DNA of 64,000 nt from contig NZ_CP039543.1 of the NCBI RefSeq assembly GCF_013085545.1, positions 4,433,322 to 4,497,321 on the forward strand, read 5' to 3'. Below are positions 1 to 64,000 of this stretch, one piece after another. Source of the stretch: Oceanidesulfovibrio marinus (GTDB lineage: Bacteria > Desulfobacterota > Desulfovibrionia > Desulfovibrionales > Desulfovibrionaceae). The number at the start of each line of letters is the position of its first letter. Positions within the stretch are counted from its first letter, which is position 1. The notes under the pieces were generated by a model. That model did not search any database, was not told the origin of the DNA, and saw only the letters and a list, made by a program, of their open reading frames with translations. The translations under genes were made by a program, and so were the position numbers.

Positions 1-135
1 AATTTCCCGCTGGCTGCGTTGCTGCAAAAAGTTCAAACCCTTCGTATCTTTTATACGCGTCAGCCTTGAACTTTTCTTGCGCCTTGCCAGCGGGATTTTT
101 GAACAGCCTGCCGTGAGAGAACTTTTTTAACAGCT
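1..135. repeat. Imperfect intergenic inverted repeat
   Basis: Bases 3-36 and 66-97 form an imperfect inverted repeat: the arms share CCCGCTGGC and AAAAGTTCAA and their complements. A further TTGAAC/GTTAA-rich stretch follows to about 133. It looks like an extragenic palindromic element at the end of a gene outside the window. No coding potential is visible. Confidence 0.45.
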
Positions 136-154
136 TCTTAGTATATGTGACATT

Positions 155-196
155 AAAAGCGGGGAGCCTGGTTGCCAAGCTCCCCGCTTTTCTTTT
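155..196 (+). terminator. Rho-independent terminator, now followed by an IS
   Basis: Stem AAAGCGGGGAGC pairs with GCTCCCCGCTTT, followed by a T-rich tract. It would end a gene lying left of the window. The T tract is exactly where the adjacent IS inserted: its 8 bp TTTCTTTT are duplicated on the far side of the IS. Confidence 0.8.
189..196. repeat. Left target-site duplication of the IS
   Basis: TTTCTTTT immediately left of the IS is repeated perfectly at 1027-1034. Eight bp is the duplication length known for IS1595-family elements. Confidence 0.85.
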
Positions 197-220
197 GGTA
201 ATTTCTAAGAAACTCGGACC
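197..220 (+). repeat. IS left terminal inverted repeat
   Basis: Begins GGTAATTTCTAAG and ends CGGACC; matches the reverse complement of 1003-1026 at 19 of 24 positions. Confidence 0.85.
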
Positions 221-982
221 AGAATAGGGTTGATTTCAGCCATCGGAGTAGTTCTTAATGCATTGAGAAGAATAGGAAAAAGATCTTCATTCCGATGATT
301 GAAACGAAAGCAAACTTCACCCAAATACAGGTGAAAGAATTTTCTGGGAACTCCGCGGAAAGGGTACTGCCAATTCTTCGCATAGCTCCAGAAGCCCTCG
401 ATCCCTTTGATGTGGTCACGTCCCTTGGGCCGGCCCTTCTCCTTTCGGACAACAACATGCTCGCCTCGAAGACGCAGGCTCGCGTACGCCTGCCATTGAT
501 CCGTATAATACAGGCTTCCGGGGAGCGTGTGCTCGCGCACCAACTGCACCACCTCGGCCTGGCTTCTGGCCTTGAGGGGAAAGGCGCGGACCATGCCGTT
601 TCGTTTGACAATGCCCAACACGATGACCTTACCAGCGGCGCCCCAGCCACGTTTGCCCTTGCGGACTCCGCCGAAAGTGCTTTTGTCGCACTCGACATCA
701 CCCTCGAAAGGCGCACGCAAGCCTTCGGCGTGCGCAACAAGCCCGGATCATACGATAGAACCGGTCCACGGTCGGGGCGCTGGCCGTTTCGCGAAACCGC
801 TGCCGGTAGACCGGAACGCCGAAGACAAAGAGTTCGAGGAGGCGGCGCTTGGACGCTTCGGGGAGCCGGCAGGCTTCCCAGACAGTCTTCCACGTGTAGC
901 GCTTGGCGCACCGGCGACACTTGAAACGGCCGTCTCCCAGCTTCCAGGCCCAGGTGTACGCGCACGAAGGACATTTTCTCAT
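205..982 (-). pseudogene. IS1595-type transposase, split by a frameshift
   Basis: The first part (982 down to 698, 94 residues) has a zinc ribbon, CPSC...CRRC, followed by the helical region typical of IS1595 transposases. The catalytic part (720 down to 205, about 171 residues) has ECDKSTFGG, the KGKRGWGAAGK motif, YTDQWQAY and HIKGIEGFW, which match the DDE-type signature of the IS1016 group. The second frame lies +1 relative to the first, and the two overlap by 23 bp. No obvious slippery heptamer for a -1 shift is visible and the offset is the wrong direction for one, so a single-base indel is the simplest reading. Programmed +1 shifting or reinitiation at TTG 720 cannot be excluded. Confidence 0.85.
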
Positions 983-1002
983 CGTCGAACCTGCCTACCA
1001 CA

Positions 1003-1026
1003 GGTCCGGTTCGCTTAGGAATTACC
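1003..1026 (-). repeat. IS right terminal inverted repeat
   Basis: Partner of 197-220. It lies just upstream of the transposase start at 982. Confidence 0.85.
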
Positions 1027-1034
1027 TTTCTTTT
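1027..1034. repeat. Right target-site duplication of the IS
   Basis: TTTCTTTT, identical to 189-196. It is part of the original T tract of the terminator at 155-196. Confidence 0.85.
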
Positions 1035-1217
1035 TACAATATGCCCTCCGGGGTCCAGGGAGCCAACATGCGCTTAGAGTCGCCGGACACGTATGTTACG
1101 TATCAACCTCTGGGCGTATAGGTGAGGTATCGGTTTCGGTGCGCCGGGCTGGTGCATTACGGCCGGCGTCGTTGTATGCTGGGAGGTGTATCCCCACCTG
1201 CAGCGCGAGGAGCGACC

Positions 1218-1589
1218 ATGCTGGAGCTACGAGAAACGCCGGGCAGCAACATCGTTGAACTCGTCATCGACGGCCGTATCAGCCGTGACGACTTCGACCG
1301 GGCCATCGAGATTATCAACCGGGTCATCGAGGAGCACGGCAGCGTCAAGCTGCTCGAAGATATCCGGGCGTTCGGCGCGGTGGACCCCTCGCTGATCTGG
1401 GAAGACCTCAAATGGGCCTTTGCCCACTTCAAGGACATCTCCAAAACTGCCATTGTCGCCGATCGGAAGTGGCTGGAATGGTACACGAATATCTTCAAGC
1501 CGTTCGTGAAGATGGAAGTCCGTTACTTCGACTCCAGCGAGATCGACGACGCCCGGCGCTGGCTGGCTGAGCCACCCGAACAGGAGTAG
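1218..1589 (+). CDS. SpoIIAA/STAS-like small protein
   Basis: A 123-residue soluble protein. ATG 1218 is preferred because GAGG lies a short distance upstream and the longer in-frame extension upstream looks non-coding. The pattern (MLELRETPGSNIVELVIDG at the start, alternating strands and helices, a central KLLEDIRAF and the late DRKWLEW segment) resembles the SpoIIAA-like/STAS family (PF11964 type), whose function is largely unknown. It has no signal peptide or membrane segment. It stands alone between the IS and a hairpin repeat, and nothing in the neighbourhood indicates a partner. Family membership is moderately secure; function is unassigned. Confidence 0.75.
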   Translation: MLELRETPGSNIVELVIDGRISRDDFDRAIEIINRVIEEHGSVKLLEDIRAFGAVDPSLIWEDLKWAFAHFKDISKTAIVADRKWLEWYTNIFKPFVKMEVRYFDSSEIDDARRWLAEPPEQE

Positions 1590-1601
1590 CCCGCACCCTC
1601 T

Positions 1602-1821
1602 GCCAGGGGAGTTCAATTCCCCTGGACCCTAGATATGGGTCCAGGGAGCTAAGCTCCCTGGTGGGAGTTTGAGGGCAAAGCCCTCAAGACCCCTGGCTCG
1701 CCGCTTCGCGATCGGTTCGCCGTACTCACCGGCCCAATTCTCTTTTCCTGGAGAATTGTGAACCCAGAACGGTGGCCCCTTGCGGGGTGACCCGAGGGGC
1801 AGCGCCCCTCGGGTCACCAGG
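1602..1821. repeat. Family A intergenic hairpin repeat, copy 1
   Basis: Modular palindromes: CCAGGGGA...TCCCCTGG, CCAGGGAGCTAAGCTCCCTGG (core 1643-1662), GAGGGCAAAGCCCTC, then after a diverged spacer GAGGGGCAGCGCCCCTC. The same modules recur six more times in this window. It lies between convergent genes and probably acts as a bidirectional terminator or REP-like element. Confidence 0.7.
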
Positions 1822-1838
1822 ATTAGCCAGAAATCTTT

Positions 1839-3029
1839 CTACAGCTTGGATTTGAGGACGAGGTCGGTGATGGGGCCGCGGGAGCGGTCGCCTTTGAGCA
1901 CGATGTGCGCGTAGTTGGAGAACCCTTTGAACTTGCGCACGATCCAGTTGAGGCCGTTGTTGGAGGCCGAGAGATAGGGGTTGTCCACCTGGCTGGTATC
2001 GCCCAGGCAGAAGCATTTGACGCCTTCGCCCATGCGGGTGAGCAGGGCGCGGACCTCGTTGCGCGAGAGGTTCTGGGTTTCATCTACGATGACCACGGCG
2101 TTCTCGATATTCATACCGCGGATGTAGTTGAGCGGCAGGATTTCGAACTTCTTGGTGTTGTAGCGCAAGAGGTCGTCGTTGGGGTTGAGGAATATCTTGT
2201 TGGCCGGCCGCGACTCGTGGAGCTTGAGCAGCAGGTCGTGGATATACTTGACGTACGGCTCCATCTTTTCCTTCACGTCGCCGGGCAGGTAGCCCAGCTT
2301 GGAGCCCAGCTCGATGGTGGGTTTGACGATGAATATCTTCTCGTAGAGCCGTTTTTCCAGCACGAGGTAGAGGCTGGTGGCCAGGGCCAGGAAGGTCTTG
2401 CCGAAGCCGGCCTCGCTCTGCATGGAGACGAGGTCGATGGTGGGATTCTGCATCAGCATCAGCGCCAGGTTCTGGTACACGCTGCGCGGTTTCACGTTCC
2501 ACATGGAGGTCGTGTAGTTGATGCACTCGTCACCGGCGGCGCCGTGGAATATGGGCTTGCCGTCCTGCCAGGTAAAGCAGTTGGTCACGGTTTCTTCGCC
2601 ATCGGGCACGAACCCTGTGTACAGCTGCGACTCGGACTCGAAAGGTTTGGAGTCGCGGAACTCCTCGCTCTTGATCTTGGCCAGTCCGGCCTGGAGCTGG
2701 AGGATGCGGTCATTGGTGACCAGGATGGGGTCCTCGATGGACGTGCTCTTGATCTCCTTGAGGATGTAGTTGTCCACGATCTCCTCGGTGAACCGGGAGA
2801 TGGAGGCGTCGTTCTGGATGAACTGGATGGAGTCGCGGTGCTCCAGCAGAACGTCGACCACTTTGGCCACGATGTGGCGGATGCGCTGGTTGGTCTTGAG
2901 CTGGTTGAGCTCGATGAGCACGTGGTAGGGGATGAAGATGTTGTTTTCTTGGCCGTTCTTCAGGTTGACGATGGCTTGAGGGTTTTCAATGAGGACGTTG
3001 GTGTCGAGGACGTAATTCTTTTTGGTCAT
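1839..3029 (-). CDS. PIN-PhoH family ATPase/ribonuclease (PhoH2 type)
   Basis: A 396-residue protein. The N-terminal PIN domain starts with NYVLDTNVLIENP and has further acidic residues near DPILVTND, as in PIN ribonucleases. The C-terminal PhoH domain has a P-loop SEAGFGKT near residue 205, Walker B VVIVDETQN near 310, and the family signature TRMGEGVKCFCLGDTSQ. PhoH2 proteins of this architecture are known as RNA helicase/RNase enzymes, often toxin-antitoxin related; no antitoxin-like small gene is visible upstream here. Start ATG 3029 immediately precedes MTKKNYVLDT; the ribosome site is weak. Length is normal for a PIN-PhoH fusion (about 400-460 residues). Confidence 0.93.
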   Translation of the reverse strand: MTKKNYVLDTNVLIENPQAIVNLKNGQENNIFIPYHVLIELNQLKTNQRIRHIVAKVVDVLLEHRDSIQFIQNDASISRFTEEIVDNYILKEIKSTSIEDPILVTNDRILQLQAGLAKIKSEEFRDSKPFESESQLYTGFVPDGEETVTNCFTWQDGKPIFHGAAGDECINYTTSMWNVKPRSVYQNLALMLMQNPTIDLVSMQSEAGFGKTFLALATSLYLVLEKRLYEKIFIVKPTIELGSKLGYLPGDVKEKMEPYVKYIHDLLLKLHESRPANKIFLNPNDDLLRYNTKKFEILPLNYIRGMNIENAVVIVDETQNLSRNEVRALLTRMGEGVKCFCLGDTSQVDNPYLSASNNGLNWIVRKFKGFSNYAHIVLKGDRSRGPITDLVLKSKL

Positions 3030-3779
3030 AGCGTGTTCGCCCAGGGGCTAAAGGCCATGGATGGACAAGTCGACGCCGCGTCCGCATGGAGAGCAGACGG
3101 CGCCGGGACCGCAGCCGAACCGGAACCAACGCAGCGTACAGGCTGTGTGGAACCGGAAAAGTGACTTGGGAAGGAAGAGGAGGCGCGTGCGCCGGGGCGG
3201 CAGGAGCGCCCGAGAAGCCGTTGTGCGGCTGAAGAGCGGAAAGGGGTACTCCGTTCAGTCAGCACGCAGTGTCACCTCGCATACATCGGGAGGGAGATGC
3301 TGACGGCCGGACAGCTGGTCCAGACGCGCAGATGGCGATAGGGATGGTGTCCCAGGAGAGGGTGGCTTGCGCCGGGGGTATGTGGCGTTCGGTATGCAGC
3401 GTCATGTAGCTGTCACACTCTCAATGCACGCGTGGCGTGACACAGGCTGGGAACCGATACGCATCAGCCTGTCCATTTCAATTATCTGCACATTACCCCG
3501 CGCGCGGTTACAAATCAATGACGCGGGCAGGGACGTTACGTGACGCGGGGTTCAAGGCGCCACGGGCGCGACCCGGACTCGTCCTGTCCGAGGGCTTTGC
3601 CCTTGGGCTCCCACCAGGGAACTAAGTTCCCTGGACCCATGTCATCGATTGCACAGGACAGCGTCCCCGGACAACTGGCGTGAGACGCGCACCAAGGTTG
3701 TAAAATATCGCGTCCTGTTTCAAACTATGCGCCCGGGTCCATGGAGACCCGGCAAACCTGAACATACATACGGTACAAT
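3030..3779. other. 750-bp intergenic region
   Basis: Divergent spacer between the PhoH gene and the MscS gene. Apart from a partial family A repeat (3588-3640) and an AT-rich stretch just before the MscS start (about 3698-3780), no gene, RNA or clear promoter could be supported. The translatable stretches here lack ribosome sites and recognisable protein character. Confidence 0.5.
3588..3640. repeat. Family A intergenic hairpin repeat, copy 2 (partial)
   Basis: Contains CCGAGGGC...GCCCTTGGG and the palindrome CCAGGGAACTAAGTTCCCTGG's core (about 3614-3634). It is a shortened version of the family A array. Confidence 0.6.
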
Positions 3780-5873
3780 ATGAAACTCTTTTGGCGATTG
3801 ATACTTATCCTGGGCATTATCCTGGCGGTGGGGGGGTACCTGGCGGAACGCGAAACACGATTGAGCCCAGACCTTTCGCAAGTCGATATCCAGCAATGCG
3901 AGCGTGGCACGCCGCGTGAAGCCATTGCCTCGTTTTTGCGCAGCATGCATCGCTATGAGGAGGACAACCAGTTCGGTTTTTCCTGCCTGGTCCCACTCGT
4001 GGCCTCCCCGGAGGAAATCAAGGAGGAGATAGACAAGTCCGTCATTCTGCTTCGGGCGAGACAGCTGTTGCTCCTCCTGGAGAATCTCGACTTCCAAATG
4101 GAGGACATCGTCTCCGACCGTATAGATGTGGATAAGGTGACGCTGCCTTTCACCTATCAGAACAAGTCCGTAGACATCACCATGTTGCGAGCGGACACGG
4201 GCTGGTTTTTTGATCCTTCGATGTTTAAGAGTGCGGAGTTTCGGTCCACATACCAGACCTTGCAGGATACGTTCGAACGGTTCACCCGGTCAGACATGCA
4301 AGGCGACACCTTTGTTCCGGATCTCATGAGCCCCTATCGCACGTTGTATACGTTGAGGGCCGGCGTGGAGGGACTGGATGCCGAGGGTATGACCGATGCA
4401 TTAAAGACCATGGACATGAGTGAGTTCTTGCCCCCGGAACGTTCGGTATACGGCCCGGTCCTGGCTGTCATGCTGTACCGGATCATCACGTTGCATTCCA
4501 CGCTGCAGCTGGAAGAGCTCTCCGCCGACCCCACGACCACGCGACAGCCCATCTTTCTGGTGGTGCCAGGCCTGGGAACAGTGACCATGCACGTGGTCAC
4601 CCAGGAGAACGGGGTCAAAGCCTGGAAGTTCACCCCCAAAAGCCTGGAGGTGGCCTGGAAGAGCTATGATGACATCATGCGCAATCTCATGGTCCAAGGC
4701 GTCGATCCCTTCATCGGTGTGCGGCTCTCCCTGCATACCCGCCTCGACGACCTGGTCCAGAAACATGCCCGTGGGCTTTTGGTCTATTTTCTCAAAAGCA
4801 ATCTCTATAAATGGATCATTATATTTGTGTTGCTAGTGGCGACGCCGCTTCTGTGCCGCGTGTCCTCCTGGCTCGCAAATCGCATCCTCACGACCGTGGA
4901 GAGCCGTCTGCCCAGTGGCGTTTCAGGCTACAAACACTTTGTGCTGCCCGCCCAAATTTTGTTGGTGGCTTTTGTCTGGCTGAAAACCATCCTCATACTT
5001 TTCCCGTATCGAGGGCTCATGGTGGCGACTCTGTACAGCCTGGAAATTATGATGATCGGCACGATGGTCTGGGTCGTCCTGCTGGGCGTAGGGGTGCTGA
5101 CAGAAATCCTGACGGCAGGCCGGAGCGCCAGCATACGCGGCACCATGCTGCTCATCATCGGCCAGATCGTGAAGATTCTGGCCATCCTCGCGGGATTGGT
5201 GGCCATTGCCAATCTTTTCAATCAGAACTCTACGCGCATCGTGGCCGCTTTGGGGATCGGCGGCATCGCCTTGGCGCTGGCCGGTAAAGACACCCTGGAA
5301 AACATCTTCGGCACCCTGGTGATCATGACCACGAGACCTTTTGCCGTGGGCGATTGGATCTTGGTGGATCAGGTGGAGGGCACTGTGGAAAAGGTGGGGG
5401 TCCGCTCAACCTCCATCCGCACCTTCTACAACTCCGAGGTCACCGTACCCAACGCCAAGTTCATCACTTCGCCGGTGGACAACATGGGGCGGCGCACCTG
5501 GCGGCGCTACAAAACGTTCATCGGCGTTGCCTACGACACACCCATCGAAAATGTGAACGAATTCGTGCAGGGACTCAGGCAGATTGTGCTCGATCGGCCG
5601 ACCATGAACAAAGAGAATTTTCACATCGTGGTCAACGACTTCGGCCCCTGGTCCCTCAACATCATGGTCTACGTCTTTTTCAAGACAGCGGATTGGGCTG
5701 AGGAACTTAAAGAGCGCCATCGCTTCATTATGGACACCCTCGCTCTGGCAGAAACAATGGGCATATCCATAACCGTGCCCGAAAGTATCGTGCACCTCAG
5801 GCAGGACGAGGCCAGCGCCCAGGCAGAGCGCACAGGTCCGAGCATGGGCACTGCCAAAATATCCTCGGATTAA
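3780..5873 (+). CDS. MscS-family mechanosensitive channel with large N-terminal domain
   Basis: A 697-residue inner-membrane protein. It begins with a signal/anchor segment (residues 1-22), followed by a roughly 310-residue, mostly polar and presumably periplasmic domain. Several membrane spans follow from about residue 340. The pore helix has the MscS Gly/Ala pattern, ALGIGGIALALAGKDTLENI near 487-506. The beta domain FAVGDWILVDQVEGTVEKVG follows near 520, then the alpha/beta cytoplasmic domain. Channels of this family open under membrane tension to release osmolytes. The periplasmic domain is not one I recognise. The gene is monocistronic; ATG 3780 has only a weak ribosome site but precedes the hydrophobic start directly. 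Confidence 0.93.
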   Translation: MKLFWRLILILGIILAVGGYLAERETRLSPDLSQVDIQQCERGTPREAIASFLRSMHRYEEDNQFGFSCLVPLVASPEEIKEEIDKSVILLRARQLLLLLENLDFQMEDIVSDRIDVDKVTLPFTYQNKSVDITMLRADTGWFFDPSMFKSAEFRSTYQTLQDTFERFTRSDMQGDTFVPDLMSPYRTLYTLRAGVEGLDAEGMTDALKTMDMSEFLPPERSVYGPVLAVMLYRIITLHSTLQLEELSADPTTTRQPIFLVVPGLGTVTMHVVTQENGVKAWKFTPKSLEVAWKSYDDIMRNLMVQGVDPFIGVRLSLHTRLDDLVQKHARGLLVYFLKSNLYKWIIIFVLLVATPLLCRVSSWLANRILTTVESRLPSGVSGYKHFVLPAQILLVAFVWLKTILILFPYRGLMVATLYSLEIMMIGTMVWVVLLGVGVLTEILTAGRSASIRGTMLLIIGQIVKILAILAGLVAIANLFNQNSTRIVAALGIGGIALALAGKDTLENIFGTLVIMTTRPFAVGDWILVDQVEGTVEKVGVRSTSIRTFYNSEVTVPNAKFITSPVDNMGRRTWRRYKTFIGVAYDTPIENVNEFVQGLRQIVLDRPTMNKENFHIVVNDFGPWSLNIMVYVFFKTADWAEELKERHRFIMDTLALAETMGISITVPESIVHLRQDEASAQAERTGPSMGTAKISSD

Positions 5874-5888
5874 AGAGCACCTTGCGTA

Positions 5889-6041
5889 CCGAGGGGCGCT
5901 GCCCCTCGGCTCCCCGCCAGGGAGCACTGCTCCCTGGACCCTGTATTAGGCCATAAAAGACCCCAGAACGGGGTCAAGGGGCCAATGGCCCCTTGCAGGG
6001 AGTTTTGAGGGACAGAGTCCCTCAAAGACAGCGTCCCCCAG
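5889..6041. repeat. Family A intergenic hairpin repeat, copy 3
   Basis: Modules: CCGAGGGGCGCTGCCCCTCGG, CCAGGGAGCACTGCTCCCTGG-like palindrome, CCCCAGAACGGGGTC, AAGGGGCCAATGGCCCCTT, GAGGGACAGAGTCCCTC. It sits between the converging MscS and nfnB genes. Confidence 0.7.
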
Positions 6042-6062
6042 ATATTTTTCTGCCGAGGACGT

Positions 6063-7514
6063 CTAGGCGTTTTCTTCGCCCAGCAGGCGGCGGGCGATTT
6101 CCTGGGCGGCCCGGCGTCCGGCGCCCATGGCGGAGATGACGGTAGCGGCGCCGGTCACGATATCGCCGCCGGCAAAGACGTTGGGCATGCTTGTCTCGCC
6201 GGTTTCCTCATCCACCTGCACGTAGCCGCGCGGTGTTTTCTCCAGCTCGGGCGTGGCTTCCAGGAGGATGGGGTTGGGGCCGGTGCCCACGGCGATGATC
6301 GCCATGTCGCAGGCGAGCTCGAAGTAGTCGCCCTCGATGGGGATGGGCCGGCGGCGGCCCGATGCGTCCGGCTCGCCCAGCTCCATGCGTTGCAGCGCCA
6401 CGGAGGTGAGCACGCCCTGGTCGTCGCCCTTGAACTCGATGGGCGAGGAAAGAATCTGCAGCTCCACGCCTTCTTCGATGGCGTGATCCAGCTCTTCCAC
6501 GCGGGCGGGCATTTCGCCTTTGGTGCGGCGGTAGACGATGAACACGTTCTCCGCGCCCAGGCGCTTGGCGGTGCGGGCGGAGTCCATGGCCACGTTGCCG
6601 CCGCCGAACACGGCGACGTTCTTGCCGGCATACGTGGGGGTGTCGGTTTCCGGGAACTTGTAGGCGCGTCCGAGGTTCACGCGGGTCAGGTACTCGTTGG
6701 CCGAGAACACGCCGATGAGGTTCTCGCCGGGAAGGTTCAGGAACTTGGGCAGGCCGGCGCCCACGCCCAGGAATACGGCCTTGTACCCGGCCTCGAACAG
6801 CTCGCTGATGCCAAAGGTCTTGCCGCCGATCCAGTTGGTAAAGAAGTCCACCTCCTGCTCGCGCAGGGCGTCCACTTCCTGGTGTACGATGTCCTTGGGC
6901 AGGCGGAACTCCGGAATGCCGTAGACAAGCACGCCGCCCAGCTCGTGCAGGGCCTCGAACACAGTGACCTTGATGCCGTGGGAGGAGAGGTAGCCGGCGC
7001 AGGTCAGGCTAGAGGGGCCGGAGCCGATGCACGCGACCTTGATATCCTCGTGGATGGGGGCGCAGACCTTGGTTACGCCGACCATGTGGTCGCAGGCGGT
7101 CTGGGCCATGTAGGTGTCAGCCGTGTAGCGTTCCAGCCGGCCGATGGCCACGGGCTCGCCTTTCTTGCCCAGGATGCACGCGCCCTCGCACTGCACTTCC
7201 TGCGGGCAGACGCGACCACACACGGCGGGCAGGCTGTTGGTGCTCTTGATGGCCTCGTAGGCGCCGGGCACGTCGCCCTTTTGCAGAAAGCCGATGAAAT
7301 CCTTGATAGGCACTTCCACGGGGCAGCCCTTGACGCATGCTGGCTTCTTGCACTGGAGGCAGCGCGCGGCCTCGGCCATGGCCTGCTCCTGCGTATAGCC
7401 CAGGGCCACCTCCATGAAATTCGTGATGCGCTCCTGGGGCGGCTGGGTGGGCATGTCCACGCGCGGCGCCGCGGGCTTCTTCGTCTTCCTGGGGGTTTCC
7501 TCGCTATTGGCCAT
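6063..7514 (-). CDS. nfnB: NADPH-dependent GltD-like flavoprotein, NfnB subunit type
   Basis: A 483-residue protein of the glutamate synthase small subunit/NfnB/SudA family. The N-terminal iron-sulfur region has CLQCKKPACVKGCP (residues about 52-65) and CGRVCPQEVQCEGAC. An FAD Rossmann motif (ACIGSGPSSLTCAGYL) and an NADPH Rossmann motif (VAVFGGGNVAMDSART) follow, and the C-terminus has NVFAGGDIVTGAATVI. ATG 7514 was chosen because MANSEET follows a purine-rich ribosome site, whereas the longer extension lies inside the upstream gene. It overlaps nfnA by 11 bp. With NfnA it is expected to bifurcate electrons between NADH, ferredoxin and NADP in the cytoplasm. GltD of glutamate synthase is excluded by the nfnA neighbour and the absence of a large subunit. 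Confidence 0.93.
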   Translation of the reverse strand: MANSEETPRKTKKPAAPRVDMPTQPPQERITNFMEVALGYTQEQAMAEAARCLQCKKPACVKGCPVEVPIKDFIGFLQKGDVPGAYEAIKSTNSLPAVCGRVCPQEVQCEGACILGKKGEPVAIGRLERYTADTYMAQTACDHMVGVTKVCAPIHEDIKVACIGSGPSSLTCAGYLSSHGIKVTVFEALHELGGVLVYGIPEFRLPKDIVHQEVDALREQEVDFFTNWIGGKTFGISELFEAGYKAVFLGVGAGLPKFLNLPGENLIGVFSANEYLTRVNLGRAYKFPETDTPTYAGKNVAVFGGGNVAMDSARTAKRLGAENVFIVYRRTKGEMPARVEELDHAIEEGVELQILSSPIEFKGDDQGVLTSVALQRMELGEPDASGRRRPIPIEGDYFELACDMAIIAVGTGPNPILLEATPELEKTPRGYVQVDEETGETSMPNVFAGGDIVTGAATVISAMGAGRRAAQEIARRLLGEENA

Positions 7515-8361
7515 GGCTCTTCTTCCACTCCTGGTAGGAGATAGCTTCCTGCGGTTTGAACGCGTTGAGCCGCTTGCGCAGCTCATCGAAATCCACCTGA
7601 AGGCCGTCGAACTCCGGGCCGTCCACGCAGGCGAACTTGGTTTCGCCGCCCACGGTGACGCGGCAGGCGCCGCACATGCCCATGCCGTCCACCATGATGG
7701 AGTTGAGGCTCACAGTGGTCTTCACGTTGAAAGGCCGGGCCACGCGCGCCACGGCGGCCATCATGGGCACAGGGCCCACGGCCACCACCTCGCCGATGTC
7801 TGCGTCGCTTTCCAGGCGCTGCTGCAGGATGTCGGTGACAAAGCCCTTGTGGCCGCAACTGCCGTCGTCCGTGCAGACCTCCAGCTCGGGGCAGAAGCTC
7901 TCCAGCTCGTCGCAGAAGAGCAGAAGGTTCTCGCTGCGCGCGCCCACGATGGCGACCACGCGGTTGCCGGCCATGTGGTGGCCCTTGGCGATGTGGTGCA
8001 TGGCCGCGATGCCGGTGCCGCCGCCCACGCAGATGACCGTGCCGATGGGCTCGATGTGCGTGGCTTTGCCCAGCGGACCGCAGAGGTCCAGGATCACGTC
8101 GCCTTCACCGAGCTGTTCGAGGGCGGCCGTGGTCTTGCCCATCACCAGGTAGACGATGGTGATGGTGCCAGCCTCGGTGTCTGTGTCGGCTATGGTCAGG
8201 GGGATACGCTCACCCTCCGGCGCGATGCGGAGGATGACGAAGTTGCCGGGCAGTGCCTTGCGCGCGATGTGCGGCGCGTGGATGACGAGCTTGCTCGTCT
8301 GCCCGGGGATGAGACGTTCCTTGGACAGAATGCGTGCGGGTGGAGCAGCGATCTCTATCAT
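7504..8361 (-). CDS. nfnA: Ferredoxin-NADP reductase-like flavoprotein, NfnA subunit type
   Basis: A 285-residue PyrK/FNR-type subunit. The N-terminal FAD-binding barrel includes GNFVILRIAPEGERIPLTIA. The nucleotide domain has ICVGGGTGIAAMHHIA. A C-terminal [2Fe-2S] cluster region carries GMCGACRVTVGG...FACVDGPEF. ATG 8361 has GGAG seven bases upstream and precedes MIEIAAPPARIL. The 11-bp overlap with nfnB means one transcript and probably coupled translation. The pair corresponds to sulfide dehydrogenase/NADH-dependent ferredoxin:NADP oxidoreductase of anaerobes. An inverted repeat at 8372-8397 lies just before the start. Confidence 0.93.
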   Translation of the reverse strand: MIEIAAPPARILSKERLIPGQTSKLVIHAPHIARKALPGNFVILRIAPEGERIPLTIADTDTEAGTITIVYLVMGKTTAALEQLGEGDVILDLCGPLGKATHIEPIGTVICVGGGTGIAAMHHIAKGHHMAGNRVVAIVGARSENLLLFCDELESFCPELEVCTDDGSCGHKGFVTDILQQRLESDADIGEVVAVGPVPMMAAVARVARPFNVKTTVSLNSIMVDGMGMCGACRVTVGGETKFACVDGPEFDGLQVDFDELRKRLNAFKPQEAISYQEWKKSHGQ

Positions 8362-8371
8362 ATCATCTCCA

Positions 8372-8397
8372 GTACAATGTTCAGGAAAATGTTGTAC
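8372..8397. promoter_or_regulatory. Inverted repeat before nfnA
   Basis: GTACAA-N14-TTGTAC, perfect 6-bp arms, ending 11 bp before the nfnA start codon. It could be a repressor site or a leader hairpin. It does not match the Rex-type TTGTGA/TCACAA sites expected for redox genes. Confidence 0.3.
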
Positions 8398-8510
8398 GGG
8401 CATGCCATGCCCTTGGCAACCATTGATATCTGGGGATATCCGGATACTTGCAATGGACTGCCGGAGTAGGATATAGAAATGTATCCCAAGCTGAAACAGA
8501 CCATACCCTT

Positions 8511-9107
8511 ATGAACGTCGCTTCGTCATCGGCTTACGGCGCCGGGACCACAATTCGGGGAATACGGGCATATGCCCGCCAATCCCCGCGGTTTGGCGCG
8601 TTCGGCCGCAACGACTCTGTCAGCACGACAGGTGACGCGGCACGCCTTGGGACCGCCCTGGCCACGACGGCCGACGAATCTTCGGCATCCGCCAGCGCCA
8701 GCAGCACGCCGCACACCGAGCCCTCTCCGCGCAGCCGGTCCATCGGCTTCCGGATCGGGCCGTTCGCCATCCGCTACACCACAGAAGAACCAGACGTCGC
8801 CCCTGGCGTGAGCTGGGACGATCTGGTCCGCGAAGCCGAGCGCCTCGCCTCGGTCAACACCTCCGCGCCGTACGAGGCCGAGCACGAGGTGGCCGAGCTG
8901 CGCAGCTCCCTGGCCGAGTCGCCTGTGGAACGGCTGACCCGGCGGATGGGCGAGTCCGCGACAGAGCAGCCTGGGCAATCACTCTCCGCGCTGGACGCCG
9001 GCGCGGCGCCCCCTGCGGCCATGCGCAAAGCGGCCGCCGCCTATGCCGACACCGCCTCCCTGAGCCATCGTCCCCAGACCGGCGGCGTGTGGCACTCCGT
9101 GCTCTGA
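8511..9107 (+). CDS. Hypothetical protein, low complexity
   Basis: A 198-residue protein from ATG 8511; a longer form from 8448 is possible but the extension looks non-coding. The first half is rich in Ser, Ala, Thr and Arg. A short conserved-looking segment, SIGFRIGPFAIRYTT, is followed by a helical region (WDDLVREAERLASV, then EHEVAELRSSLAE). There is no signal peptide or membrane span. It is divergent from nfnA. I do not recognise the family; the composition and frame behaviour favour a real gene over a shadow, but the start is weakly supported because there is no clear ribosome site. Confidence 0.6.
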   Translation: MNVASSSAYGAGTTIRGIRAYARQSPRFGAFGRNDSVSTTGDAARLGTALATTADESSASASASSTPHTEPSPRSRSIGFRIGPFAIRYTTEEPDVAPGVSWDDLVREAERLASVNTSAPYEAEHEVAELRSSLAESPVERLTRRMGESATEQPGQSLSALDAGAAPPAAMRKAAAAYADTASLSHRPQTGGVWHSVL

Positions 9108-9124
9108 TTCTCCATGTCAGTTGT

Positions 9125-9279
9125 CTGGGGGACGCTGTCCCCCAACCCCCCTGCCAGGGGAATTTAATCCCCCTGGACCCCTAATTTAGGGTCCAGGGAA
9201 CTAAGTTCCCTGGCGGGTGCCCGAGGGCAGAGCCCTCGGACTAACCCCAGAACGGGGTCAAGGGGCAGCGCCCTTCGGA
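9125..9279. repeat. Family A intergenic hairpin repeat, copy 4
   Basis: Modules: GGGGGACGCTGTCCCCC, CCAGGGGAATTTAATCCCCCTGG-type palindrome, CCAGGGAACTAAGTTCCCTGG, CCGAGGGCAGAGCCCTCGG, CCCCAGAACGGGGTC, AGGGGCAGCGCCCTT. This is the most complete copy of the array. Confidence 0.75.
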
Positions 9280-9400
9280 CGAGGCGAGCCTGGCGTGGGC
9301 ACGAGTCTGACGAAGTGCGGTCAACCAAAACGGCGGTTGTGCGTTGTTATGGGAAAGGGCTGTTGGTCGGCATACCCGGCAAGCCCCGTCCGGCGGGGGT

Positions 9401-9430
9401 TTACATTTGCGCTGTTTTCTCGTTTACAAT
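9401..9430 (+). promoter_or_regulatory. Likely sigma-70 promoter of the aldolase gene
   Basis: TTACAT (9401-9406), an 18-bp spacer and TACAAT (9425-9430), about 40 bp before the aldolase start. TACAAT matches the -10 consensus at five of six positions. Confidence 0.55.
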
Positions 9431-9471
9431 GGGCTTTGTCCACGGCACTACATGATACATAAGGAGAAAAT

Positions 9472-10767
9472 ATGCCCAAGCTGGATGTGAAGCCCACCCC
9501 CGAGTTCAAAAAGGCACTCGAGATAGGCCGTCCGCCCAATGTTGCGACCCTGTTCCCCAACTCCAGCGCGCTCATTGTGAGCGGCAAGGTCATCGACCGC
9601 GCCATGCTCCGGAAGGGCAAGTGTATGACCATTGCGGTCAACGGCCGCAGCTCCTTCGTGGTCCGTGGCGCACTGCGCGGCGCACAGCGCGCCAACGCTG
9701 CAATCGTTCTGGAGATCGCCCGTTCCGAGGGCGGGGCGAATGCCTACTGCCACGTGAACATGTGGAACCTGGCGCAGCATGTGAACCAGATCGTCAACGA
9801 GCTGGGGCTGACCATCCCGGTGGCCATCCACGCCGACCACTACGGCATCAAGAAGCCCGAAGACATGGCCGGCGCCAAGGCCGAGATCCCCTCGCTGTTC
9901 GAGTCAGGGGTCACCTCCATCGCCATCGACGCCTCGCACATGCCGGACGACCAGAACCTGCTGGCCAACATCGAGCTGCGCGACTACGTGCCTTCCTGGG
10001 CCGGGTATGAGACCGAGGTGGGCGAGATCAAGGGCAAGGCTGGTCTGTCCACGCCGGCCGAGGCGCTGTTCCTGATCAAGGGGCTCAACGCCCACGGCAT
10101 CCATCCGGACTGGATCGCCCTGAACAACGGCACCACCCACGGCCTGGAGGCCGAGGGCGAGGGCATTCAGGTGGGGCTCACCCGTGAGATCCACGAGGCC
10201 CTGGCCCCCTACAAGGTATCTGGCGCGCAGCACGGCACCTCTGGCAACAGCTATGAGCGGTTGAAGCAGATTGCCGAGCAGACGCGCACCACCAAGGCCA
10301 ATGTGGCCACGGCCCTGCAGATGGTCTCCTGGGGCGTGAAGGTGAACGAGTACGGCAACGCCCAGCTGGACGCCGACGGCAAGTTCATCAAGGAATCCGG
10401 CAAGGGGCTGGATGACGAGATCTGGAACGAGATGGTGGCCTACGCGGACAAGCAGGGCTGGTCCGGCGGCAACTACAAGAAGCTCAACCTTCCGTTCGAG
10501 TGCCGGCTGCTGGGCCAGTCGCGCGAGATTCGCGAGCGCATGGTCCAGGGCGTGGAGGACTTCGTGGCTTCCCTGCTCACGGACGTTTTCCATGCGGACG
10601 GCACGGCGGAGATCGCCTACGAGCTGATCAACGAGGCCGGCAGCTTCGACCTCGGGGCCAAAGGCGAGAGAATAGAGGACCCGGCCGAGTGGACTCCGGA
10701 GAAGATCCGGGAGCGCGCTGCGGCCATGGATACGGATAAGGGCCCGGAAGGGGACTTTGACGACTAG
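9472..10767 (+). CDS. fba: Class II fructose-1,6-bisphosphate aldolase family protein
   Basis: A 431-residue zinc-dependent aldolase. Zinc/active-site features are IPVAIHADHYG (HxDH motif), IDASHMPDDQNL and GAQHGTSGNS. It would split fructose-1,6-bisphosphate to dihydroxyacetone phosphate and glyceraldehyde-3-phosphate in glycolysis/gluconeogenesis. It is longer than the usual 280-360-residue enzymes, placing it in a longer subfamily I remember from Desulfovibrio and relatives; substrate preference within the family is inference. ATG 9472 has an excellent AAGGAGA site. The next gene starts inside its 3' end. Confidence 0.9.
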   Translation: MPKLDVKPTPEFKKALEIGRPPNVATLFPNSSALIVSGKVIDRAMLRKGKCMTIAVNGRSSFVVRGALRGAQRANAAIVLEIARSEGGANAYCHVNMWNLAQHVNQIVNELGLTIPVAIHADHYGIKKPEDMAGAKAEIPSLFESGVTSIAIDASHMPDDQNLLANIELRDYVPSWAGYETEVGEIKGKAGLSTPAEALFLIKGLNAHGIHPDWIALNNGTTHGLEAEGEGIQVGLTREIHEALAPYKVSGAQHGTSGNSYERLKQIAEQTRTTKANVATALQMVSWGVKVNEYGNAQLDADGKFIKESGKGLDDEIWNEMVAYADKQGWSGGNYKKLNLPFECRLLGQSREIRERMVQGVEDFVASLLTDVFHADGTAEIAYELINEAGSFDLGAKGERIEDPAEWTPEKIRERAAAMDTDKGPEGDFDD

Positions 10768-11152
10768 AACGTCACACGCATCGGCGGAAAGGGCGGCTGT
10801 CCGGTCGCCCGCCGCCGTGTTGGCAGCGCGAGCCGGGGCGGTCCTGCTGTTGGCCGCACTCCTCGGGCTTGCGCTCTGCATGTCTCTCCCTGCCCCTGTT
10901 TCGGCGCAGTACCGCTGTCCGGATGGAACCTACTGGCGCTCCGGACGCTGCCGCTCGGAAGAACCGTATCCCTACAACCGGTCCGAGGTGTACCGTGAAC
11001 GGCTCTGCCTCGGTCCGTACAATTACTGCGCGGCCGTGTGCCGCCAGGGATATGTGACCTCCGGCTCCAGCGCATTCCGCGTCTGTATGGACCAATGCGC
11101 GGAGCGGTACGCGGCCTGCGAGGCCGCGCCGCCGGAGCTGGGGGCACAGTGA
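10757..11152 (+). CDS. Exported Cys-rich protein with twin CX3C motif (copy 1)
   Basis: A 131-residue protein. TTG 10757 is preferred because GGAAGGGG lies five bases upstream; it overlaps the aldolase stop by 11 bp. A signal peptide spans about residues 20-50 (hydrophobic LLLAALLGLALCMSL, cleavage near VSAQ). The mature part starts with CPDGTYWRSGRC and ends with six cysteines spaced C-x6-C-x3-C-x14-C-x3-C-x6-C. The next gene has exactly the same spacing, so the two are paralogues. The twin CX3C arrangement suggests a disulfide-locked helical hairpin in the periplasm. Function unknown. Confidence 0.8.
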   Translation: MTTRTSHASAERAAVRSPAAVLAARAGAVLLLAALLGLALCMSLPAPVSAQYRCPDGTYWRSGRCRSEEPYPYNRSEVYRERLCLGPYNYCAAVCRQGYVTSGSSAFRVCMDQCAERYAACEAAPPELGAQ

Positions 11153-11177
11153 CGGGCGCAACGCCCAGGGAGAAATC

Positions 11178-11516
11178 ATGCGAACAGTCCGCTCCTATAT
11201 TGTAATCGCAGTCGCGCTGCTCGTCCTCAGTCTGTTGGCGAGCGCGCCGGCCGATGCACGACGACACCACCACCGCTGCCCGCCGGGCTATACTTTCTAC
11301 GCCGGCCAGTGCGTGCCGGCAGCGCCGTACGGCTACTACGGCCGATGGGGACCCTACGGCCCGCGCTACCCCGACAATAACCGCGCCGCAGGCTGCTCTC
11401 CCTCACTGTTGCTTTGCCAGCAGCAGTGCGAAGCCATGCGGCGCAAGATGGACCCGCTGGCCTACGCCCAATGCCGGCAGAATTGCCAGATAGGCTACGA
11501 GTCCTGCGTGTACTGA
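11178..11516 (+). CDS. Exported Cys-rich protein with twin CX3C motif (copy 2)
   Basis: A 112-residue protein with a GGGAGA site before ATG 11178. The signal peptide is clear (VIAVALLVLSLLASAPADA, cleavage near residue 27). The mature chain starts with RRHHHRCPPGYTFYAGQC, has a Tyr/Gly/Pro-rich stretch, then six cysteines with spacing identical to the preceding gene, from GCSPSLLLC to YESCVY. The His cluster and cysteines could bind metal, but this is inference. It lies 25 bp after copy 1 and is followed by a strong terminator, so the aldolase and both exported genes may be one transcript. Confidence 0.85.
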   Translation: MRTVRSYIVIAVALLVLSLLASAPADARRHHHRCPPGYTFYAGQCVPAAPYGYYGRWGPYGPRYPDNNRAAGCSPSLLLCQQQCEAMRRKMDPLAYAQCRQNCQIGYESCVY

Positions 11517-11547
11517 CGCCGGCGGCAGCCATTCCGGAAGTACAGAG

Positions 11548-11577
11548 CGCCCCCGAGAATTTTCGGGGGCGTTTTTT
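11548..11577 (+). terminator. Rho-independent terminator
   Basis: Perfect 9-bp stem CGCCCCCGA/TCGGGGGCG with a six-base loop, followed by six T. It ends the aldolase/Cys-rich transcript. Confidence 0.92.
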
Positions 11578-11659
11578 CATGACGCATGTTACGATGTGGA
11601 ACGCGTGACAGCACACTGGTCGGACATCATGGCCGGCCCAGATTAAGGAGAATCCGGAG

Positions 11660-12100
11660 ATGAGAAAGAAGACGTCTGGTCGTACGCGTGGGTATTGGAT
11701 CGCACTGTGCGCCATCGCCGCCGTGCTTGTGACGGCCGGCACTGCTCTGGCCTCCGGACCGGACGCCGTGGGCGGAGAGCAGGGAGTGCTGCTGGCGCAG
11801 GTCTCACCGGAGCAGGCCACGCCCCAGGCGCTCGACCTGGTGCAGTCGGTGGAGGACGAGCAGGGTCCCGAGGTTCCTCCAGCAATGCCGCTGGATGACG
11901 ACGACCCCATGTCGCCCCTGAACCCGGAGGAGGACCCCATGTGTGGCCCCGACGAGGTGCCCTACGGCGATAGCTGCCTGCCGCAGCCCGGCGGACCAGG
12001 CGTGCAGCCAATGGCGACCGGCGACTGCCCGGATGGCCACTTCCCGTTCCAGGGCATGTGCCACCCCCTGCCACAGGGGTTCCTGCCGGACGCCCAGTAG
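11660..12100 (+). CDS. Exported acidic/proline-rich protein with CPxG...C motif
   Basis: A 146-residue protein with AAGGAGA upstream of ATG 11660. The signal peptide covers residues about 1-32 (WIALCAIAAVLVTAGTALA). The mature chain is acidic and Pro-rich (PLDDDDPMSPLNPEEDPM) and carries CGPDEVPYGDSC and CPDGHFPFQGMC. The second matches the C-P-x-G-x5-G-x-C pattern at the start of the two preceding exported proteins, so this is a third related secreted protein without the twin CX3C part. It has its own spacing after the terminator at 11577. Function unknown. Confidence 0.8.
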   Translation: MRKKTSGRTRGYWIALCAIAAVLVTAGTALASGPDAVGGEQGVLLAQVSPEQATPQALDLVQSVEDEQGPEVPPAMPLDDDDPMSPLNPEEDPMCGPDEVPYGDSCLPQPGGPGVQPMATGDCPDGHFPFQGMCHPLPQGFLPDAQ

Positions 12101-12112
12101 CCCGGAGCTGCT

Positions 12113-12247
12113 GTCTGGGGGACGCTGTCCTTCACGTCAGCTGTCCCCCAAGACCTCCCGCCAGGGGAATTAAATTCCCCCGGACCCCAATAGTTGGGTC
12201 CAGGGAGCTAAGCTCCCTGGCGGGGTGCCGAGGGGCAGAGCCTCTCG
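12113..12247. repeat. Family A intergenic hairpin repeat, copy 5
   Basis: Modules: GGGGGACGCTGTCC, CCAGGGGAATTAAATTCCCC, CCAGGGAGCTAAGCTCCCTGG-type palindrome and CGAGGGGCAGAGCCTCTCG. It lies between convergent genes. Confidence 0.7.
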
Positions 12248-12261
12248 GTGCGGGACGGTGT

Positions 12262-14919
<2,658 letters not shown>

Positions 14920-14930
14920 ACGTTTGAAAC

Positions 14931-15009
14931 GGGGCCTCGAAGGGCCCCTTTTGTTTGTGTCGCGCCTGCGCGCGTGTTCATATGGAACAACCGGAAACCG
15001 CGTTTCCGG
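14931..15009 (-). terminator. Hairpins between recA and alaS
   Basis: Two stems: CCGGAAAC/GTTTCCGG with a 3-base loop (14991-15009) and GGGGCC/GGCCCC (14931-14948). Neither has a proper T run on the minus strand, so partial attenuation between recA and alaS is more likely than full termination. Confidence 0.4.
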
Positions 15010-15025
15010 AACTGTTGTGATCTGT

Positions 15026-16093
15026 CTAGCCTTCGGCCTTCTCGGTCTTCAGCTCCTCGGCCTCGGCCGGCGGGGTGGGCAGCGCATGGCCCAGGTGCTC
15101 CAGGAGCTTCTTTTCCACGGAATCGCGCAGTTCCGTGTTCTCCTGGAGGAAGACGCGCACGTTCTCCTTGCCCTGGCCCAGGCGCTCGGTGCCAAAGGCG
15201 TACCAGGCGCCACTCTTTTCTACCACGCCGTTGTCCACACCCAGGTCCAGCAACTCGCCTTCGCGGGAGATGCCGGTGCCGTAGAGGATGTCGAACAGGG
15301 CCTCGCGGAAGGGCGGGGCGACCTTGTTCTTGACCACCTTGACGCGCACGCGGGAGCCGTAGACCTCGTCCTTGTCCTTCAGGGTCTGGATCTTGCGGAT
15401 GTCCAGGCGCACGGAGCAGTAGAACTTGAGGGCGTTGCCGCCGGTTGTGGTCTCCGGGCTGCCGTAGCCCATGGTGCCGATCTTCATGCGGGTCTGGTTG
15501 ATGAAGACCACGGAGGTCTGGGACTTGTGGATGGTGCCGGTGAGCTTGCGCATGGCGTGGGACATGAGTCGGGCATGGCCGCCCACCTGGGTCTCGCCCA
15601 TGTTGCCTTCCAGCTCGGCCTGGGGGATGAGCGCGGCCACGGAGTCCACGACCACCACATCCACGGCGGCGGAGCGCACGAGCATGTCCGCGATGTCCAG
15701 GGCCTGCTCGCCGTAGTCGGGCTGCGAAATGAGCAGCTCCTCGGTCTTCACGCCCAGGCGGCGGGCGTAGTTCACGTCCAGGGCGTGCTCGGCGTCGATG
15801 AATGCGGCGGTGCCGCCACGCTTCTGACACTCGGCAATGATGTGCAGGGCGAGGGTGGTCTTACCCGATGACTCCGGGCCGTAGATTTCCGAGACGCGGC
15901 CGCGCGGAATGCCGCCCACGCCCAGGGCGATGTCGAGGCCGATGGACCCCGTGGGAATGACCGGGATGGCGACGTGCGCATCGTCGGAGAGCTTCATCAC
16001 CGAACCCTGTCCGTACTTGCGTTCTATGGTGGAAAGCGCGGTGCGCAGAGCTTCGGCGCGCAAATCTTGCGGATCAGCGTTCTTCTTCGCCAT
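15026..16093 (-). CDS. recA: Recombinase A
   Basis: A 355-residue protein of normal length. Walker A is GPESSGKTT (residues 72-80); [18 protein letters not shown] (Walker B) and the DNA-binding loop [20 protein letters not shown] follow, with an acidic C-terminus. It forms the RecA-DNA filament for strand exchange and LexA cleavage. Start ATG 16093 has GGAGG seven bases upstream. I could not identify a convincing LexA operator in the preceding 200 bp. Confidence 0.98.
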
Positions 16094-16508
16094 GAGACGT
16101 CCTCCGAAAAATAGTCTGGCTGAGGGTTCCGGGCCGAATCGCCCGGGTGGACAAGGCTGTACCAGAACCGGGCAGCGGGGGCAAATGGTGTGCGGCGAGC
16201 GGGTTTCCGGATGGGGCGCGGAGGCGCGAGAGCCGGGGGCTGAGGATGCGGGGCGGATTTGGGACGGGATGAGTGCGGCGTCGGGCTGGGACGCGGTAGT
16301 TGAGAGGATATGGTTTTCATGGCAGGAAGACCGTCCGCCATCGAAAATGCAACTGCTTTTGTAAACGATTTTTAAAATTCAACACATTATTTTTATTGAT
16401 AATGGGCGAGCAGGGGCAAAAAAGATGACACCGGAAATGCACATGGAAATGACGCGCTTCGCCAAGCCCATTGCCTACCTGACTGATCCTGCTTAGGATA
16501 CCACAACC
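16094..16508. other. 415-bp divergent intergenic region
   Basis: Lies between recA and the PP-loop gene. The recA-proximal half is GC-rich without recognisable genes. The stretch 16350-16420 is strikingly AT-rich (TTTTTAAAATTC, TTATTTTTATTGATAAT) and probably contains the promoter for the rightward gene, but no single pair of boxes stands out. Confidence 0.4.
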
Positions 16509-17543
16509 ATGCATCAATACGACGTTGTCGCCCTTTTTTCCGGAGGGCTGGATTCCATAATCGCGGCCAAGGTCGTGCAGGAGCAAGGACGCACCGTCAA
16601 AGCCCTGCACTTTACAAGCCCCTTCTTCGGCAAGCCCCACCGCATCCCCGAGTGGCAGGAGATGTACGGCATCGATATCGAGGCCGTGGACGTGGGCGAC
16701 GAGTACGCCAAACTCATGCAGGGTCCGCCGCACGGCTTCGGCAAGGTGCTGAACCCCTGCATCGACTGCAAGATTCTGATGCTCCGCCGCGCCAAGCTGC
16801 GCATGCTTGAGCTCGGGGCCAAGGCCATCATTTCCGGCGAGGTGGTGGGTCAGCGGCCCATGTCCCAGCGCCGCGACGCCCTGAACATAATCAGCCGCGA
16901 CGCCGAGGTGCGCGATTATCTCGTCCGGCCGCTGTGCGCGCAACGGCTCACGCCCACACCGCCCGAGGAGGCTGGCGTGCTGGACCGCGAGCGGCTGCTG
17001 AACATCTCCGGCCGCGGCCGCAAGTCGCAGCTGGCCCTGGCCGAGACGTACAAGCTGCCCGAAATTCCCACCCCTGCCGGCGGCTGCATGCTGGCTGAGG
17101 TGGAGTCTGCCAAGCGCTACTGGCCGGTGCTCAAGTGGAGCGAATCGCCCGCGGCCAACGACTTCGAGATGGCCAACCTGGGCCGCCAGTTCTGGAAAGG
17201 CGACAGCTGGCTCACGGTGGGCCGCGACCAGGAGGACAACACGCGCATCGAAGAGCTGGCCGCTGCCGGCGATCTGCTCTTCAAGGTCAAGGACTTCCCC
17301 GGACCACTCTGCCTGGGACGGCAGTGGCCGGGCCGGCCGTGGAGCCCGGAGACCGTGCGCGAGGCCGCCGCGCTCACCGCCCGCTACAGTGCCAAGGCTC
17401 GCCGACACGGCGGCGAGATCGCCGTCACAGTCACCAGCCGCGGCGAGATGGCCGAGGTCTGCGTGCCGGCCGCCGAGCCCCATGGCTGGGATACCCCGGA
17501 TTGGGACGCGGCCAAGGAAGAGATCACGGCCTTGCGGGACTAG
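16509..17543 (+). CDS. PP-loop ATPase, ThiI/MnmA-like sulfur transfer protein
   Basis: A 344-residue cytoplasmic protein. The PP-loop SGGLDS is at residues 11-16 (an ATP-pyrophosphatase signature) and a CxxC pair NPCIDC at 84-87. A second nucleotide/RNA-contact region, ISGEVVGQRPMSQR, is followed by GRGRKSQLALAETYKLPEIPTPAGGCML. The C-terminal third, with GDSWLTVGRDQEDNTRIE, resembles the accessory domain found with this family in anaerobes. Members of the group are annotated as tRNA thiolation or thiamine-biosynthesis-like proteins; the exact target is unknown. It is monocistronic and followed by a family B repeat. Confidence 0.8.
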   Translation: MHQYDVVALFSGGLDSIIAAKVVQEQGRTVKALHFTSPFFGKPHRIPEWQEMYGIDIEAVDVGDEYAKLMQGPPHGFGKVLNPCIDCKILMLRRAKLRMLELGAKAIISGEVVGQRPMSQRRDALNIISRDAEVRDYLVRPLCAQRLTPTPPEEAGVLDRERLLNISGRGRKSQLALAETYKLPEIPTPAGGCMLAEVESAKRYWPVLKWSESPAANDFEMANLGRQFWKGDSWLTVGRDQEDNTRIEELAAAGDLLFKVKDFPGPLCLGRQWPGRPWSPETVREAAALTARYSAKARRHGGEIAVTVTSRGEMAEVCVPAAEPHGWDTPDWDAAKEEITALRD

Positions 17544-17634
17544 TGGAGTTTTTCGGGGGACAACCTTTCTGAAGAAAGTTTTTTCCCCCGGACCCTCTTT
17601 CCAAAGACTTTTCGCTGATCTTTTTTATTAATTC

Positions 17635-17676
17635 GGGCTGTTCTTGCTGCGTTTGCAAACGCAGCAAGAACAGCCC
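17635..17676. repeat. 42-bp perfect palindrome
   Basis: Arms of 20 bp (GGGCTGTTCTTGCTGCGTTT and its exact complement) around a central GC, inside family B copy 1. It could form a cruciform or an RNA stem. Confidence 0.85.
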
Positions 17677-17704
17677 CGCTAAAAAGTTTAGGAAGGGAGA
17701 GCGC

Positions 17705-17797
17705 GAGAGGGAGAACCGCGCTGCTCTCTTCATCCCTATAGCGCAAACGACCGCGCCCAAGGGCTGAAGGCTTTTCAAAGGGTTTCCCTCTTGCCAG
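17705..17797. repeat. Tandem direct repeat, unit 1
   Basis: A unit of about 90 bp starting GAGGGAGAACCGCGCTGCT and ending in GGTTTCCCTCTTGCCAG. It is nearly identical to 17806-17894. Confidence 0.8.
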
Positions 17798-17805
17798 ATT
17801 AAAGA

Positions 17806-17894
17806 GGGAGAACCGCGCTGCTTCTTCATCCCTACGGCGCAAACGACCGCGCCCAAGGGCTGAAGGCTTTTCAAAGGGTTTCCCTCTCGCCAGC
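17806..17894. repeat. Tandem direct repeat, unit 2
   Basis: Second unit, differing from unit 1 by a three-base deletion and a few substitutions. It ends about 44 bp before the next start codon. Confidence 0.8.
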
Positions 17895-17937
17895 ATCCAT
17901 AGCCGGCACACACCGCTCGCCAACCAGGAGGAAGCCG

Positions 17938-18471
17938 ATGTCGATGATACCGATACCGCACGGACCGGTCCGCAGTGTGCTCGCGCTGGTGCTCGGCCTC
18001 GCCTTTGGCGTGGGCTTCTACGTGGTGTTCTTCCAGGGGCAGGGCACGCTGGAACTCTCGGCCGATCAGCTTCCGGACATGGTGCTGACCAGCGTGGGCG
18101 GCGAGGTGCAGTCGCTGCAGGAGATCGCCAGGGAAACGCCGGCGGTCATCGCGGTGTTCGCCTCCTGGTGCCAGTACTGCAAGCCGGTGATGCGCCACCT
18201 CAAGCAGTTCAACACCTACGGCCATGGAAACGGCGTGGCCGTGTACGCCGTGAACTACGGCGAGGACGCAGCTGCGGTGCGCCAGGTTGTTGAGGATTTG
18301 CAGCTGGAGATGCCGGTGCTCATGGACCAGCACCTTACCTTTGCCAGGAGCCTTGGCATCGACGGCATCCCCGTGGTGCTGGGTGTGGCGCGCGGCGGCG
18401 AGATACGCTATACGGCCTACGCCCTGCCGCCAAAGGAGGAGTGGGCCGACTTTGTCGCATCCTTGAAGTGA
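17938..18471 (+). CDS. Membrane-anchored thioredoxin-like (TlpA/ResA-type) protein
   Basis: A 177-residue protein with CAGGAGGAAG before ATG 17938. A single N-terminal membrane segment (residues about 11-32) anchors a thioredoxin fold facing the periplasm. The active site is ASWCQYCKPV (Cys78, Cys81) and the cis-proline is in DGIPVVLG. Members of the TlpA/ResA group reduce or exchange disulfides in exported proteins, often for cytochrome maturation. No cytochrome or Ccm gene adjoins it here. It stands alone, 190 bp before the next gene. Confidence 0.88.
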   Translation: MSMIPIPHGPVRSVLALVLGLAFGVGFYVVFFQGQGTLELSADQLPDMVLTSVGGEVQSLQEIARETPAVIAVFASWCQYCKPVMRHLKQFNTYGHGNGVAVYAVNYGEDAAAVRQVVEDLQLEMPVLMDQHLTFARSLGIDGIPVVLGVARGGEIRYTAYALPPKEEWADFVASLK

Positions 18472-18662
18472 GTATTGGGATACGTTCCTGTCCGCAGGCC
18501 GGTGTATTGTGTTGTATAGGCAAATATGGCGGGTGCCCGGACCGAACATCTATACTGGCCCATAACACCTGGAACAGGCTAGGAATGTTGCAGGATTGGT
18601 GATAGACCCCATGCTCTATCCAACTGTGTTTTGTTTGCGCGCATGACGTTTCCGGGGGGAAC

Positions 18663-19691
18663 ATGCCGAAGCTTGCAGGATCATTTTACACCCTGGGCAG
18701 CTCCAGCCTGGGGGACGGCGTCACCAAGCAGGAGGTGATGCGCCGGGTCAACTGGTTCGCCATCTTTCTGGACGGCGACCAGGTGCTCGTGACCGCCACG
18801 GAAGCCAAGGGCCTGCCCACCACGGTGTCGCGCGCGGTGCCGCTCAAAGATTTCTTCGCCAAGTTCATTCCGGACAAGACGCACTACGACAACGTGGTTC
18901 TGCCTTTGCTGGAGAGCACGCGGGACAAACTGGAGTCCAGCGAGGGCAAGCCCTCGCGGCTGAGCCCGGACGAGATGATCGTCTACAAGGCGTTGCAGCT
19001 GAGCAAGCACCACGTGCCAGGCGCCACGGAACAGGAGCTCGCCGACATGCCGCTGACCTTGCTGCGCGAGCTTCCGGACTACGAAGCCTCGTTCTCGGCG
19101 CACAAGCACGAGCTCAACATGGCCAGCATTGCCTCGCGCAAGAGCGGCCGGTATCAGGAAGCGCTGGAGCTCTACAACGCGCTGCTCCGGGCCACGCCCG
19201 ACGACCACCATATCGTGTTCAACGCGGCGCGGGTCTACTTCGAGAAGCAGGATTACGTGACCTGTCGCAAGTGTCTGCAGCTCGCGCTGGAGAATGACCC
19301 GGATTTCGACGCGGCGCGCAAGTTCATGATCTACCTGGACAAGCATTTTCTGAAAGGCACGTCCGAGTATCGCAACTTCCTGCGCTATCAGTTCTTTACC
19401 CCGCAGCCGTGCGAGCTGACCATCAACGGGAAAAAGTACGCCGCCGAGGTGATCGACCTGTCCGCAGCCGGCCTGCGCGTCCGCTGCCCCAGAGACGCCG
19501 CTGCGCATATGTCGACCGGCAAGGAGATCGTGGTTCAGGCTGATACCGATCTGCTCAAGCCGTTGCTGCGCGGAATTCCCTGCCAGGTGGTCTGGTTCCG
19601 CGACGATGTGTGCGGCATTCTTCTGCTCGAACCGCTCGATGGGAAGTCGCCGGACTTCAAGCGCATTGTCGGTTACTCGCACATCGTGTAA
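18663..19691 (+). CDS. TPR-PilZ domain protein, putative c-di-GMP effector
   Basis: A 342-residue protein. The N-terminal ~130 residues are unassigned. TPR-like helical repeats follow near 150-235 (GRYQEALELYNALLRATPDD and the next unit YVTCRKCLQLALENDPDFD). The C-terminal PilZ domain has the two c-di-GMP motifs, RNFLR (RxxxR) and VIDLSAAGLRV (D/NxSxxG). It should bind cyclic di-GMP and pass the signal through the TPR surface; the partner is unknown. A GGDEF protein is encoded at 56.5 kb but is not linked. ATG 18663 follows a G-rich site. Confidence 0.88.
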   Translation: MPKLAGSFYTLGSSSLGDGVTKQEVMRRVNWFAIFLDGDQVLVTATEAKGLPTTVSRAVPLKDFFAKFIPDKTHYDNVVLPLLESTRDKLESSEGKPSRLSPDEMIVYKALQLSKHHVPGATEQELADMPLTLLRELPDYEASFSAHKHELNMASIASRKSGRYQEALELYNALLRATPDDHHIVFNAARVYFEKQDYVTCRKCLQLALENDPDFDAARKFMIYLDKHFLKGTSEYRNFLRYQFFTPQPCELTINGKKYAAEVIDLSAAGLRVRCPRDAAAHMSTGKEIVVQADTDLLKPLLRGIPCQVVWFRDDVCGILLLEPLDGKSPDFKRIVGYSHIV

Positions 19692-19787
19692 CAATACCAT
19701 TCCGGCCCATGGGGCCGCGGCAAGCGCCGGCGATAACTCTGCGGGAGACGCCGGCCGCCGGTCCACGATTACGAAAAGGAGCGCCTG

Positions 19788-20138
19788 ATGAGCGATGAGA
19801 ATGCCTGCAAGCAGTGGCTCAACGAGGTCAACTGGGACATGGTCCACACCGACGCCGTGACCATGTACCTGGAGTGGGGCAACAACAACTGGCGCGACGC
19901 CATGCGGCCGCCCGTCACCGGCTCCGACGACTACTCCATCTATTTTGTGGTCGATACCTGGGAGGAGCCCAAGGTCGTGCTCATGAAGATGACCAAGTAC
20001 GGCTCCACCACCCTGTGCGAGAAGAAGCTGCCGGACGACCTGTCTGCGCAGTATATGCACGAGATCGGTGGCCTCAAGGGCATCCACGAGCTCACGCCTT
20101 CCATCCGCAAGTGGCTGGAAGAGGAGCTGGACGTCTAG
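19788..20138 (+). CDS. Small conserved hypothetical (DVU0772-like)
   Basis: A 116-residue acidic soluble protein with AAAGGAGCG before ATG 19788. It has a Trp-rich N-terminus (QWLNEVNWDMV, YLEWGNNNWRDAM), a compact alpha/beta centre (YSIYFVVDTWEEPKVVLMKM) and a helical C-terminus. I associate this pattern with the DVU0772 family of Desulfovibrio from memory only. It lies 96 bp after the PilZ gene on the same strand and may share its transcript. No function is known. Confidence 0.75.
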   Translation: MSDENACKQWLNEVNWDMVHTDAVTMYLEWGNNNWRDAMRPPVTGSDDYSIYFVVDTWEEPKVVLMKMTKYGSTTLCEKKLPDDLSAQYMHEIGGLKGIHELTPSIRKWLEEELDV

Positions 20139-20413
20139 CGCCCGGCACAATACCCGAACGGAAGGCCCGGTCCGGCACGGCCATGCAGTCTGCGGGCTGC
20201 ATGGAGCACCGCCGCGCCGGGCCTCTGCATACCCTGCGTTGCGAGATGGTGTGCGGCAGAGACCGCCGCCGTGCGACTGTCGTGTTGTAGCAGACCCGAT
20301 TACGTGGGGGCGGCAGTGTGCTCTCCGACTCGGTTGTTTCTCGTGCCTGGCCGGAATCGCTGACCCGCGCAACCACGGAATTTCGGAATCAGGGAATCAC
20401 CCCCGCGGCCGCC
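20139..20413. other. 275-bp gap with imperfect palindromes
   Basis: Contains GGCCCGG...CCGGGCC and CATGCAG...CTGCATG within 20164-20225, possibly a terminator lacking a T run. No promoter is evident. GTG 20318, preceded by a GGGGG stretch, is an alternative start for the next gene. Confidence 0.35.
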
Positions 20414-21202
20414 ATGCAGACCATTCACCAGAGCCCGCCCACGGCGTGCACGATCTCGGTCATCGTGCCCGTGCTCCACGAGGCCGTGCGCATCAACGAC
20501 CACATCGCCCACATCAAGGCGCTGGCCGCCGCGGCAACGGATGTGGCGGACGTGGAGATTCTCGTGGTCGACCCGGAAGGCGACACCCTGGCCGCCCTGG
20601 CCCCCGAGAACAGTGGTGTGCACGGCGGTGTGCGTGGCGTGGCTTCGCCTCCTGGTCGCGCCCGGCAGATGAACGCGGCGGCGGCAGCAGCCAGCGGCGA
20701 GATTCTTCTGTTTCTGCATGCGGATACGCGGTTGCCCGATGATGGCTTGCAACAGGTGGCGGCCGTGCTCGGCCCGGTAGTGGCGCTCATTCGTCTTGGC
20801 CAGATGCCGGCCGGCCTGCCCGAGGCCGGGGCGTTTCATCTCGCCTTTGACGACGACGGCTTCTTCTTCCGCCTGATGGCCGGAGTGGCCGGCCTGCGCA
20901 ATCGCCTGCTGGCCACGCCGTACGGCGACCAGGCCCAGTTCTTCACGGCGCGGCTCTTTCGCGAGCTTGGCGGCTACCCGGACCTGCCGCTCATGGAGGA
21001 CGTGGCCATCATGCACAGCGTAGGCCGCAGCGGCCGCCGGCCCGCGTTCGCGCCGGGCAAGGCAGTCACCTCCGCGAGGCGTTATCGGGAGGAGGGCGTC
21101 CTGTTCGCGGCCGCGCGCAACACGGTGCTGCGGCTGCTGTACGGGCTGGGTGTTCCGGCCACGCGGCTGGCCCGGCACTACCCCAGGCGGCGGAGCACGT
21201 GA
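20414..21202 (+). CDS. Family 2 glycosyltransferase, TIGR04283 type
   Basis: A 262-residue protein from ATG 20414; a 294-residue form from GTG 20318 is equally possible. The GT-A fold starts with TISVIVPVLHEAVRIND. It contains GRARQMNAAAAAASGEILLFLHADTRLP (nucleotide/DxD-like acidic site) and ends with GVPATRLARHYPRR. This is the pattern of the rSAM/selenodomain-associated transferase 2 family, typically paired with the transferase 1 family, which is the next gene here. The pathway for the pair is not established. It overlaps the next gene by 4 bp (GTGA). Confidence 0.85.
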   Translation: MQTIHQSPPTACTISVIVPVLHEAVRINDHIAHIKALAAAATDVADVEILVVDPEGDTLAALAPENSGVHGGVRGVASPPGRARQMNAAAAAASGEILLFLHADTRLPDDGLQQVAAVLGPVVALIRLGQMPAGLPEAGAFHLAFDDDGFFFRLMAGVAGLRNRLLATPYGDQAQFFTARLFRELGGYPDLPLMEDVAIMHSVGRSGRRPAFAPGKAVTSARRYREEGVLFAAARNTVLRLLYGLGVPATRLARHYPRRRST

Positions 21203-22023
21203 GTCAACACACGAACATGATTATGCTCTTTGCCCGCAGCCCGGAGCCCGGCGCGGTGAAGACGCGGCTGGAGCGCGACCTCGCACCGCTCATGGGCCGG
21301 GATCAGGCGCAGGCGCTTACCCTGGCGCTGTACGAGGCGTTTCTGCTGGACACGGTGGACGGTCTGCGGCAGGCGGCCGGGGAGGGCGTGACGCTGCGCG
21401 TGTGCTTTGATCCGCCAGAGGCCGGGCCGGCGATGCGCCGTCTGCTGGGCGCGGATCTGGAGTACGCGCCGCAGCATGGGGATGACCTTGGCGCGCGCAT
21501 GGCCAATGCCTTTGAAGAGGCGTTTCGGAGTGTGGACCGCGCCGTGCTGATGGGCTGCGACGTGCCGGACTATCCCCAGGCCCTGGCCGTGGGGGCACTG
21601 GATGCTCTTGGCGAGCACGACGCCGTCATCGCACCGTCGCTGGATGGCGGCTACTTCCTTATCGGTTTTCACAGAGCAGTCTACCGCCGCGAGTTTTTTG
21701 AAGATATCGAGTGGGGCGGGGCAACGGTGCTGCGCGATACCGAGGCCGTGATTCGCGCCGCCGGGCTGCAGCTGGCCACGCTGCCACCATGGAACGACGT
21801 GGACCACGCGCACGACGCCCTGGCCATGTGGGCCATGCACCGGGGCGGCACTTTTGGCGGCTCCCGCACGTACAGGATTCTCGATTCCCACGCGGCCGTG
21901 CTTCGGCAACTGGAGGACGACGCTGCCACCGGCGCTTCCGCCGAGGCGATATGCAGGGACCTGGAGGCATCGCGCGAGGCCATTCGCAGCCGCCTGGCGT
22001 GGGATACTTTTGTTGCCGAGTGA
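21199..22023 (+). CDS. Nucleotidyl/glycosyltransferase-like protein, TIGR04282 (DUF2064) type
   Basis: A 274-residue protein. The N-terminal motif MIMLFARSPEPGAVKTRL is diagnostic for the DUF2064/rSAM-selenodomain-associated transferase 1 family. The acidic sites VLMGCDVPDYPQ and PSLDGGYFLIGF correspond to the sugar-nucleotide binding residues. A C-terminal helical extension (about 50 residues) follows WNDVDHAHDA. GTG start overlaps the previous stop by 4 bp, so translation is probably coupled. It works with the preceding transferase by genomic association; no radical SAM or selenoprotein gene is adjacent here. Confidence 0.87.
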   Translation: MSQHTNMIMLFARSPEPGAVKTRLERDLAPLMGRDQAQALTLALYEAFLLDTVDGLRQAAGEGVTLRVCFDPPEAGPAMRRLLGADLEYAPQHGDDLGARMANAFEEAFRSVDRAVLMGCDVPDYPQALAVGALDALGEHDAVIAPSLDGGYFLIGFHRAVYRREFFEDIEWGGATVLRDTEAVIRAAGLQLATLPPWNDVDHAHDALAMWAMHRGGTFGGSRTYRILDSHAAVLRQLEDDAATGASAEAICRDLEASREAIRSRLAWDTFVAE

Positions 22024-22186
22024 ACGCTAGAGATTTCAATATATTGTAGCGGTGCGCTGTGTGGCGATCGTCCGGTTTGGGCTTGACGTCCGGCCCAAGG
22101 ATGTCCACTTAAAGGCCTTGAGCGAAATTCACGAGAGTCCCCGTGATTCTTGTACATCTATTTGGAAACAAGACGAAGGAGCCCTC

Positions 22187-22696
22187 ATGTCGTACGACAA
22201 TGAAACCATGCAGAACGCCATACAGGACATCAGCAGGCTGATGCAGTTCGAAAACTGGATCCGCTTTTATTTTATCCGCGAAGAAGATGACACACTGTAC
22301 GTGCGCATTCCTGACGAAGCGGTCAAACGCATTGAGGAAGAGTATCCGCTGTACATCAGCATAGTCGAAGAGCTCAACAACAAGCCCATCGACTATGAAA
22401 AGTCCATGGCCACACTCTGCAAGCAGGTCGTCACCATCTTTGAAGGCGACAAGTATCCTTTTGGCATCTCCGGCGATGTCTTCGACACCAAAGATTTCCA
22501 GGCCGAGATGCACCTGTTCAATGTGTGGGTGCAGAGCCATGAGTCCCAGCTCGACCAGGCTTTCATGGACTTCAGCACGTGGCAGGAGATTTTTGGAGAG
22601 TGGCGGCAGGATGATCGCGTGAAGGAATACTTCGAGAAGCTGTGCAAGCATGCGATCAACACGACGGTCAAGTGCGAGTCCGACACCGTGCACTAG
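22187..22696 (+). CDS. Hypothetical protein
   Basis: A 169-residue soluble acidic protein. ATG 22187 is chosen for the GAAGGAG site; the in-frame region upstream is not protein-like. The sequence is rich in aromatic and acidic residues (FENWIRFYFIREEDDTLYV, FGEWRQDDRVKEYFEKLCKH) and predicted largely helical. No domain, signal peptide or membrane span is recognised. Composition is slightly more AT-rich than its neighbours. It is monocistronic, followed by a family A repeat. Confidence 0.7.
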   Translation: MSYDNETMQNAIQDISRLMQFENWIRFYFIREEDDTLYVRIPDEAVKRIEEEYPLYISIVEELNNKPIDYEKSMATLCKQVVTIFEGDKYPFGISGDVFDTKDFQAEMHLFNVWVQSHESQLDQAFMDFSTWQEIFGEWRQDDRVKEYFEKLCKHAINTTVKCESDTVH

Positions 22697-22708
22697 ACCA
22701 CCTTGCGT

Positions 22709-22851
22709 CCGAGGGCTCTGCCCAGATTTTCCGAGGGGCGCTGCCCCTGACTCGCCCCGTCCCAAGAGGCAGAGCCCCTTGGTTTGAGGGACGCTGTCCC
22801 TCAAAACTCCCTGCAAGGGGCCCTGGCCCCTTGACCCCGTTCTGGGGCTGG
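22709..22851. repeat. Family A intergenic hairpin repeat, copy 6
   Basis: Modules: CCGAGGGGCGCTGCCCCT, GAGGGACGCTGTCCCTC, AAGGGGCCCTGGCCCCTT and CCCCGTTCTGGGGC. The order is inverted relative to copy 4, as expected for an element in the other orientation. Confidence 0.7.
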
Positions 22852-23026
22852 GGGAACTATGTCCTTCCGGTCACCGGGCGCATGCCGTTTTCTGGGCGGC
22901 CGGCGGCATCCCCACATCCCAAAATCCCCCCAGCCCTGATTTCTTGACACGAAATCACGCCACCATGTATCAATAATCATGGGCCTTTTGTTTGCACCGG
23001 CCCGGGTCATGTTTTTGGGGGCACTC

Positions 23027-23329
23027 ATGATGCGCGTGAAGGAACACTCTGGTTGGATGCACCGGCTCGTCGCGGTGCTGCTTGCACTTTGCCTGGGGGC
23101 GGGATGCCTCGGTCTGGGCGCCTGCTCGTTCGGTGAAGGGAATGATGGCGACGCCGGCGTGGGCTACTCGCGGCCGCCCAGCCCGGGGCCTGAGTTCATG
23201 TGGCTGGAGACCGGCCCCGGTACCGGATACTGGAAGTACACGGGAGAACCGCAGCCAGGCCAGGTGTGGGTGCCCGGACACCGCCAGCCGGACGGCGCCT
23301 GGGCTGCAGGCCATTGGCGCGATCTCTGA
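23027..23329 (+). CDS. Small secreted protein or lipoprotein with WVPGH motif
   Basis: About 100 residues from ATG 23027, which follows a GGGGG site; a longer start at 22979 also exists. A hydrophobic signal region (LVAVLLALCLGAGCLGLGAC) contains two possible lipobox cysteines. The mature part is Pro/Gly/Trp-rich and includes GYWKYTGEPQPGQVWVPGH and AGHWRDL, resembling the WxxGxW/WVPGHW motif of small exported proteins. Function unknown. An AT-rich stretch just upstream (22940-22980) may hold its promoter. Confidence 0.65.
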   Translation: MMRVKEHSGWMHRLVAVLLALCLGAGCLGLGACSFGEGNDGDAGVGYSRPPSPGPEFMWLETGPGTGYWKYTGEPQPGQVWVPGHRQPDGAWAAGHWRDL

Positions 23330-23362
23330 CCCGCACCGCCCAACGCATATTGCAATATCTTT

Positions 23363-23550
23363 CTGGGGGACGCCGTCCCCCAGTCCCCCTGCAAGGGGCT
23401 AGTGGCCCCTTGACCCCTTTCTGGGGTCCAGGGGAATTGAATTCCCCTGGCCGCCGGAGGCAGCCAGAGATATCTCGACGTTATGTCCTCTACCGGGACC
23501 CAGTAGCCCCCGGACTCCTGTATGGAGTCCAGGGAACTAAGTTCCTTAGC
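23363..23550. repeat. Family A intergenic hairpin repeat, copy 7
   Basis: Modules: GGGGGACGCCGTCCCCC, GCAAGGGGCTAGTGGCCCCTTG, CCAGGGGAATTGAATTCCCCTGG-core palindrome, and CCAGGGAACTAAGTTCCTT. It lies between convergent genes, just after the pyrD stop. Confidence 0.75.
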
Positions 23551-23562
23551 GGGAGCCCGAGA

Positions 23563-24498
23563 TCAGGTTTCCAGGGTGCCGCGCAGGTCGTCCAGCGTCA
23601 TGACGCCGTAGCCGTTCATGAGGATGGGCAGCTCGTTGACGATGGAGAACACGGTATCCGGCCGCATGAAGTTGGCGGTACCGATCTGCACGGCGTGCGC
23701 GCCGGCCAGGATGAACTCCAGGACGTCGGTGGCGTTGGAGATGCCGCCCACGCCGATGACCGGGATATCCACGGCCTGGCACACCTGCCAGACGCAGCGC
23801 AGGGCCACGGGTTTGATGGCCGGGCCGGAGAGCCCGCCCACCACGTTGGCCAGGCGGGGGCGCCGTGTTTTCAGGTCCACGGCCATGCCCAGCAGGGTGT
23901 TGATGCAGGTCAGCATATCCGCGCCGGCGTCGGCCACGGCCTTGGCCACGGTGGTGATATCCGCCACGTTGGGCGAGAGCTTGACCATGACCGGCTTGTC
24001 CCCGGCCGCGTCCTTCACGGCGCGGGTCACGGCTGCGGCCTGCTTGGGGTCTTGTCCGAACGCCTGGCCGCCGGCCGCCACGTTGGGGCAGGAGACGTTC
24101 ACCTCCAGCGCGCCCATACGCTCGTCCGCGGCCAGCGCGGCGGCGAGCTCGCCGAACTCGGCGGCGTCGCAGGCGTAGAGGTTGGCGATGACCGGTGTGG
24201 TGTCGTGGGGCAGGGCCGGGAGCTTTTCTTCCAGAAAGCGTTCCACGCCGATGTTCTGCAGGCCGATGGCGTTGAGCATGCCGCACGGCGTCTCGGCGAT
24301 GCGAGGCATGGTGTTGCCGGCGCGCGGCTTGAGGGAAAGGCCCTTGACCACGATGGCGCCCAGGTCCTCCAGCTTGCCGAAAGAGGCGTACTCAAGACCG
24401 TAGCCAAACGTGCCGGACGCGGTCATAATGGGGTTCTTGAGGTCGAGGCCGGGCAGCGATACACGGGGGTCCGATATTGTCGGCGTCTTGGAGGCCAT
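23563..24498 (-). CDS. pyrD: Dihydroorotate dehydrogenase, class 1B catalytic subunit
   Basis: A 311-residue FMN enzyme converting dihydroorotate to orotate in pyrimidine synthesis. Evidence: NPIMTASGTFGYG, VKGLSLKPRAGN, the active-site cysteine in LEVNVSCPNV (Cys137, the class 1B hallmark), MVKLSPNV, GGLSGPAIKP and the phosphate-binding GVGGISNATDVLEFILAGA. It lies downstream of the PyrK-type electron transfer subunit with a 12-bp gap, as expected for the NAD-linked heterotetramer. ATG 24498 precedes MASKTPTI. Confidence 0.96.
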   Translation of the reverse strand: MASKTPTISDPRVSLPGLDLKNPIMTASGTFGYGLEYASFGKLEDLGAIVVKGLSLKPRAGNTMPRIAETPCGMLNAIGLQNIGVERFLEEKLPALPHDTTPVIANLYACDAAEFGELAAALAADERMGALEVNVSCPNVAAGGQAFGQDPKQAAAVTRAVKDAAGDKPVMVKLSPNVADITTVAKAVADAGADMLTCINTLLGMAVDLKTRRPRLANVVGGLSGPAIKPVALRCVWQVCQAVDIPVIGVGGISNATDVLEFILAGAHAVQIGTANFMRPDTVFSIVNELPILMNGYGVMTLDDLRGTLET

Positions 24499-24510
24499 AT
24501 CCTTGGTTCC

Positions 24511-25329
24511 TTACAGCTCTATCTTGTGGGACCAGAAGACCGGTCCCTTGGAGCAGACCTGCACGTTTTCGCCCTTGGTGTCCTTGATCACGCAGCCAAG
24601 GCACGCGCCCACACCACATCCCATCTTGTTTTCCAGGGAAAGTTGTGCCATTGCGCCGTGCTTGGCCGCCATCTGTTTAACGGCGCGCAGAAACGGCGTG
24701 GGCCCGCAGGCGAGCACGAGGCCGCTGGTGGCGTGATTCATGATCGCCTCGTCCACCATCTCCAGAAACACGGGCAGATCTTCGGGCGAGCGCTCATGGA
24801 AGCTGCTCACGGTCATCTCCGGGACCAGGGTCTTGGCGTTGTCAAACGGGTACGTCTCCAGGGGCAGGCGGTGGCCAAAGATCAGCTCCAGCTTGTGGGG
24901 CGTGGGGTGGTTCTCGGCGTAGGCCAGGAATGGCGCAATGCCCACGCCGCCGGCCAGCATCAGGGTGCGCTTGTCCTGGATGGCGAAGCCGTTGCCCAAA
25001 GGGCCCCAGACCGTGACCTTGTCGCCGGGGTTGGCTGCGGACAGGCGTTCCGAGCCGCGCCCCTGGGCCTGGATGAACAGGGAGAGGCCGGAGGAGACCA
25101 GCCGGCTGATGGAGAAGGCCCGGCCCCAGATCAGCTCCAGGCCGAAGCTGGGGTGGCGGACCATGACGAACTGGCCGGGCCGCCAGTGCGACCAGCCCGG
25201 ATCTTCCAGCCGCAGGGCAAAACAATGGGTGACGCCAGTGGACGTTTGACCGAACGGCACGACGTCCAATACGGTAAGCTCCTGACATTGAATATTACGC
25301 AGGTATACCGGCGCTTTTACGCTTTTCAT
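24511..25329 (-). CDS. pyrK: Dihydroorotate dehydrogenase electron transfer subunit
   Basis: A 272-residue protein of the FNR/PyrK family. Features: an FAD barrel (HWRPGQFVMVRHP, GRAFSISR), an NAD site (LMLAGGVGIAPFLAYAE, LACGPTPFLRAVK) and a [2Fe-2S] cluster region GCGVGACLGC...VC at the C-terminus. It passes electrons from the PyrD FMN to NAD. ATG 25329 is chosen because GAGG lies 9 bases upstream; ATG 25335 is two codons earlier. Only about 30 bp separate it from the divergent U32 gene, so the promoters must overlap or sit inside the neighbouring coding regions. Confidence 0.93.
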   Translation of the reverse strand: MKSVKAPVYLRNIQCQELTVLDVVPFGQTSTGVTHCFALRLEDPGWSHWRPGQFVMVRHPSFGLELIWGRAFSISRLVSSGLSLFIQAQGRGSERLSAANPGDKVTVWGPLGNGFAIQDKRTLMLAGGVGIAPFLAYAENHPTPHKLELIFGHRLPLETYPFDNAKTLVPEMTVSSFHERSPEDLPVFLEMVDEAIMNHATSGLVLACGPTPFLRAVKQMAAKHGAMAQLSLENKMGCGVGACLGCVIKDTKGENVQVCSKGPVFWSHKIEL

Positions 25330-25359
25330 CGGCATGCGCCTCGTAGGAGAATAGGATAA

Positions 25360-27582
25360 ATGACGGACATGCAATCAGATCTGTCGCAGGCACAGAAGAA
25401 TCATCGCCCGGAGATATTGGCTCCCGCAGGCGACAGACAGGCGTTCCTCGCGGCTCTGGCCGCCGGGGCAGACGCCATATACATGGGTCTTAAACATTTC
25501 TCTGCCAGAATGCAGGCTTCGAACTTCGCCGTCAAGGAAACCATGGCTTTGGCGGATCTTGCACACGCCCACGACGCCAAGCTCTATCTTGCGTTCAACA
25601 CGCTGCTCAAGCCGGGGGACCTGGCCGCCGCCGGGCGGCTTGTGGAGCGGTTCTCGCGGCCCAATACCCCGTCTCCCGATGCGCTGATTGTCCAGGATCT
25701 TGGAATGGTCGAGGTCGCCCGCCAGGCCGGGTTCCAGGGGGAGTTGCATCTCTCCACCCTGGCGGCGCTTTCGCCTACGGCCGGGCTGCAGACCGCGTCA
25801 CAGCTGGGCGTCTCCCGCGTGGTGCTCCCGCGCGAGCTGGACATCGAGGAAATAAAGGCCATGGCCGAAACCTGCCCGGAGGATATGGACCTGGAGGTCT
25901 TTGTCCACGGCGCGTTGTGCTACGCCGTGTCCGGCCGCTGCTACTGGTCCACGGCCCTGGGCGGCAAGAGCGGCCTGCGCGGCCGTTGCGTGCAGCCGTG
26001 CCGCCGCATCTACGCCAGGGGCAGGCACAAGGACCGCTTCTTTTCCTGCTTCGATCTCGGCCTGGACCTCATGGTCAAGACGCTGCTGGAGGTGCCCCGG
26101 GTGGCCTGCTGGAAAATCGAGGGCCGCAAGAAGGGCGCGCATTACGTCTACTACACGACCACGGCGTACCGCATGCTGCGCGACCAGGGCCGGGACCCGG
26201 CCATGCGCAAGGAGGCCGAGGCCATCCTGGAGCGCGCGCTGGGGCGGCCCACCAGCCGCTCGCGCTTTTTGCCACAGAGCCGGCAGCTGCCCCTGCCCGG
26301 ACCCAAGGACGCCGGCCGCACCGGCTCCGGCCTGTTCGTGGGCACCGTGGCGCGCACACCCGAAGGCACGGCGTATCTCAAACCGCGTGTGCCGCTTATT
26401 CCACGGGATTTGTTGCGCATCGGCTCCGAGGACGAGAAGCACCACCGCATTCTCAAGGTGAGCAAGGCCGTGCCCAAGGCCGGCACGCTGGATATCCCGC
26501 CGGACTCCGGCCCCTTCCCCAAAAAATCCCCGAACGGCAAGAGCACGTCTTTCAGGGATGATCGCCGCGGCCCCAAGGGCAAAGACGGGAAGGACGGCAA
26601 GTACGGGAAGAGCGGAAAGTTTCAGAGCAAGGGCGGCAAACGGCCGTTCGTACCGCGGGGCAAGGTGCCGCCGTCCGGCACGCCGGTATATCTGGTGGAC
26701 CGGCAGGAGCCGCAGTTGATGGAGCGCATCAACGCGATGGAGGCCGAGGCGCAGCGCAGGCCCGAGATCAAGTCGCCCGGGGAGTCGAAGTTCCAGCCGC
26801 GGCTGCCGGAGCGGTACGTGGCGGGCAAGGAGCCGATCATCGACATGCTGGTGCGCCGCTCCCCGCCCAAGGGCAAGGATACCAAGTTCCGCGGGCAGCT
26901 CGCGCTGTGGATGTCGCCGCGGCTCATCGACCAGGTCTCGCGGACCTTCCTGCCGCGCACGTGGTGGTGGCTGCCGCCGGTCATCTGGCCGGACGAGGAA
27001 AAGCTGTGGCGCGCCGTGCTGCTGCGCATGGTCAAGCAGGGGGCGCGGACCTTCGTGCTCAACGCGCCGTGGCAGATGGCGCTGCTGCCGGAACGCCAGC
27101 CCGAGCCGCAACGCAAGACCGAGGGCAAGCGCAAGGTGCCGGAGTGGCAGATCCTGGCCGGGCCGTTCTGCAACATCTCCAACGCGCTGGCCGTGGAGTC
27201 GCTGGCCGGGCTCGGCTTTACCGGGGCCATTGTCAGCCCGGAGCTGGGCAGGGACGACTACCTGGCGCTGCCGCAGCACTCGCCGCTGCCGCTGGGCATT
27301 GTCACGGGCGGGTTCTGGCCGGCGTGCGTCTCACGCCACACACCCGCGCCCATCAAGCAGCGCGAGCCGCTGACCAGCCCCAAGGGCGAGGTCTACTGGC
27401 CGCGGACCATGGGGCAGAACCTCTGGCTCTTCCCGAGCTGGCCCGTGGACCTGTCCGAGCACCGCCAGACGCTGGAAAACGCCGGCTACCGCTGGTTCGT
27501 GACCGTGGACGAGGTCAGGCCGAAAGAAGTGGCTGATCCTGGGAGAACGACTGTTATGAACTGGGATGGTGGGTTGTTGTGA
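25360..27582 (+). CDS. Peptidase U32 family protein with Gly/Lys-rich insertion
   Basis: A 740-residue protein. The N-terminal U32 domain has EILAPAGDRQAFLAALAAGAD, the conserved Cys region VFVHGALCYAVSGRCYWS and CVQPCRRIY. Characterised U32 proteins (RlhA, TrhP) hydroxylate rRNA or tRNA rather than cut collagen, so an RNA-modification role is plausible. Residues about 385-440 form a low-complexity Gly/Lys/Asp insert (GKDGKDGKYGKSGKF). The C-terminal ~250 residues form a second, TIM-barrel-like half. TAGGAGA precedes ATG 25360. It is divergent from pyrK. Confidence 0.88.
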   Translation: MTDMQSDLSQAQKNHRPEILAPAGDRQAFLAALAAGADAIYMGLKHFSARMQASNFAVKETMALADLAHAHDAKLYLAFNTLLKPGDLAAAGRLVERFSRPNTPSPDALIVQDLGMVEVARQAGFQGELHLSTLAALSPTAGLQTASQLGVSRVVLPRELDIEEIKAMAETCPEDMDLEVFVHGALCYAVSGRCYWSTALGGKSGLRGRCVQPCRRIYARGRHKDRFFSCFDLGLDLMVKTLLEVPRVACWKIEGRKKGAHYVYYTTTAYRMLRDQGRDPAMRKEAEAILERALGRPTSRSRFLPQSRQLPLPGPKDAGRTGSGLFVGTVARTPEGTAYLKPRVPLIPRDLLRIGSEDEKHHRILKVSKAVPKAGTLDIPPDSGPFPKKSPNGKSTSFRDDRRGPKGKDGKDGKYGKSGKFQSKGGKRPFVPRGKVPPSGTPVYLVDRQEPQLMERINAMEAEAQRRPEIKSPGESKFQPRLPERYVAGKEPIIDMLVRRSPPKGKDTKFRGQLALWMSPRLIDQVSRTFLPRTWWWLPPVIWPDEEKLWRAVLLRMVKQGARTFVLNAPWQMALLPERQPEPQRKTEGKRKVPEWQILAGPFCNISNALAVESLAGLGFTGAIVSPELGRDDYLALPQHSPLPLGIVTGGFWPACVSRHTPAPIKQREPLTSPKGEVYWPRTMGQNLWLFPSWPVDLSEHRQTLENAGYRWFVTVDEVRPKEVADPGRTTVMNWDGGLL

Positions 27583-27604
27583 GGGGGTCAGGCTATATCA
27601 GTGC

Positions 27605-28642
27605 TTATGAGCTGGGAAGAAGAGGGGACAATGCGCCGCTGCAAAATGCCTGCGCGATTTCTTCCTGAAGGCTTTTACGGTCTTCGGTCTCTAAAGCATC
27701 ATTCAGGAAATCATCGATGTCTTTGAGTGATATTGAATTTGCTCTTGGATGGCTATGAATAAAGAACTGGTTGTTGATGAGACATATAAGCCCGATACCT
27801 TTTTCTCCAAGGTCGCAGATGGATGGTCCATCAATATCCATTAGCTCCTGATGGGCCATAAGATAGCTTTTATGTGCTTTGCGCTGATGGGAATGCGCTT
27901 CGGCAATGGCTTCTTTATCGACTTGCCATTTTACTTCCACAGTAACGACTTCCATTTCAGCACCACAAAGAACACTAAACCTGTTAAGTCTATATCCAAT
28001 GACGTCAGGCGTATTCCATCGTCCCGGGAGTCGGCGTTTTACACCCAGCGTAACCGCTTGGTACCCCTCTTGAGACAGGATTTCGTGTGCATAAGGGTAG
28101 AGTTTGCTTTCGTGCTTTTTCTCTTGTGCTTTTTTTTCACCGTCCTTAAATTTTGATAGGTCTTTTGCGGTGTCATCTATCGTTTTGTCTTGTGTTTTTG
28201 TTGTATATAGTTCAAAGCCACCTGTGCGCCCAGCTCCTACACTTACAGCTAGGTGCTCTAGAGATAATATTTGCAGTATACTATAGTAGTATGGGTCAAG
28301 ATTGTATTCTTGAAGGATGGGAGTGATTTCATTTTTAGAGAGTCTGTTAAATGGATTCTCTTTAAGTTTTACCAAGATAGTATTAATACACTCTCTCAGG
28401 TCGGATAGATAACGCTCTTGTTTGTCTCGAGTCGTTTCTAACACATAAACGTTACTTGTCCCCTGCGTTTTGCGGATGGCTCCAGTGAGTTCAAGAATAT
28501 AAGGAACCGACGGTGGGGCATCTTTAAGCCCTAATTGTTCAAAGCTGATGAGGTCAGGGGAGGGGCTACGTTTAAGAATTTCAGGGAGCGATTGTTCGAT
28601 GACTTTAATACTCTTATCAAGTGTTTTGTTGTCAGCGGGCAT
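27605..28642 (-). CDS. Orphan protein with PD-(D/E)XK-like nuclease region
   Basis: A 345-residue protein with AAGGAGCG before ATG 28642. Codon use and base composition are visibly more AT-rich than all neighbours, suggesting transfer. The N-terminal half is helical with a winged-helix-like part (NPFNRLSKNEITPILQEYNL). The C-terminal half contains NTPDVIGYR...VVTVEVKWQVDKEAIAEAH, which fits the PD-(D/E)XK core (PD, then E-x-K after a strand, then a helix), and ends in a conserved-looking GIGLICLINNQFFIHSHPRA. Related arrangements occur in restriction- or defence-associated proteins. No methylase or partner is adjacent. Function is inference. Confidence 0.75.
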   Translation of the reverse strand: MPADNKTLDKSIKVIEQSLPEILKRSPSPDLISFEQLGLKDAPPSVPYILELTGAIRKTQGTSNVYVLETTRDKQERYLSDLRECINTILVKLKENPFNRLSKNEITPILQEYNLDPYYYSILQILSLEHLAVSVGAGRTGGFELYTTKTQDKTIDDTAKDLSKFKDGEKKAQEKKHESKLYPYAHEILSQEGYQAVTLGVKRRLPGRWNTPDVIGYRLNRFSVLCGAEMEVVTVEVKWQVDKEAIAEAHSHQRKAHKSYLMAHQELMDIDGPSICDLGEKGIGLICLINNQFFIHSHPRANSISLKDIDDFLNDALETEDRKSLQEEIAQAFCSGALSPLLPSS

Positions 28643-28665
28643 TTGGCGCTCCTTTTTTATTTGAA

Positions 28666-28694
28666 ATATTATTATGGATTCATTTGTGTGTAAA
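28666..28694 (-). promoter_or_regulatory. Sigma-70-like promoter of the nuclease-like gene
   Basis: On the minus strand TTTACA (28694-28689), a 17-bp spacer and TAATAT (28671-28666), about 25 bp before the start codon. It gives the AT-rich gene its own promoter. Confidence 0.55.
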
Positions 28695-28777
28695 GAGGTT
28701 GCTGATAATTTCCCCGCCCCAGTCCTCAGACCAAGGCGGGGCTTCCTCAACTTTCTTTTCTCTCATCCGGCCCATAC

Positions 28778-29509
28778 TCACTCGTCATTGCACCCGCACG
28801 TGTCGCCGCTGGCGGCTTTCACCTCGGTGGGTTTGCCCGGCTCCAGGCGCAGCATGGCGCAGTCCGGGGCCTCCTGCTTCAGCAGCCGCTCGAACTCGTC
28901 GGTGCTCTGCTCCAGCACCGGGAACGTGCCCCAGTGCATGGGCGCGACGGCGTCGCAGTCCAGCATCCAGCAGGCCATGGCGGCCTGGCGCGGGTCCATG
29001 GTGAACACGCCGCCGATGGGCAGCATGGCCAGGTCGATGGCGTAGAGCTTGCCCCAGAGCTCCATGCTCGAAAAAATTCCCGTGTCCCCGGCGTGATACG
29101 CTGTGTAGCCGTCCGGGAAGGTGAGGATGTAGCCCACGGGCACGCTCGTGTCCGACGAGTGGAACGCCTGCGTCATGGTGATGGTCACGCCCTTCACCGT
29201 CACCGACCCGCCGATGTTGAAGCCGATGCCGTTGATGATCTGCTCCTGCGGCACGCCTTGCTCCACCAGTTTGCCTGCCGTGCCCACCACCGCGCCCACC
29301 ATGGCGCCGGTCCGCTTGGCCAGCTCCACGGCATGGCCCACGTGGTCCCCGTGGTCGTGCGTCACCAGAATTATGTCCAGCTTCTCGATGGATTCCGGGT
29401 CCACCGTGGCGAATGCATTGCCCTCGAAAAACGGGTCGATGATCACCGAAACGTCGCCGGCGGTGAGCTGGAAGTTCGCGTGGCCGTGCCAGGTGATGGT
29501 ATGATTCAT
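28778..29509 (-). CDS. Metal-dependent hydrolase, MBL fold (UPF0173 type)
   Basis: A 243-residue metallo-beta-lactamase-fold protein. The metal ligands are in WHGHANFQL, the signature VTHDHGDHVGHA, AFHSSD, YHAGDTGIF and the late MHWGTFP. This matches the UPF0173/UlaG-like hydrolases of unknown substrate. ATG 29509 has AAAGGAGCG upstream. The C-terminus ends in GDTCGCNDE, an unusual extra Cys pair. It is upstream of the AT-rich gene on the same strand, but that gene has its own promoter. Confidence 0.9.
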   Translation of the reverse strand: MNHTITWHGHANFQLTAGDVSVIIDPFFEGNAFATVDPESIEKLDIILVTHDHGDHVGHAVELAKRTGAMVGAVVGTAGKLVEQGVPQEQIINGIGFNIGGSVTVKGVTITMTQAFHSSDTSVPVGYILTFPDGYTAYHAGDTGIFSSMELWGKLYAIDLAMLPIGGVFTMDPRQAAMACWMLDCDAVAPMHWGTFPVLEQSTDEFERLLKQEAPDCAMLRLEPGKPTEVKAASGDTCGCNDE

Positions 29510-29552
29510 GATATCCGCTCCTTTCTCTAGGAATATTTTGTGTGCAGTTGTT

Positions 29553-29690
29553 CTGGAGGAAAACCTTTCTGAAGAAAGGTTATTCCCCCAGACCCCCTTT
29601 CCCAAGACTTTTCATTGAAAAGTTTAGGAAAGGAGAGCGCGAGAGGGAGAACCTTTTTTAAAAGGTGTCCCTCTCGCCACGATACATCAA
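29553..29690. repeat. Family B modular cruciform repeat, copy 2
   Basis: Compact copy: AACCTTTCTGAAGAAAGGTT palindrome, CCCTTTCCCAAGACTTTTC pairing with GAAAAGTTTAGGAAAGG, and GAGGGAGAACC...GGTGTCCCTC. The central loop is only a few bases, so this may be the minimal form of the family. Confidence 0.75.
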
Positions 29691-29703
29691 AAAAAGTTGA
29701 AGC

Positions 29704-30282
29704 TCACCCCTCCCAGCGGGAGGAGAGGTCGTGCGGCACGCCGAGCTGGTCGAGGATGCGGGCCACGAGATGGTCGACGAGCTGCTCGATGCTGGCGGGC
29801 CGGGTATAGAAGCCGGGGCAGGCCGGCATGATGGTGGCGCCGGCCTCGGCCGCGGCGGTCATGTTGCGCAGGTGGACGAGGTTGAGCGGTGTTTCCCGCA
29901 CCACGAGGATGAGGGGGCGTTTTTCCTTGAGCGTGACGTCGGCGGCGCGGTGGAGCAGGTTGGCGCCGAAGCCGTTGGCGATGGCCGCGAGGCTGGCCAT
30001 GGAGCACGGGCAGACGACCATGCCCTGGTGTTGCCAGGAGCCGGAGGCCGGGGCCGCGGCGATCTCGTGTTGGGAGTAGACGCGGGTGGCGCGGGTCAGG
30101 CGTTCGTCTAGGCCGGCGCGGGTGAGCTGCGTCTCGTGCCGGAGCACTTCCCGGGCGCCGTCGGAGATGACGACGTGGGTTTCAACGTCCGTGTTGTCGG
30201 CGAGGATATAGAGGAGACGCAGGGCGTAGGGCATTCCGCTGGCGCCGGAGATGCCCAGTATGATGCGGCGGGAGGTCTTCAT
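29704..30282 (-). CDS. ubiX: Flavin prenyltransferase UbiX
   Basis: A 192-residue protein with the family signature RIILGISGASGMPYALRLL, VVCPCSMASLAAIANGF, LKEKRPLILVVRETPLN and LRNMTAAAEAGATIMPACPGFY. It makes the prenylated FMN cofactor that UbiD decarboxylases need. Its ATG follows the ubiD stop with no gap (TAGATG), so the two are translated as a unit. Confidence 0.95.
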   Translation of the reverse strand: MKTSRRIILGISGASGMPYALRLLYILADNTDVETHVVISDGAREVLRHETQLTRAGLDERLTRATRVYSQHEIAAAPASGSWQHQGMVVCPCSMASLAAIANGFGANLLHRAADVTLKEKRPLILVVRETPLNLVHLRNMTAAAEAGATIMPACPGFYTRPASIEQLVDHLVARILDQLGVPHDLSSRWEG

Positions 30283-31770
30283 CTACGGTCTTCCTTTGGG
30301 CGGAACCTTGGGCACGCCGGGTAGAGGGATGTCCAGCTTGTTCCAGACCGAGTCGATGCGGGCCTTGACCTCCGGGTCCATGCGCAGGGAGCTGGGCCAC
30401 TCGCGGAAGTGGTTCTCGTCCGGGCCTTTCTTGGTGGCGTCGATGCCGAGCTTGCCGCCGTAGAAGGCAGTGGGCGAGGCGTGGTCCAGGGCGTCGAGCG
30501 GGCCTTCGACAATGACGAGGTCGCGCCGCGGGTCCACGTTGTTGCCCACGCGCCAGAGCACCTCGGAGACGTTCTGCACGTTCACGTTCTTGTCCACGAT
30601 GACGATGATCTTGGTGAACATCATCTGGCCCAGGCCCCAGAGGGCGTACATGACCTTGCGCGTCTGGCCGGGGTAGCGCTTGTCGATGGAGACGAAGCAG
30701 TAGTTGTGGAACACGCCTTCCAGCGGCAGGTTCATGTCGATGACTTCCGGGAGCTGCTTCTTGATGATGGGCAGGAAGATGCGCTCCGTGGCCTTGCCCA
30801 TGTAGCAGTCCTCCATGGGCGGCGGGCCCACCAGAGTGGCCGGGTACACGGCGTCCTTGCGGTGGGTGATGGCCGTGACGTGGAACACGGGGTAGTCGTC
30901 GGCCAGGGAGTAGTAGCCGGTGTGGTCGCCAAAGGGGCCTTCGCGGCGGCGCTCGTTCGGCTCCACATAACCTTCGAGCACGAACTGGCAGTTGGCCGGC
31001 ACCTCGATGTCCACGGTCTTGCACTTCACGGTTTCCACGGGGGCCTGGCGCAGGAACCCGGCAAAGAGGAGCTCGTCCACCTCATCCGGGATGGGCGCGG
31101 TGGCGGCGTAGGTCACGGCCGGGTCCGGTCCGATGGCCACGGCCATCTCCAGGCGCTCACCCTTCTGCTCGGCCAGGTGGTAGTGGTAGGCCCCGCCCTT
31201 GTGCCGGTGCCAGTGCATGCCGGTTGTGTTTTTGTCGAACACCTGCATGCGGTACATGCCCACGTTGCGCATGCCGGTTTCCGGGTTCTTGGTAATGACC
31301 AGGGGCAGGGTGATGAACGGGCCGGCGTCCTCGGGCCAGGTGGTGAGCACGGGCAGGATGGAGAGGTCCACCTCGTCGCCGGTGATGACCACGTCCTGGC
31401 AGGGCGCCTTGGTGACTGTTTTGGGGAAGATGTTGGCCATGCGCGAGAGCTTGGGCAGCATCTTGAGCTTTTTGACGATGCCTTCGGGCTTTTCGAGCTC
31501 GATGAAGTCCGTGATCTGGTGGGCCACGTCGTCGAGGCAGTCCACCTCCAGGGCCATATGCATGCGTTCGTACGAGCCGAAGGCGTTGGTCAGCACAGGG
31601 AACTTCTTGCCCTGGACATTGGTGAAGAGCAGGGCCGGACCATAGCCCTTGGAGGCGCGGTCGGTGACCTCCGCAATCTCCAGATAGGGGTCGAGCAGTG
31701 CGCCCACGCGCTTGAGCTCGTTCTTCTTTTCGAGGTCCTTGATGAAGTCCTGAAGATCCTTGTAGGCCAT
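30283..31770 (-). CDS. ubiD: UbiD-family decarboxylase
   Basis: A 495-residue prenyl-FMN-dependent decarboxylase. Evidence: YKDLQDFIKDLEKKNELKRV start, GMYRMQVFDKNTTGMHWHRHKGG, the conserved ENDE-type region FVLEGYVEPNERRREGPFGDHTGYY, and DKRYPGQTRKVMYALWG. ATG 31770 has TTGGAGGAA upstream. In this group it probably serves menaquinone synthesis (decarboxylation of an aromatic precursor), but other aromatic acids are possible. It forms an operon with ubiX. Confidence 0.95.
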   Translation of the reverse strand: MAYKDLQDFIKDLEKKNELKRVGALLDPYLEIAEVTDRASKGYGPALLFTNVQGKKFPVLTNAFGSYERMHMALEVDCLDDVAHQITDFIELEKPEGIVKKLKMLPKLSRMANIFPKTVTKAPCQDVVITGDEVDLSILPVLTTWPEDAGPFITLPLVITKNPETGMRNVGMYRMQVFDKNTTGMHWHRHKGGAYHYHLAEQKGERLEMAVAIGPDPAVTYAATAPIPDEVDELLFAGFLRQAPVETVKCKTVDIEVPANCQFVLEGYVEPNERRREGPFGDHTGYYSLADDYPVFHVTAITHRKDAVYPATLVGPPPMEDCYMGKATERIFLPIIKKQLPEVIDMNLPLEGVFHNYCFVSIDKRYPGQTRKVMYALWGLGQMMFTKIIVIVDKNVNVQNVSEVLWRVGNNVDPRRDLVIVEGPLDALDHASPTAFYGGKLGIDATKKGPDENHFREWPSSLRMDPEVKARIDSVWNKLDIPLPGVPKVPPKGRP

Positions 31771-32061
31771 GGGTGTTCCTCCAACCATGAATGACTACAC
31801 GAGAGCACGCCGCGGAGCAAGACTGGCGCGGCTGGAGAAGCGCGGGGAGAGGGAGGAACGTGGGAGCAATGGCGGTGGATGGGCAGCATTGGGCGCGAGA
31901 GTAAAAAGGGCGGTCAGCGCCGGGATCGTGCGGCGGCAATGCTTCGGGGAGGCGGGAAGAAAAGGTGCGCGCGGCCGCGATTCGGGGGAATTGGAAAATC
32001 ACCGCATCCGTGGTAAATAGTCTTGACGGCTGAAAAGCCGCAGCGTAAAAAGTTCGATTCC
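31771..32061. other. 291-bp gap before tRNA-Arg
   Basis: No coding sequence can be supported. A TTGACG at about 32021 could be the -35 element of the tRNA promoter, with the short hairpin GGCTGAAAAGCC just after it. The rest is purine-rich and featureless. Confidence 0.4.
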
Positions 32062-32138
<77 letters not shown>

Positions 32139-32144
32139 TATTTC

Positions 32145-32181
32145 AAGGCGGTTAGGACGAAAATCCTGACCGCCTTTTTTT
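32145..32181 (+). terminator. Rho-independent terminator after tRNA-Arg
   Basis: Stem AAGGCGGTTAGGA/TCCTGACCGCCTT (one G-T-type mismatch), six-base loop, then a run of T. Confidence 0.9.
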
Positions 32182-32291
32182 ATGCGCCGTCATGAGTGCA
32201 CAGGCCTTCTGGCGCTGGTGTCTGGTCAAGAAGCAGCAAACCCGGTTATATGAAGAAGTGTTGCACAACCCGACCACCAAGGAGAGCCTGC

Positions 32292-32501
32292 ATGAGCTTT
32301 ACGATCCACGACCCCATGGCCATCGACAAGGAGCCGGAGTTCGATTGCATCTTCTGCAAGCAGCCGGCCCTGCATTCCTCCGAGGCGGCCAGCACGGCCA
32401 CGACGCGGACCGTGGAGGTGTTCTGTCGGAAATGCGGGGCCCGGAAGACCGTGACAACCAGTAAGAGTGCGGACGGCACGCGCTGGGAGCTCGTGGACTA
32501 G
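32292..32501 (+). CDS. Small zinc-ribbon protein
   Basis: A 69-residue protein with AAGGAGAG before ATG 32292. Two CxxC pairs, FDCIFCKQPA and VFCRKCGARK, spaced about 23 residues apart, form a likely zinc ribbon. The chain is otherwise short and polar. It resembles small rubredoxin-like or ribosomal-type zinc ribbons without matching one I know. It is convergent with tonB and follows the tRNA. Function unknown. Confidence 0.7.
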   Translation: MSFTIHDPMAIDKEPEFDCIFCKQPALHSSEAASTATTRTVEVFCRKCGARKTVTTSKSADGTRWELVD

Positions 32502-32560
32502 ACGCGATCGCCACAAGCCTTCGGGGGCCATCGGCCGTGGCATGCGCGAATCCCTCGGAG

Positions 32561-33409
32561 TCATTCCTCCAGCACGAAATGGAAGGGCAGCATGACAAGA
32601 GTGGACACGTTCCGGCCGCCGACCGTGCCGGGCAGAAAGACATAGCGCCTGGCAGCTTCCAACGCGGCCGACTCGAAGACACCTGCCGGCTCGGCCTTGC
32701 GGACAGCAAGGTTCGTGGGCTTTCCCGCCGGGTCCACCACCATGCTCACGAGCACGGTGCCTTCGATCCGCATGCGTTGCGCACGGCGCGGATACGTTGG
32801 AATGACCGATCGGGTAACGCGGGGCGGGATGTCCACCGCATCGACTCGATACGGCTGCCCGTTCGACAGGCCATTGCCGCGCCTCCCTGCTCCTGCTGCC
32901 GCTTTTTGTCCGATGTCGGATCGAGCTGCTGCTATCTGAGGCGAGGCGGTGCTGTTCTGAGAAGCTGGGGTCTGCTTCGAGGCGGCCTTCTTCGCGCGGG
33001 CTCGCTGCTTTGGCGGAGTCCTCTTTTTCTCAACGCGTCTCGGCTCAGGCTTTGGAGGGGCTGTGGGCGCAGGGTCCTTATGGACCTCCGGGATTGGAAC
33101 AGGCGCGGCTTCCGGTTCTGGTTCCGGTTCCGGTTCCGGGACAGCTTCCTCCACAACAGGTTCGGGCAAGGGAACGGAAGGTTCGGGCTCTGCCGGAAGC
33201 ACCGCCTCTTCCTCCGGTATTGTGTCTATATTCTGAGACATGGGAGCACCCTGCGCAGGGAGCGCGGCGGCCTGCCGGAGCTCCACCATGCCCACCACGT
33301 AGCACGCGTCTTCGGGCGGCGTGAGCGGCGTGTTGCCCAGCCCGGTGAGCAACAGCGCCAGGAGGCTCAGGTGCAGCAGGGTGGAGATCAGTACATCGCT
33401 GCCGTGCAT
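32561..33409 (-). CDS. tonB: TonB-family energy transducer
   Basis: About 282 residues from ATG 33409; GTG 33415 overlapping the exbD stop is an alternative. One N-terminal membrane anchor (LISTLLHLSLLALLLTGL) is followed by a long Pro/Glu stretch with PEP repeats (residues about 75-110), then a Lys/Arg-rich segment. The C-terminal TonB domain is SVIPTYPRRAQRMRIEGTVLVSMVVD...FHFVLEE. It spans the periplasm and transmits proton-motive force from ExbBD to the outer-membrane receptor encoded at the head of this operon. It is the last gene of the operon. Confidence 0.93.
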   Translation of the reverse strand: MHGSDVLISTLLHLSLLALLLTGLGNTPLTPPEDACYVVGMVELRQAAALPAQGAPMSQNIDTIPEEEAVLPAEPEPSVPLPEPVVEEAVPEPEPEPEPEAAPVPIPEVHKDPAPTAPPKPEPRRVEKKRTPPKQRARAKKAASKQTPASQNSTASPQIAAARSDIGQKAAAGAGRRGNGLSNGQPYRVDAVDIPPRVTRSVIPTYPRRAQRMRIEGTVLVSMVVDPAGKPTNLAVRKAEPAGVFESAALEAARRYVFLPGTVGGRNVSTLVMLPFHFVLEE

Positions 33410-33411
33410 GG

Positions 33412-33819
33412 TCACTCATCCCTGCCGGACCGCCTGGCCACGATGCCGAGATGCTGGACGCCGGCCTCGCGGATGCGGCCCATGACATCCACGATGCGAC
33501 CGTACGGCACGGATCTGTCCGCCTGCAGCAGCACGGTATGCGAGTTGCCTGCCGTCATGCCCAGGTGTCTGGCAAGGGCCGCCAACGGCACGGCGTGCTC
33601 GTTAACGTACACCGCGCCCTCGCCCTTGACGCCCACCACGATCTGGTCCTGGCCGGCCGGCAGGGTCTCCACGGTTTTGGTCTGTGGCAGCTCCACCTCC
33701 AGGCCCTCGGTCATCATGGGCGCGGTGACCATGAAGATGATCAGCAGCACGAGCATGACGTCCACGAACGGCGTGACGTTGATCTCCGATGCGAGCTTGC
33801 GTTGCTTGCGGCGGCTCAT
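33412..33819 (-). CDS. exbD: ExbD/TolR biopolymer transport protein
   Basis: A 135-residue protein: short cytoplasmic start RRKQRKLASEINVTPFVD, a single membrane helix (VMLVLLIIFMVTAPM) carrying the conserved Asp in FVDVML, and a periplasmic domain with LLQADRSVPYGRIVDVMGRI. It overlaps exbB by 4 bp (ATGA) and abuts tonB. It forms the proton-driven motor with ExbB. Confidence 0.95.
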   Translation of the reverse strand: MSRRKQRKLASEINVTPFVDVMLVLLIIFMVTAPMMTEGLEVELPQTKTVETLPAGQDQIVVGVKGEGAVYVNEHAVPLAALARHLGMTAGNSHTVLLQADRSVPYGRIVDVMGRIREAGVQHLGIVARRSGRDE

Positions 33820-34529
33820 GAGTAGACCTGCCTGGGACCGGCGTCACGGCAAAGGGTGACTGCGTCTGGATTGGCGCGGGCTTCGTGGCGAATCCGGTTG
33901 AGCAGCAAGGCGGCGCATCGTTCGTACTCCGTCTCGATGGATTCGATTCTGCTCTGGAACAGGTTGAAGGCCATGCCGGCCGGGATGGCCACACCAAGGC
34001 CCACGGCCGTGGCAATGAGCGCTTCCGAGATGCCGGGTGCGACCGTCGCCAGGGACGCGGACTGCATCGTCCCTATGGCGTGGAATGAGTGCATGATGCC
34101 CCAGACCGTGCCGAGAAGCCCGATGAACGGCGCAGAGCTGGCCGCCACGGCGAGCAGCGCCAGAGGACGGGAAAGCCGTTGCATCTCCCCGGCCGCGGCG
34201 TGGTGCAGGACCGCGCCGATGTTGTCGTCGGCAAGGGTGTCTGCATGGCCTGAGCGGGCAAGCCGTGATAGCTCCTCCACTCCAAGCTCGGCCATGTCCT
34301 TGAACGCGGGGCCGGCGTGCAGGTCGATGTCCTGTAGGGCCTTTTCCAGGGACCCGGCGTCCTGCATACAGAGCCGGAGCTGCCGGATGCCGCGCCGGGC
34401 CGCCGCCAGCCTGCGGGACATCATGAAGATGATCGCCCAGCTCATGGCGGACATGGCCACGAGCAGGAGCAGTACGGCCAGCGCCAGCTCGCTCGCGCTG
34501 GCCAAAATATGCAGCAGATTGCCATCCAT
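33816..34529 (-). CDS. exbB: ExbB/TolQ proton channel family protein
   Basis: A 237-residue inner-membrane protein with GGAGTAACCCG before ATG 34529. Three membrane helices: near residues 12-35, then LALLAVAASSAPFIGLLGTVWGIMHSF and APGISEALIATAVGLGVAIPAGMAFNLF. The latter two are the hallmark MotA/TolQ/ExbB pore helices. It lies 4 bp after the ABC ATPase gene and overlaps exbD by 4 bp. Confidence 0.95.
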   Translation of the reverse strand: MDGNLLHILASASELALAVLLLLVAMSAMSWAIIFMMSRRLAAARRGIRQLRLCMQDAGSLEKALQDIDLHAGPAFKDMAELGVEELSRLARSGHADTLADDNIGAVLHHAAAGEMQRLSRPLALLAVAASSAPFIGLLGTVWGIMHSFHAIGTMQSASLATVAPGISEALIATAVGLGVAIPAGMAFNLFQSRIESIETEYERCAALLLNRIRHEARANPDAVTLCRDAGPRQVYS

Positions 34530-34533
34530 CGGG

Positions 34534-35205
34534 TTACTCCTCTGGCAGTGAATGGGTATGGTTCGTTGCCCGGTGACGCGGCGCCGGTTCGAACTCCGGT
34601 CCCCGGGGGGTGAGGTGCAGCACGCGCGTGGCCGTGGACGGTATTTCGACCAGATCATGGGTCACGTGCATGGTGGCCGCGCCGGACTGATCGAGGTACT
34701 GCTCCAGGTGGCGGAGCATGGTTTGTCGCAGCTTCGGATCAAGGCCGGTGAACGGCTCGTCCAGAAACAGCAGCTCCGGCTCGATGGCCAGGGCCCGGGC
34801 CAGAGACACACGCTGCCGCATGCCGCCGGAGAGCTCGTGCGGATGCGCCGTGGAGAAACCGTTCAGCTCCATGCGGTGCAGCATGCGCCGGGCCTTGGCC
34901 CTGGCCTCTTTGCCCGGGCAGCCGCAGGCAATAAGGGGCAGGGCCACGTTGTCCAGGGCCGTGCGCCAGGGCAGCAGCCGCGGCTCCTGAAAGACCACGC
35001 CGACGCGCGTTGCATGCATCGAGACGGAGCCCCTGGTCGGAGGCGTGAGCCCGGCCGCTATGCGCAGCAGGGTGGACTTGCCCACGCCGCTCGGGCCGCG
35101 CACTACCAGGACCTCGCCAGGGCTCAGTGTCAGGTCGATGTTGACCAGAACGTCGCGCGGGCCGAAACGCTGGGATATGGAACGGCAGACAAGTACCGGG
35201 CTCAC
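34534..35205 (-). CDS. ABC transporter ATPase (SsuB/TauB/NitT type)
   Basis: A 223-residue ATPase. Walker A is RGPSGVGKSTLLR, the Q-loop FQEPRLLPWRTALDNV (the LLPW pattern is typical of the nitrate/taurine/sulfonate group), the signature LSGGMRQRVSLARAL, Walker B LLFLDEPFTGLD and the H-loop MHVTHDL. Translation starts at GTG 35205, overlapping the permease stop (GTGA), with CAGGAGGCAGG upstream. It energises the permease encoded immediately before it. The longer in-frame extension upstream belongs to the permease region and is not protein-like. Confidence 0.93.
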   Translation of the reverse strand: MSPVLVCRSISQRFGPRDVLVNIDLTLSPGEVLVVRGPSGVGKSTLLRIAAGLTPPTRGSVSMHATRVGVVFQEPRLLPWRTALDNVALPLIACGCPGKEARAKARRMLHRMELNGFSTAHPHELSGGMRQRVSLARALAIEPELLFLDEPFTGLDPKLRQTMLRHLEQYLDQSGAATMHVTHDLVEIPSTATRVLHLTPRGPEFEPAPRHRATNHTHSLPEE

Positions 35206-35951
35206 GGCCTGCCTCCTGGAAACGCCCGGCGCGCCACACGGAGCAACACCATTTCCGCAATGCCGACAAGCGCCATGCTGAGCAAGGCCAGGGCGTACAG
35301 CTCCGGGGTTTGCAGATTGGTCCGCGCCACGGCCAGGGCGTGGCCTATGCCCTGGTTGGCTCCCAGAGCCTCGGCCAGCACGGCCACGCGCATGGAGCCG
35401 CCCAAGGCCACGATGCCTGCGGAGACAAAGGGCGCGGCCATGGCCGGGCAGTAGATATTCACAAAGCGCATGCGCGGCGTCAGGCGGTAGGCTCGGGCCA
35501 TCTCCAGCAGCCCGGCGTCCACGGAGCCCAGGCCTTCCACGACAGCCACAAAAATGGCCGGCGCGACCATCAACGCCACAATGGCCACAACCATGGCCGA
35601 GCCCATGCCGAACCAGAGCATGCCCAGCATCACCACAACCACGCCGGGTACGCTGCCGAGCATCCAGCGCGCGGGCGTCAAGGCGGAGCGCACAAAGGGA
35701 ACGAAGCCGGCGATCATGCCCAGCCCGCCGCCGCACAACGCTCCGACCACGAAGCCCAGGACGACGCGCCACACGCTTGTCCACAGGTCGCCCAGCAGAA
35801 ACGCCGGCTGGTTCGCGAATCGCCACAGGGCCGCCAGTGTTTCCAGCGGCGAGGCCACGGCAATGCCGTGAACCTGCCGGGAGACGAGCTCCCAGGCTGC
35901 AATCAGCAAAGCAACTCCGGCCAGCTTACCGGCCAGGGACTGACCGCTCAT
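35202..35951 (-). CDS. ABC transporter permease (SsuC/TauC type)
   Basis: A 249-residue permease with about six membrane helices. It has LLIAAWELVSRQ at the start and the conserved cytoplasmic loop EMARAYRLTPRMRFVNIYCPAMAAPFVSAG (EAA motif). ATG 35951 overlaps the stop of the binding-protein gene (ATGA). Its family normally imports small anionic compounds such as sulfonates or nitrate; inside a TonB operon a chelate or organic metal ligand is more plausible, by context only. Confidence 0.92.
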   Translation of the reverse strand: MSGQSLAGKLAGVALLIAAWELVSRQVHGIAVASPLETLAALWRFANQPAFLLGDLWTSVWRVVLGFVVGALCGGGLGMIAGFVPFVRSALTPARWMLGSVPGVVVVMLGMLWFGMGSAMVVAIVALMVAPAIFVAVVEGLGSVDAGLLEMARAYRLTPRMRFVNIYCPAMAAPFVSAGIVALGGSMRVAVLAEALGANQGIGHALAVARTNLQTPELYALALLSMALVGIAEMVLLRVARRAFPGGRP

Positions 35952-36895
35952 GGCCGAACCTCGAAGAAGCCCTGCGGCGGCAGCGCGCCTCCGATGGACG
36001 CCGGAGACAGCCCATGCAGGCGCTCCAGCAGAAACCGGGCCGAGCCCTCGGCCATGGGACCCCGGAGTATCCGCACGGCGGTCAATGGGGCGGGCTCGTT
36101 TCGTATCTGCGGCCAGAGAGCCGGAGAGGTGTCCTTGACCAGCGCCTTCATGGCCTCGGGGTGGTCCGCGCCCCAGGCATGGGCCTCGGCGTACGCGGAG
36201 CGGAGCATAACCCGCAGACCAGGGTCCGAGGACGCTTCCCCAACGGCGACCAGCGCGCTCAGGCAGAGGTTGGGATGCTCCGGAAACACGTCGCGCCATG
36301 TCTCCCGGAAGTCGAGCCGTTTCCGGGGCCGGGCCTCCAGGCGCGCTCCCCGCAGCACGGCCAGGGACGCGGCCGGCTCGCTCAGAAAGGCGTGCCGCGC
36401 CTTGCCGAGCAGGAGCAGGTTGACGGCCTCCATGGCGTTGCCCGCGTGTCTGGCGCGGTAGCGCAGGCCGGACTCGCCAGCCAGTGTTTGCAGGATCAGA
36501 TCCGGCATCTCCCCGACTCCGAAGGGCAGCAGGATCTCCTGGTCCTGCAGGCCCTGCAGCGTGTCCGGTGAGTCGTCGGCCGAGACGATCCACAAGGGGC
36601 TGGAGAAGAGCCCCACCACAACGGCGGGGATGCCCCTGTTGCGCAGGGTGCAGGCCGTGGCCGTGGTCATGAGCGCCGCGTCTACGGCCTTGGTCGCCAC
36701 AAGCGCGCGGAGTTGGTCCGGCGAGCTCCAGGGAATGAACTCGATGGCCGGGTTGCGGCCCGCCATGATCACCAGGGGCAGTGTCTCGGCAATGGCGGGC
36801 CCGGAGACCCGAAGCGGCCTCTGCCCGGCGGCGTAGGCCGGGCAGGCTGCGAGCGCACACGCCAGGAGCGTGAGCAGAATACGGGGCATGCTCAT
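35948..36895 (-). CDS. ABC transporter substrate-binding protein (NMT1/SsuA-like)
   Basis: A 315-residue periplasmic protein. The signal peptide is MSMPRILLTLLACALAAC followed by PAYAAG; the cysteine could allow lipidation. The mature chain has the type II binding-protein pattern (LVIMAGRNPAIEFIPWSSPDQLRALV, VDAALMTTATACTLRNRG, LLLGKARHAFLSEPAASL). Start ATG 36895 overlaps the methyltransferase stop by 4 bp (ATGA). The ligand cannot be read from sequence. Confidence 0.9.
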   Translation of the reverse strand: MSMPRILLTLLACALAACPAYAAGQRPLRVSGPAIAETLPLVIMAGRNPAIEFIPWSSPDQLRALVATKAVDAALMTTATACTLRNRGIPAVVVGLFSSPLWIVSADDSPDTLQGLQDQEILLPFGVGEMPDLILQTLAGESGLRYRARHAGNAMEAVNLLLLGKARHAFLSEPAASLAVLRGARLEARPRKRLDFRETWRDVFPEHPNLCLSALVAVGEASSDPGLRVMLRSAYAEAHAWGADHPEAMKALVKDTSPALWPQIRNEPAPLTAVRILRGPMAEGSARFLLERLHGLSPASIGGALPPQGFFEVRP

Positions 36896-37941
36896 GCGGC
36901 CAGCCTGCCCGGTTTGCGAAGGATATCCACATGGATTTCGCCGAATGGCGAGACCACTACGCGTTTTTCGTGGCCCGCAAACCCTGCCGCCTTGGCGGCG
37001 TCCGCTACCTCTCCTTCCGCAAAGGAGACGTTCCGTCCTTCCAGGGCGCATGGCAGCCTGGCGAGAACGCATTGGGCCGGCCCGGTGCGCTCGTTTCGCA
37101 AGCCCTCATGGGCGCTGATGAACACGCCGCCGGGGTTCAGGCCCTGGAACAGTCTGCCCATGAAGTCCTGCAACCCCTTGGCGAAGTAAAGGTTGTGGCT
37201 GGCCCAGATCAGGTCGTAGGAGCTGCCGAAGTCGATCTCGTTGTAGTTGCCGGCGCAGCAAGTGACGCGGCCGGTCAGGCCCCGTGACTCGATTTCTTCA
37301 CGCGCAACCTCGATCACCGCGGGCTGGTCGCAGATCACGCCCTCCAGCTCCGGTTTGGAGGCGACGATCTCCATGCAGACCACGCCGGGTCCGCCGCCCA
37401 GGTCGAGCACGCGGCGCATGGCCGGGAACTCCGGCAGGGACGCCGCGATCTCGGCCGCCATCCGGGCTAGCCCGGCGCGCTGATAGCGGGCCAGGTTGCG
37501 GGCGGATCGCCGCCAATGCGCCTCATCGAACTGGCGGCTCTCGTCCGCCTTTTCAGGCGGACCGTCACGCAGCAGCGCCATGAGCTGCGGCAGCTCGCAG
37601 GACTGCATCTTGCCGAGATCCGTGAGCAGCTCGCCGAGATAGGTATCACTTGTGGTGCGCAAATACTCCTGCGCAAGCCGGGTGTTGGCGTAGCGACCGT
37701 CTTTCTTCTCGACCAGCCCCATTGCCGCGAGCCCGTCCAGGAAAAAGCGCAGGTTTTGGGGATGTACGCCCAACCGCGCGGCAAGAACGTCGGGGTCGTC
37801 ACTCTCGTCGAGATGGTCGGCGATCTTCAGCTCGATGGCCGCATCAAGCAGGGTCATCCGAATCGGGCCCAGCAGGCACTCGGTCAGCGGCGCGTAAGAC
37901 AGCGCGCCCGAGAAATCTTCCAAACGTACGGTGTTGCCCAT
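36892..37941 (-). CDS. SAM-dependent O-methyltransferase-like protein
   Basis: A 349-residue protein with GGAGG 10 bases before ATG 37941. The N-terminal dimerisation winged helix (MTLLDAAIELKIADHLDE, LAARLGVHPQNLRFFLDGLAAMGLVEK) is followed by a Rossmann methyltransferase with motif I VLDLGGGPGVVCMEI, acidic motif CDQPAVIEVA and the late motif LNPGGVFISAHEG. This is the architecture of class I O-methyltransferases of secondary metabolism. It begins 2 bp after the receptor stop and ends overlapping the binding-protein gene, so it is built into an uptake operon. It may modify the imported ligand or its precursor. Confidence 0.9.
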   Translation of the reverse strand: MGNTVRLEDFSGALSYAPLTECLLGPIRMTLLDAAIELKIADHLDESDDPDVLAARLGVHPQNLRFFLDGLAAMGLVEKKDGRYANTRLAQEYLRTTSDTYLGELLTDLGKMQSCELPQLMALLRDGPPEKADESRQFDEAHWRRSARNLARYQRAGLARMAAEIAASLPEFPAMRRVLDLGGGPGVVCMEIVASKPELEGVICDQPAVIEVAREEIESRGLTGRVTCCAGNYNEIDFGSSYDLIWASHNLYFAKGLQDFMGRLFQGLNPGGVFISAHEGLRNERTGPAQCVLARLPCALEGRNVSFAEGEVADAAKAAGFAGHEKRVVVSPFGEIHVDILRKPGRLAA

Positions 37942-37943
37942 CT

Positions 37944-40034
37944 TTAAAACCTCCAGGATACGGACACGCCAAAGCTCTGGGGAGCGCCATCCTCCACAAG
38001 GATGTCCCCGGCGTTGTCCTTGACCTTCTTGGTCACATAACGGTTGTCGAAAATATTCTTGCCCCACAGGGCGATGTCCCAGCTTTCCGCGGCATAGCCC
38101 ACGCGGGCATTGAACAGGGCGTAGCCGACCTGGCTCAGGGAGTTCTCCGCATCAAAATATTGCAGCCCCGCGCCGATCAGATCGACCTTGCCGAAGAGGC
38201 CGTTTTCATGGGTGTAGCCCGCGCCCACGTGGTAGTTGAGGTCCGGCGACCAGGGTAGCCGCTTGCCTTCGTACGAGTAGGGCACGCCGTCGTTGACCAC
38301 TGTCCAGTCGTCCACCACGGCATGGCTGTAGCCAAGGCCGCCCGTGAGCTCCAGGCCGGGAAGCGGCCGCGCCTTCAGCTCCAGCTCCACGCCGATGGAG
38401 TGGGCCGATGCCGCGTTGGTGTACTTCCAGACACCGATGCCGCCATTGGGGTCTTCCTCGCGGACCTGCTTGTCGCGGATGTCGATATAAAAGGCAGAGA
38501 TGTTGGCCAGGAGCTTTTTGGAGAACCAGTTGGTCTTCAGGCCGAGCTCATAGTTGGTGGTGTGCTCCGGGTCGTAGAAGAAGGTGCCCAGGCTGTCTGC
38601 GGAGAAGTAGTTGTACCCGCCGGCCAGGAAGCCGTTGGACCAGCTGCCATAGGCCGTGACGTTGGATGTGACGTCCCAGGACAGAGAGACCATGGGCAGG
38701 AGCTCGAAGTAATCCAGCGTCTTGCTGTACGCCTCGAACGCGGCGGCGCCGGTGATGCGCGTCTGCTCGCCGTAAGAGTGGGCGAACTCTCCGCGTAGCC
38801 CGGCGGTGAGGCGGAGGTTCTTGAACAGGGTGTAGGTTGCCTGCCCGAAGAGAGCGTAGTTGGACTCCTGCGCGTCTGTTTCGGTGAAGACCGAGGCCGG
38901 GGACCTGGCGCGGATGCGGTTCATCTGGACATCCATGTCGTTGAGTCCGGCGTACGCCCCGAGGAGCCAGGTGAACGTCTCGTTGTCAGGCGATGCGACG
39001 CGTATCTCCTGGGAGAAGTCGTTCTGATCCAGGTCCATGTCCGAGTAGCCCACGAACGCGGAGGTGCGGTCGAGATCCGAGACAAAGCCGTAGCGGTAGT
39101 CCCTGTAGCTGGTGACGGAGGTGAGCTCGACGGCGTCGCCCTCATACTTGAGGACCATGTGCGGGTTCACGCTGTCCTCGTGGGCCTTGTCCTCGGCGTC
39201 TGACATGACCGTGAACGGGCCCGTGGCGGCCTTGCCGGTGGCGTAGCGCAAGAACCCGATATTTTTTTCGGTGTGGGAGACGTCCAGGCCGAAGCGCAGG
39301 TCGATCTCGCTCGTGGGGGTCAACCGGGCCAGGATGCGGCCCTGCGAGGTTTCGTCCATTCCCGCCCTGTCGTCGTCCTTGTAATCGTTGTCCATGTACC
39401 CGTTGGTCTGGTAGCGCAGGATATCCGCCTTCAGAAAGAAGAGGTCCTTGACCAGGGGCGCGCTCACGCTGCCGCCCAGGCGCACCGTGCTGTAGCTGCC
39501 GTAGTCGGCGAAGACCCTGGCCCGGAACTCGTTGTCCGGCGCCTTGCGCACGATGCTGACCACGCCGGCCTCGCTGTTCTTGCCGTAGAGCGTGCCCTGC
39601 GGCCCGCGCAGCACCTCCAGGCGCTCAATGTCCTGGAACAGCAGGTTCTGCATGTAGGTGAGCGGGTAGGGGACATCATCCACATACAGGCCGACCGGCG
39701 TGTAGAGCGAGGTGTCGTAGCTGGACAGGCCCCGGATAATGATGGAGTCGCCGGATGTGGCGCTTTTCAGATGCACGTTGGGCAGGATGTCCAGCACCTC
39801 GCCGAGCTTCCAGGCGCTCAGCTCCTCGATCTCTACATCCGACACGGTGGAAATGCTGGCGGCGACGTCAACCGCCTTCTGGGTCCGTTTTGTGGCGGTC
39901 ACGGTGACGGGCTGGAGATAGAGCGATTCCATTTCGTGCGTCGAATTGCTCGATTTTTCAGCTTCCTCTGCGGCCAGGGCCATCCCCGGGCAGAGCAGAG
40001 CGAGGGCGAAACAAAAAAACAATATGCGGATCAT
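37944..40034 (-). CDS. TonB-dependent outer-membrane receptor
   Basis: A 696-residue receptor. AGGAGGGG precedes ATG 40034; the signal peptide is MIRILFFCFALALLCPGMALA. The TonB box region is LQPVTVTATKR. The plug domain (about 35-160) has ILPNVHLKSATSGDSIIIRG and IERLEVLRGPQGTLYGKNS. A 22-strand-type barrel follows, ending in GVSVSWRF with the terminal Phe typical of outer-membrane barrels. It imports a bound ligand using TonB-ExbBD encoded in the same operon. A Fur box overlaps its promoter, so iron (or a metal chelate) is the likely cargo. Confidence 0.95.
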   Translation of the reverse strand: MIRILFFCFALALLCPGMALAAEEAEKSSNSTHEMESLYLQPVTVTATKRTQKAVDVAASISTVSDVEIEELSAWKLGEVLDILPNVHLKSATSGDSIIIRGLSSYDTSLYTPVGLYVDDVPYPLTYMQNLLFQDIERLEVLRGPQGTLYGKNSEAGVVSIVRKAPDNEFRARVFADYGSYSTVRLGGSVSAPLVKDLFFLKADILRYQTNGYMDNDYKDDDRAGMDETSQGRILARLTPTSEIDLRFGLDVSHTEKNIGFLRYATGKAATGPFTVMSDAEDKAHEDSVNPHMVLKYEGDAVELTSVTSYRDYRYGFVSDLDRTSAFVGYSDMDLDQNDFSQEIRVASPDNETFTWLLGAYAGLNDMDVQMNRIRARSPASVFTETDAQESNYALFGQATYTLFKNLRLTAGLRGEFAHSYGEQTRITGAAAFEAYSKTLDYFELLPMVSLSWDVTSNVTAYGSWSNGFLAGGYNYFSADSLGTFFYDPEHTTNYELGLKTNWFSKKLLANISAFYIDIRDKQVREEDPNGGIGVWKYTNAASAHSIGVELELKARPLPGLELTGGLGYSHAVVDDWTVVNDGVPYSYEGKRLPWSPDLNYHVGAGYTHENGLFGKVDLIGAGLQYFDAENSLSQVGYALFNARVGYAAESWDIALWGKNIFDNRYVTKKVKDNAGDILVEDGAPQSFGVSVSWRF

Positions 40035-40214
40035 GAACAGGCCCCTCCTGTGTAACTTCCCGTCGATTTGAAGAATTTCATGGCGCCGGAAATCAGGCGC
40101 CGTTATCGACATTGATTTTCACTATCGATACGTCGGGGCAACTGCTCCTGCTAATCCTCGCGGGGTTAATTTTTAGCCCTTGCCGGGACAGGACCCCCGT
40201 GTTGTGCCATCCCA

Positions 40215-40280
40215 TCACGGGCGGCATTCCGGACACGGCGCAGCCATGGCGCGGTTTTGAGCACAGCCGCAGCCGGACAC
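40215..40280 (-). CDS. Possible 21-residue Cys-rich leader peptide
   Basis: GTG start at 40280, with GAGGAG 13 bases upstream, which is long spacing. The peptide contains five cysteines in SGCGC near the start and CPEC near the end (ending APCPECRP). It lies inside the presumed receptor leader. It could be a regulatory leader peptide, a metal-binding peptide, or chance. No RiPP-modification enzyme is recognised nearby apart from the methyltransferases. Confidence 0.15.
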   Translation of the reverse strand: MSGCGCAQNRAMAAPCPECRP

Positions 40281-40352
40281 GTTAAAGGCCCGGCTCCTCT
40301 GGAACGATGCCGCAGGCAGCGGCGACACAGGCAACGATCTCTTGGTTCTGTC

Positions 40353-40381
40353 TGTATATGGAAATATAATGATATTGACAA
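40353..40381 (-). promoter_or_regulatory. Sigma-70-like promoter of the TonB receptor operon
   Basis: Minus strand: TTGTCA (40381-40376), exactly 17 bp, then TATACA (40358-40353). The -35 box lies inside the Fur-box match at 40371-40389, so Fur binding would block it. Confidence 0.65.
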
Positions 40382-40389
40382 TCACTCTC
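40371..40389. promoter_or_regulatory. Fur box
   Basis: GATATTGACAATCACTCTC matches the classical 19-bp GATAATGATAATCATTATC at 15 positions. It lies between the divergent receptor operon and AraC gene and could control both. For the AraC gene, a TTGACA at 40375-40380 lies in the same site but no good -10 follows. Confidence 0.65.
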
Positions 40390-40423
40390 AATTGATCTAG
40401 CCAGAAAAAAACGAGCAATCACC

Positions 40424-41407
40424 ATGAAATACACGATGAATGTCCAAAGCAATGCGCAGTCGCGCGACCACCGGGTAGACTACCGGGTCAACAGCGCGGA
40501 TGGCGTCCTGTCCGACCGCAGCCGGGTCATCCATTTGCGGCCCGAGCTGATCCTCAACGTCTCGGACGTTGCGCCGAGTGCGGAAGGCACCTTTCGTTTC
40601 GAGATCGAGCAGGCCCCCATCCAGTTCGGTTTCGTCATCTCGGGAGCCAACCGCATCACCTACCACGACGGTAAGCTGCGCGGGGAGACCGAGGTCGTGG
40701 AGGGCGGCAGCAGCGGCATTTTTTACTTCGCCCAGACCTCCGGGGTCATTGACAGCGTGCGCTCGACCGGCGTCTGCACGTTGAGCATCCTGACCACGCC
40801 CCGTTTCGTGGAGGAGTATCTGCATATTCCAAGTAAGGCGCTTCCCGCCGAATTCCGCGGTATCCTGGCGGATCAGCCCACACAGTTCCGCTGGTCCGCC
40901 AACCCCCATCCCGCCAAGAGCCACATACTTTCCCATATTTTGTACGACCGGTTCCGCGGCCCTGTGCATCGCCTGTTCCTGGAGAGCCGGGTCCTGGAAC
41001 TCATGGCCATGCAGCTGGAGGAGTGCCTGGGGCAAGGGGCCGGCATTCAGTCTGAGACGGTTCGTCTCACCCCTGCCGATATGGAGAGAGTCCGGGCCGC
41101 CCGCGACGAGCTTGTCCGGGATATTGAAAATCCTCCAACCCTTGTGGAGCTGGCAAAGGCCGTGGGCATGAACGAGAAGAAGCTGAAAAACGGCTTCAAG
41201 CAGGTTTTCGGAAAGCCTGTGTTCGCCTACTACCGCGATTACAGGCTGGACAAGGCGCGGGAGCTGCTGGAATCGAACGCCATGACCGTGACCGAGGCGG
41301 CGTACAGCATCGGCTATCTGAGCCTGAGCCACTTCAGCCGGGCCTTCCGCCGCCGCTTTGGGCTCAACCCAAAGGAGTACTCGCGGATTTTTGGTCGGAT
41401 TTCGTGA
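40424..41407 (+). CDS. AraC-family regulator, PchR/siderophore type
   Basis: A 327-residue regulator. The N-terminal ligand domain (about 1-190) resembles PchR-like proteins, with a GIFYFAQTSGVIDSV segment. The C-terminal double helix-turn-helix is NPPTLVELAKAVGMNEKKLKNGFKQVFGKP and LDKARELLESNAMTVTEAAYSIGYLSLSHFSRAFRRRFGLNPKEY. PchR-type proteins activate siderophore uptake genes when the loaded siderophore reaches the cytoplasm. It is divergent from the receptor and shares the Fur-box region. I recall similar regulators beside TonB clusters in Desulfovibrio (named foxR there). Confidence 0.9.
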   Translation: MKYTMNVQSNAQSRDHRVDYRVNSADGVLSDRSRVIHLRPELILNVSDVAPSAEGTFRFEIEQAPIQFGFVISGANRITYHDGKLRGETEVVEGGSSGIFYFAQTSGVIDSVRSTGVCTLSILTTPRFVEEYLHIPSKALPAEFRGILADQPTQFRWSANPHPAKSHILSHILYDRFRGPVHRLFLESRVLELMAMQLEECLGQGAGIQSETVRLTPADMERVRAARDELVRDIENPPTLVELAKAVGMNEKKLKNGFKQVFGKPVFAYYRDYRLDKARELLESNAMTVTEAAYSIGYLSLSHFSRAFRRRFGLNPKEYSRIFGRIS

Positions 41408-41490
41408 GGCAGGGGACAGATTAACAGGTGCGCCAGGGGCATGCCGGCAATGCGCTGAACGGCGGGCTCCGATCCCGCTTCCAGTCCGGC

Positions 41491-42438
41491 TCAGCAGACC
41501 CGTTCGCAGCGCACGGCCCGGTTGGGCTCGAACCCCACAAGCGAGGGCAGGGCGTTTGTGCAGTTTGCGCTCGCCAGAGGGCAGACCGACGCCAGGGGGC
41601 AGCCCCGGTTTGCGGCAGCCTGATTTGCGGCTGCTTGGTTCTCCAGGCCGCTTGCGCGCGCACCGGCATGAATCCCTTCATCCACAGCGTCGAGCAGCAG
41701 GCGCGTGTAGGGATGGGCCGGGTTGCGAAACACGTCCTCGGCCGGACCGGTCTCCACGAACACGCCGCCAAGCATGACCGCTACCTCGTCGGCCAAGGCC
41801 CGGACCGTGGCCAGATCGTGGGAGATATAGAGGTAGGCCACGCCGTCCCGTTTTTGGAACTCGTTGAGCTGGCTGAGAATCTGGGCCTGGACCGAGCGGT
41901 CCAGCGAGGCCACGGGCTCGTCCGCGATGACCAGCTCCGGCTCCAACGACATGGCCCGCGCCAGGCCGATGCGCTGTCGCTGCCCGCCGGACATCTCGTG
42001 CGGATGCCTGGGTAAAAGATCCGGGGTCAGCCCCACCATGTCCAGCATCTCCGGCAACCGCTCCCTGGACTGCACGCGGGAGCTGCCGTGCAGGCGCATG
42101 GGCTCCAGCAGCAGCTCCTCCGCCGTCAGGTTCGGGTTGAGCGAGCCGTCGGCGTCCTGGAAGATCATCTGCAGCCTGCGCCGGAGCTGCTTGCGGGGCC
42201 ACGCCGTTATCGTCTGTCCGGCAAACATGACCGCCCCGGCGTCCGGCCTGAGCAGACCGGCAACCAGCCGGGCCAGGGTGGTCTTGCCGCAGCCGGACTC
42301 GCCCACCACGGCCAGGGTCTTGCCCGGCTCGATGCGGAGCGAGACGTCGCGCACCGCCGTGGTCACGTGGCTGCGCAGCAGACCCGCTTTGAAGGTCTTG
42401 CCCACGCCGTCGACCTGAATCACTGGTGGTTGTGGCAA
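41491..42438 (-). CDS. Oligopeptide/nickel-type ABC ATPase 2 (DppF/NikE type)
   Basis: About 315 residues from TTG 42438, which has GGAGG seven bases upstream; GTG 42423 is an alternative. Walker A is VVGESGCGKTTLARL, Q-loop IFQDADGSLNPNL, signature MSGGQRQRIGLARAM, Walker B LVIADEPVASLD, then YISHDLATVRALAD. The C-terminal oligopeptide-transporter extension (NPAHPYTRLLLDAV, then a Cys-containing CPLASVCPLASANC) is typical of OppF/DppF. It overlaps the previous ATPase gene by 19 bp. It is the last gene of the NikABCDE-like operon. Confidence 0.92.
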   Translation of the reverse strand: MPQPPVIQVDGVGKTFKAGLLRSHVTTAVRDVSLRIEPGKTLAVVGESGCGKTTLARLVAGLLRPDAGAVMFAGQTITAWPRKQLRRRLQMIFQDADGSLNPNLTAEELLLEPMRLHGSSRVQSRERLPEMLDMVGLTPDLLPRHPHEMSGGQRQRIGLARAMSLEPELVIADEPVASLDRSVQAQILSQLNEFQKRDGVAYLYISHDLATVRALADEVAVMLGGVFVETGPAEDVFRNPAHPYTRLLLDAVDEGIHAGARASGLENQAAANQAAANRGCPLASVCPLASANCTNALPSLVGFEPNRAVRCERVC

Positions 42439-43373
42439 CGCACTCCTCCGTTCAGCGGTGGCAGCACGGTCGCACAGGCCCCCCCGGAGTAGACGCAGCG
42501 GGGCTGGAACCGGCAGCCTTCGGGCAGATCGGTCAGGGCCGGGGCCTGCCCCGGAATGGGCCGGGGCGTTCTGCCGTCCATGGCCTGGCGCAGGGCCTGG
42601 GCGTAAGGATGTCTGGGGGTGCGCAGAACCCGGTCGGCCGGTCCGGTTTCCAGCATCTGCCCCGCGTACATGACCGCGGCCGTATCGCACAAACTCCGCG
42701 CCGCGTCCCAGTCGTGGGTGATGCAGAGGCAGGCCGCGCCGGTCTCGTCCAGGCACTCGCGCAGCAAGGACAGGATGCCGAGGCGCACCGTGGGATCGAG
42801 CGCCGTGGTGGGCTCGTCAGCCACCAGAAGCCTGGGGTCCTTGGCCAGGGCCATGGCGATCATCACACGCTGGCGCATGCCGCCGGAGAACTGGTGCGGA
42901 AACAGGTGGTACCGTTTTCCGGCTTCGGGGATGCGGACCATGTCCAGAAGCCTCAGGGCGCGGCGCTTGGCTGCGGACCTGGAGCCGCCGCGGCTGAGCC
43001 GGACCGCCTCGGCCACCTGCCAGCCGGCAGGGAACAGCGGGTTGAGATAGGCCGAGGGTTGCTCGAAAATCATGCCCATGCCTTGGCGCCGTACGCGCCG
43101 CATCGCTTTTTCGGACAGGCGCAGCACATCCACGCCCTGGAACAGAACCTGGCCGGACAGCCGCGTGCCGGGCGGCAGCAACCGCAGCAGGGCCAGGGCC
43201 AGAATCGTCTTGCCGCAACCGGACTCGCCCACCAGGCAGGTCCGTTCTCCCTGCCGCAGCCGCAGGCTCACGCCGTCCACGGCGCGGACCACGCCGGCCG
43301 GGCTGGGGAACTGGACCGTCAGCTCCTGGACGCGCAGCAGATCACCGTTGGTCTTGGATGCGGGCTCGCTCAT
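42420..43373 (-). CDS. Oligopeptide/nickel-type ABC ATPase 1 (DppD/NikD type)
   Basis: A 317-residue ATPase. Walker A is LVGESGCGKTILALALL, Q-loop IFEQPSAYLNPLF (E in place of the usual first Q position), signature FSGGMRQRVMIAMAL, Walker B LLVADEPTTALD. The C-terminal extension has the Cys-bearing region GCRFQPRCVYSGGAC found in Opp/Dpp ATPases, possibly binding an iron-sulfur cluster. It follows the second permease gene by 13 bp and overlaps the next ATPase. Confidence 0.93.
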   Translation of the reverse strand: MSEPASKTNGDLLRVQELTVQFPSPAGVVRAVDGVSLRLRQGERTCLVGESGCGKTILALALLRLLPPGTRLSGQVLFQGVDVLRLSEKAMRRVRRQGMGMIFEQPSAYLNPLFPAGWQVAEAVRLSRGGSRSAAKRRALRLLDMVRIPEAGKRYHLFPHQFSGGMRQRVMIAMALAKDPRLLVADEPTTALDPTVRLGILSLLRECLDETGAACLCITHDWDAARSLCDTAAVMYAGQMLETGPADRVLRTPRHPYAQALRQAMDGRTPRPIPGQAPALTDLPEGCRFQPRCVYSGGACATVLPPLNGGVRCHNHQ

Positions 43374-43386
43374 CTCCGTCTCCTTC

Positions 43387-44232
43387 TCATGCCGCCACCT
43401 GCAGCTGACTCCACGCCGTGAGCCCGCTACGGGGGTCCAGGGCGTCCCGCAGGCTCTCGCCGAGCAGGGTGAAGGCCAGCACGCTCATGGCGATGGCCGT
43501 GGTGGCGGAAAGCGCCACGTGCGGGGCGGTTCCCAGCATGGGCAGCCCCTTGATAAGCATGGTGCCCCACTCAGGGGTCGGCGGCTGCACGCCCAGGCCG
43601 AGAAAGCCCAGGGCCGCCACCTGGATGATCTTGCCGCCGATGCCCAGGGTGGCGATGGTGGCCACAGGGGGCAGCACGCCCGGCAGGATGCAGCGGCGCA
43701 GCACGTACACCGGCCCCGCGCCTATGGCCCGTGTCGCCTCCACGTATCCTTGTTCGCGCAGGCCAAGGGCCACGGAGCGTGCCACTCGCGCGTACTTGGG
43801 CCAGCCAGGCAGGGCCAGGGCAATGACCAGGCTGACCATGCCCGGCCCAAGGATGCTGATGGCGAGCAGGGCCATGACAATGCCCGGAAAGGCGAAAAAG
43901 CAGTCGGCAATACGCATCAGGAGCGCGTCCAGCGGGCGGAAGTACGCCGCGGTTACGCCCAGGACCACGCCGACGACCGCCACGAGCAGCGTGACCGAGA
44001 CAGCCAGGCCCAGGGAGGGCCGCAGCCCGTAGAGCAGGCGGCTGGCCACGCAACGGCCGAGCTTGTCCGCGCCCAGGGGGAACTCTGCGCTCGGTCCCTC
44101 CAGGCGGTGGGCCAGGTGCTGCTTGTCCGGGCTGTGCGGCGCAATGGCCGGAGCAAAGATCGCGCATACCGCCAGGCACAGGCACAGAACCACGCCGGCG
44201 ATCAGGCCGGGACGACGCCACTTAGCCGGCAT
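43387..44232 (-). CDS. Oligopeptide/nickel-type ABC permease (DppC/NikC type)
   Basis: A 281-residue permease with about six membrane helices. The N-terminal cytoplasmic segment leads into LIAGVVLCLCLAVCAIFAPAIAPHSP. The periplasmic HRLEGPSAEFPLGADKLGRC matches the OppC/NikC pattern (HPLGTDxxGRD). The EAA loop is YVEATRAIGAGPVYVLRRCILPGV. It overlaps the upstream permease gene by 11 bp. Confidence 0.93.
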   Translation of the reverse strand: MPAKWRRPGLIAGVVLCLCLAVCAIFAPAIAPHSPDKQHLAHRLEGPSAEFPLGADKLGRCVASRLLYGLRPSLGLAVSVTLLVAVVGVVLGVTAAYFRPLDALLMRIADCFFAFPGIVMALLAISILGPGMVSLVIALALPGWPKYARVARSVALGLREQGYVEATRAIGAGPVYVLRRCILPGVLPPVATIATLGIGGKIIQVAALGFLGLGVQPPTPEWGTMLIKGLPMLGTAPHVALSATTAIAMSVLAFTLLGESLRDALDPRSGLTAWSQLQVAA

Positions 44233-45172
44233 GGTGCGCTCCAGCCTGGATTCTGGGGTCCACCCAGGCCTGCACGATGTCCACCATCAGATTAATGAGC
44301 ACGTAGATGCAGGCGATGGCCAGGATGCAGCCCTGGACCACGTATACGTCCCGCGCCTTGACCGCCTCCACCAGCAACCGCCCCAGGCCGGGCCAGAGAA
44401 AGATGGACTCCACCACCACGGCGCCGCCGAACAGATAGCCCATCTGCGCGCCCAGGTAGGTCAGCACCGGGGGCAGGGCGTTTTTCATGGCGTGCAGTCC
44501 GGCCACCCGCCACTCGCCCATGCCCTTGGAGCGGGCCGTGATCACGTACTTTTCCTCCAGCGCCTGGACCATGCACGTGCGCATGAGCCGTGTGGTGATG
44601 CACGCGCTGGCCACGGCCAGGGTCAGGGCCGGCAGAATCAGGTTGACGACCGAGCCGTAGCCGGCCACCGGCAGCCAGTCGAGCCGGACCGAAAAGATGA
44701 GGAACAGCAGGATGCCGATGCAGAAATCCGGGATGGAGATGGCGACCAGCGAGCCGGCCATGGTCGCCCTGTCCAGCAAGGAGCCGGATCTTGCCGCGGA
44801 GAGCGCGCCCAGCGGGATCACGATGAGCATGGCGAGCAGGGTGGAAGTTCCTGCCAGCAAGGTGGATGGGCCCAGGGCGCGTTTGACCTCCGAGACCACG
44901 CTCGCGCCGGTCTGGTAGGAGTGGCCCAGATCACCGTGGAGGGTCCGGCCAAGCCAGCGCCAGTACTGGACATACAGGGGCCGGTCCAGCCCCATCTGCT
45001 CCCGGAGCTCGGCCACGGCGGCCTTGGGCGGGGTCTCGGACTCGGTCAGGGTGCGCAGCGCGATCTCGGCTGGGTCGCCAGGACACCAGGCCAGGGAGAG
45101 AAAAGCCGCCACGCTGACGCCGAACAGCACCGGCGCCAACGAGACGATCCGTTTGAGTATGAATAGAAGCAT
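44222..45172 (-). CDS. Oligopeptide/nickel-type ABC permease (DppB/NikB type)
   Basis: A 316-residue permease with about six helices. It starts FILKRIVSLAPVLFGVSVAAF, as in the DppB/NikB family, and has PGDPAEIALR and LREQMGLDRPLYVQYWRWLG. The EAA loop is YVITARSKGMGEWRVAGLHAMKNALPPVLTYLGAQMG. It lies 338 bp downstream of the binding-protein gene, separated by a family B repeat, and overlaps the next permease. Confidence 0.94.
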   Translation of the reverse strand: MLLFILKRIVSLAPVLFGVSVAAFLSLAWCPGDPAEIALRTLTESETPPKAAVAELREQMGLDRPLYVQYWRWLGRTLHGDLGHSYQTGASVVSEVKRALGPSTLLAGTSTLLAMLIVIPLGALSAARSGSLLDRATMAGSLVAISIPDFCIGILLFLIFSVRLDWLPVAGYGSVVNLILPALTLAVASACITTRLMRTCMVQALEEKYVITARSKGMGEWRVAGLHAMKNALPPVLTYLGAQMGYLFGGAVVVESIFLWPGLGRLLVEAVKARDVYVVQGCILAIACIYVLINLMVDIVQAWVDPRIQAGAHHAG

Positions 45173-45207
45173 GGCTGACGAGCGTCTGTCTCTCTAAAAA
45201 TTGAAGA

Positions 45208-45490
45208 GTCTTCCGGGGGAACACTTTAAAAAAGCAAAGAGTCTTCTGGGGGAACACCTTTCTGAAGAAAGGTTCTTCCCCCGAACCCCCTTTCTAAAGA
45301 CTTTTATCTGTTCTTCCTGAAATAACTCAGTATGTTGTGTTGTGCTTGTAAACGTCAGAAGAGCAGCCCAGTTAAAAAGTTTAGGAAGGGGAGTGCGAGG
45401 GGGAAAACAGCGCTGCTATCGTCATCCCAAAGGTGCGAACGTCCGCACCCAAGGACTGACGTCCTTTTTAAAGGGTTCCCCCCTTGCATC
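45208..45490. repeat. Family B modular cruciform repeat, copy 3, inside an operon
   Basis: Has the GGGGGAACACCTTTCTGAAG...TTCCCCC hairpin, CCCCCTTTCTAAAGACTTTT pairing with AAAAAGTTTAGGAAGGGG, a degenerate version of the central loop of copy 1, and GAGGGGGAAAAC...GGGTTCCCCCC. It fills most of the 338-bp gap between the binding-protein gene and the permeases and could cap or attenuate the transcript so the binding protein is made in excess. Confidence 0.7.
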
Positions 45491-45510
45491 CCACCAGCGA
45501 GAAACACGCC

Positions 45511-47064
45511 CTAGTCGGGAAGGCTCACGGTTTCCAGGTGGTAGCTGCTCTCCGTGGGGTGCATGCGGTAGCCCTGCACGTCCTTGGCCACGGCGTCCAC
45601 GTTGACGTAGTAGTTGAGGTAGGCCATGGGCGAATCCTCCATCAGCAGCTCCTGAATCTGGTCGTAGATGACCTTGCGCTTGGTCTGGTCGAACTCGGCC
45701 CGGCCTTCCAGCAGCAGCGCGTCGACCTTGTTGTTCTTATAGTGGTAGGCACCCCAGCCGCCGGCGAGCGCGTTGGTGGAGTAGTAGTCCTTCATGAGGT
45801 TGTAGTCCGGGTCCGGCACAAAGAGCAGGCCGCGTCCCACCAGGAACATGTCGTGCTTGCCCTGCTTGGCCATGGCCTCGGCCGCATCCACCTGGACCAC
45901 GATCAGCTCCACGTCGAAGCCGACATCGCCGAGCTGCGCCTGCACGACCTCGGCCGTGGGGGGCAGGGCCGCGCGCTCCGGGTAGGTCACCAGCTTGACG
46001 TGAAGCGGCGCGCCGTCCTTTTCTCGGATGCCGTCGCCGTTCTCGTCCACCCAGCCGGCCTCGGTCAGGAGCTTCTTTGCCGCAGCCGGATCAAAGGGAA
46101 AGCCCTGCACGTTCTCGTTGGCCCAGAAGACCATGGGCGGGTAGAGCGTGGTGGCTGTTTCGCCAACGCCTTCCAGCACGTAGTCCACCAGGTCCTGGCG
46201 GTTGACGGCCAGGTTCACGGCCTTGCGCACCCGAATGTCGGAGAACGGCTCCTTGGCCATGTTCAGCCCCATCATCCGGCAGCGGCCGATGGCGGTGCGC
46301 ATGATCGTGAACTTGCCGGACTGCTCCAGAGAGTCGATGGCGTCCGGCGGCAGGATCTGGGCGATGTCGAGGTCTCCGGCCCGCAGCATGGCCAGCCGGG
46401 TCACGGCGTCGGGCACGGCGCGGTAGACCACTTTGGCCACCTTGGCCTTTGGGCCCCAGTAGGCGTCGTTGCGCGCCAGGACCACCTCGTTCTTGGGCTT
46501 CCAGCTCTCAAAGACAAAGGGTCCGGTTCCGACCGGCTTGATGATTTCGTCCGATTCGTCAAAGGAGGAAGGCGCCAGGGGCGCACTCTCACCCATGGCC
46601 ATGTACGCGGCCAGCGGGGCAAAGGGCTCTGTTGTCGTCAGCACGAGGGTGTGGTCGTCGGGCGCCTCGATGGACTGCAGCGGCACATCCTTGAGCAGCG
46701 AGCCCACCCGCTGCAAACGCTCCAGGCTGGATTTGACGCTGCCGGCGGTAAGCGGCGTTCCGTCGTGGTAGAGCACACCTTCGCGCAGCGTGAAGGTCCA
46801 GGTTTTCTTGTCCGGGGAGATGGTCCAGGACTCGGCCAGGCCGGGGACCAGCTTGATGTTCTCGTCCACCTCGATGAGGTTATCGATCACGCCGAGGCGT
46901 TTGTATACGTATCCGGATTTATGGACGTCTAAGGTCTTGGGCCCCCACGGGCCGCCGACGTTGAGCACGCCGTTTTGCCCTGCCGAAGCCAGCGTTGCGC
47001 CAAAGAGGCTCAGACACAGGGCAAGCGTCATCACCCCTACCAGTTGAATGCGCGAATGTAGCAT
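45511..47064 (-). CDS. ABC transporter solute-binding protein, family 5 (NikA/DppA/OppA)
   Basis: A 517-residue periplasmic protein with GGAGGAATC before ATG 47064 and a signal peptide (VGVMTLALCLSLFGATLASA). Features of SBP family 5: LVPGLAESWTISPDKKTWTFTLREGVLYHDG, PVGTGPFVFESWKPKNEVVLARNDAYWG and VRKAVNLAVNRQDLVDYVLEG. Ligands in the family include peptides, nickel chelates and opine metallophores. The sequence alone does not tell which; the TonB/Fur context favours a chelate. Confidence 0.94.
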   Translation of the reverse strand: MLHSRIQLVGVMTLALCLSLFGATLASAGQNGVLNVGGPWGPKTLDVHKSGYVYKRLGVIDNLIEVDENIKLVPGLAESWTISPDKKTWTFTLREGVLYHDGTPLTAGSVKSSLERLQRVGSLLKDVPLQSIEAPDDHTLVLTTTEPFAPLAAYMAMGESAPLAPSSFDESDEIIKPVGTGPFVFESWKPKNEVVLARNDAYWGPKAKVAKVVYRAVPDAVTRLAMLRAGDLDIAQILPPDAIDSLEQSGKFTIMRTAIGRCRMMGLNMAKEPFSDIRVRKAVNLAVNRQDLVDYVLEGVGETATTLYPPMVFWANENVQGFPFDPAAAKKLLTEAGWVDENGDGIREKDGAPLHVKLVTYPERAALPPTAEVVQAQLGDVGFDVELIVVQVDAAEAMAKQGKHDMFLVGRGLLFVPDPDYNLMKDYYSTNALAGGWGAYHYKNNKVDALLLEGRAEFDQTKRKVIYDQIQELLMEDSPMAYLNYYVNVDAVAKDVQGYRMHPTESSYHLETVSLPD

Positions 47065-47089
47065 GATTCCTCCACGGAGACTGTTTTGT

Positions 47090-47114
47090 TGACACGTTAA
47101 TGAAATGCGTGTCA
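47090..47114. promoter_or_regulatory. Inverted repeat in divergent promoter region
   Basis: TGACACG-N11-CGTGTCA, perfect 7-bp arms, in the 124-bp gap between the binding-protein gene and the methyltransferase gene. A possible minus-strand promoter (TTGATT, 17 bp, TAACGT) would have this repeat across its spacer. It is not a Fur or NikR site; it is a candidate operator for the local AraC regulator or another factor. Confidence 0.45.
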
Positions 47115-47188
47115 CCAATCAAGCCGTCATATTGATTTTTTATCCAGGCATCGCTTTGGAATCAGGACCCCACGCCAAGGAGGCAGCA

Positions 47189-48004
47189 ATGGGAACAGCT
47201 ACAGCCTGTCGCTGGCAGGAACGCTGGCGCGAGCAGATGGTCGATATGGCCGCGCGCAGCGATACACCGTATTGGAACCGCAGGGCCGCGGATTACGACG
47301 ACTTCATCACCACCAGCCGCTTTGATTACGGCGGGCGCATGGCCGAGCTGCTGGCGGCAGAGGGCATGCTTGCTCCGCACTCGTCCGTGCTGGAGATCGC
47401 CTCGGGTGTGGGCGCGGTGACCCTGCCCCTGGCGCGTCTGGCCGGACGGGTCACGGCTGTGGAGCCGGCCCGGTCCATGGCCGATCTGCTGGCCAAGAAC
47501 GCTGCCACCGCCGGCCTGGACAACCTGGACGTCGCTGTAGAGGACTTCGCCTCCTTTGCGGCCCAGGCTCCGGATGCGAGCTACGACATGGTCTTTCTCT
47601 GCCATGCGGCGTGGCAGTTCCCGGACATCGCCGGGCTCATCCAGGAGATGTCCCGGCTCTCGCGCGGCTGGTGCTGCCTGGCCGACACCATGGGCCAGGG
47701 CGACGCCGAGCATCGGGAGATGCAGCAAAAGCTGGCCATAGGCACGCCGACTCTGGACCGCTCGCTTTATCTGTACAACGTGCTGAGCGAGATGGGGCTG
47801 CCCGCCAGCCTGGCGCCTGTCCGCCACGTGATGCGCCGTTCTGCGGACTCGGCCCGCTCCATGTGGACGAATCTGGTCTCCAAGTACCGCGACGTCTCGG
47901 CCGGGGACGAGCAGATAATCGACGAGTTTGTGGCCGCGCGCAGCACCGGCGGCGTGTATGAAACACCGGGGGCCATGGCCCTCATGTGGTGGAGGGTTCA
48001 ATGA
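47189..48004 (+). CDS. Class I SAM-dependent methyltransferase A
   Basis: A 271-residue protein with AAGGAGG seven bases before ATG 47189. After a helical start (DTPYWNRRAADYDDFI), motif I is VLEIASGVGAVTLPLA with Ser in place of the usual second Gly-type residue. The acidic residue is in VTAVEPARSMADLLA, and DMVFLCHAAWQFPD is motif II. It resembles UbiE-like/methyltransferase 11 proteins. It overlaps the next methyltransferase by 4 bp and diverges from the metal/peptide importer, so it probably belongs to the same system. Its substrate is unknown. Confidence 0.9.
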   Translation: MGTATACRWQERWREQMVDMAARSDTPYWNRRAADYDDFITTSRFDYGGRMAELLAAEGMLAPHSSVLEIASGVGAVTLPLARLAGRVTAVEPARSMADLLAKNAATAGLDNLDVAVEDFASFAAQAPDASYDMVFLCHAAWQFPDIAGLIQEMSRLSRGWCCLADTMGQGDAEHREMQQKLAIGTPTLDRSLYLYNVLSEMGLPASLAPVRHVMRRSADSARSMWTNLVSKYRDVSAGDEQIIDEFVAARSTGGVYETPGAMALMWWRVQ

Positions 48005-48897
48005 GTCAGGCGAACAACGTGATGGAAGCGTCTGAAGTGTCTGGAGTATCTTGGGACGAGCTGCTCGATGTGGCGCACTGGGAGCGGCTCTGGGAAGAGC
48101 GGTGGGACACCCGCGAGACGATGTACGTGGGCGAGGCCCACATGGGATACTGGCAGGCGCGGGCCGAGGACTTCTCGGACGGCCGCCGGGCGTACGACTT
48201 CGATTTCGGCCGCCAGATCGTCCAGGCGCTGTCCTCCCATCTACCGCAGCATGCCGAGGTGCTGGACGTGGGCTGTGGACCGGGCAGCCTGCTCATTCCC
48301 CTGAGCCAGGCCGGCCACCACGTCACGGCTGTGGAGCCGGCGGAGCAGATGATCGCGCAGCTTCAGGCCAACGCCACCGCGGCTGGAGTGGGCGAGTACG
48401 AGGTTCTCCAGCAGTTCTGGCAGGACGTGGACGTGCAGGAGCTGACCGGTCACTTTGACCTGGCCTTGTCGGCCATCACCATGTGGATGTTCCGAGATTT
48501 GCGTGTGCAGCTGGAGCGACTGGAAACCGTTTCCCGCGGCCTGTGCTGCGTGGTGGGCGGCGCCGGCGGCGAGGCCAGCGGCCACAGCGACGGGCTCTGG
48601 TCGGCCATCATGGGCGACGCGCGCCAGCCCGGCTACTCCGAGTTCCCCCTGGTCTTCAACCTGCTCTACGCCATGGGCCGGCTGCCCGAGGTCCGCATTG
48701 TGGACTACCGCACCGAGCGTTCCGTGGAAAGCAAGATCCGGCAGCAGCAGCTCTTTTACGCCAAGTACACGGCCATGACCCCGGCGGTGGAAAAGCTCAT
48801 CGAGGACGCGATGCGCAACGCGGGGGAGTCCGGCATGGTGCAGGAATCCTGCAAGGCCTCGGTCGTGTTTTGGAACGCTCCAGGCGCAGGACGCTGA
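48001..48897 (+). CDS. Class I SAM-dependent methyltransferase B
   Basis: A 298-residue protein. ATG 48001 overlaps the previous stop (ATGA), with GGAGGG upstream. After an N-terminal segment (HWERLWEERWDTRETMYVGE), motif I is VLDVGCGPGSLLIPLS, followed by VTAVEPAEQMIAQL and HFDLALSAITMWMFRD. The C-terminal half resembles methyltransferase A in layout (VSRGLCCVVGG versus LSRGWCCLADT), so the two are probably distant paralogues acting together, perhaps as a heterodimer or in sequence. Confidence 0.9.
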   Translation: MSQANNVMEASEVSGVSWDELLDVAHWERLWEERWDTRETMYVGEAHMGYWQARAEDFSDGRRAYDFDFGRQIVQALSSHLPQHAEVLDVGCGPGSLLIPLSQAGHHVTAVEPAEQMIAQLQANATAAGVGEYEVLQQFWQDVDVQELTGHFDLALSAITMWMFRDLRVQLERLETVSRGLCCVVGGAGGEASGHSDGLWSAIMGDARQPGYSEFPLVFNLLYAMGRLPEVRIVDYRTERSVESKIRQQQLFYAKYTAMTPAVEKLIEDAMRNAGESGMVQESCKASVVFWNAPGAGR

Positions 48898-48952
48898 TTG
48901 TGGCGCAGGCATTCTCCGAGCGACTGCGGCGAAGTATGGACGACCACACCCG

Positions 48953-49930
48953 ATGGTGCAGGAGCTGAGCGCGGCCCTCGGCCGGACAGTGGCGCTGTGC
49001 GCCGCTGTGCTGCCGGTGATGCTGCTGGGCTGTCTGGCCGGGAGCGTACTGACCTCGTCCCGGGCCGGCCAGCGCTGCGGCGCCCTCTGCTCCCCGGTGG
49101 CGCGGCTGGCCGGGCTGGACAGGTACGGCTCCACCTATCTGGTGCTGTGCTTTTTGAACTTCAACGCGGCCAACGCCTACCTGGCGTCTCTGATCCGGGC
49201 CGGCAGGGTGCGGAAGTCAGGCCTGCTGGGCGTCTATCTGGCGGGCTGGCTCCCGGCAAGCTGCCACTACTATGTCTTCTACTTTGCGCCGATCCTGCTG
49301 CCCGCGCTGGGCGTGGGCACGGCAGGCCTTGTGCTGGCGCTTTACGTTGCGGCGAGCCTGGCCATTTTTGCGGCGGGCGCGGCTCTGAACCGCGCGCAGG
49401 GCAGCATGGGGTCAGGGTCTGACAACTCTGCCGGGCCGCAGCCGCTCGATTGGCCGGCCTGGCCCGGCTGGAGGAGTGTACTGCGGCAGGGCGGCAGGCA
49501 GTTCGCCGGCATTGCGGCTGTCTTTGCGTCGTGCATCCTGGTGGTCGAGCTCGTCATCGCCTCACCCCCTGCGCGGGCGTTGCTGGACATGATCCAGCCT
49601 GCAATCGCCTGGACCGGCGCGCCGCCCGCGTCAGCGCTGGTGGTTGCCGCGGCCCTGCCCAGCGCCATGGGCGGTTTCGCCGTGGCCATCGCCTGTCTGG
49701 GCGACTCGCTGCTGAGCCTGGCGCAGCTGCCGGTGGTGCTCATGGCCGCCGCCCTGGGGCACGCCGTATTCTCCGCCTTCACCCACTTCCTTCCGGCCAA
49801 CGTGGCCATATTCGGGCCCACGGCTGGCGCACGGCTCACCTTCACCAGCCTCTGCGTCAGGCTTCCCTGTCTGATCCTGGCGCTGGTGGCGGCGTGGCTC
49901 CTGACCGCGATGCCGACGATCCCTGGGTGA
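48953..49930 (+). CDS. Polytopic membrane protein, likely Gate/nucleoside-recognition family
   Basis: A 325-residue protein with about eight hydrophobic segments (e.g. LCAAVLPVMLLGCLAGSVL, AGLVLALYVAASLAIFAAGAAL, IAAVFASCILVVELVIA). The layout is two similar halves with a polar loop near residues 150-180. It resembles the nucleoside-recognition (Gate) family, which also forms the membrane core of FeoB; the assignment is from remembered pattern. ATG 48953 lacks a clear ribosome site. It follows the methyltransferases by 55 bp, so it may transport the metal chelate or methylated product across the inner membrane. Confidence 0.75.
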   Translation: MVQELSAALGRTVALCAAVLPVMLLGCLAGSVLTSSRAGQRCGALCSPVARLAGLDRYGSTYLVLCFLNFNAANAYLASLIRAGRVRKSGLLGVYLAGWLPASCHYYVFYFAPILLPALGVGTAGLVLALYVAASLAIFAAGAALNRAQGSMGSGSDNSAGPQPLDWPAWPGWRSVLRQGGRQFAGIAAVFASCILVVELVIASPPARALLDMIQPAIAWTGAPPASALVVAAALPSAMGGFAVAIACLGDSLLSLAQLPVVLMAAALGHAVFSAFTHFLPANVAIFGPTAGARLTFTSLCVRLPCLILALVAAWLLTAMPTIPG

Positions 49931-50007
49931 TCAGAGGAGGCAGGCCCCCTGCCCCTGGGGCACGCCGTGCGCAAGCGGGCAGGGCAGGGGAGGTGCGAGT
50001 CCGTGCG

Positions 50008-50018
50008 TTGCCCACCAT
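50008..50018 (+). repeat. tRNA-Arg 3'-end-like sequence (possible relic attachment site)
   Basis: TTGCCCACCAT is identical to the end of tRNA-Arg at 32129-32139. The upstream GGTGCGAGTCCGTGC resembles a T-arm and the downstream CTCAAGG resembles the tRNA flank TTCAAGG. It lies at the edge of the AT-rich cassette. No integrase gene is visible in the window. Confidence 0.3.
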
Positions 50019-50055
50019 TCCTCAAGGGGTTGCGAGTGCTCTTGCAGCCCTTTTT

Positions 50056-50478
50056 CTATGGGGAAACAGCTGGTTCGGAGGCGTCGATTGGGGCAGGGGC
50101 TTTCATCCTGGCGCTTTTCCAGAGCCGGACAGCGCCGAGGAAGAAGTATAGTTCGAAGGTAGTAAGCAGCACAACAGAAGGTACCGTGCTCAAGTAATAG
50201 TCAAAGAACTCGATTGACCCTGAATGGTATATGAGAAATGACAGTGGGATAATACTAAGGATGGAGTAGGTACAGTGAAGAGTAGCCAAGATCCTCCGAG
50301 CAAGCCGTATCCCACGCACGATGCCAAGCATCAGGACAAGGAAAATACCGAGGCCAAGGAAGCTGAGAAACAGGGTGCGACCATACAGCAAGCGAAAGAT
50401 TGCCATGACAGAATAATACAGAAAGCAGAAAGTCAGATACACCGGCGGACTAACGATTGCATTGTACAGGTTCGACAT
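50056..50478 (-). CDS. Small four-helix membrane protein (paralogue 2)
   Basis: A 140-residue protein with about four membrane helices (YLTFCFLYYSVMAIFRLL, FLGLGIFLVLMLGIV, LSIIPLSFLIYHSG, VVLLTTFELYFFLGAV) and a short polar C-terminus. It aligns without gaps over most of its length to the gene just upstream (shared YNxIxSPxxYL, GIFLVLxLGI, SxLIYHxG, LYxFLGAxRLW). It is AT-rich, unlike the surroundings. No known family is recognised. Start ATG 50478 has a poor ribosome site. Confidence 0.7.
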   Translation of the reverse strand: MSNLYNAIVSPPVYLTFCFLYYSVMAIFRLLYGRTLFLSFLGLGIFLVLMLGIVRGIRLARRILATLHCTYSILSIIPLSFLIYHSGSIEFFDYYLSTVPSVVLLTTFELYFFLGAVRLWKSARMKAPAPIDASEPAVSP

Positions 50479-50543
50479 ATAATAAGTCTACTTGGTACGT
50501 TGATGTATGCTATCAGTTTGGAGATTAGCAATAGGTCAACAGT

Positions 50544-50951
50544 TTATTCAAGTTCATTGCGCCAGAGCCGTATAGCACCAAGAAAAATATAAAGATTGAT
50601 GGATAGTATCAGAGCAGTAGATGACACTGTATTTAAATTATATCCGAGGATATCCGTTGTGCCTGCATGATATATAAGCGACGAAAGGAGAAAAAGACCA
50701 AAGAGGACGTAGATGACGTGAAGAACAGCCAGTATTTTACATGTAAATCGAATACGGTACACAATTCCAAGTAACAAAACGAGAAAAATGCCAAAACTTA
50801 AGAAGCTATGAAGCAGAGTGTAGCCTGAAAGTAAGCGAAGGAGTGCCATCAATGCATACAGTATGAAGCATACTGTCAGATATATGTGTGGGCTAATGAT
50901 TGTGTTGTAAAAATTCAGCATCATATTTGCTCTGCTGGTATAGAACGTCAT
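50544..50951 (-). CDS. Small four-helix membrane protein (paralogue 1)
   Basis: A 135-residue paralogue of the next gene, with the same four-helix layout (YLTVCFILYALMALLRLL, FGIFLVLLLGIVYRI, LFGLFLLSSLIYHAG, ALILSINLYIFLGAIRLW). ATG 50951 overlaps the stop of the amber-interrupted gene (ATGA), so it was translated coupled to it. Tandem duplicated membrane proteins behind a putative effector recall immunity genes, but this is inference. Confidence 0.72.
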   Translation of the reverse strand: MTFYTSRANMMLNFYNTIISPHIYLTVCFILYALMALLRLLSGYTLLHSFLSFGIFLVLLLGIVYRIRFTCKILAVLHVIYVLFGLFLLSSLIYHAGTTDILGYNLNTVSSTALILSINLYIFLGAIRLWRNELE

Positions 50952-51577
50952 TGATTGCCACAGGGAAGATTCGTAACTTCTTCAATAATTTCATCTACTA
51001 CTTGCTGGAATTGGTTCTTTCCATAATACCAGATGTCTCTAGTCGCATCGGATGCAGAGTATGAATTAGCGCGATTTAAAAGTTCGAGTTCCCACCGAGG
51101 GCAATCAGCATATAATTTTGCCTTATGGTGCAACTCTTTTTGGACAGCTTTTCGTAAGGCGACGACAGCGAAAGGGGCGCTTTCGCTTAGAAAAAAGTCA
51201 TTAACGGGCATGTGCCAACTGTCAGGTTCCGGAGGGTCCAAGTTGTCTTTCAGTCTTTGCCGAGCCAGATCTCCCCTGTCTTTGAGATAATCCTGAACGT
51301 AGGCGCCAATTTCTAAAAGCGTTTCTCTGAGAACATTTCTGCCAGGAGACTGGGTCTGGGGCTGCGATGCAGCAGATGCGGAAAGAATCGGCACAACGGC
51401 GCACTTGCAATTCGGATGCGGCCGTGGGGGTACATCATTATAGGAAAATTTTTGACCGTCCAGGTCGGTGCACTTTTTACAAGCGCCTTCATTAGCCTAC
51501 CATACCCACTTTGCCGATGGGTCATGTTTATAAATTATAGCATCGGCGTCAGTCAATGGTGTTTCCAATTTGTTCAT
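50948..51577 (-). pseudogene. gpF-like/effector-like gene with an in-frame amber codon
   Basis: ATG 51577 has an AGGAGGAG site. The frame runs 26 codons to TAG at 51499-51497, then stays open to TGA at 50948, 209 residues in all if read through. Residues after the amber read ANEGACKKCTDLDGQKFSY, then PPRPHPNCKCAVVP: the C-x2-C plus HPNCxC pattern of phage Mu gpF-like head-morphogenesis proteins and some toxins. The C-terminal part (KLYADCPRWELELLNRANSY, TRDIWYYGKNQFQQVVDEI) is unassigned. A C-terminal 148-residue piece could be translated from GTG 51394. AT-rich; probably foreign. Confidence 0.65.
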
Positions 51578-51734
51578 CACTCCTCCTATTTTGTGGTCCA
51601 ATTCCATCAGAATTCAGGAGTGACTCCCATCCAGAAGTATTTCCTCCAGATTAAGGAAACGGGAACCATCTTCAGAGGCCCGGGAAAGCGCGTTTCGCCA
51701 GAATGGGGAACGGTTGTACCGGTGCGACGTATGC

Positions 51735-51775
51735 AAGTGCGGAAGGTGCGGCAGCGCAGCGTCGCACTTTTTTTT
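51735..51775 (+). terminator. Terminator-like hairpin
   Basis: AAGTGCG...CGCACTT with an inner GC-rich stem and a run of eight T on the plus strand. It would stop rightward readthrough from the foreign cassette into feoA. Confidence 0.65.
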
Positions 51776-51797
51776 CGTCAATATGCAGATCAACGCC

Positions 51798-51826
51798 TTG
51801 ACTTTGAGAACCGTTTTCAATATCAC
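51798..51826 (+). promoter_or_regulatory. feoA promoter with Fur box in the spacer
   Basis: TTGACT (51798-51803), 17 bp, TATCAC (51821-51826). The spacer contains TGAGAACCGTTTTCA (51805-51819), a match to the TGAAAAT-N-ATTTTCA Fur site remembered for Desulfovibrio at 11 of 14 defined positions. Fur binding here would block RNA polymerase directly. Confidence 0.7.
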
Positions 51827-51869
51827 CTGGACCACCCCGTTCATCAACACCGCCAGGAGAAGAAACCAC

Positions 51870-52187
51870 ATGTTTTGGAATCGACATCGTCACGGCAAGG
51901 GCAGGCGCTGCTCAATTCTTTCACCCGCCGAGACCGCAGGCTGCCCGGTCTGCGGAGAGTTCCAGCCCCTGAGCACCGTGGGCAAGGGCTGCCGCTGCCG
52001 CATCCGGCGTCATCGCGCCCACGGGGCCGTGCGCCAGCGCCTCATGGACATGGGGTTCGTGCCCAACACCGAGATCGAGGTCGTCCGCGTGGCCACCCTG
52101 GGCGACCCCATGGAGATCCGCGTCGGCGACTCCTTTGTTACCTTGCGCAAGCGCGAGGCCGACCAGATCGAAATTTTCGCAGCCTAG
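51870..52187 (+). CDS. feoA: FeoA domain protein with Cys-rich N-terminal extension
   Basis: A 105-residue protein with CAGGAGA before ATG 51870. Residues about 30-105 are an SH3-like FeoA domain (RRHRAHGAVRQRLMDMGFVPNTEIEVV, GDPMEIRVGDSFVTLRKREADQIEI). The N-terminal extension carries four cysteines, GCPVC and GCRC, which could bind iron or zinc. FeoA assists the FeoB ferrous iron transporter encoded 48 bp downstream. Confidence 0.93.
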   Translation: MFWNRHRHGKGRRCSILSPAETAGCPVCGEFQPLSTVGKGCRCRIRRHRAHGAVRQRLMDMGFVPNTEIEVVRVATLGDPMEIRVGDSFVTLRKREADQIEIFAA

Positions 52188-52235
52188 CTCCTCCCTGCTC
52201 GCATCCAACCTCTGCCCCTCCAACGAGCGCAATCC

Positions 52236-54743
52236 ATGTCCTCCAAACGAACCATCCTCGTGGGACTGGCCGGCCAGCAGAACTCCGGCAAGTCCACGAT
52301 TTTCAATATGCTTACCGGCGCGAATCAGCATATCGCCAACTATCCCGGCGTCACTGTGGACAAAAAGGTCGGCAGCTATCGTGACAGCGCCGGCCGTGTC
52401 GAGGTGGTGGACCTGCCCGGCACCTACAGCCTGACGTCCTTCTCCCTGGAAGAACGCGTTACGCGGGACTTTCTGCGCAACGAGAAACCCGACGCCGTGG
52501 TGAACGTTCTGGACACCTCGCAGCTCAAGCGCAGCCTTTATCTGACGTTTCAGCTGCTGGAAATGGGCATGCCCCTGGTGCTTGCCTGCAACATGGTGGA
52601 TGTTGCCGAGGCGCGGGGCATGGCGCTGGACGCGAACGTTCTCTCGTCGGCTCTGGGGGTCTCGGTTGTTACGACCGTGGGGCGCAAGGGCGCGGGCAAG
52701 GCCGATCTGCGCGATGTTATCCGCACTACGGCGTCGCGCGAATCCGGGGCCGAGACGCCGCGCACCGTGGTGGCGTATGATGAGCTGGAGCCGCACATCG
52801 CCGCCGTTGAGAAACGGTTGAACGAAGCGTCGGGTCTGGCGCTCATTGTGCCACCGCGCTGGCTGGCACTGAAGCTTCTGGAAGGGGATAGCGAGGCGGC
52901 AGGCATTCTGGAAGCCAGCCATTCGGACGCAGCCGGCGTGCTCACGCTGGTCAGGAGCCTGGCCACATCATTCGAGGAGGAGATGGACATCAGCCCGGCG
53001 GACCACATCGTGAGCTGTCGGGACGAGCTTGCGTCGCAGATCGTTGCGGCGTGTATGACGCAGGAAAAATCGAAGCGCGCCTCCCTTTCCGAGAAGGTGG
53101 ACCGCTTCGTGCTGAACCGCGCCCTTGCGCCGTTCGTGCTCGTGCTTTCGGTCTACTGCATCTATGAGCTGTCCATTGTCCAGGGCTACGAGCTGACCAA
53201 GTTCACATGGCCGGCGCTGGCCTGGCTGCGCGAGACAGTCGCGTCGCTGCTGCCGTTTCCCGGCCTGCTTGAGGACTCGCTGCTGCGCTCCCTGGTGCTG
53301 TGGATGGTGGACAGCGCGAACACGCTTTTGAACTACGTGCCGATCTTCTTCATCCTTTTCGCGCTCATCGCCATTCTCGAAGACTCCGGCTACATGGCGC
53401 GCATCGCCTTTATCCTGGACCGCATCTTCCACAGCTTCGGCCTGCACGGGCAGTCCACCCTGCCGTTCATTCTGGGCGGCGTCTTTGCCGGCGGCTGCGC
53501 CGTGCCCGGCGTGATGGCCACCAAGGGTATACCGGACGAGCGCTCGCGCCTGGCAACAATCCTGACCGTGCCGTACATGAACTGCCTGGCCAAGGTGCCA
53601 CTCTACACGCTGCTGGTGAACATCTACTTTGCGGCGCACAAGTCCTGGGCCATGCTCTTCATCTCCACCATCACCATCATCATGGCGCTGATCATCGCCA
53701 AGTTCCTCACCAGCGTGGTGCTGCGGGGCAAGGAGACGGCGCCGTTCGTCATGGAAATGCCGACGTACCACCTGCCCACTGTGCTGGGCGTGCTGCGGCG
53801 CTCGGTGGACCGTACCTGGCAGTACATCAAGAAGGTCGGGACCATTGTTGTGGCGGTCTCCGTGTGCGTGTTCTTCCTGCTGCAGTTCCCCGGTGTGCCC
53901 GAGGAGCATATGGCGGATTACCGGGGCCGCATCGACGAGGCCATGACCGAATTCCGTGCGGATGTGGCGGCCCTGGGCGAGACTCCCTATCTGCAGCTGG
54001 TGCAGGGGGAAGGCCTGGAGGATCTGGTTATCGTGTACGACGAGTACCGCGCCGCCAGGCTGGGCGGCGGGAGCAATGTGAATGAGGAGTTCGAGGCCAC
54101 CTATCCCGAGTTCTATCCGCTGATCGCCCGTAGCGGCGACGCTGCGGCCAAGAAGATCAACCGCATGCTGCGCGGGCTTTCCAACACGCGCAAGACCATC
54201 CGCAGGGAGATCCGCAGCGAACAGATCGCGAACAGCTTCTTCGGCCGTCTGGGCCGGCTCCTGGAGCCCGTCACGCACTTTGCCGGTTTTGACTGGAAGG
54301 TGAACATCGCGCTCATCAGCTCTTTTGCTGCCAGGGAGTCCAGCGTGGCCACCCTGGGCGCCATCTTCCAGGAAGGCGCCGACGAAGGCGCAACCCTGGA
54401 GCAGCGTATGGCCTCCGAAAGCAACTCCGAGGGCCGCACACCGCTGGGCGCTCTGGCCCTGATCATCTTCTTCGCTCTCTACCCGCCGTGCCTGGCGACC
54501 ACGATCATGGTCAAGGTCCAGACCGGCTCGTACAAGTGGATGCTCTTCTCCATCATGTTCCCCACCGTGCTCGGGCTTGCCGTGTCCAGCGTCGTCTTCA
54601 CGGGCGGCTCCGTGCTGGGTCTTTCCGGAGTGGAGGCCATGGGCGTGTTCTACGGCGCCGCCCTGATCCTGGCCGTGGCGCTCGCCTTTGTGCCGGACCC
54701 GGCCTGGAACGCGCCGAAAACGACATATGTTGAACAAAGCTAG
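52236..54743 (+). CDS. feoB: Ferrous iron transporter FeoB
   Basis: An 835-residue inner-membrane Fe(II) transporter. The N-terminal G domain has G1 GLAGQQNSGKST (about 10-21), NYPGVTVDKK, G3 VVDLPGTYSL and G4 ACNMVD. A guanine-dissociation-inhibitor-like helical spacer follows to about residue 280. The membrane part has two Gate domains with FILGGVFAGGCAVPGVMATKGIPDERSR and the late LISSFAARESSVATLGAIF and LALIIFFALYPPCLATT. Length is on the large side because of a polar loop of about 120 residues (about 560-680). It is co-transcribed with feoA and the following small gene. Confidence 0.97.
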   Translation: MSSKRTILVGLAGQQNSGKSTIFNMLTGANQHIANYPGVTVDKKVGSYRDSAGRVEVVDLPGTYSLTSFSLEERVTRDFLRNEKPDAVVNVLDTSQLKRSLYLTFQLLEMGMPLVLACNMVDVAEARGMALDANVLSSALGVSVVTTVGRKGAGKADLRDVIRTTASRESGAETPRTVVAYDELEPHIAAVEKRLNEASGLALIVPPRWLALKLLEGDSEAAGILEASHSDAAGVLTLVRSLATSFEEEMDISPADHIVSCRDELASQIVAACMTQEKSKRASLSEKVDRFVLNRALAPFVLVLSVYCIYELSIVQGYELTKFTWPALAWLRETVASLLPFPGLLEDSLLRSLVLWMVDSANTLLNYVPIFFILFALIAILEDSGYMARIAFILDRIFHSFGLHGQSTLPFILGGVFAGGCAVPGVMATKGIPDERSRLATILTVPYMNCLAKVPLYTLLVNIYFAAHKSWAMLFISTITIIMALIIAKFLTSVVLRGKETAPFVMEMPTYHLPTVLGVLRRSVDRTWQYIKKVGTIVVAVSVCVFFLLQFPGVPEEHMADYRGRIDEAMTEFRADVAALGETPYLQLVQGEGLEDLVIVYDEYRAARLGGGSNVNEEFEATYPEFYPLIARSGDAAAKKINRMLRGLSNTRKTIRREIRSEQIANSFFGRLGRLLEPVTHFAGFDWKVNIALISSFAARESSVATLGAIFQEGADEGATLEQRMASESNSEGRTPLGALALIIFFALYPPCLATTIMVKVQTGSYKWMLFSIMFPTVLGLAVSSVVFTGGSVLGLSGVEAMGVFYGAALILAVALAFVPDPAWNAPKTTYVEQS

Positions 54744-54752
54744 GAGCACGTC

Positions 54753-54953
54753 ATGTGGGAATATCTGATCGTCGCCCTCATCGTGGGCTGGGCTGTGTAC
54801 TTTGTCTGGAAAACTTTCTTCCGCAAGCGTGGATGCTCGTGCGGCAGCGGGACCTGCGACTCGGGCTCCAAAGGCAAGGACGCCCCGTGCTGCGGCGGGA
54901 GCGCAACCATCAAGCCCATGGCCAAGGATGCTGGCCAGGATGAAGATCGCTGA
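54753..54953 (+). CDS. FeoB-associated Cys-rich membrane protein
   Basis: A 66-residue protein. One membrane helix (YLIVALIVGWAVYFVWKTFF) is followed by a basic FRKRG and a Cys-rich tail GCSCGSGTCDSGSKG...PCCGG. This is the pattern of the FeoB-associated Cys-rich membrane protein family, which takes the place of FeoC in many anaerobes. It starts 9 bp after the feoB stop. Confidence 0.92.
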   Translation: MWEYLIVALIVGWAVYFVWKTFFRKRGCSCGSGTCDSGSKGKDAPCCGGSATIKPMAKDAGQDEDR

Positions 54954-55163
54954 GGAGTAAACGCAGGGCGACGCAGAGTTGCCCGCCAGCAGCAATGCCT
55001 GGACGAAGCGTTACGCGGGTTGCCGTCACTGGGCTCTTCGGCCTTGCTGCGTCTTTCCTCGCGTTCGATAAGTAACTATTTATTTTTGTTAAGGATATGT
55101 CCTTGATGTAGAAGGGCATGAATCGAAACCACCCCAAGTGAATCCAAACTAAGGAGAATTCGT

Positions 55164-55481
55164 ATGCGACACTTTGTATCCCTGGCTCTGCTGACCGGGC
55201 TCGTCCTCATGGCCTCAGTGGCCTTTGCCCACACGCCGCTGTGCTCGTGCTTCGACAACGGCGACGGCACCGTGCTCTGCGAAGGTGGCTTTTCCGACGG
55301 CTCTTCGGCCTCGGGCGTGAAGATGCATGTCAAGGACGGCTCGGGCAACGTGGTCCTCGAAGGCCAGATGTCCGAGAACAGCGACTTCGAGTTCGACAAG
55401 CCTGAAGGCGATTACGTAGTGGTCTTTGACGCCGGCGAGGGCCATGTCATCGAGATTCCGGGCTCCGAGATCGTCGAGTAG
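55164..55481 (+). CDS. Small exported protein
   Basis: A 105-residue protein with AAGGAGA before ATG 55164 and a clear signal peptide (LALLTGLVLMASVAFAHT). The mature part begins HTPLCSCFDNGDGTVLCEGGF, with three cysteines and a His near the new N-terminus. The rest reads like a small beta-sandwich (VKMHVKDGSGNVVLEGQM, DFEFDKPEGDYVVVFDAGEG). It lies between feo and a DUF4198-like protein. A role in periplasmic metal handling is plausible from context only. Confidence 0.8.
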   Translation: MRHFVSLALLTGLVLMASVAFAHTPLCSCFDNGDGTVLCEGGFSDGSSASGVKMHVKDGSGNVVLEGQMSENSDFEFDKPEGDYVVVFDAGEGHVIEIPGSEIVE

Positions 55482-55524
55482 CAGCGGGTACGTGCGCCGT
55501 GCGGCGGCATGCCCGCTTTTTTTG
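55482..55524 (+). terminator. Terminator-like hairpin
   Basis: AGCGGG...CCCGCT enclosing a GC-rich inner stem, followed by seven T. It separates the small exported gene from the DUF4198-like gene. Confidence 0.65.
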
Positions 55525-55536
55525 TCAAGACGTTTT

Positions 55537-55555
55537 GAGAATGGGAATCACTTTA
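55537..55555. promoter_or_regulatory. Possible weak Fur box
   Basis: GAGAATGGGAATCACTTTA matches the 19-bp Fur consensus at 13 positions and lies 18 bp before the DUF4198-like start. Weak evidence; supported mainly by the feo neighbourhood. Confidence 0.35.
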
Positions 55556-55572
55556 AAAGTAAAGGAAGGATC

Positions 55573-56394
55573 ATGAAACGATTATTGCTCGCCTTGTGTT
55601 TCACCCTTGTTACTGCGGTCCCGGCTTTCGCCCATTTCCAGATGATCTACACCCCGGAGATCGCGCTTCCGGAGGGCGACGCCCTGGACATGAAGCTCGT
55701 CTTCACCCACCCCTTCGAGGCCGGCCACACCATGGACATGGCTCCTGTGGAGGAGTTCTACGTGGTCAGCCAGCGCGGCGAGGAAGCCAAGCCCAAGAAG
55801 ACCGATCTCAAGGAGTATCTCGCGGAGATCAGCTGGACCAGCCTGACCAACTCCGGCAAGGCGTACGAGGCCAAGCTGCCCAAGAAGATCGTCCGCTCCA
55901 TGGGCGACTACGTCTTTGTGCTGGTTCCCGGCCCCTACTATGAGGAAGAGGAAGACATCTACATCCAGCAGATCACCAAGGTCGTCGCCAACGTGGGCGG
56001 CGTGCCCGGCAACTGGGGCGAGCCCGTGGGCCTGCCCACCGAAATCGTGCCCTTGGACAAGCCCTACGCCAACTGGACCGGCGGCGTGTTCCGCGGCGTG
56101 GTTCTTTCCGACGGCAAGCCGGTGGCCAACGCCGATCTTGAGATCGAGTTCATGAACCATCCGCCTGTGCCCGGCAAGAACGCATTCCAGAAAGAGGCGT
56201 TTGCCGAGGCTCCGCAGGACTCCTTCGTGACCATGGGCATCAAGACCGACGCCAATGGCGAGTTCACCGTGGGCATTCCCCATGCCGGATGGTGGGGCGT
56301 CTGCGCGCTGGGCTCCGGACCGGCCAAGGAGTTCGATGGCAAGGAACTCTCCCAGGACGCCGTCCTGTGGTTCAAGGCTGTGGACATGAAATAA
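55573..56394 (+). CDS. DUF4198-type periplasmic protein (metal-transport associated)
   Basis: A 273-residue protein with AAAGGAAGGATC before ATG 55573 and a signal peptide (MKRLLLALCFTLVTAVPAFA). The mature chain begins HFQMIYTPE with an N-terminal His, followed by FTHPFEAGHTMDM, a long beta-rich body and the late GIKTDANGEFTVGIPHAGWWG. This is the layout of DUF4198/NikK-like proteins, periplasmic partners of cobalt/nickel (and possibly iron) transporters whose N-terminal His binds metal. No CbiMQO genes adjoin it, so its partner here is more likely the Feo system. Confidence 0.85.
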   Translation: MKRLLLALCFTLVTAVPAFAHFQMIYTPEIALPEGDALDMKLVFTHPFEAGHTMDMAPVEEFYVVSQRGEEAKPKKTDLKEYLAEISWTSLTNSGKAYEAKLPKKIVRSMGDYVFVLVPGPYYEEEEDIYIQQITKVVANVGGVPGNWGEPVGLPTEIVPLDKPYANWTGGVFRGVVLSDGKPVANADLEIEFMNHPPVPGKNAFQKEAFAEAPQDSFVTMGIKTDANGEFTVGIPHAGWWGVCALGSGPAKEFDGKELSQDAVLWFKAVDMK

Positions 56395-56418
56395 CAGCTG
56401 GTTCCTGACTGTCCCAGC

Positions 56419-56460
56419 AGGCGCCGCGGCGGTGCTTCTCTCCCATTCGCCGCGGCGCCT
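56419..56460. terminator. Strong hairpin after the DUF4198-like gene
   Basis: Perfect 13-bp arms AGGCGCCGCGGCG and CGCCGCGGCGCCT around a 16-base loop. There is no T run, so it may be an mRNA 3' stabiliser or a weak terminator. Confidence 0.55.
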
Positions 56461-56523
56461 ATACCAGTAAACAGAATCGAGGAAGTGCTGAAAACGTATC
56501 GAATCAGCAAAAAGGTTCGCTCC

Positions 56524-57570
56524 ATGCCATCGAACGGAACTCTCAATACTGCTTCGCGGATGTCCGGAAAAGAAGAAAGCACCATGGTCGCGGTGTTCAT
56601 ACATTCCTTACGTTCCATTGTGCTGCAGCTCGTTGCCCCATTCGGACACCTCGTGAACATTATTTCCGGATGGGGCGTGGTCTTCAAGATCCGGCTCCTG
56701 TTGTTCTTCTGCGTGGTGGCGCCAGTTCTTGTTTCGCTCATCCTTCTGGAGGCCCATGTCCAGGATTTGCGATTGCTGCTCGTCATGTCTCTTGTGCTCT
56801 CAATCATCTGCTTCGAGCCCATGGCGAAGATCCTGAGCTATCTGCTGATTCGCAAGGAGCTCAAGGATATCGAGATGTTCTGCATGCGCCTCAAGCAGGG
56901 AGACTACAGCGGCAGCTTTGCACTGCCCCACGAGACGGACGACGAGCACGAGCTCACCGCGCTCAAGCGCAACCTGAACTGGATGGCGCATGTGATCTCG
57001 CGCCGGGAGTCGCGCCTTCACGCAGCCCTGGAGGGCGCGAACGAGGACAGGAACAGGTACGAGTCCCTTTCCAACATCGATCCGCTCACCGGCCTGGCCA
57101 ACCGGCGGCGCTTTGAAACGCGTCTTGCCGAGCTGGCCCACGAAGCCGCCGTGACCAGACGCCCGCTTTCGATCATGTTCATCGATTGCGACAAGTTCAA
57201 GAGCATCAACGACAGCATGGGGCACCAGGCCGGGGACCAGCTCCTCAAGCGCCTGGCCGCGATCATCCGGAGCAGCGTGCGGGAGTACATCGATCTGCCG
57301 TTCCGCTACGGCGGCGACGAGTTCGGCGTCGTCTGCGTCGGCATGACGTCGGAGCAGGCCGGGGAGGCGGCGGAGCGCATCTGCGACGCCTTTTACACGC
57401 ATCGCATCGGCGACGTGACCCTCAGCGTGGGGGTTGCCGGGTATGTTTCCAAGACCCGCAGTTACGATCCGCAGAGCGTCACGGATCTTGTCCAGACGGC
57501 GGACAAGGCCGCCTACCAGGCCAAGGCCCAGGGAGGAAACCAGGTGATCATCGTCCGGGAGAGCGAATGA
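56524..57570 (+). CDS. Membrane diguanylate cyclase (GGDEF)
   Basis: About 348 residues from ATG 56524, preceded by AAAGG; GTG 56485 and ATG 56584 are alternatives. Two membrane helices (IRLLLFFCVVAPVLVSLILL and LLLVMSLVLSIICFEPM) lead into a HAMP-like linker. The GGDEF domain starts DPLTGLANRRRFETRL, has DCDKFKSINDSMGHQAGDQLL and the intact active site FRYGGDEFGVV. The usual RxxD inhibitory site before it is not present in standard spacing. It should make c-di-GMP. It precedes a response regulator gene on the same strand. Confidence 0.92.
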   Translation: MPSNGTLNTASRMSGKEESTMVAVFIHSLRSIVLQLVAPFGHLVNIISGWGVVFKIRLLLFFCVVAPVLVSLILLEAHVQDLRLLLVMSLVLSIICFEPMAKILSYLLIRKELKDIEMFCMRLKQGDYSGSFALPHETDDEHELTALKRNLNWMAHVISRRESRLHAALEGANEDRNRYESLSNIDPLTGLANRRRFETRLAELAHEAAVTRRPLSIMFIDCDKFKSINDSMGHQAGDQLLKRLAAIIRSSVREYIDLPFRYGGDEFGVVCVGMTSEQAGEAAERICDAFYTHRIGDVTLSVGVAGYVSKTRSYDPQSVTDLVQTADKAAYQAKAQGGNQVIIVRESE

Positions 57571-57693
57571 TGGGAGATCCTTGTACTTCGCTGCATTCTG
57601 GCAGCCTCGGACCACAGCCGAAGCCGTCGCCTGTCTGACCAGGGTTCGTTGCCAGCTTTCCGGCGCCTATTTTCGAGAAGGAGAAGCAATGCC

Positions 57694-58761
57694 ATGACTA
57701 CGATTCAGTTTCGCAAGACTTCGCCCCAATGGATGGGAAATCTGCTGAAAGCCAACGGCTTCTCGGAGGTCGAGACCCCGAATGGCTCGAAGCTCTTCGG
57801 GCGGTGGATTCGGCACTATGGCATGATGGTCTACTGCATCATCATGAACGCCGGGCAGACCGCCACGCCGGGCACGCTGGAAGAGCCGGTCTGGGTTGGC
57901 TACTACGATGATGCTTCCCTGGCGGAGATGCGCGGGGAAGAGCGGTTCGACAACGTGGTGACGTTCTTCGAGCTGCGGGGGCAGGGCATGCCCGATGGAA
58001 GGCGCGGCGAAGCGGCGGGTAACTCGGAAGCGGCGCAGCCGTCGTCATGCCGCCATGGCCGGGCGGCAGGGGAGAGCAAGACCGTGCTGGTTGTGGAAGA
58101 GCGGCCCGAGATTGCCCTGCGCCTGAAGCAGGAGCTGGCCCCGCACAAGGTGCGCATCAGCTCGTCAGACTGCATCCAGGACGCCGTGGTCAACGGGAAT
58201 GGCTTCGACCTGATCGTGTTCGACCTCGGCAACAATCCGGAGGAGTGCCTGCAATGCATCGCCGGCCTGCAGGATCGTCTGGCGGACACGCCGTTCATTG
58301 CCCTGCACTCGATCTACGAGGAAGCACAATGCATCCGCGTCTTCGAGGCAGGGGCGGACGACTATGTCCTGAAGTACACGTCGGCGCGGGTGCTGGGCCT
58401 GCGCATCCTGGCAATCCTCAAACGGAATGCGGCGCATCCGGACACGCCTGCGGATGAGCCGGCCAGAACCATTGTGCTCGACGAGGCCGCGCGCAAGGTT
58501 CACATCGGAGGACGCCAGGTGCATCTTACATTCGTGGAGTTCCGGCTGCTCGCGTCGTTGTATAGGGCCGCGGGAAAGCAGCTCACACGCAGGCAGCTTA
58601 TCGACGATGTCTGGGGCACGCGGTTGCCCGATACCAGCCGCAGGCTGGATACCGGCATCCGCCGTCTGCGGGTCAAGTTGGGTGCGCACGCCGCGCTGGT
58701 GGAAACCGTGTACGGCCTGGGGTACCGCTTTGTGCCGTCTCCCAGGGAGGACCGCGCCTGA
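57694..58761 (+). CDS. OmpR-type response regulator with extra N-terminal domain and atypical receiver
   Basis: A 355-residue protein. Residues 1-95 form an unassigned alpha/beta domain (FRKTSPQWMGNLLKANGF, WIRHYGMMVYCIIMN). A receiver-like domain follows with KTVLVVEERPEIALRL (Glu-Glu in place of the usual acidic pair), the phosphoacceptor Asp in LIVFDLGNN and the Lys in DDYVLKYTS. The C-terminal winged helix has LTFVEFRLLASLYRAAGKQLTRRQLIDDVWG and RRLDTGIRRLRVKLG. ATG 57694 has AAGGAGA upstream. It is convergent with the hybrid kinase gene, 18 bp away. Confidence 0.88.
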   Translation: MTTIQFRKTSPQWMGNLLKANGFSEVETPNGSKLFGRWIRHYGMMVYCIIMNAGQTATPGTLEEPVWVGYYDDASLAEMRGEERFDNVVTFFELRGQGMPDGRRGEAAGNSEAAQPSSCRHGRAAGESKTVLVVEERPEIALRLKQELAPHKVRISSSDCIQDAVVNGNGFDLIVFDLGNNPEECLQCIAGLQDRLADTPFIALHSIYEEAQCIRVFEAGADDYVLKYTSARVLGLRILAILKRNAAHPDTPADEPARTIVLDEAARKVHIGGRQVHLTFVEFRLLASLYRAAGKQLTRRQLIDDVWGTRLPDTSRRLDTGIRRLRVKLGAHAALVETVYGLGYRFVPSPREDRA

Positions 58762-58779
58762 GGCGACCGAAGCCCGAGC

Positions 58780-61572
58780 CTACTGCAGCGGCGGGTGGTG
58801 CAGGACAGAGCGGATGACCTCCTCGATGGTTTCGCGCTCCACGGGCTTGGGCACATAGCCGTCAACGCCGGCTTCCAGGAACTTCTGGCGGTCTCCGGGC
58901 ATGGCGTAGGCCGTGGTGGCGATGACGGCGATCCCCTTCACGTTGTCGCCGGCCAGGCCGTTGCGTATGGCCTGGGTCGCGTCCAGGCCATTCATCACCG
59001 GCATCTGGATGTCCATGAGCACAATGTCGAAAGGCTTCAGGGAAAGCACGTCCAACGCCTGCCTGCCGTTGGTCACGGCGACGACTTGGTAGCCGAGCTT
59101 CTCCAGCAGGGCCTGCTGGGCTTTCCTGCTGATGTCGTCATCCTCGGCTAGCAGTATCCGCAACGCGGCGCCTTCCGTGTCGGCAGGCGCGTCCTCTCGT
59201 CCGGGCAGCAACGCGGCGTCGCTCTGGGCCTCGGGAAGGGGCAGGCAGAGCTCGAAGCTCGTGCCCCTGTCCACCTCGCTGCTCACGGAGATCGTGCCGC
59301 CCATGAGGTCTACGAGTCTTTTGGAGATGGCCAGACCCAGTCCGGCGCCCTGAAAGCGGCGGTTGAAGTTGGACTCGGCCTGGGTGAACGCCTCGAACAG
59401 GTGGTCCAGCTTGTCCTGCGGCATGCCGATGCCGGTATCCGTGATAGTGAAGCAGATGGTCGAGGCGCTGCCGATGGTCGCGGACATCCGCCGCACCGTC
59501 AGCTCCACGTGCCCTTTGCTTGTGAACTTGAGCGCGTTGCCTATGATGTTGCTGAGGACCTGCTGTATGCGGACGTTGTCGCCGACCACCACGCCGGGCA
59601 GGTCGGGATCGAGCATAACGCGAAGCTCGAGGTTGCTGTTCCTGGCCACGGGCGTGAACATCTGGGAGAGCGCGAGGATGGACTCGCGCAGGTCGAAGCT
59701 CTCTTCGGCGAGCTCCAGCCGATTCTCTTCGCTTCTGGAGATGTCCAGAATGTCGGAGAGCAGGCTGGTGAGCCGTCTGCTGGATTTGAGGGCCGTGTCC
59801 GTATACTCGGTCTGCTCCTGGTCGAGCTCCGTGGTCTGAATAAGCTGCAGCATGCCCTGGATGCCGTTCAGCGGGGTGCGGATTTCGTGGCTCATGTTTG
59901 CGAGAAACCGGGATTTGGCCTCGTTGGCCGCGTCGGCCTGCTCCCTGGCTTCCTCGGACTCCGCCACGAGACGCTTGAAGTCCGTGACATCCCTGCTGGC
60001 CCCGGCCACATAGCCGGTGTTGGCGCCCGGCTCGCCCACAGGGGAGAGGATGTTCTCGTAGTAACAGGCCTCTCCCGTCACCGGGCTCGTGTAGTAGGTC
60101 TCGTTGGTGAACACCTCGCCGGTGCGCAGCACGTACTCTACGCCCTGGGTCAAGGCCTGCTCGACCTCCTCGGGATAGTTCAGCTCGCGCATGGTCTTGC
60201 CGAACGCCTCCGTGGCGGAAAGTCCCCACAGGTCCAGCAGCTTCTGGTTGGCGAAGACGAATCGGCCCCTGGCGTCGAACATAAAAATGTAGTCCTGGAC
60301 CGAGGACAGGACGGCGTCCAGCTCGCGTGTGCGGCTTTGCAGTGCGTCCCTGGTGCTGAGAAGCTCCTCCCGCGATGTCTTCTTTTCTGTGATGTCGCGG
60401 ATGGATGAGCGATATCCGAGATTTTCGCCGTTGCTGTCGAATATGGGTTGCCAGGATACGGCCGCCCAGATGACGGCGCCGTCCTTGCGCACCAGCCTGA
60501 ACTCGAAGTCCTTGCCCGGTTCCCCGTGGAGGGCCGTGGTGAACTTCTGCTGCATGAAGGCCCGGTCGTCCGGATGGATCAGGGGAATGGGGAAGCCTTC
60601 CATGTCATGGCATTGCTCCGGCGTATATCCCGTGATGCGTGCGACGGCCGGGTTGACCCACAGGAGCTCGCCCTTTGGCGAAAACCAGTTTTCCCAGTCG
60701 TAGGTGTAATCGGCGATGGCCCTGAAGCGCTCCATGTGCTGGTGCAGCTCCCCCTCGTGCTGCTGCCGCAGGTGCAGCGCCTCCTTGTACGCAAGGTCGA
60801 GCCGCCCGAGCTCGTCAAGGGTGTCGGCTTTGTCGGACAGACGCATGCCGGGCGAGAGCTTCTGCGCGGTCTGTTCCAGTCGGCGGACGCGGCGCAGGAT
60901 GGATGATGTGAAGAAGAACATGGAGGCGATGCCGCCGAGGAGACCGAGGAGGAGGCTGGCGCCGACGGAGTAGCGCATTTTCGCCTTGATCGAGTCGAGG
61001 TGCTGTCTGTTTGCTGCGAGGTTCTGGTCCTCCAACGCGCGCATCTCGGCAAGCTTCTGGAAGACCTGGATCATTGTCGCCCGGCCTTGCTCGACCACCT
61101 CGGGCATTGTTTCCAGCGGATTGGGATGACTGGCGAGCCGCCAGGCCAGATCCAACCGCCTGTTGGCCAGGACGGAAAGCTCCGTGACGTTCCGGCTCTG
61201 TTCCGCGTTGTTCTGCGTCAGCCGCGTCAGTCTGTCGAGGTCGTGCATGACCAGCGCATGGGCCTTCTGGTAGCGGATGTCGGTGTCTGGCTCATTGGTG
61301 GTGAACGTTGCGTACGCTGCGCCGACCGCGCGGAAGATGTCGCCGTAGAGTCTCGATATGGAGTCGATTACCTCGATGGTCTGATTAATCTGCTTGCGCG
61401 CCTCGTTTTCCAGCTCAAGCGACGCATGGAAAAGCCATGCGCAGGAGACAAGGGACAGCACCGGTACAATGAGCACCAGATAGCCTTTTTTTCTCAGGGA
61501 CATACCGTTCCAGGCACTGACCAACCCACGGGGGGACGCCGGTTTTTCAAGAGCGGGAATCGTCACGGTCAT
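58780..61572 (-). CDS. Hybrid sensor histidine kinase with two PAS domains and receiver
   Basis: About 930 residues from ATG 61572; TTG 61587 is an alternative. An N-terminal helix ([19 protein letters not shown]), a periplasmic helical domain of about 160 residues, and a second helix ([18 protein letters not shown]) lead into HAMP. Two PAS domains follow ([36 protein letters not shown]). The HisKA domain has [15 protein letters not shown], the ATPase domain [15 protein letters not shown] and GAGLGLAIS, and the C-terminal receiver [12 protein letters not shown] with all key residues. It autophosphorylates and passes phosphate to its own receiver. The partner regulator is not certain; the convergent response regulator is a candidate. 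Confidence 0.95.
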
Positions 61573-61829
61573 ACATCCTGGTTGCAAGGAGGCAGGCTCG
61601 GGATTGAGTTGAAAATCAAATCATGTCCGCATCGTTCCATGAGTTTATATAGCTTTGTATGATAATTTATGTCCCAGATTGAACAGCTAATGTGCCGAAT
61701 GTGCGCTATAATATCACATTATTCAAGGTTCGTAGGATTTGTAACGCCACCGCCACGATCTCGGGTAGAGTTTAGGTATGCTGTAGCACGGTCCAATACT
61801 GATCGCCAAGAATATTTGCCAGGCTGATT

Positions 61830-61850
61830 CAATCTCACAAAATGAGATTG
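61830..61850. repeat. Short perfect hairpin
   Basis: CAATCTCA and TGAGATTG around CAAAA, extended imperfectly by GATT/GATGAATC outside. It may be a small operator or transcript hairpin. Confidence 0.4.
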
Positions 61851-61940
61851 GATGAATCGAATTGGCGATGTGGGAAGCTGAAGAGGGCAGACGGGCGGAG
61901 CGACTTGGCACACAGGCAGGGGATGGCCGCCTGTGCCGCA

Positions 61941-61978
61941 AAAACAAAAGGGGCTGTGGCAATCCGCCGCAGCCCCTT
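61941..61978 (-). terminator. Rho-independent terminator
   Basis: On the minus strand AAGGGGCTG...CAGCCCCTT with an inner GGC/GCC pair, followed by TTTTGTTTT. It ends the transcript of the gene at 62000. Confidence 0.85.
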
Positions 61979-61999
61979 CTCCATTGTGCGCGTGGTTGT

Positions 62000-63097
62000 T
62001 TATACGTGGACTTCCATGTCCATGTCCCGGATGCGCGAGGCTTCGTAGAACCGGGCGGCCAGGGTCATCGGGTCCACAGTGTTGCGCGTCATCAGATCCG
62101 TTTCCGGATCATAGTGCTGGTCGAGCTGCTTCTGCACCCACTGCGCCGGAGTGGTCGTGCCCTTGTAGATGTCCGTGAAGCTCTCCAGGATGCAGGCCAT
62201 CTCAAAGCCCGTGGGGTGGTAGGTATAGGCGTATGGATTGTCTTCCGTCGTATAGTTGATGACATTCTCTTCCATGAAGTTCAGCGACGAGCGGAACTGG
62301 TGCAGGAAGGACTTTTTGTGCCACACGTCCAGCTCCGGCGCGATGTTGTGCAGTATGGACAGGGGATAGTAGCTGTAGGCGATGTAGCCCTGGGAGCGCG
62401 CCTCCAGCTTCAGGTGGTTGCGCACGCGGCTTTTCATGATGCGGTAGAAGAACTTGGGCCGGCCGATGAACAGATACTCGCGCAGGCGCATGCGGATGAA
62501 GCCCTTCCAGAAGTTGGCGACGGTCGGGATGCGGTCGCTGAACAGCTTGACCCGCTCGTTGATCTTCTCGTTGCCCGTCTCCTGGTACACGCTGCGCGAC
62601 AGGGCCGAGAACCAGATCTGCTGGTTGAGGGACCACTGGATGCCCATGTCTTCGCCCTGGGGGGAAAGGGCGCGCCAGATGCGCAGCCCCTGGTCCCAAG
62701 GCTGGTCCAGGGCGCGCTCCTCGGCAAGCTGCAGAAATCTTTCCTCGCCGAACTTCTTGTACATGGCGAGCAGCGCTTCCATGACCCACGCCTGGCCCAC
62801 CAGGCCGTTGGAGCCGCCGTACATGGCGCCGTCCGTAAAGACCATGAAGGTGCGGCCCATGGGACAGCAGGCGTCGGAGGCCAGGTAGGAGCCGGCCTTG
62901 CGCAGAGCCTCCTCGTAGACTGCGTCGCCGGTGATGTCATGCGCCTTGGCCAGGGTCAGAATCCAGTGGGCCGTGTTCCGGATCGGGGTTTCCTCATTGT
63001 GCCACGGCCCGTTGTGACCCGGCGGGAAGCTGCCGTCCTCTTTCTGGATGCGAATTCCGGCGCTGGCTGTCCTACACAGAATATCCTTGAGCATCAT
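62000..63097 (-). CDS. Six-hairpin-type glycosidase/epimerase-like protein
   Basis: A 365-residue protein from ATG 63097 (GAGAGG upstream), overlapping the preceding gene by 26 bp. The N-terminal half has alternating helices with GPWHNEETPIRNTAHWILTL and YGGSNGLVGQAWVMEALLAM, as in alpha/alpha-barrel enzymes (AGE epimerases, unsaturated glucuronyl hydrolases, AglQ-like proteins). A mixed C-terminal region ends MEVHV. No signal peptide. With the asparagine-synthase-like neighbour it suggests a polysaccharide or glycoprotein gene cluster continuing beyond the window. Enzyme activity is unassigned. Confidence 0.72.
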   Translation of the reverse strand: MMLKDILCRTASAGIRIQKEDGSFPPGHNGPWHNEETPIRNTAHWILTLAKAHDITGDAVYEEALRKAGSYLASDACCPMGRTFMVFTDGAMYGGSNGLVGQAWVMEALLAMYKKFGEERFLQLAEERALDQPWDQGLRIWRALSPQGEDMGIQWSLNQQIWFSALSRSVYQETGNEKINERVKLFSDRIPTVANFWKGFIRMRLREYLFIGRPKFFYRIMKSRVRNHLKLEARSQGYIAYSYYPLSILHNIAPELDVWHKKSFLHQFRSSLNFMEENVINYTTEDNPYAYTYHPTGFEMACILESFTDIYKGTTTPAQWVQKQLDQHYDPETDLMTRNTVDPMTLAARFYEASRIRDMDMEVHV

Positions 63098-64000
63098 GAA
63101 GGTACCTCTCCGCGAATAAGCCGACAGTGTAGTAATTGTATTTGACCTGATTGCCACGCAAGCCAGTTAAAGCACGTATTGCATCAATCCGAAGGCCAGG
63201 AGCATGCAGCTCGCGCGAGACATGCGGCTTGTTCACTTCGTAGATGCGTTCGAAATCAAAGGCGTCCCGGTAGCCGATGGTGCGGAAGATCGGCAGGGTG
63301 ACGCCTGTTTTCTCGTGGATTTTGTACTTCACCTTGAGGGCGAATGTTTTGGCATGGCGCGCCCAGCTCGGGTCCATGAGGCTGTAGGCGCGTCGTTCGG
63401 AGCGGATGCGGGCGAGCCGGGGAAAGCGGTAGCGGATGAAGCTGTGGTAGAAGTTGTTTTCGTAGAGCTCATCCACGGGCAGCGAGAGGATGAACTCGAC
63501 CACGTCCAGGTCGGAGAACATGGAGTAGGTCGGCAGGTAGCGGCCGTAGAAGTGGAAGGACGGACTGTTTTTCACGAAGCGGTGCTGGCGGTTGTCGATC
63601 TCGCTGCGCTCGGCGCACTGCCAGTGGGGCTTGCCGATGTCGTAGCTGGCAAGGTCGGCGTCTACCCGCGCCACAACGTCGTCCTCGGCGAGCTGCGTCT
63701 TCACCACGTCCAGCCGCTTGCGCAGCTTGGGAGCCAGGTCGCCGTCGTTGGTCAGCTCGGCGGCCTTGATGTGGCTGCCGAAGCCCGTGTCGCCGAAAAA
63801 GCCCGTGACCATGGCGTCGCACTGCGGCAGCTGGTCGCGGATGGTGCAGTAGGCGGCGTTGCGCACGGAGTACATGGGGTCGTACTCCATGTGCGCGTCG
63901 AGCACGCTGGAAAAATCGTCCGGGATGACGAGGCGCTTGAGGGGCAGGCCCATGACGCGCGCCAGCTTGGCCGAGACCCGCGCTGCATCGGAGTTGTTGT
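63072..64000 (-). CDS. Asparagine synthase-like protein, partial (5' end outside window)
   Basis: The frame is open to the window edge; the first visible residues are NNSDAARVSAKLARVMGLPL, which look like the region just after the PP-loop of asparagine-synthetase-type enzymes. It continues KRLVIPDDFSS, TGFFGDTGFGSHIKAA, and a helical C-terminal region (FHFYGRYLPTYSMFSDLDVVEFI, LPVDELYENNFYHSFIRYRFP). In glycan clusters such proteins amidate uronic acids or similar sugars. ATG 63953 is an internal Met, not the start. At least 309 residues are present. Confidence 0.8.
   Translation of the reverse strand, partial: NNSDAARVSAKLARVMGLPLKRLVIPDDFSSVLDAHMEYDPMYSVRNAAYCTIRDQLPQCDAMVTGFFGDTGFGSHIKAAELTNDGDLAPKLRKRLDVVKTQLAEDDVVARVDADLASYDIGKPHWQCAERSEIDNRQHRFVKNSPSFHFYGRYLPTYSMFSDLDVVEFILSLPVDELYENNFYHSFIRYRFPRLARIRSERRAYSLMDPSWARHAKTFALKVKYKIHEKTGVTLPIFRTIGYRDAFDFERIYEVNKPHVSRELHAPGLRIDAIRALTGLRGNQVKYNYYTVGLFAERYLHDAQGYSV

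Follow-up and report, generated by a model that had tools for sequence, protein, structure and literature searches.

Exported proteins of sulfate-reducing bacteria with a six-cysteine C-terminal domain predicted to form a stapled helical hairpin

The window analysed here, the whole stretch of 64,000 nucleotides, encodes two short exported proteins, A and B, which on balance probably belong to an undescribed family with a stapled helical hairpin at the C-terminus, likely serving as a rigid end-cap in the cell envelope. In sulfate-reducing bacteria and some of their relatives, the six-Cys domain that defines the family forms the end of many exported proteins that otherwise differ from one another.

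Three short genes for exported proteins (window 10757-12100) are located between fba, for a class II fructose-bisphosphate aldolase (9472-10767, plus strand; PF01116, E 1.6e-23), and alaS, for alanyl-tRNA synthetase (12262-14919, minus strand; PF01411, E 2.1e-210). Gene A (10757-11152, plus strand) starts with a TTG codon inside the last codons of fba, with an overlap of 11 nt with the 3' end of that gene, and is followed after 25 nt by gene B (11178-11516, plus strand), which starts with ATG. Signal peptides were recognised by eye up to approximately residue 50 in A and residue 27 in B. A stem-loop and T run located 3' of gene B (11544-11577, plus strand; folding energy -24.4 kcal/mol, z -5.5), absent from the list of the terminator consensus scan, is a probable intrinsic terminator, and gene C follows at 11660-12100 on the plus strand. 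Upstream of fba, two overlapping plus-strand ORFs (7414-8469 and 8448-9107) were without a Pfam match at E 1. The congener G001, the single other genome of the genus found in this analysis, has the same gene order, fba-A'-B' (fba recognised by eye), and the same Cys spacings; no counterpart of gene C was seen there between B', which ends at 2282, and an alaS-like frame from 2440 (locus L006).

The translations confirm the sequence-only reading, according to which A and B share the pattern C-x6-C-x3-C-x14-C-x3-C-x6-C at the C-terminus and the motif C-P-x-G-x5-G-x-C after the signal peptide, with the latter repeated in the protein encoded at 11660. The six-Cys domain spans 38 residues, CLGPYNYCAAVCRQGYVTSGSSAFRVCMDQCAERYAAC in A (11006-11119, plus strand) and CSPSLLLCQQQCEAMRRKMDPLAYAQCRQNCQIGYESC in B (11394-11507, plus strand), and was not found in the translation of exported protein C. 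The short motif reads CPDGTYWRSGRC in A (10916-10951, plus strand), CPPGYTFYAGQC in B (11277-11312, plus strand) and CPDGHFPFQGMC in C, which has a second C-x10-C loop, CGPDEVPYGDSC. The CPxG loop is the only part over which BLASTP gave a convincing alignment of A with B (E 0.002), and their hairpins are 20% identical, with little in common except the Cys. Predicted as a beta-hairpin between two Cys (strands E8-11 and E14-17 in the AlphaFold model of A, pLDDT ~70; E10-13 and E16-19 in that of B, pLDDT ~60), the CPxG loop constitutes a second, smaller Cys-bounded module. It can be regarded as a module of its own because an exported protein from another genome (G282, locus L069, ORF at ~1501) joins the loop CPPGHVWRQGRC through a proline tether to a C-terminal domain of another kind, which by eye resembles SH3.

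Searched as single sequences, A and B have almost no relatives beyond the genus. Each gave matches in three of 59 genomes, namely its own, the congener and one other, and the matches in the third genome (L003, L007) were without the six-Cys motif. The matches to a first profile were mostly short and spurious, with two true relatives among the 14 loci read. Profiles built stepwise reached two species of another genus (loop of 15), then g25, g52, g31 and g29, and then g10 and g6. In total, the final profile A12 (27 rows) identified 108 matches at E 0.001 or better in 35 of the 348 genomes of the class, representing 8 of 59 genera, with at most five matches per genome; one carrier, G323, is listed in the same family as the genome of the window. 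Of the six matches that a first search of the phylum (395 genomes) gave in genomes other than that of the window, one (L041) was a true relative; a second search (390 genomes) gave 15 matches and two carriers outside the class, G693 and G479. Eleven of the 15 were not in the profile, and six of these had the full spacing (L081, L082, L089-L092). Among the others, L083 and L087 have a twin CX3C without the full spacing, and L087, with a loop of 6 and C6 but no C1, is probably a chance match; L084 and L086 have neither the full spacing nor the twin CX3C; and L085, a repeat-rich protein with Cys repeats, was left out. Two similar genes on the minus strand of L042 encode dense Cys motifs after a repeated domain of beta type (by eye) and are different from the six-Cys family. 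A scan of genome contigs with short-peptide patterns gave four loci, and no relatives were found in viral contigs or, with one protein as query (L071), in plasmids.

The helical spacings C-x6-C-x3-C and C-x3-C-x6-C are kept in 108 of the 108 profile matches (76 stretches, 30 loci, and B as encoded in G000 and in G001), a test biased towards conservation, since the profile is gapless within the helices and members with altered spacing score worse. Rows of the profile account for 25 of these matches and the other 83 do not belong to it, although the hairpins of some of them are the same as that of a row or almost so. The sequence-only reading had proposed a profile search and named loss of spacing in homologues as the outcome that would speak against it; the x14 loop alone was found to vary, and its suggestion of an exported bacterial twin-CX3C family with exact spacing, worth defining, is borne out by these matches. 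The loop has 5, 11, 12, 13, 14 or 15 residues in the class (among the 76 stretches, 5 in 34, 11 in 21, 12 in 1, 13 in 5, 14 in 8 and 15 in 7) and 16 in G693, outside the class. Elsewhere in the phylum, an exported protein (L083, minus strand 1296-1644), a possible two-rung relative, contains the inner four Cys only (SCVSNCHAVYNQRLRPSEFSQCVDQC), which suggests the existence of variants.

Spurious ORFs are numerous in GC-rich DNA, but the notion that A and B are non-genes or carry a chance pattern is refuted by three lines of evidence, and we consider its probability practically nil. The six-Cys pattern had two matches among the 564 stop-to-stop ORFs of at least 60 amino acids in the window, as compared to none in 300 residue-shuffled windows, and when mature A or B alone was shuffled, the pattern with any loop arose at frequencies of 3e-5 (A) and 1.5e-5 (B). 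The A and B genes are under purifying selection, with dN/dS between the window species and G001 of ~0.22 for A (71 codons) and ~0.10 for the B domain (41 codons). The third line is the spacing kept in every profile match.

We compared 99 distinct hairpins, 72 of which are not rows of the profile; the set was picked by the Cys pattern, and the Cys-repeat proteins L042 and L085 were excluded. The hairpin ends 1-29 residues before the stop codon in 99 of 99 proteins, and a strongly hydrophobic stretch of 12 residues is located upstream of it in 96. A rough pattern sort divided the upstream parts into a YCVKPDG Cys region (25), Gln/Gly/Pro-rich tethers (22), YY-D/E repeats (15), CPxG loops (13), lipobox patterns (13), CRPGRDP (4) and others (7). 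Judged from these sequences, the same C-terminal hairpin is reused behind unlike exported N-terminal parts. Its non-Cys residues are chiefly N, A, Q, R and S, and V/L/I/M/F/W make up 18.5% of them, 11% of the 15 residues before the hairpin and 10% of those after; His is absent from 77 domains and Met from 36. The loop lengths cluster at 5 and at 11-16, with none at 6-10, in a pattern that allowed 4-17. These lengths may fit a turn in which each arm gains one helical turn, in which case a gap at 6-10 would be expected.

No match above cut-off was obtained for A, B or C in Pfam or NCBIfam, and matches in PHROG were weak (E 0.048 and 0.062 for B, and none better than E 0.0097 among all searched). 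Likewise, ten representative full-length members had no Pfam family above cut-off and no NCBIfam family at E 0.01. Calcyon, DUF7772, crustacean neurohormone and PAN_3 were weak Pfam matches, all under the cut-offs where these were shown, and the match of MAP_0585 (NCBIfam) to the Gln-rich L011 was far below the cut-off of that family. Neither a Pfam, NCBIfam or PHROG model for the six-Cys family nor, in the literature searched, a description of a bacterial six-Cys hairpin domain was found. Within these libraries and this literature, the six-Cys hairpin is a real and apparently undescribed domain family.

Structure prediction, another check proposed at the outset, placed two helices over the Cys triplets of both proteins, at residues 25-52 and 54-73 in A (pLDDT ~78-87 over residues 31-70) and 39-58 and 65-83 in B (pLDDT ~67-82); the AlphaFold models rest on six sequences and are of modest confidence, with mean pLDDT of 73.0 for A and 63.6 for B. 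Foldseek gave no match below E 1 with the models. When the Foldseek list was re-examined with VIA, all 39 of 39 residues of the walnut Jug r 2 hairpin were superimposed with the model of A to within 0.7 A and a Z of 6.1, six rows being ranked higher (Z 6.2-6.7), although a Z of ~6 for a helix pair possibly reflects just a common arrangement that unrelated pairs reach as well. The superposition supports an antiparallel hairpin for the model of A. That small Tims do not appear in the VIA list is uninformative. When A12 was compared to the 177,635 sequences of the PDB, seven plant hairpin sequences ranked at the top, followed by TIM13 (E 0.15) and then Jug r 2; the best E was 0.0035, with a score largely derived from the Cys. 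These best matches are plant hairpins stapled by disulfides, namely alpha-hairpinins and hairpins derived from vicilin (VhTI, BWI-2c, VBP-1, Jug r 2; E 0.0035 to 0.34), and luffin P1 was at E 0.51. We claim likeness to these solved hairpins and to TIM13, not kinship, as none of the matches is strong enough for homology.

PMC11591084 describes the core of alpha-hairpinins as CX3C-Xn-CX3C with n of 4-20, and a six-Cys version with x3 outside the core on both sides. All 108 bacterial matches contain the core C-X3-C-X(4-20)-C-X3-C, and the helix-loop-helix fold is predicted, with modest confidence, for A and B; the outer spacing, however, is x6 on both sides in 108 of 108 matches, as compared to x3 in the plant six-Cys motif. 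The family further differs from the plant peptides, which have two nested disulfides, in being bacterial, in its third, outer Cys pair and in its position at the end of larger exported proteins. Small Tims (Tim8/9/10/13) have in common with A and B the twin CX3C, and in PMC3759932 they are described as helix-loop-helix proteins with C1-C4 and C2-C3 disulfides. They are hexameric chaperones of the mitochondrial intermembrane space, imported through the MIA pathway, whereas A and B are bacterial with signal peptides recognised by eye, an extra outer Cys pair and a polar, N/Q-rich hairpin at the C-terminus. The analogy to small Tims drawn in the sequence-only reading stands for the twin CX3C and the two predicted helices, and is not supported for kinship or function: no zf-Tim10 match was listed for 21 members (weak matches being filtered out), TIM13 ranked behind seven plant hairpins, and the domain is polar and C-terminal. 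As far as the models tell, the analogy would be valid for shape alone. A further twin-CX3C protein, compared by description only, is FAM136A, a mitochondrial, MIA40-dependent protein with two such motifs that, according to PMC12557607, are oxidised after transport.

There is good support for the predicted working of the domain, like that of a hairpin stapled by disulfides but with a third rung. By helical geometry, the Cys of each helix would lie on one face, at 0, 340 and 20 degrees in one and 0, 40 and 20 degrees in the other. Given this and the mirrored spacing, 7 then 4 on the way in and 4 then 7 on the way out, C3-C4, C2-C5 and C1-C6 would oppose each other as three rungs, which most simply would be three disulfides formed after export. 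The hairpin would then be a rigid, protease-resistant end-cap or docking knob, not an enzyme, located in the periplasm or on the outer membrane and held there by a lipid anchor or at the tip of a flexible Pro/Gln/Gly-rich tether. No gene neighbourhood was common to the five other loci looked at, where the Pfam-matched neighbours are a Der-type GTPase; a lipid A acyltransferase and an ABC transporter; TerC; an HD domain; and a response regulator. The reuse of the domain behind unlike exported proteins and the unlike neighbours suggest a generic role as cap or docking knob.

The main alternative to three disulfides, rather unlikely in our view but to be taken seriously, is that in these anaerobes, which produce sulfide, the six Cys remain in the reduced state and serve to bind metal (Cu(I), Zn(II) or Fe) or sulfur, in a manner comparable to copper-storage proteins. 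No DsbB or VKOR match was found in the genome of the window, and 17 of the 19 carriers tested, out of 37 known, have neither, while G693 has VKOR and G031 has DsbB. The absence of these oxidases from most tested carriers speaks for the reduced metal- or sulfur-binding state; it may be a trait of the lineage, in a tally that covers carriers alone. To our knowledge, many anaerobes are without DsbB and VKOR. Cys on one face would suit a metal site equally well as disulfides, and Cys line the helices in copper-storage proteins. Some members of the TerC family, to which one neighbour belongs, are metal transporters. Moreover, reduced twin-CX3C small Tims can bind zinc according to PMC3759932. Csp1, as presented in PMC7558416, is an exported, Cys-rich helical protein with a Tat signal that holds 13 Cu(I) in a four-helix bundle; the bacterial hairpin, by comparison, has two short predicted helices and six Cys, not a four-helix bundle with many Cys in one chain. 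The mirror symmetry and variable loop instead favour cross-helix pairs, most domains are without His and over a third without Met (77 and 36 of 99), no metal-handling neighbour is common to the loci looked at, and a DsbA-like lipoprotein with a CPYC motif is encoded in the window's genome (G000:C1:1902433-1902921; L093:1222-2085), where DsbB and VKOR matches are absent.

A mobile three-rung Cys ladder is also conceivable, with rungs made or modified by the sulfur chemistry of the organisms themselves (sulfide, polysulfide or a DsbA partner); the domain would then be a sulfur- or redox-sensing or -storing switch and not a plain staple. We regard this as a speculative and distinctly unlikely reading; if true, such a ladder would sit at the end of dozens of envelope proteins in sulfate reducers that mostly are without DsbB and VKOR. 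That the proteins are secreted defence peptides or protease inhibitors, like the plant alpha-hairpinins, is very unlikely, even though the trypsin inhibitors VhTI and BWI-2c and the vicilin-derived hairpins are the closest solved profile matches: 13 of the 99 proteins have a lipobox pattern and others have long tethers, so that they would remain on the producer, and no immunity-like neighbour was seen among the few neighbours scanned. The twin CX3C, the two predicted helices and the profile match to TIM13 are in line with a periplasmic chaperone of small-Tim type whose clients would be hydrophobic or outer-membrane proteins, but this function is highly improbable for a C-terminal domain with mostly N, A, Q, R and S at its non-Cys positions, flanks poor in V/L/I/M/F/W (10-11%) and as many as five matches in one genome, preceded by N-terminal parts that differ.

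The disulfide-stapled end-cap, which we favour, would extend the few stapled helical hairpins known from plants and mitochondria by a bacterial one with three rungs. It also gives many exported proteins without annotation, in the family to which Solidesulfovibrio belongs, a domain that can be tested, and raises the sharp question of how, or if at all, disulfides form from six conserved Cys in the periplasm of anaerobes that produce sulfide and are without the usual oxidases.
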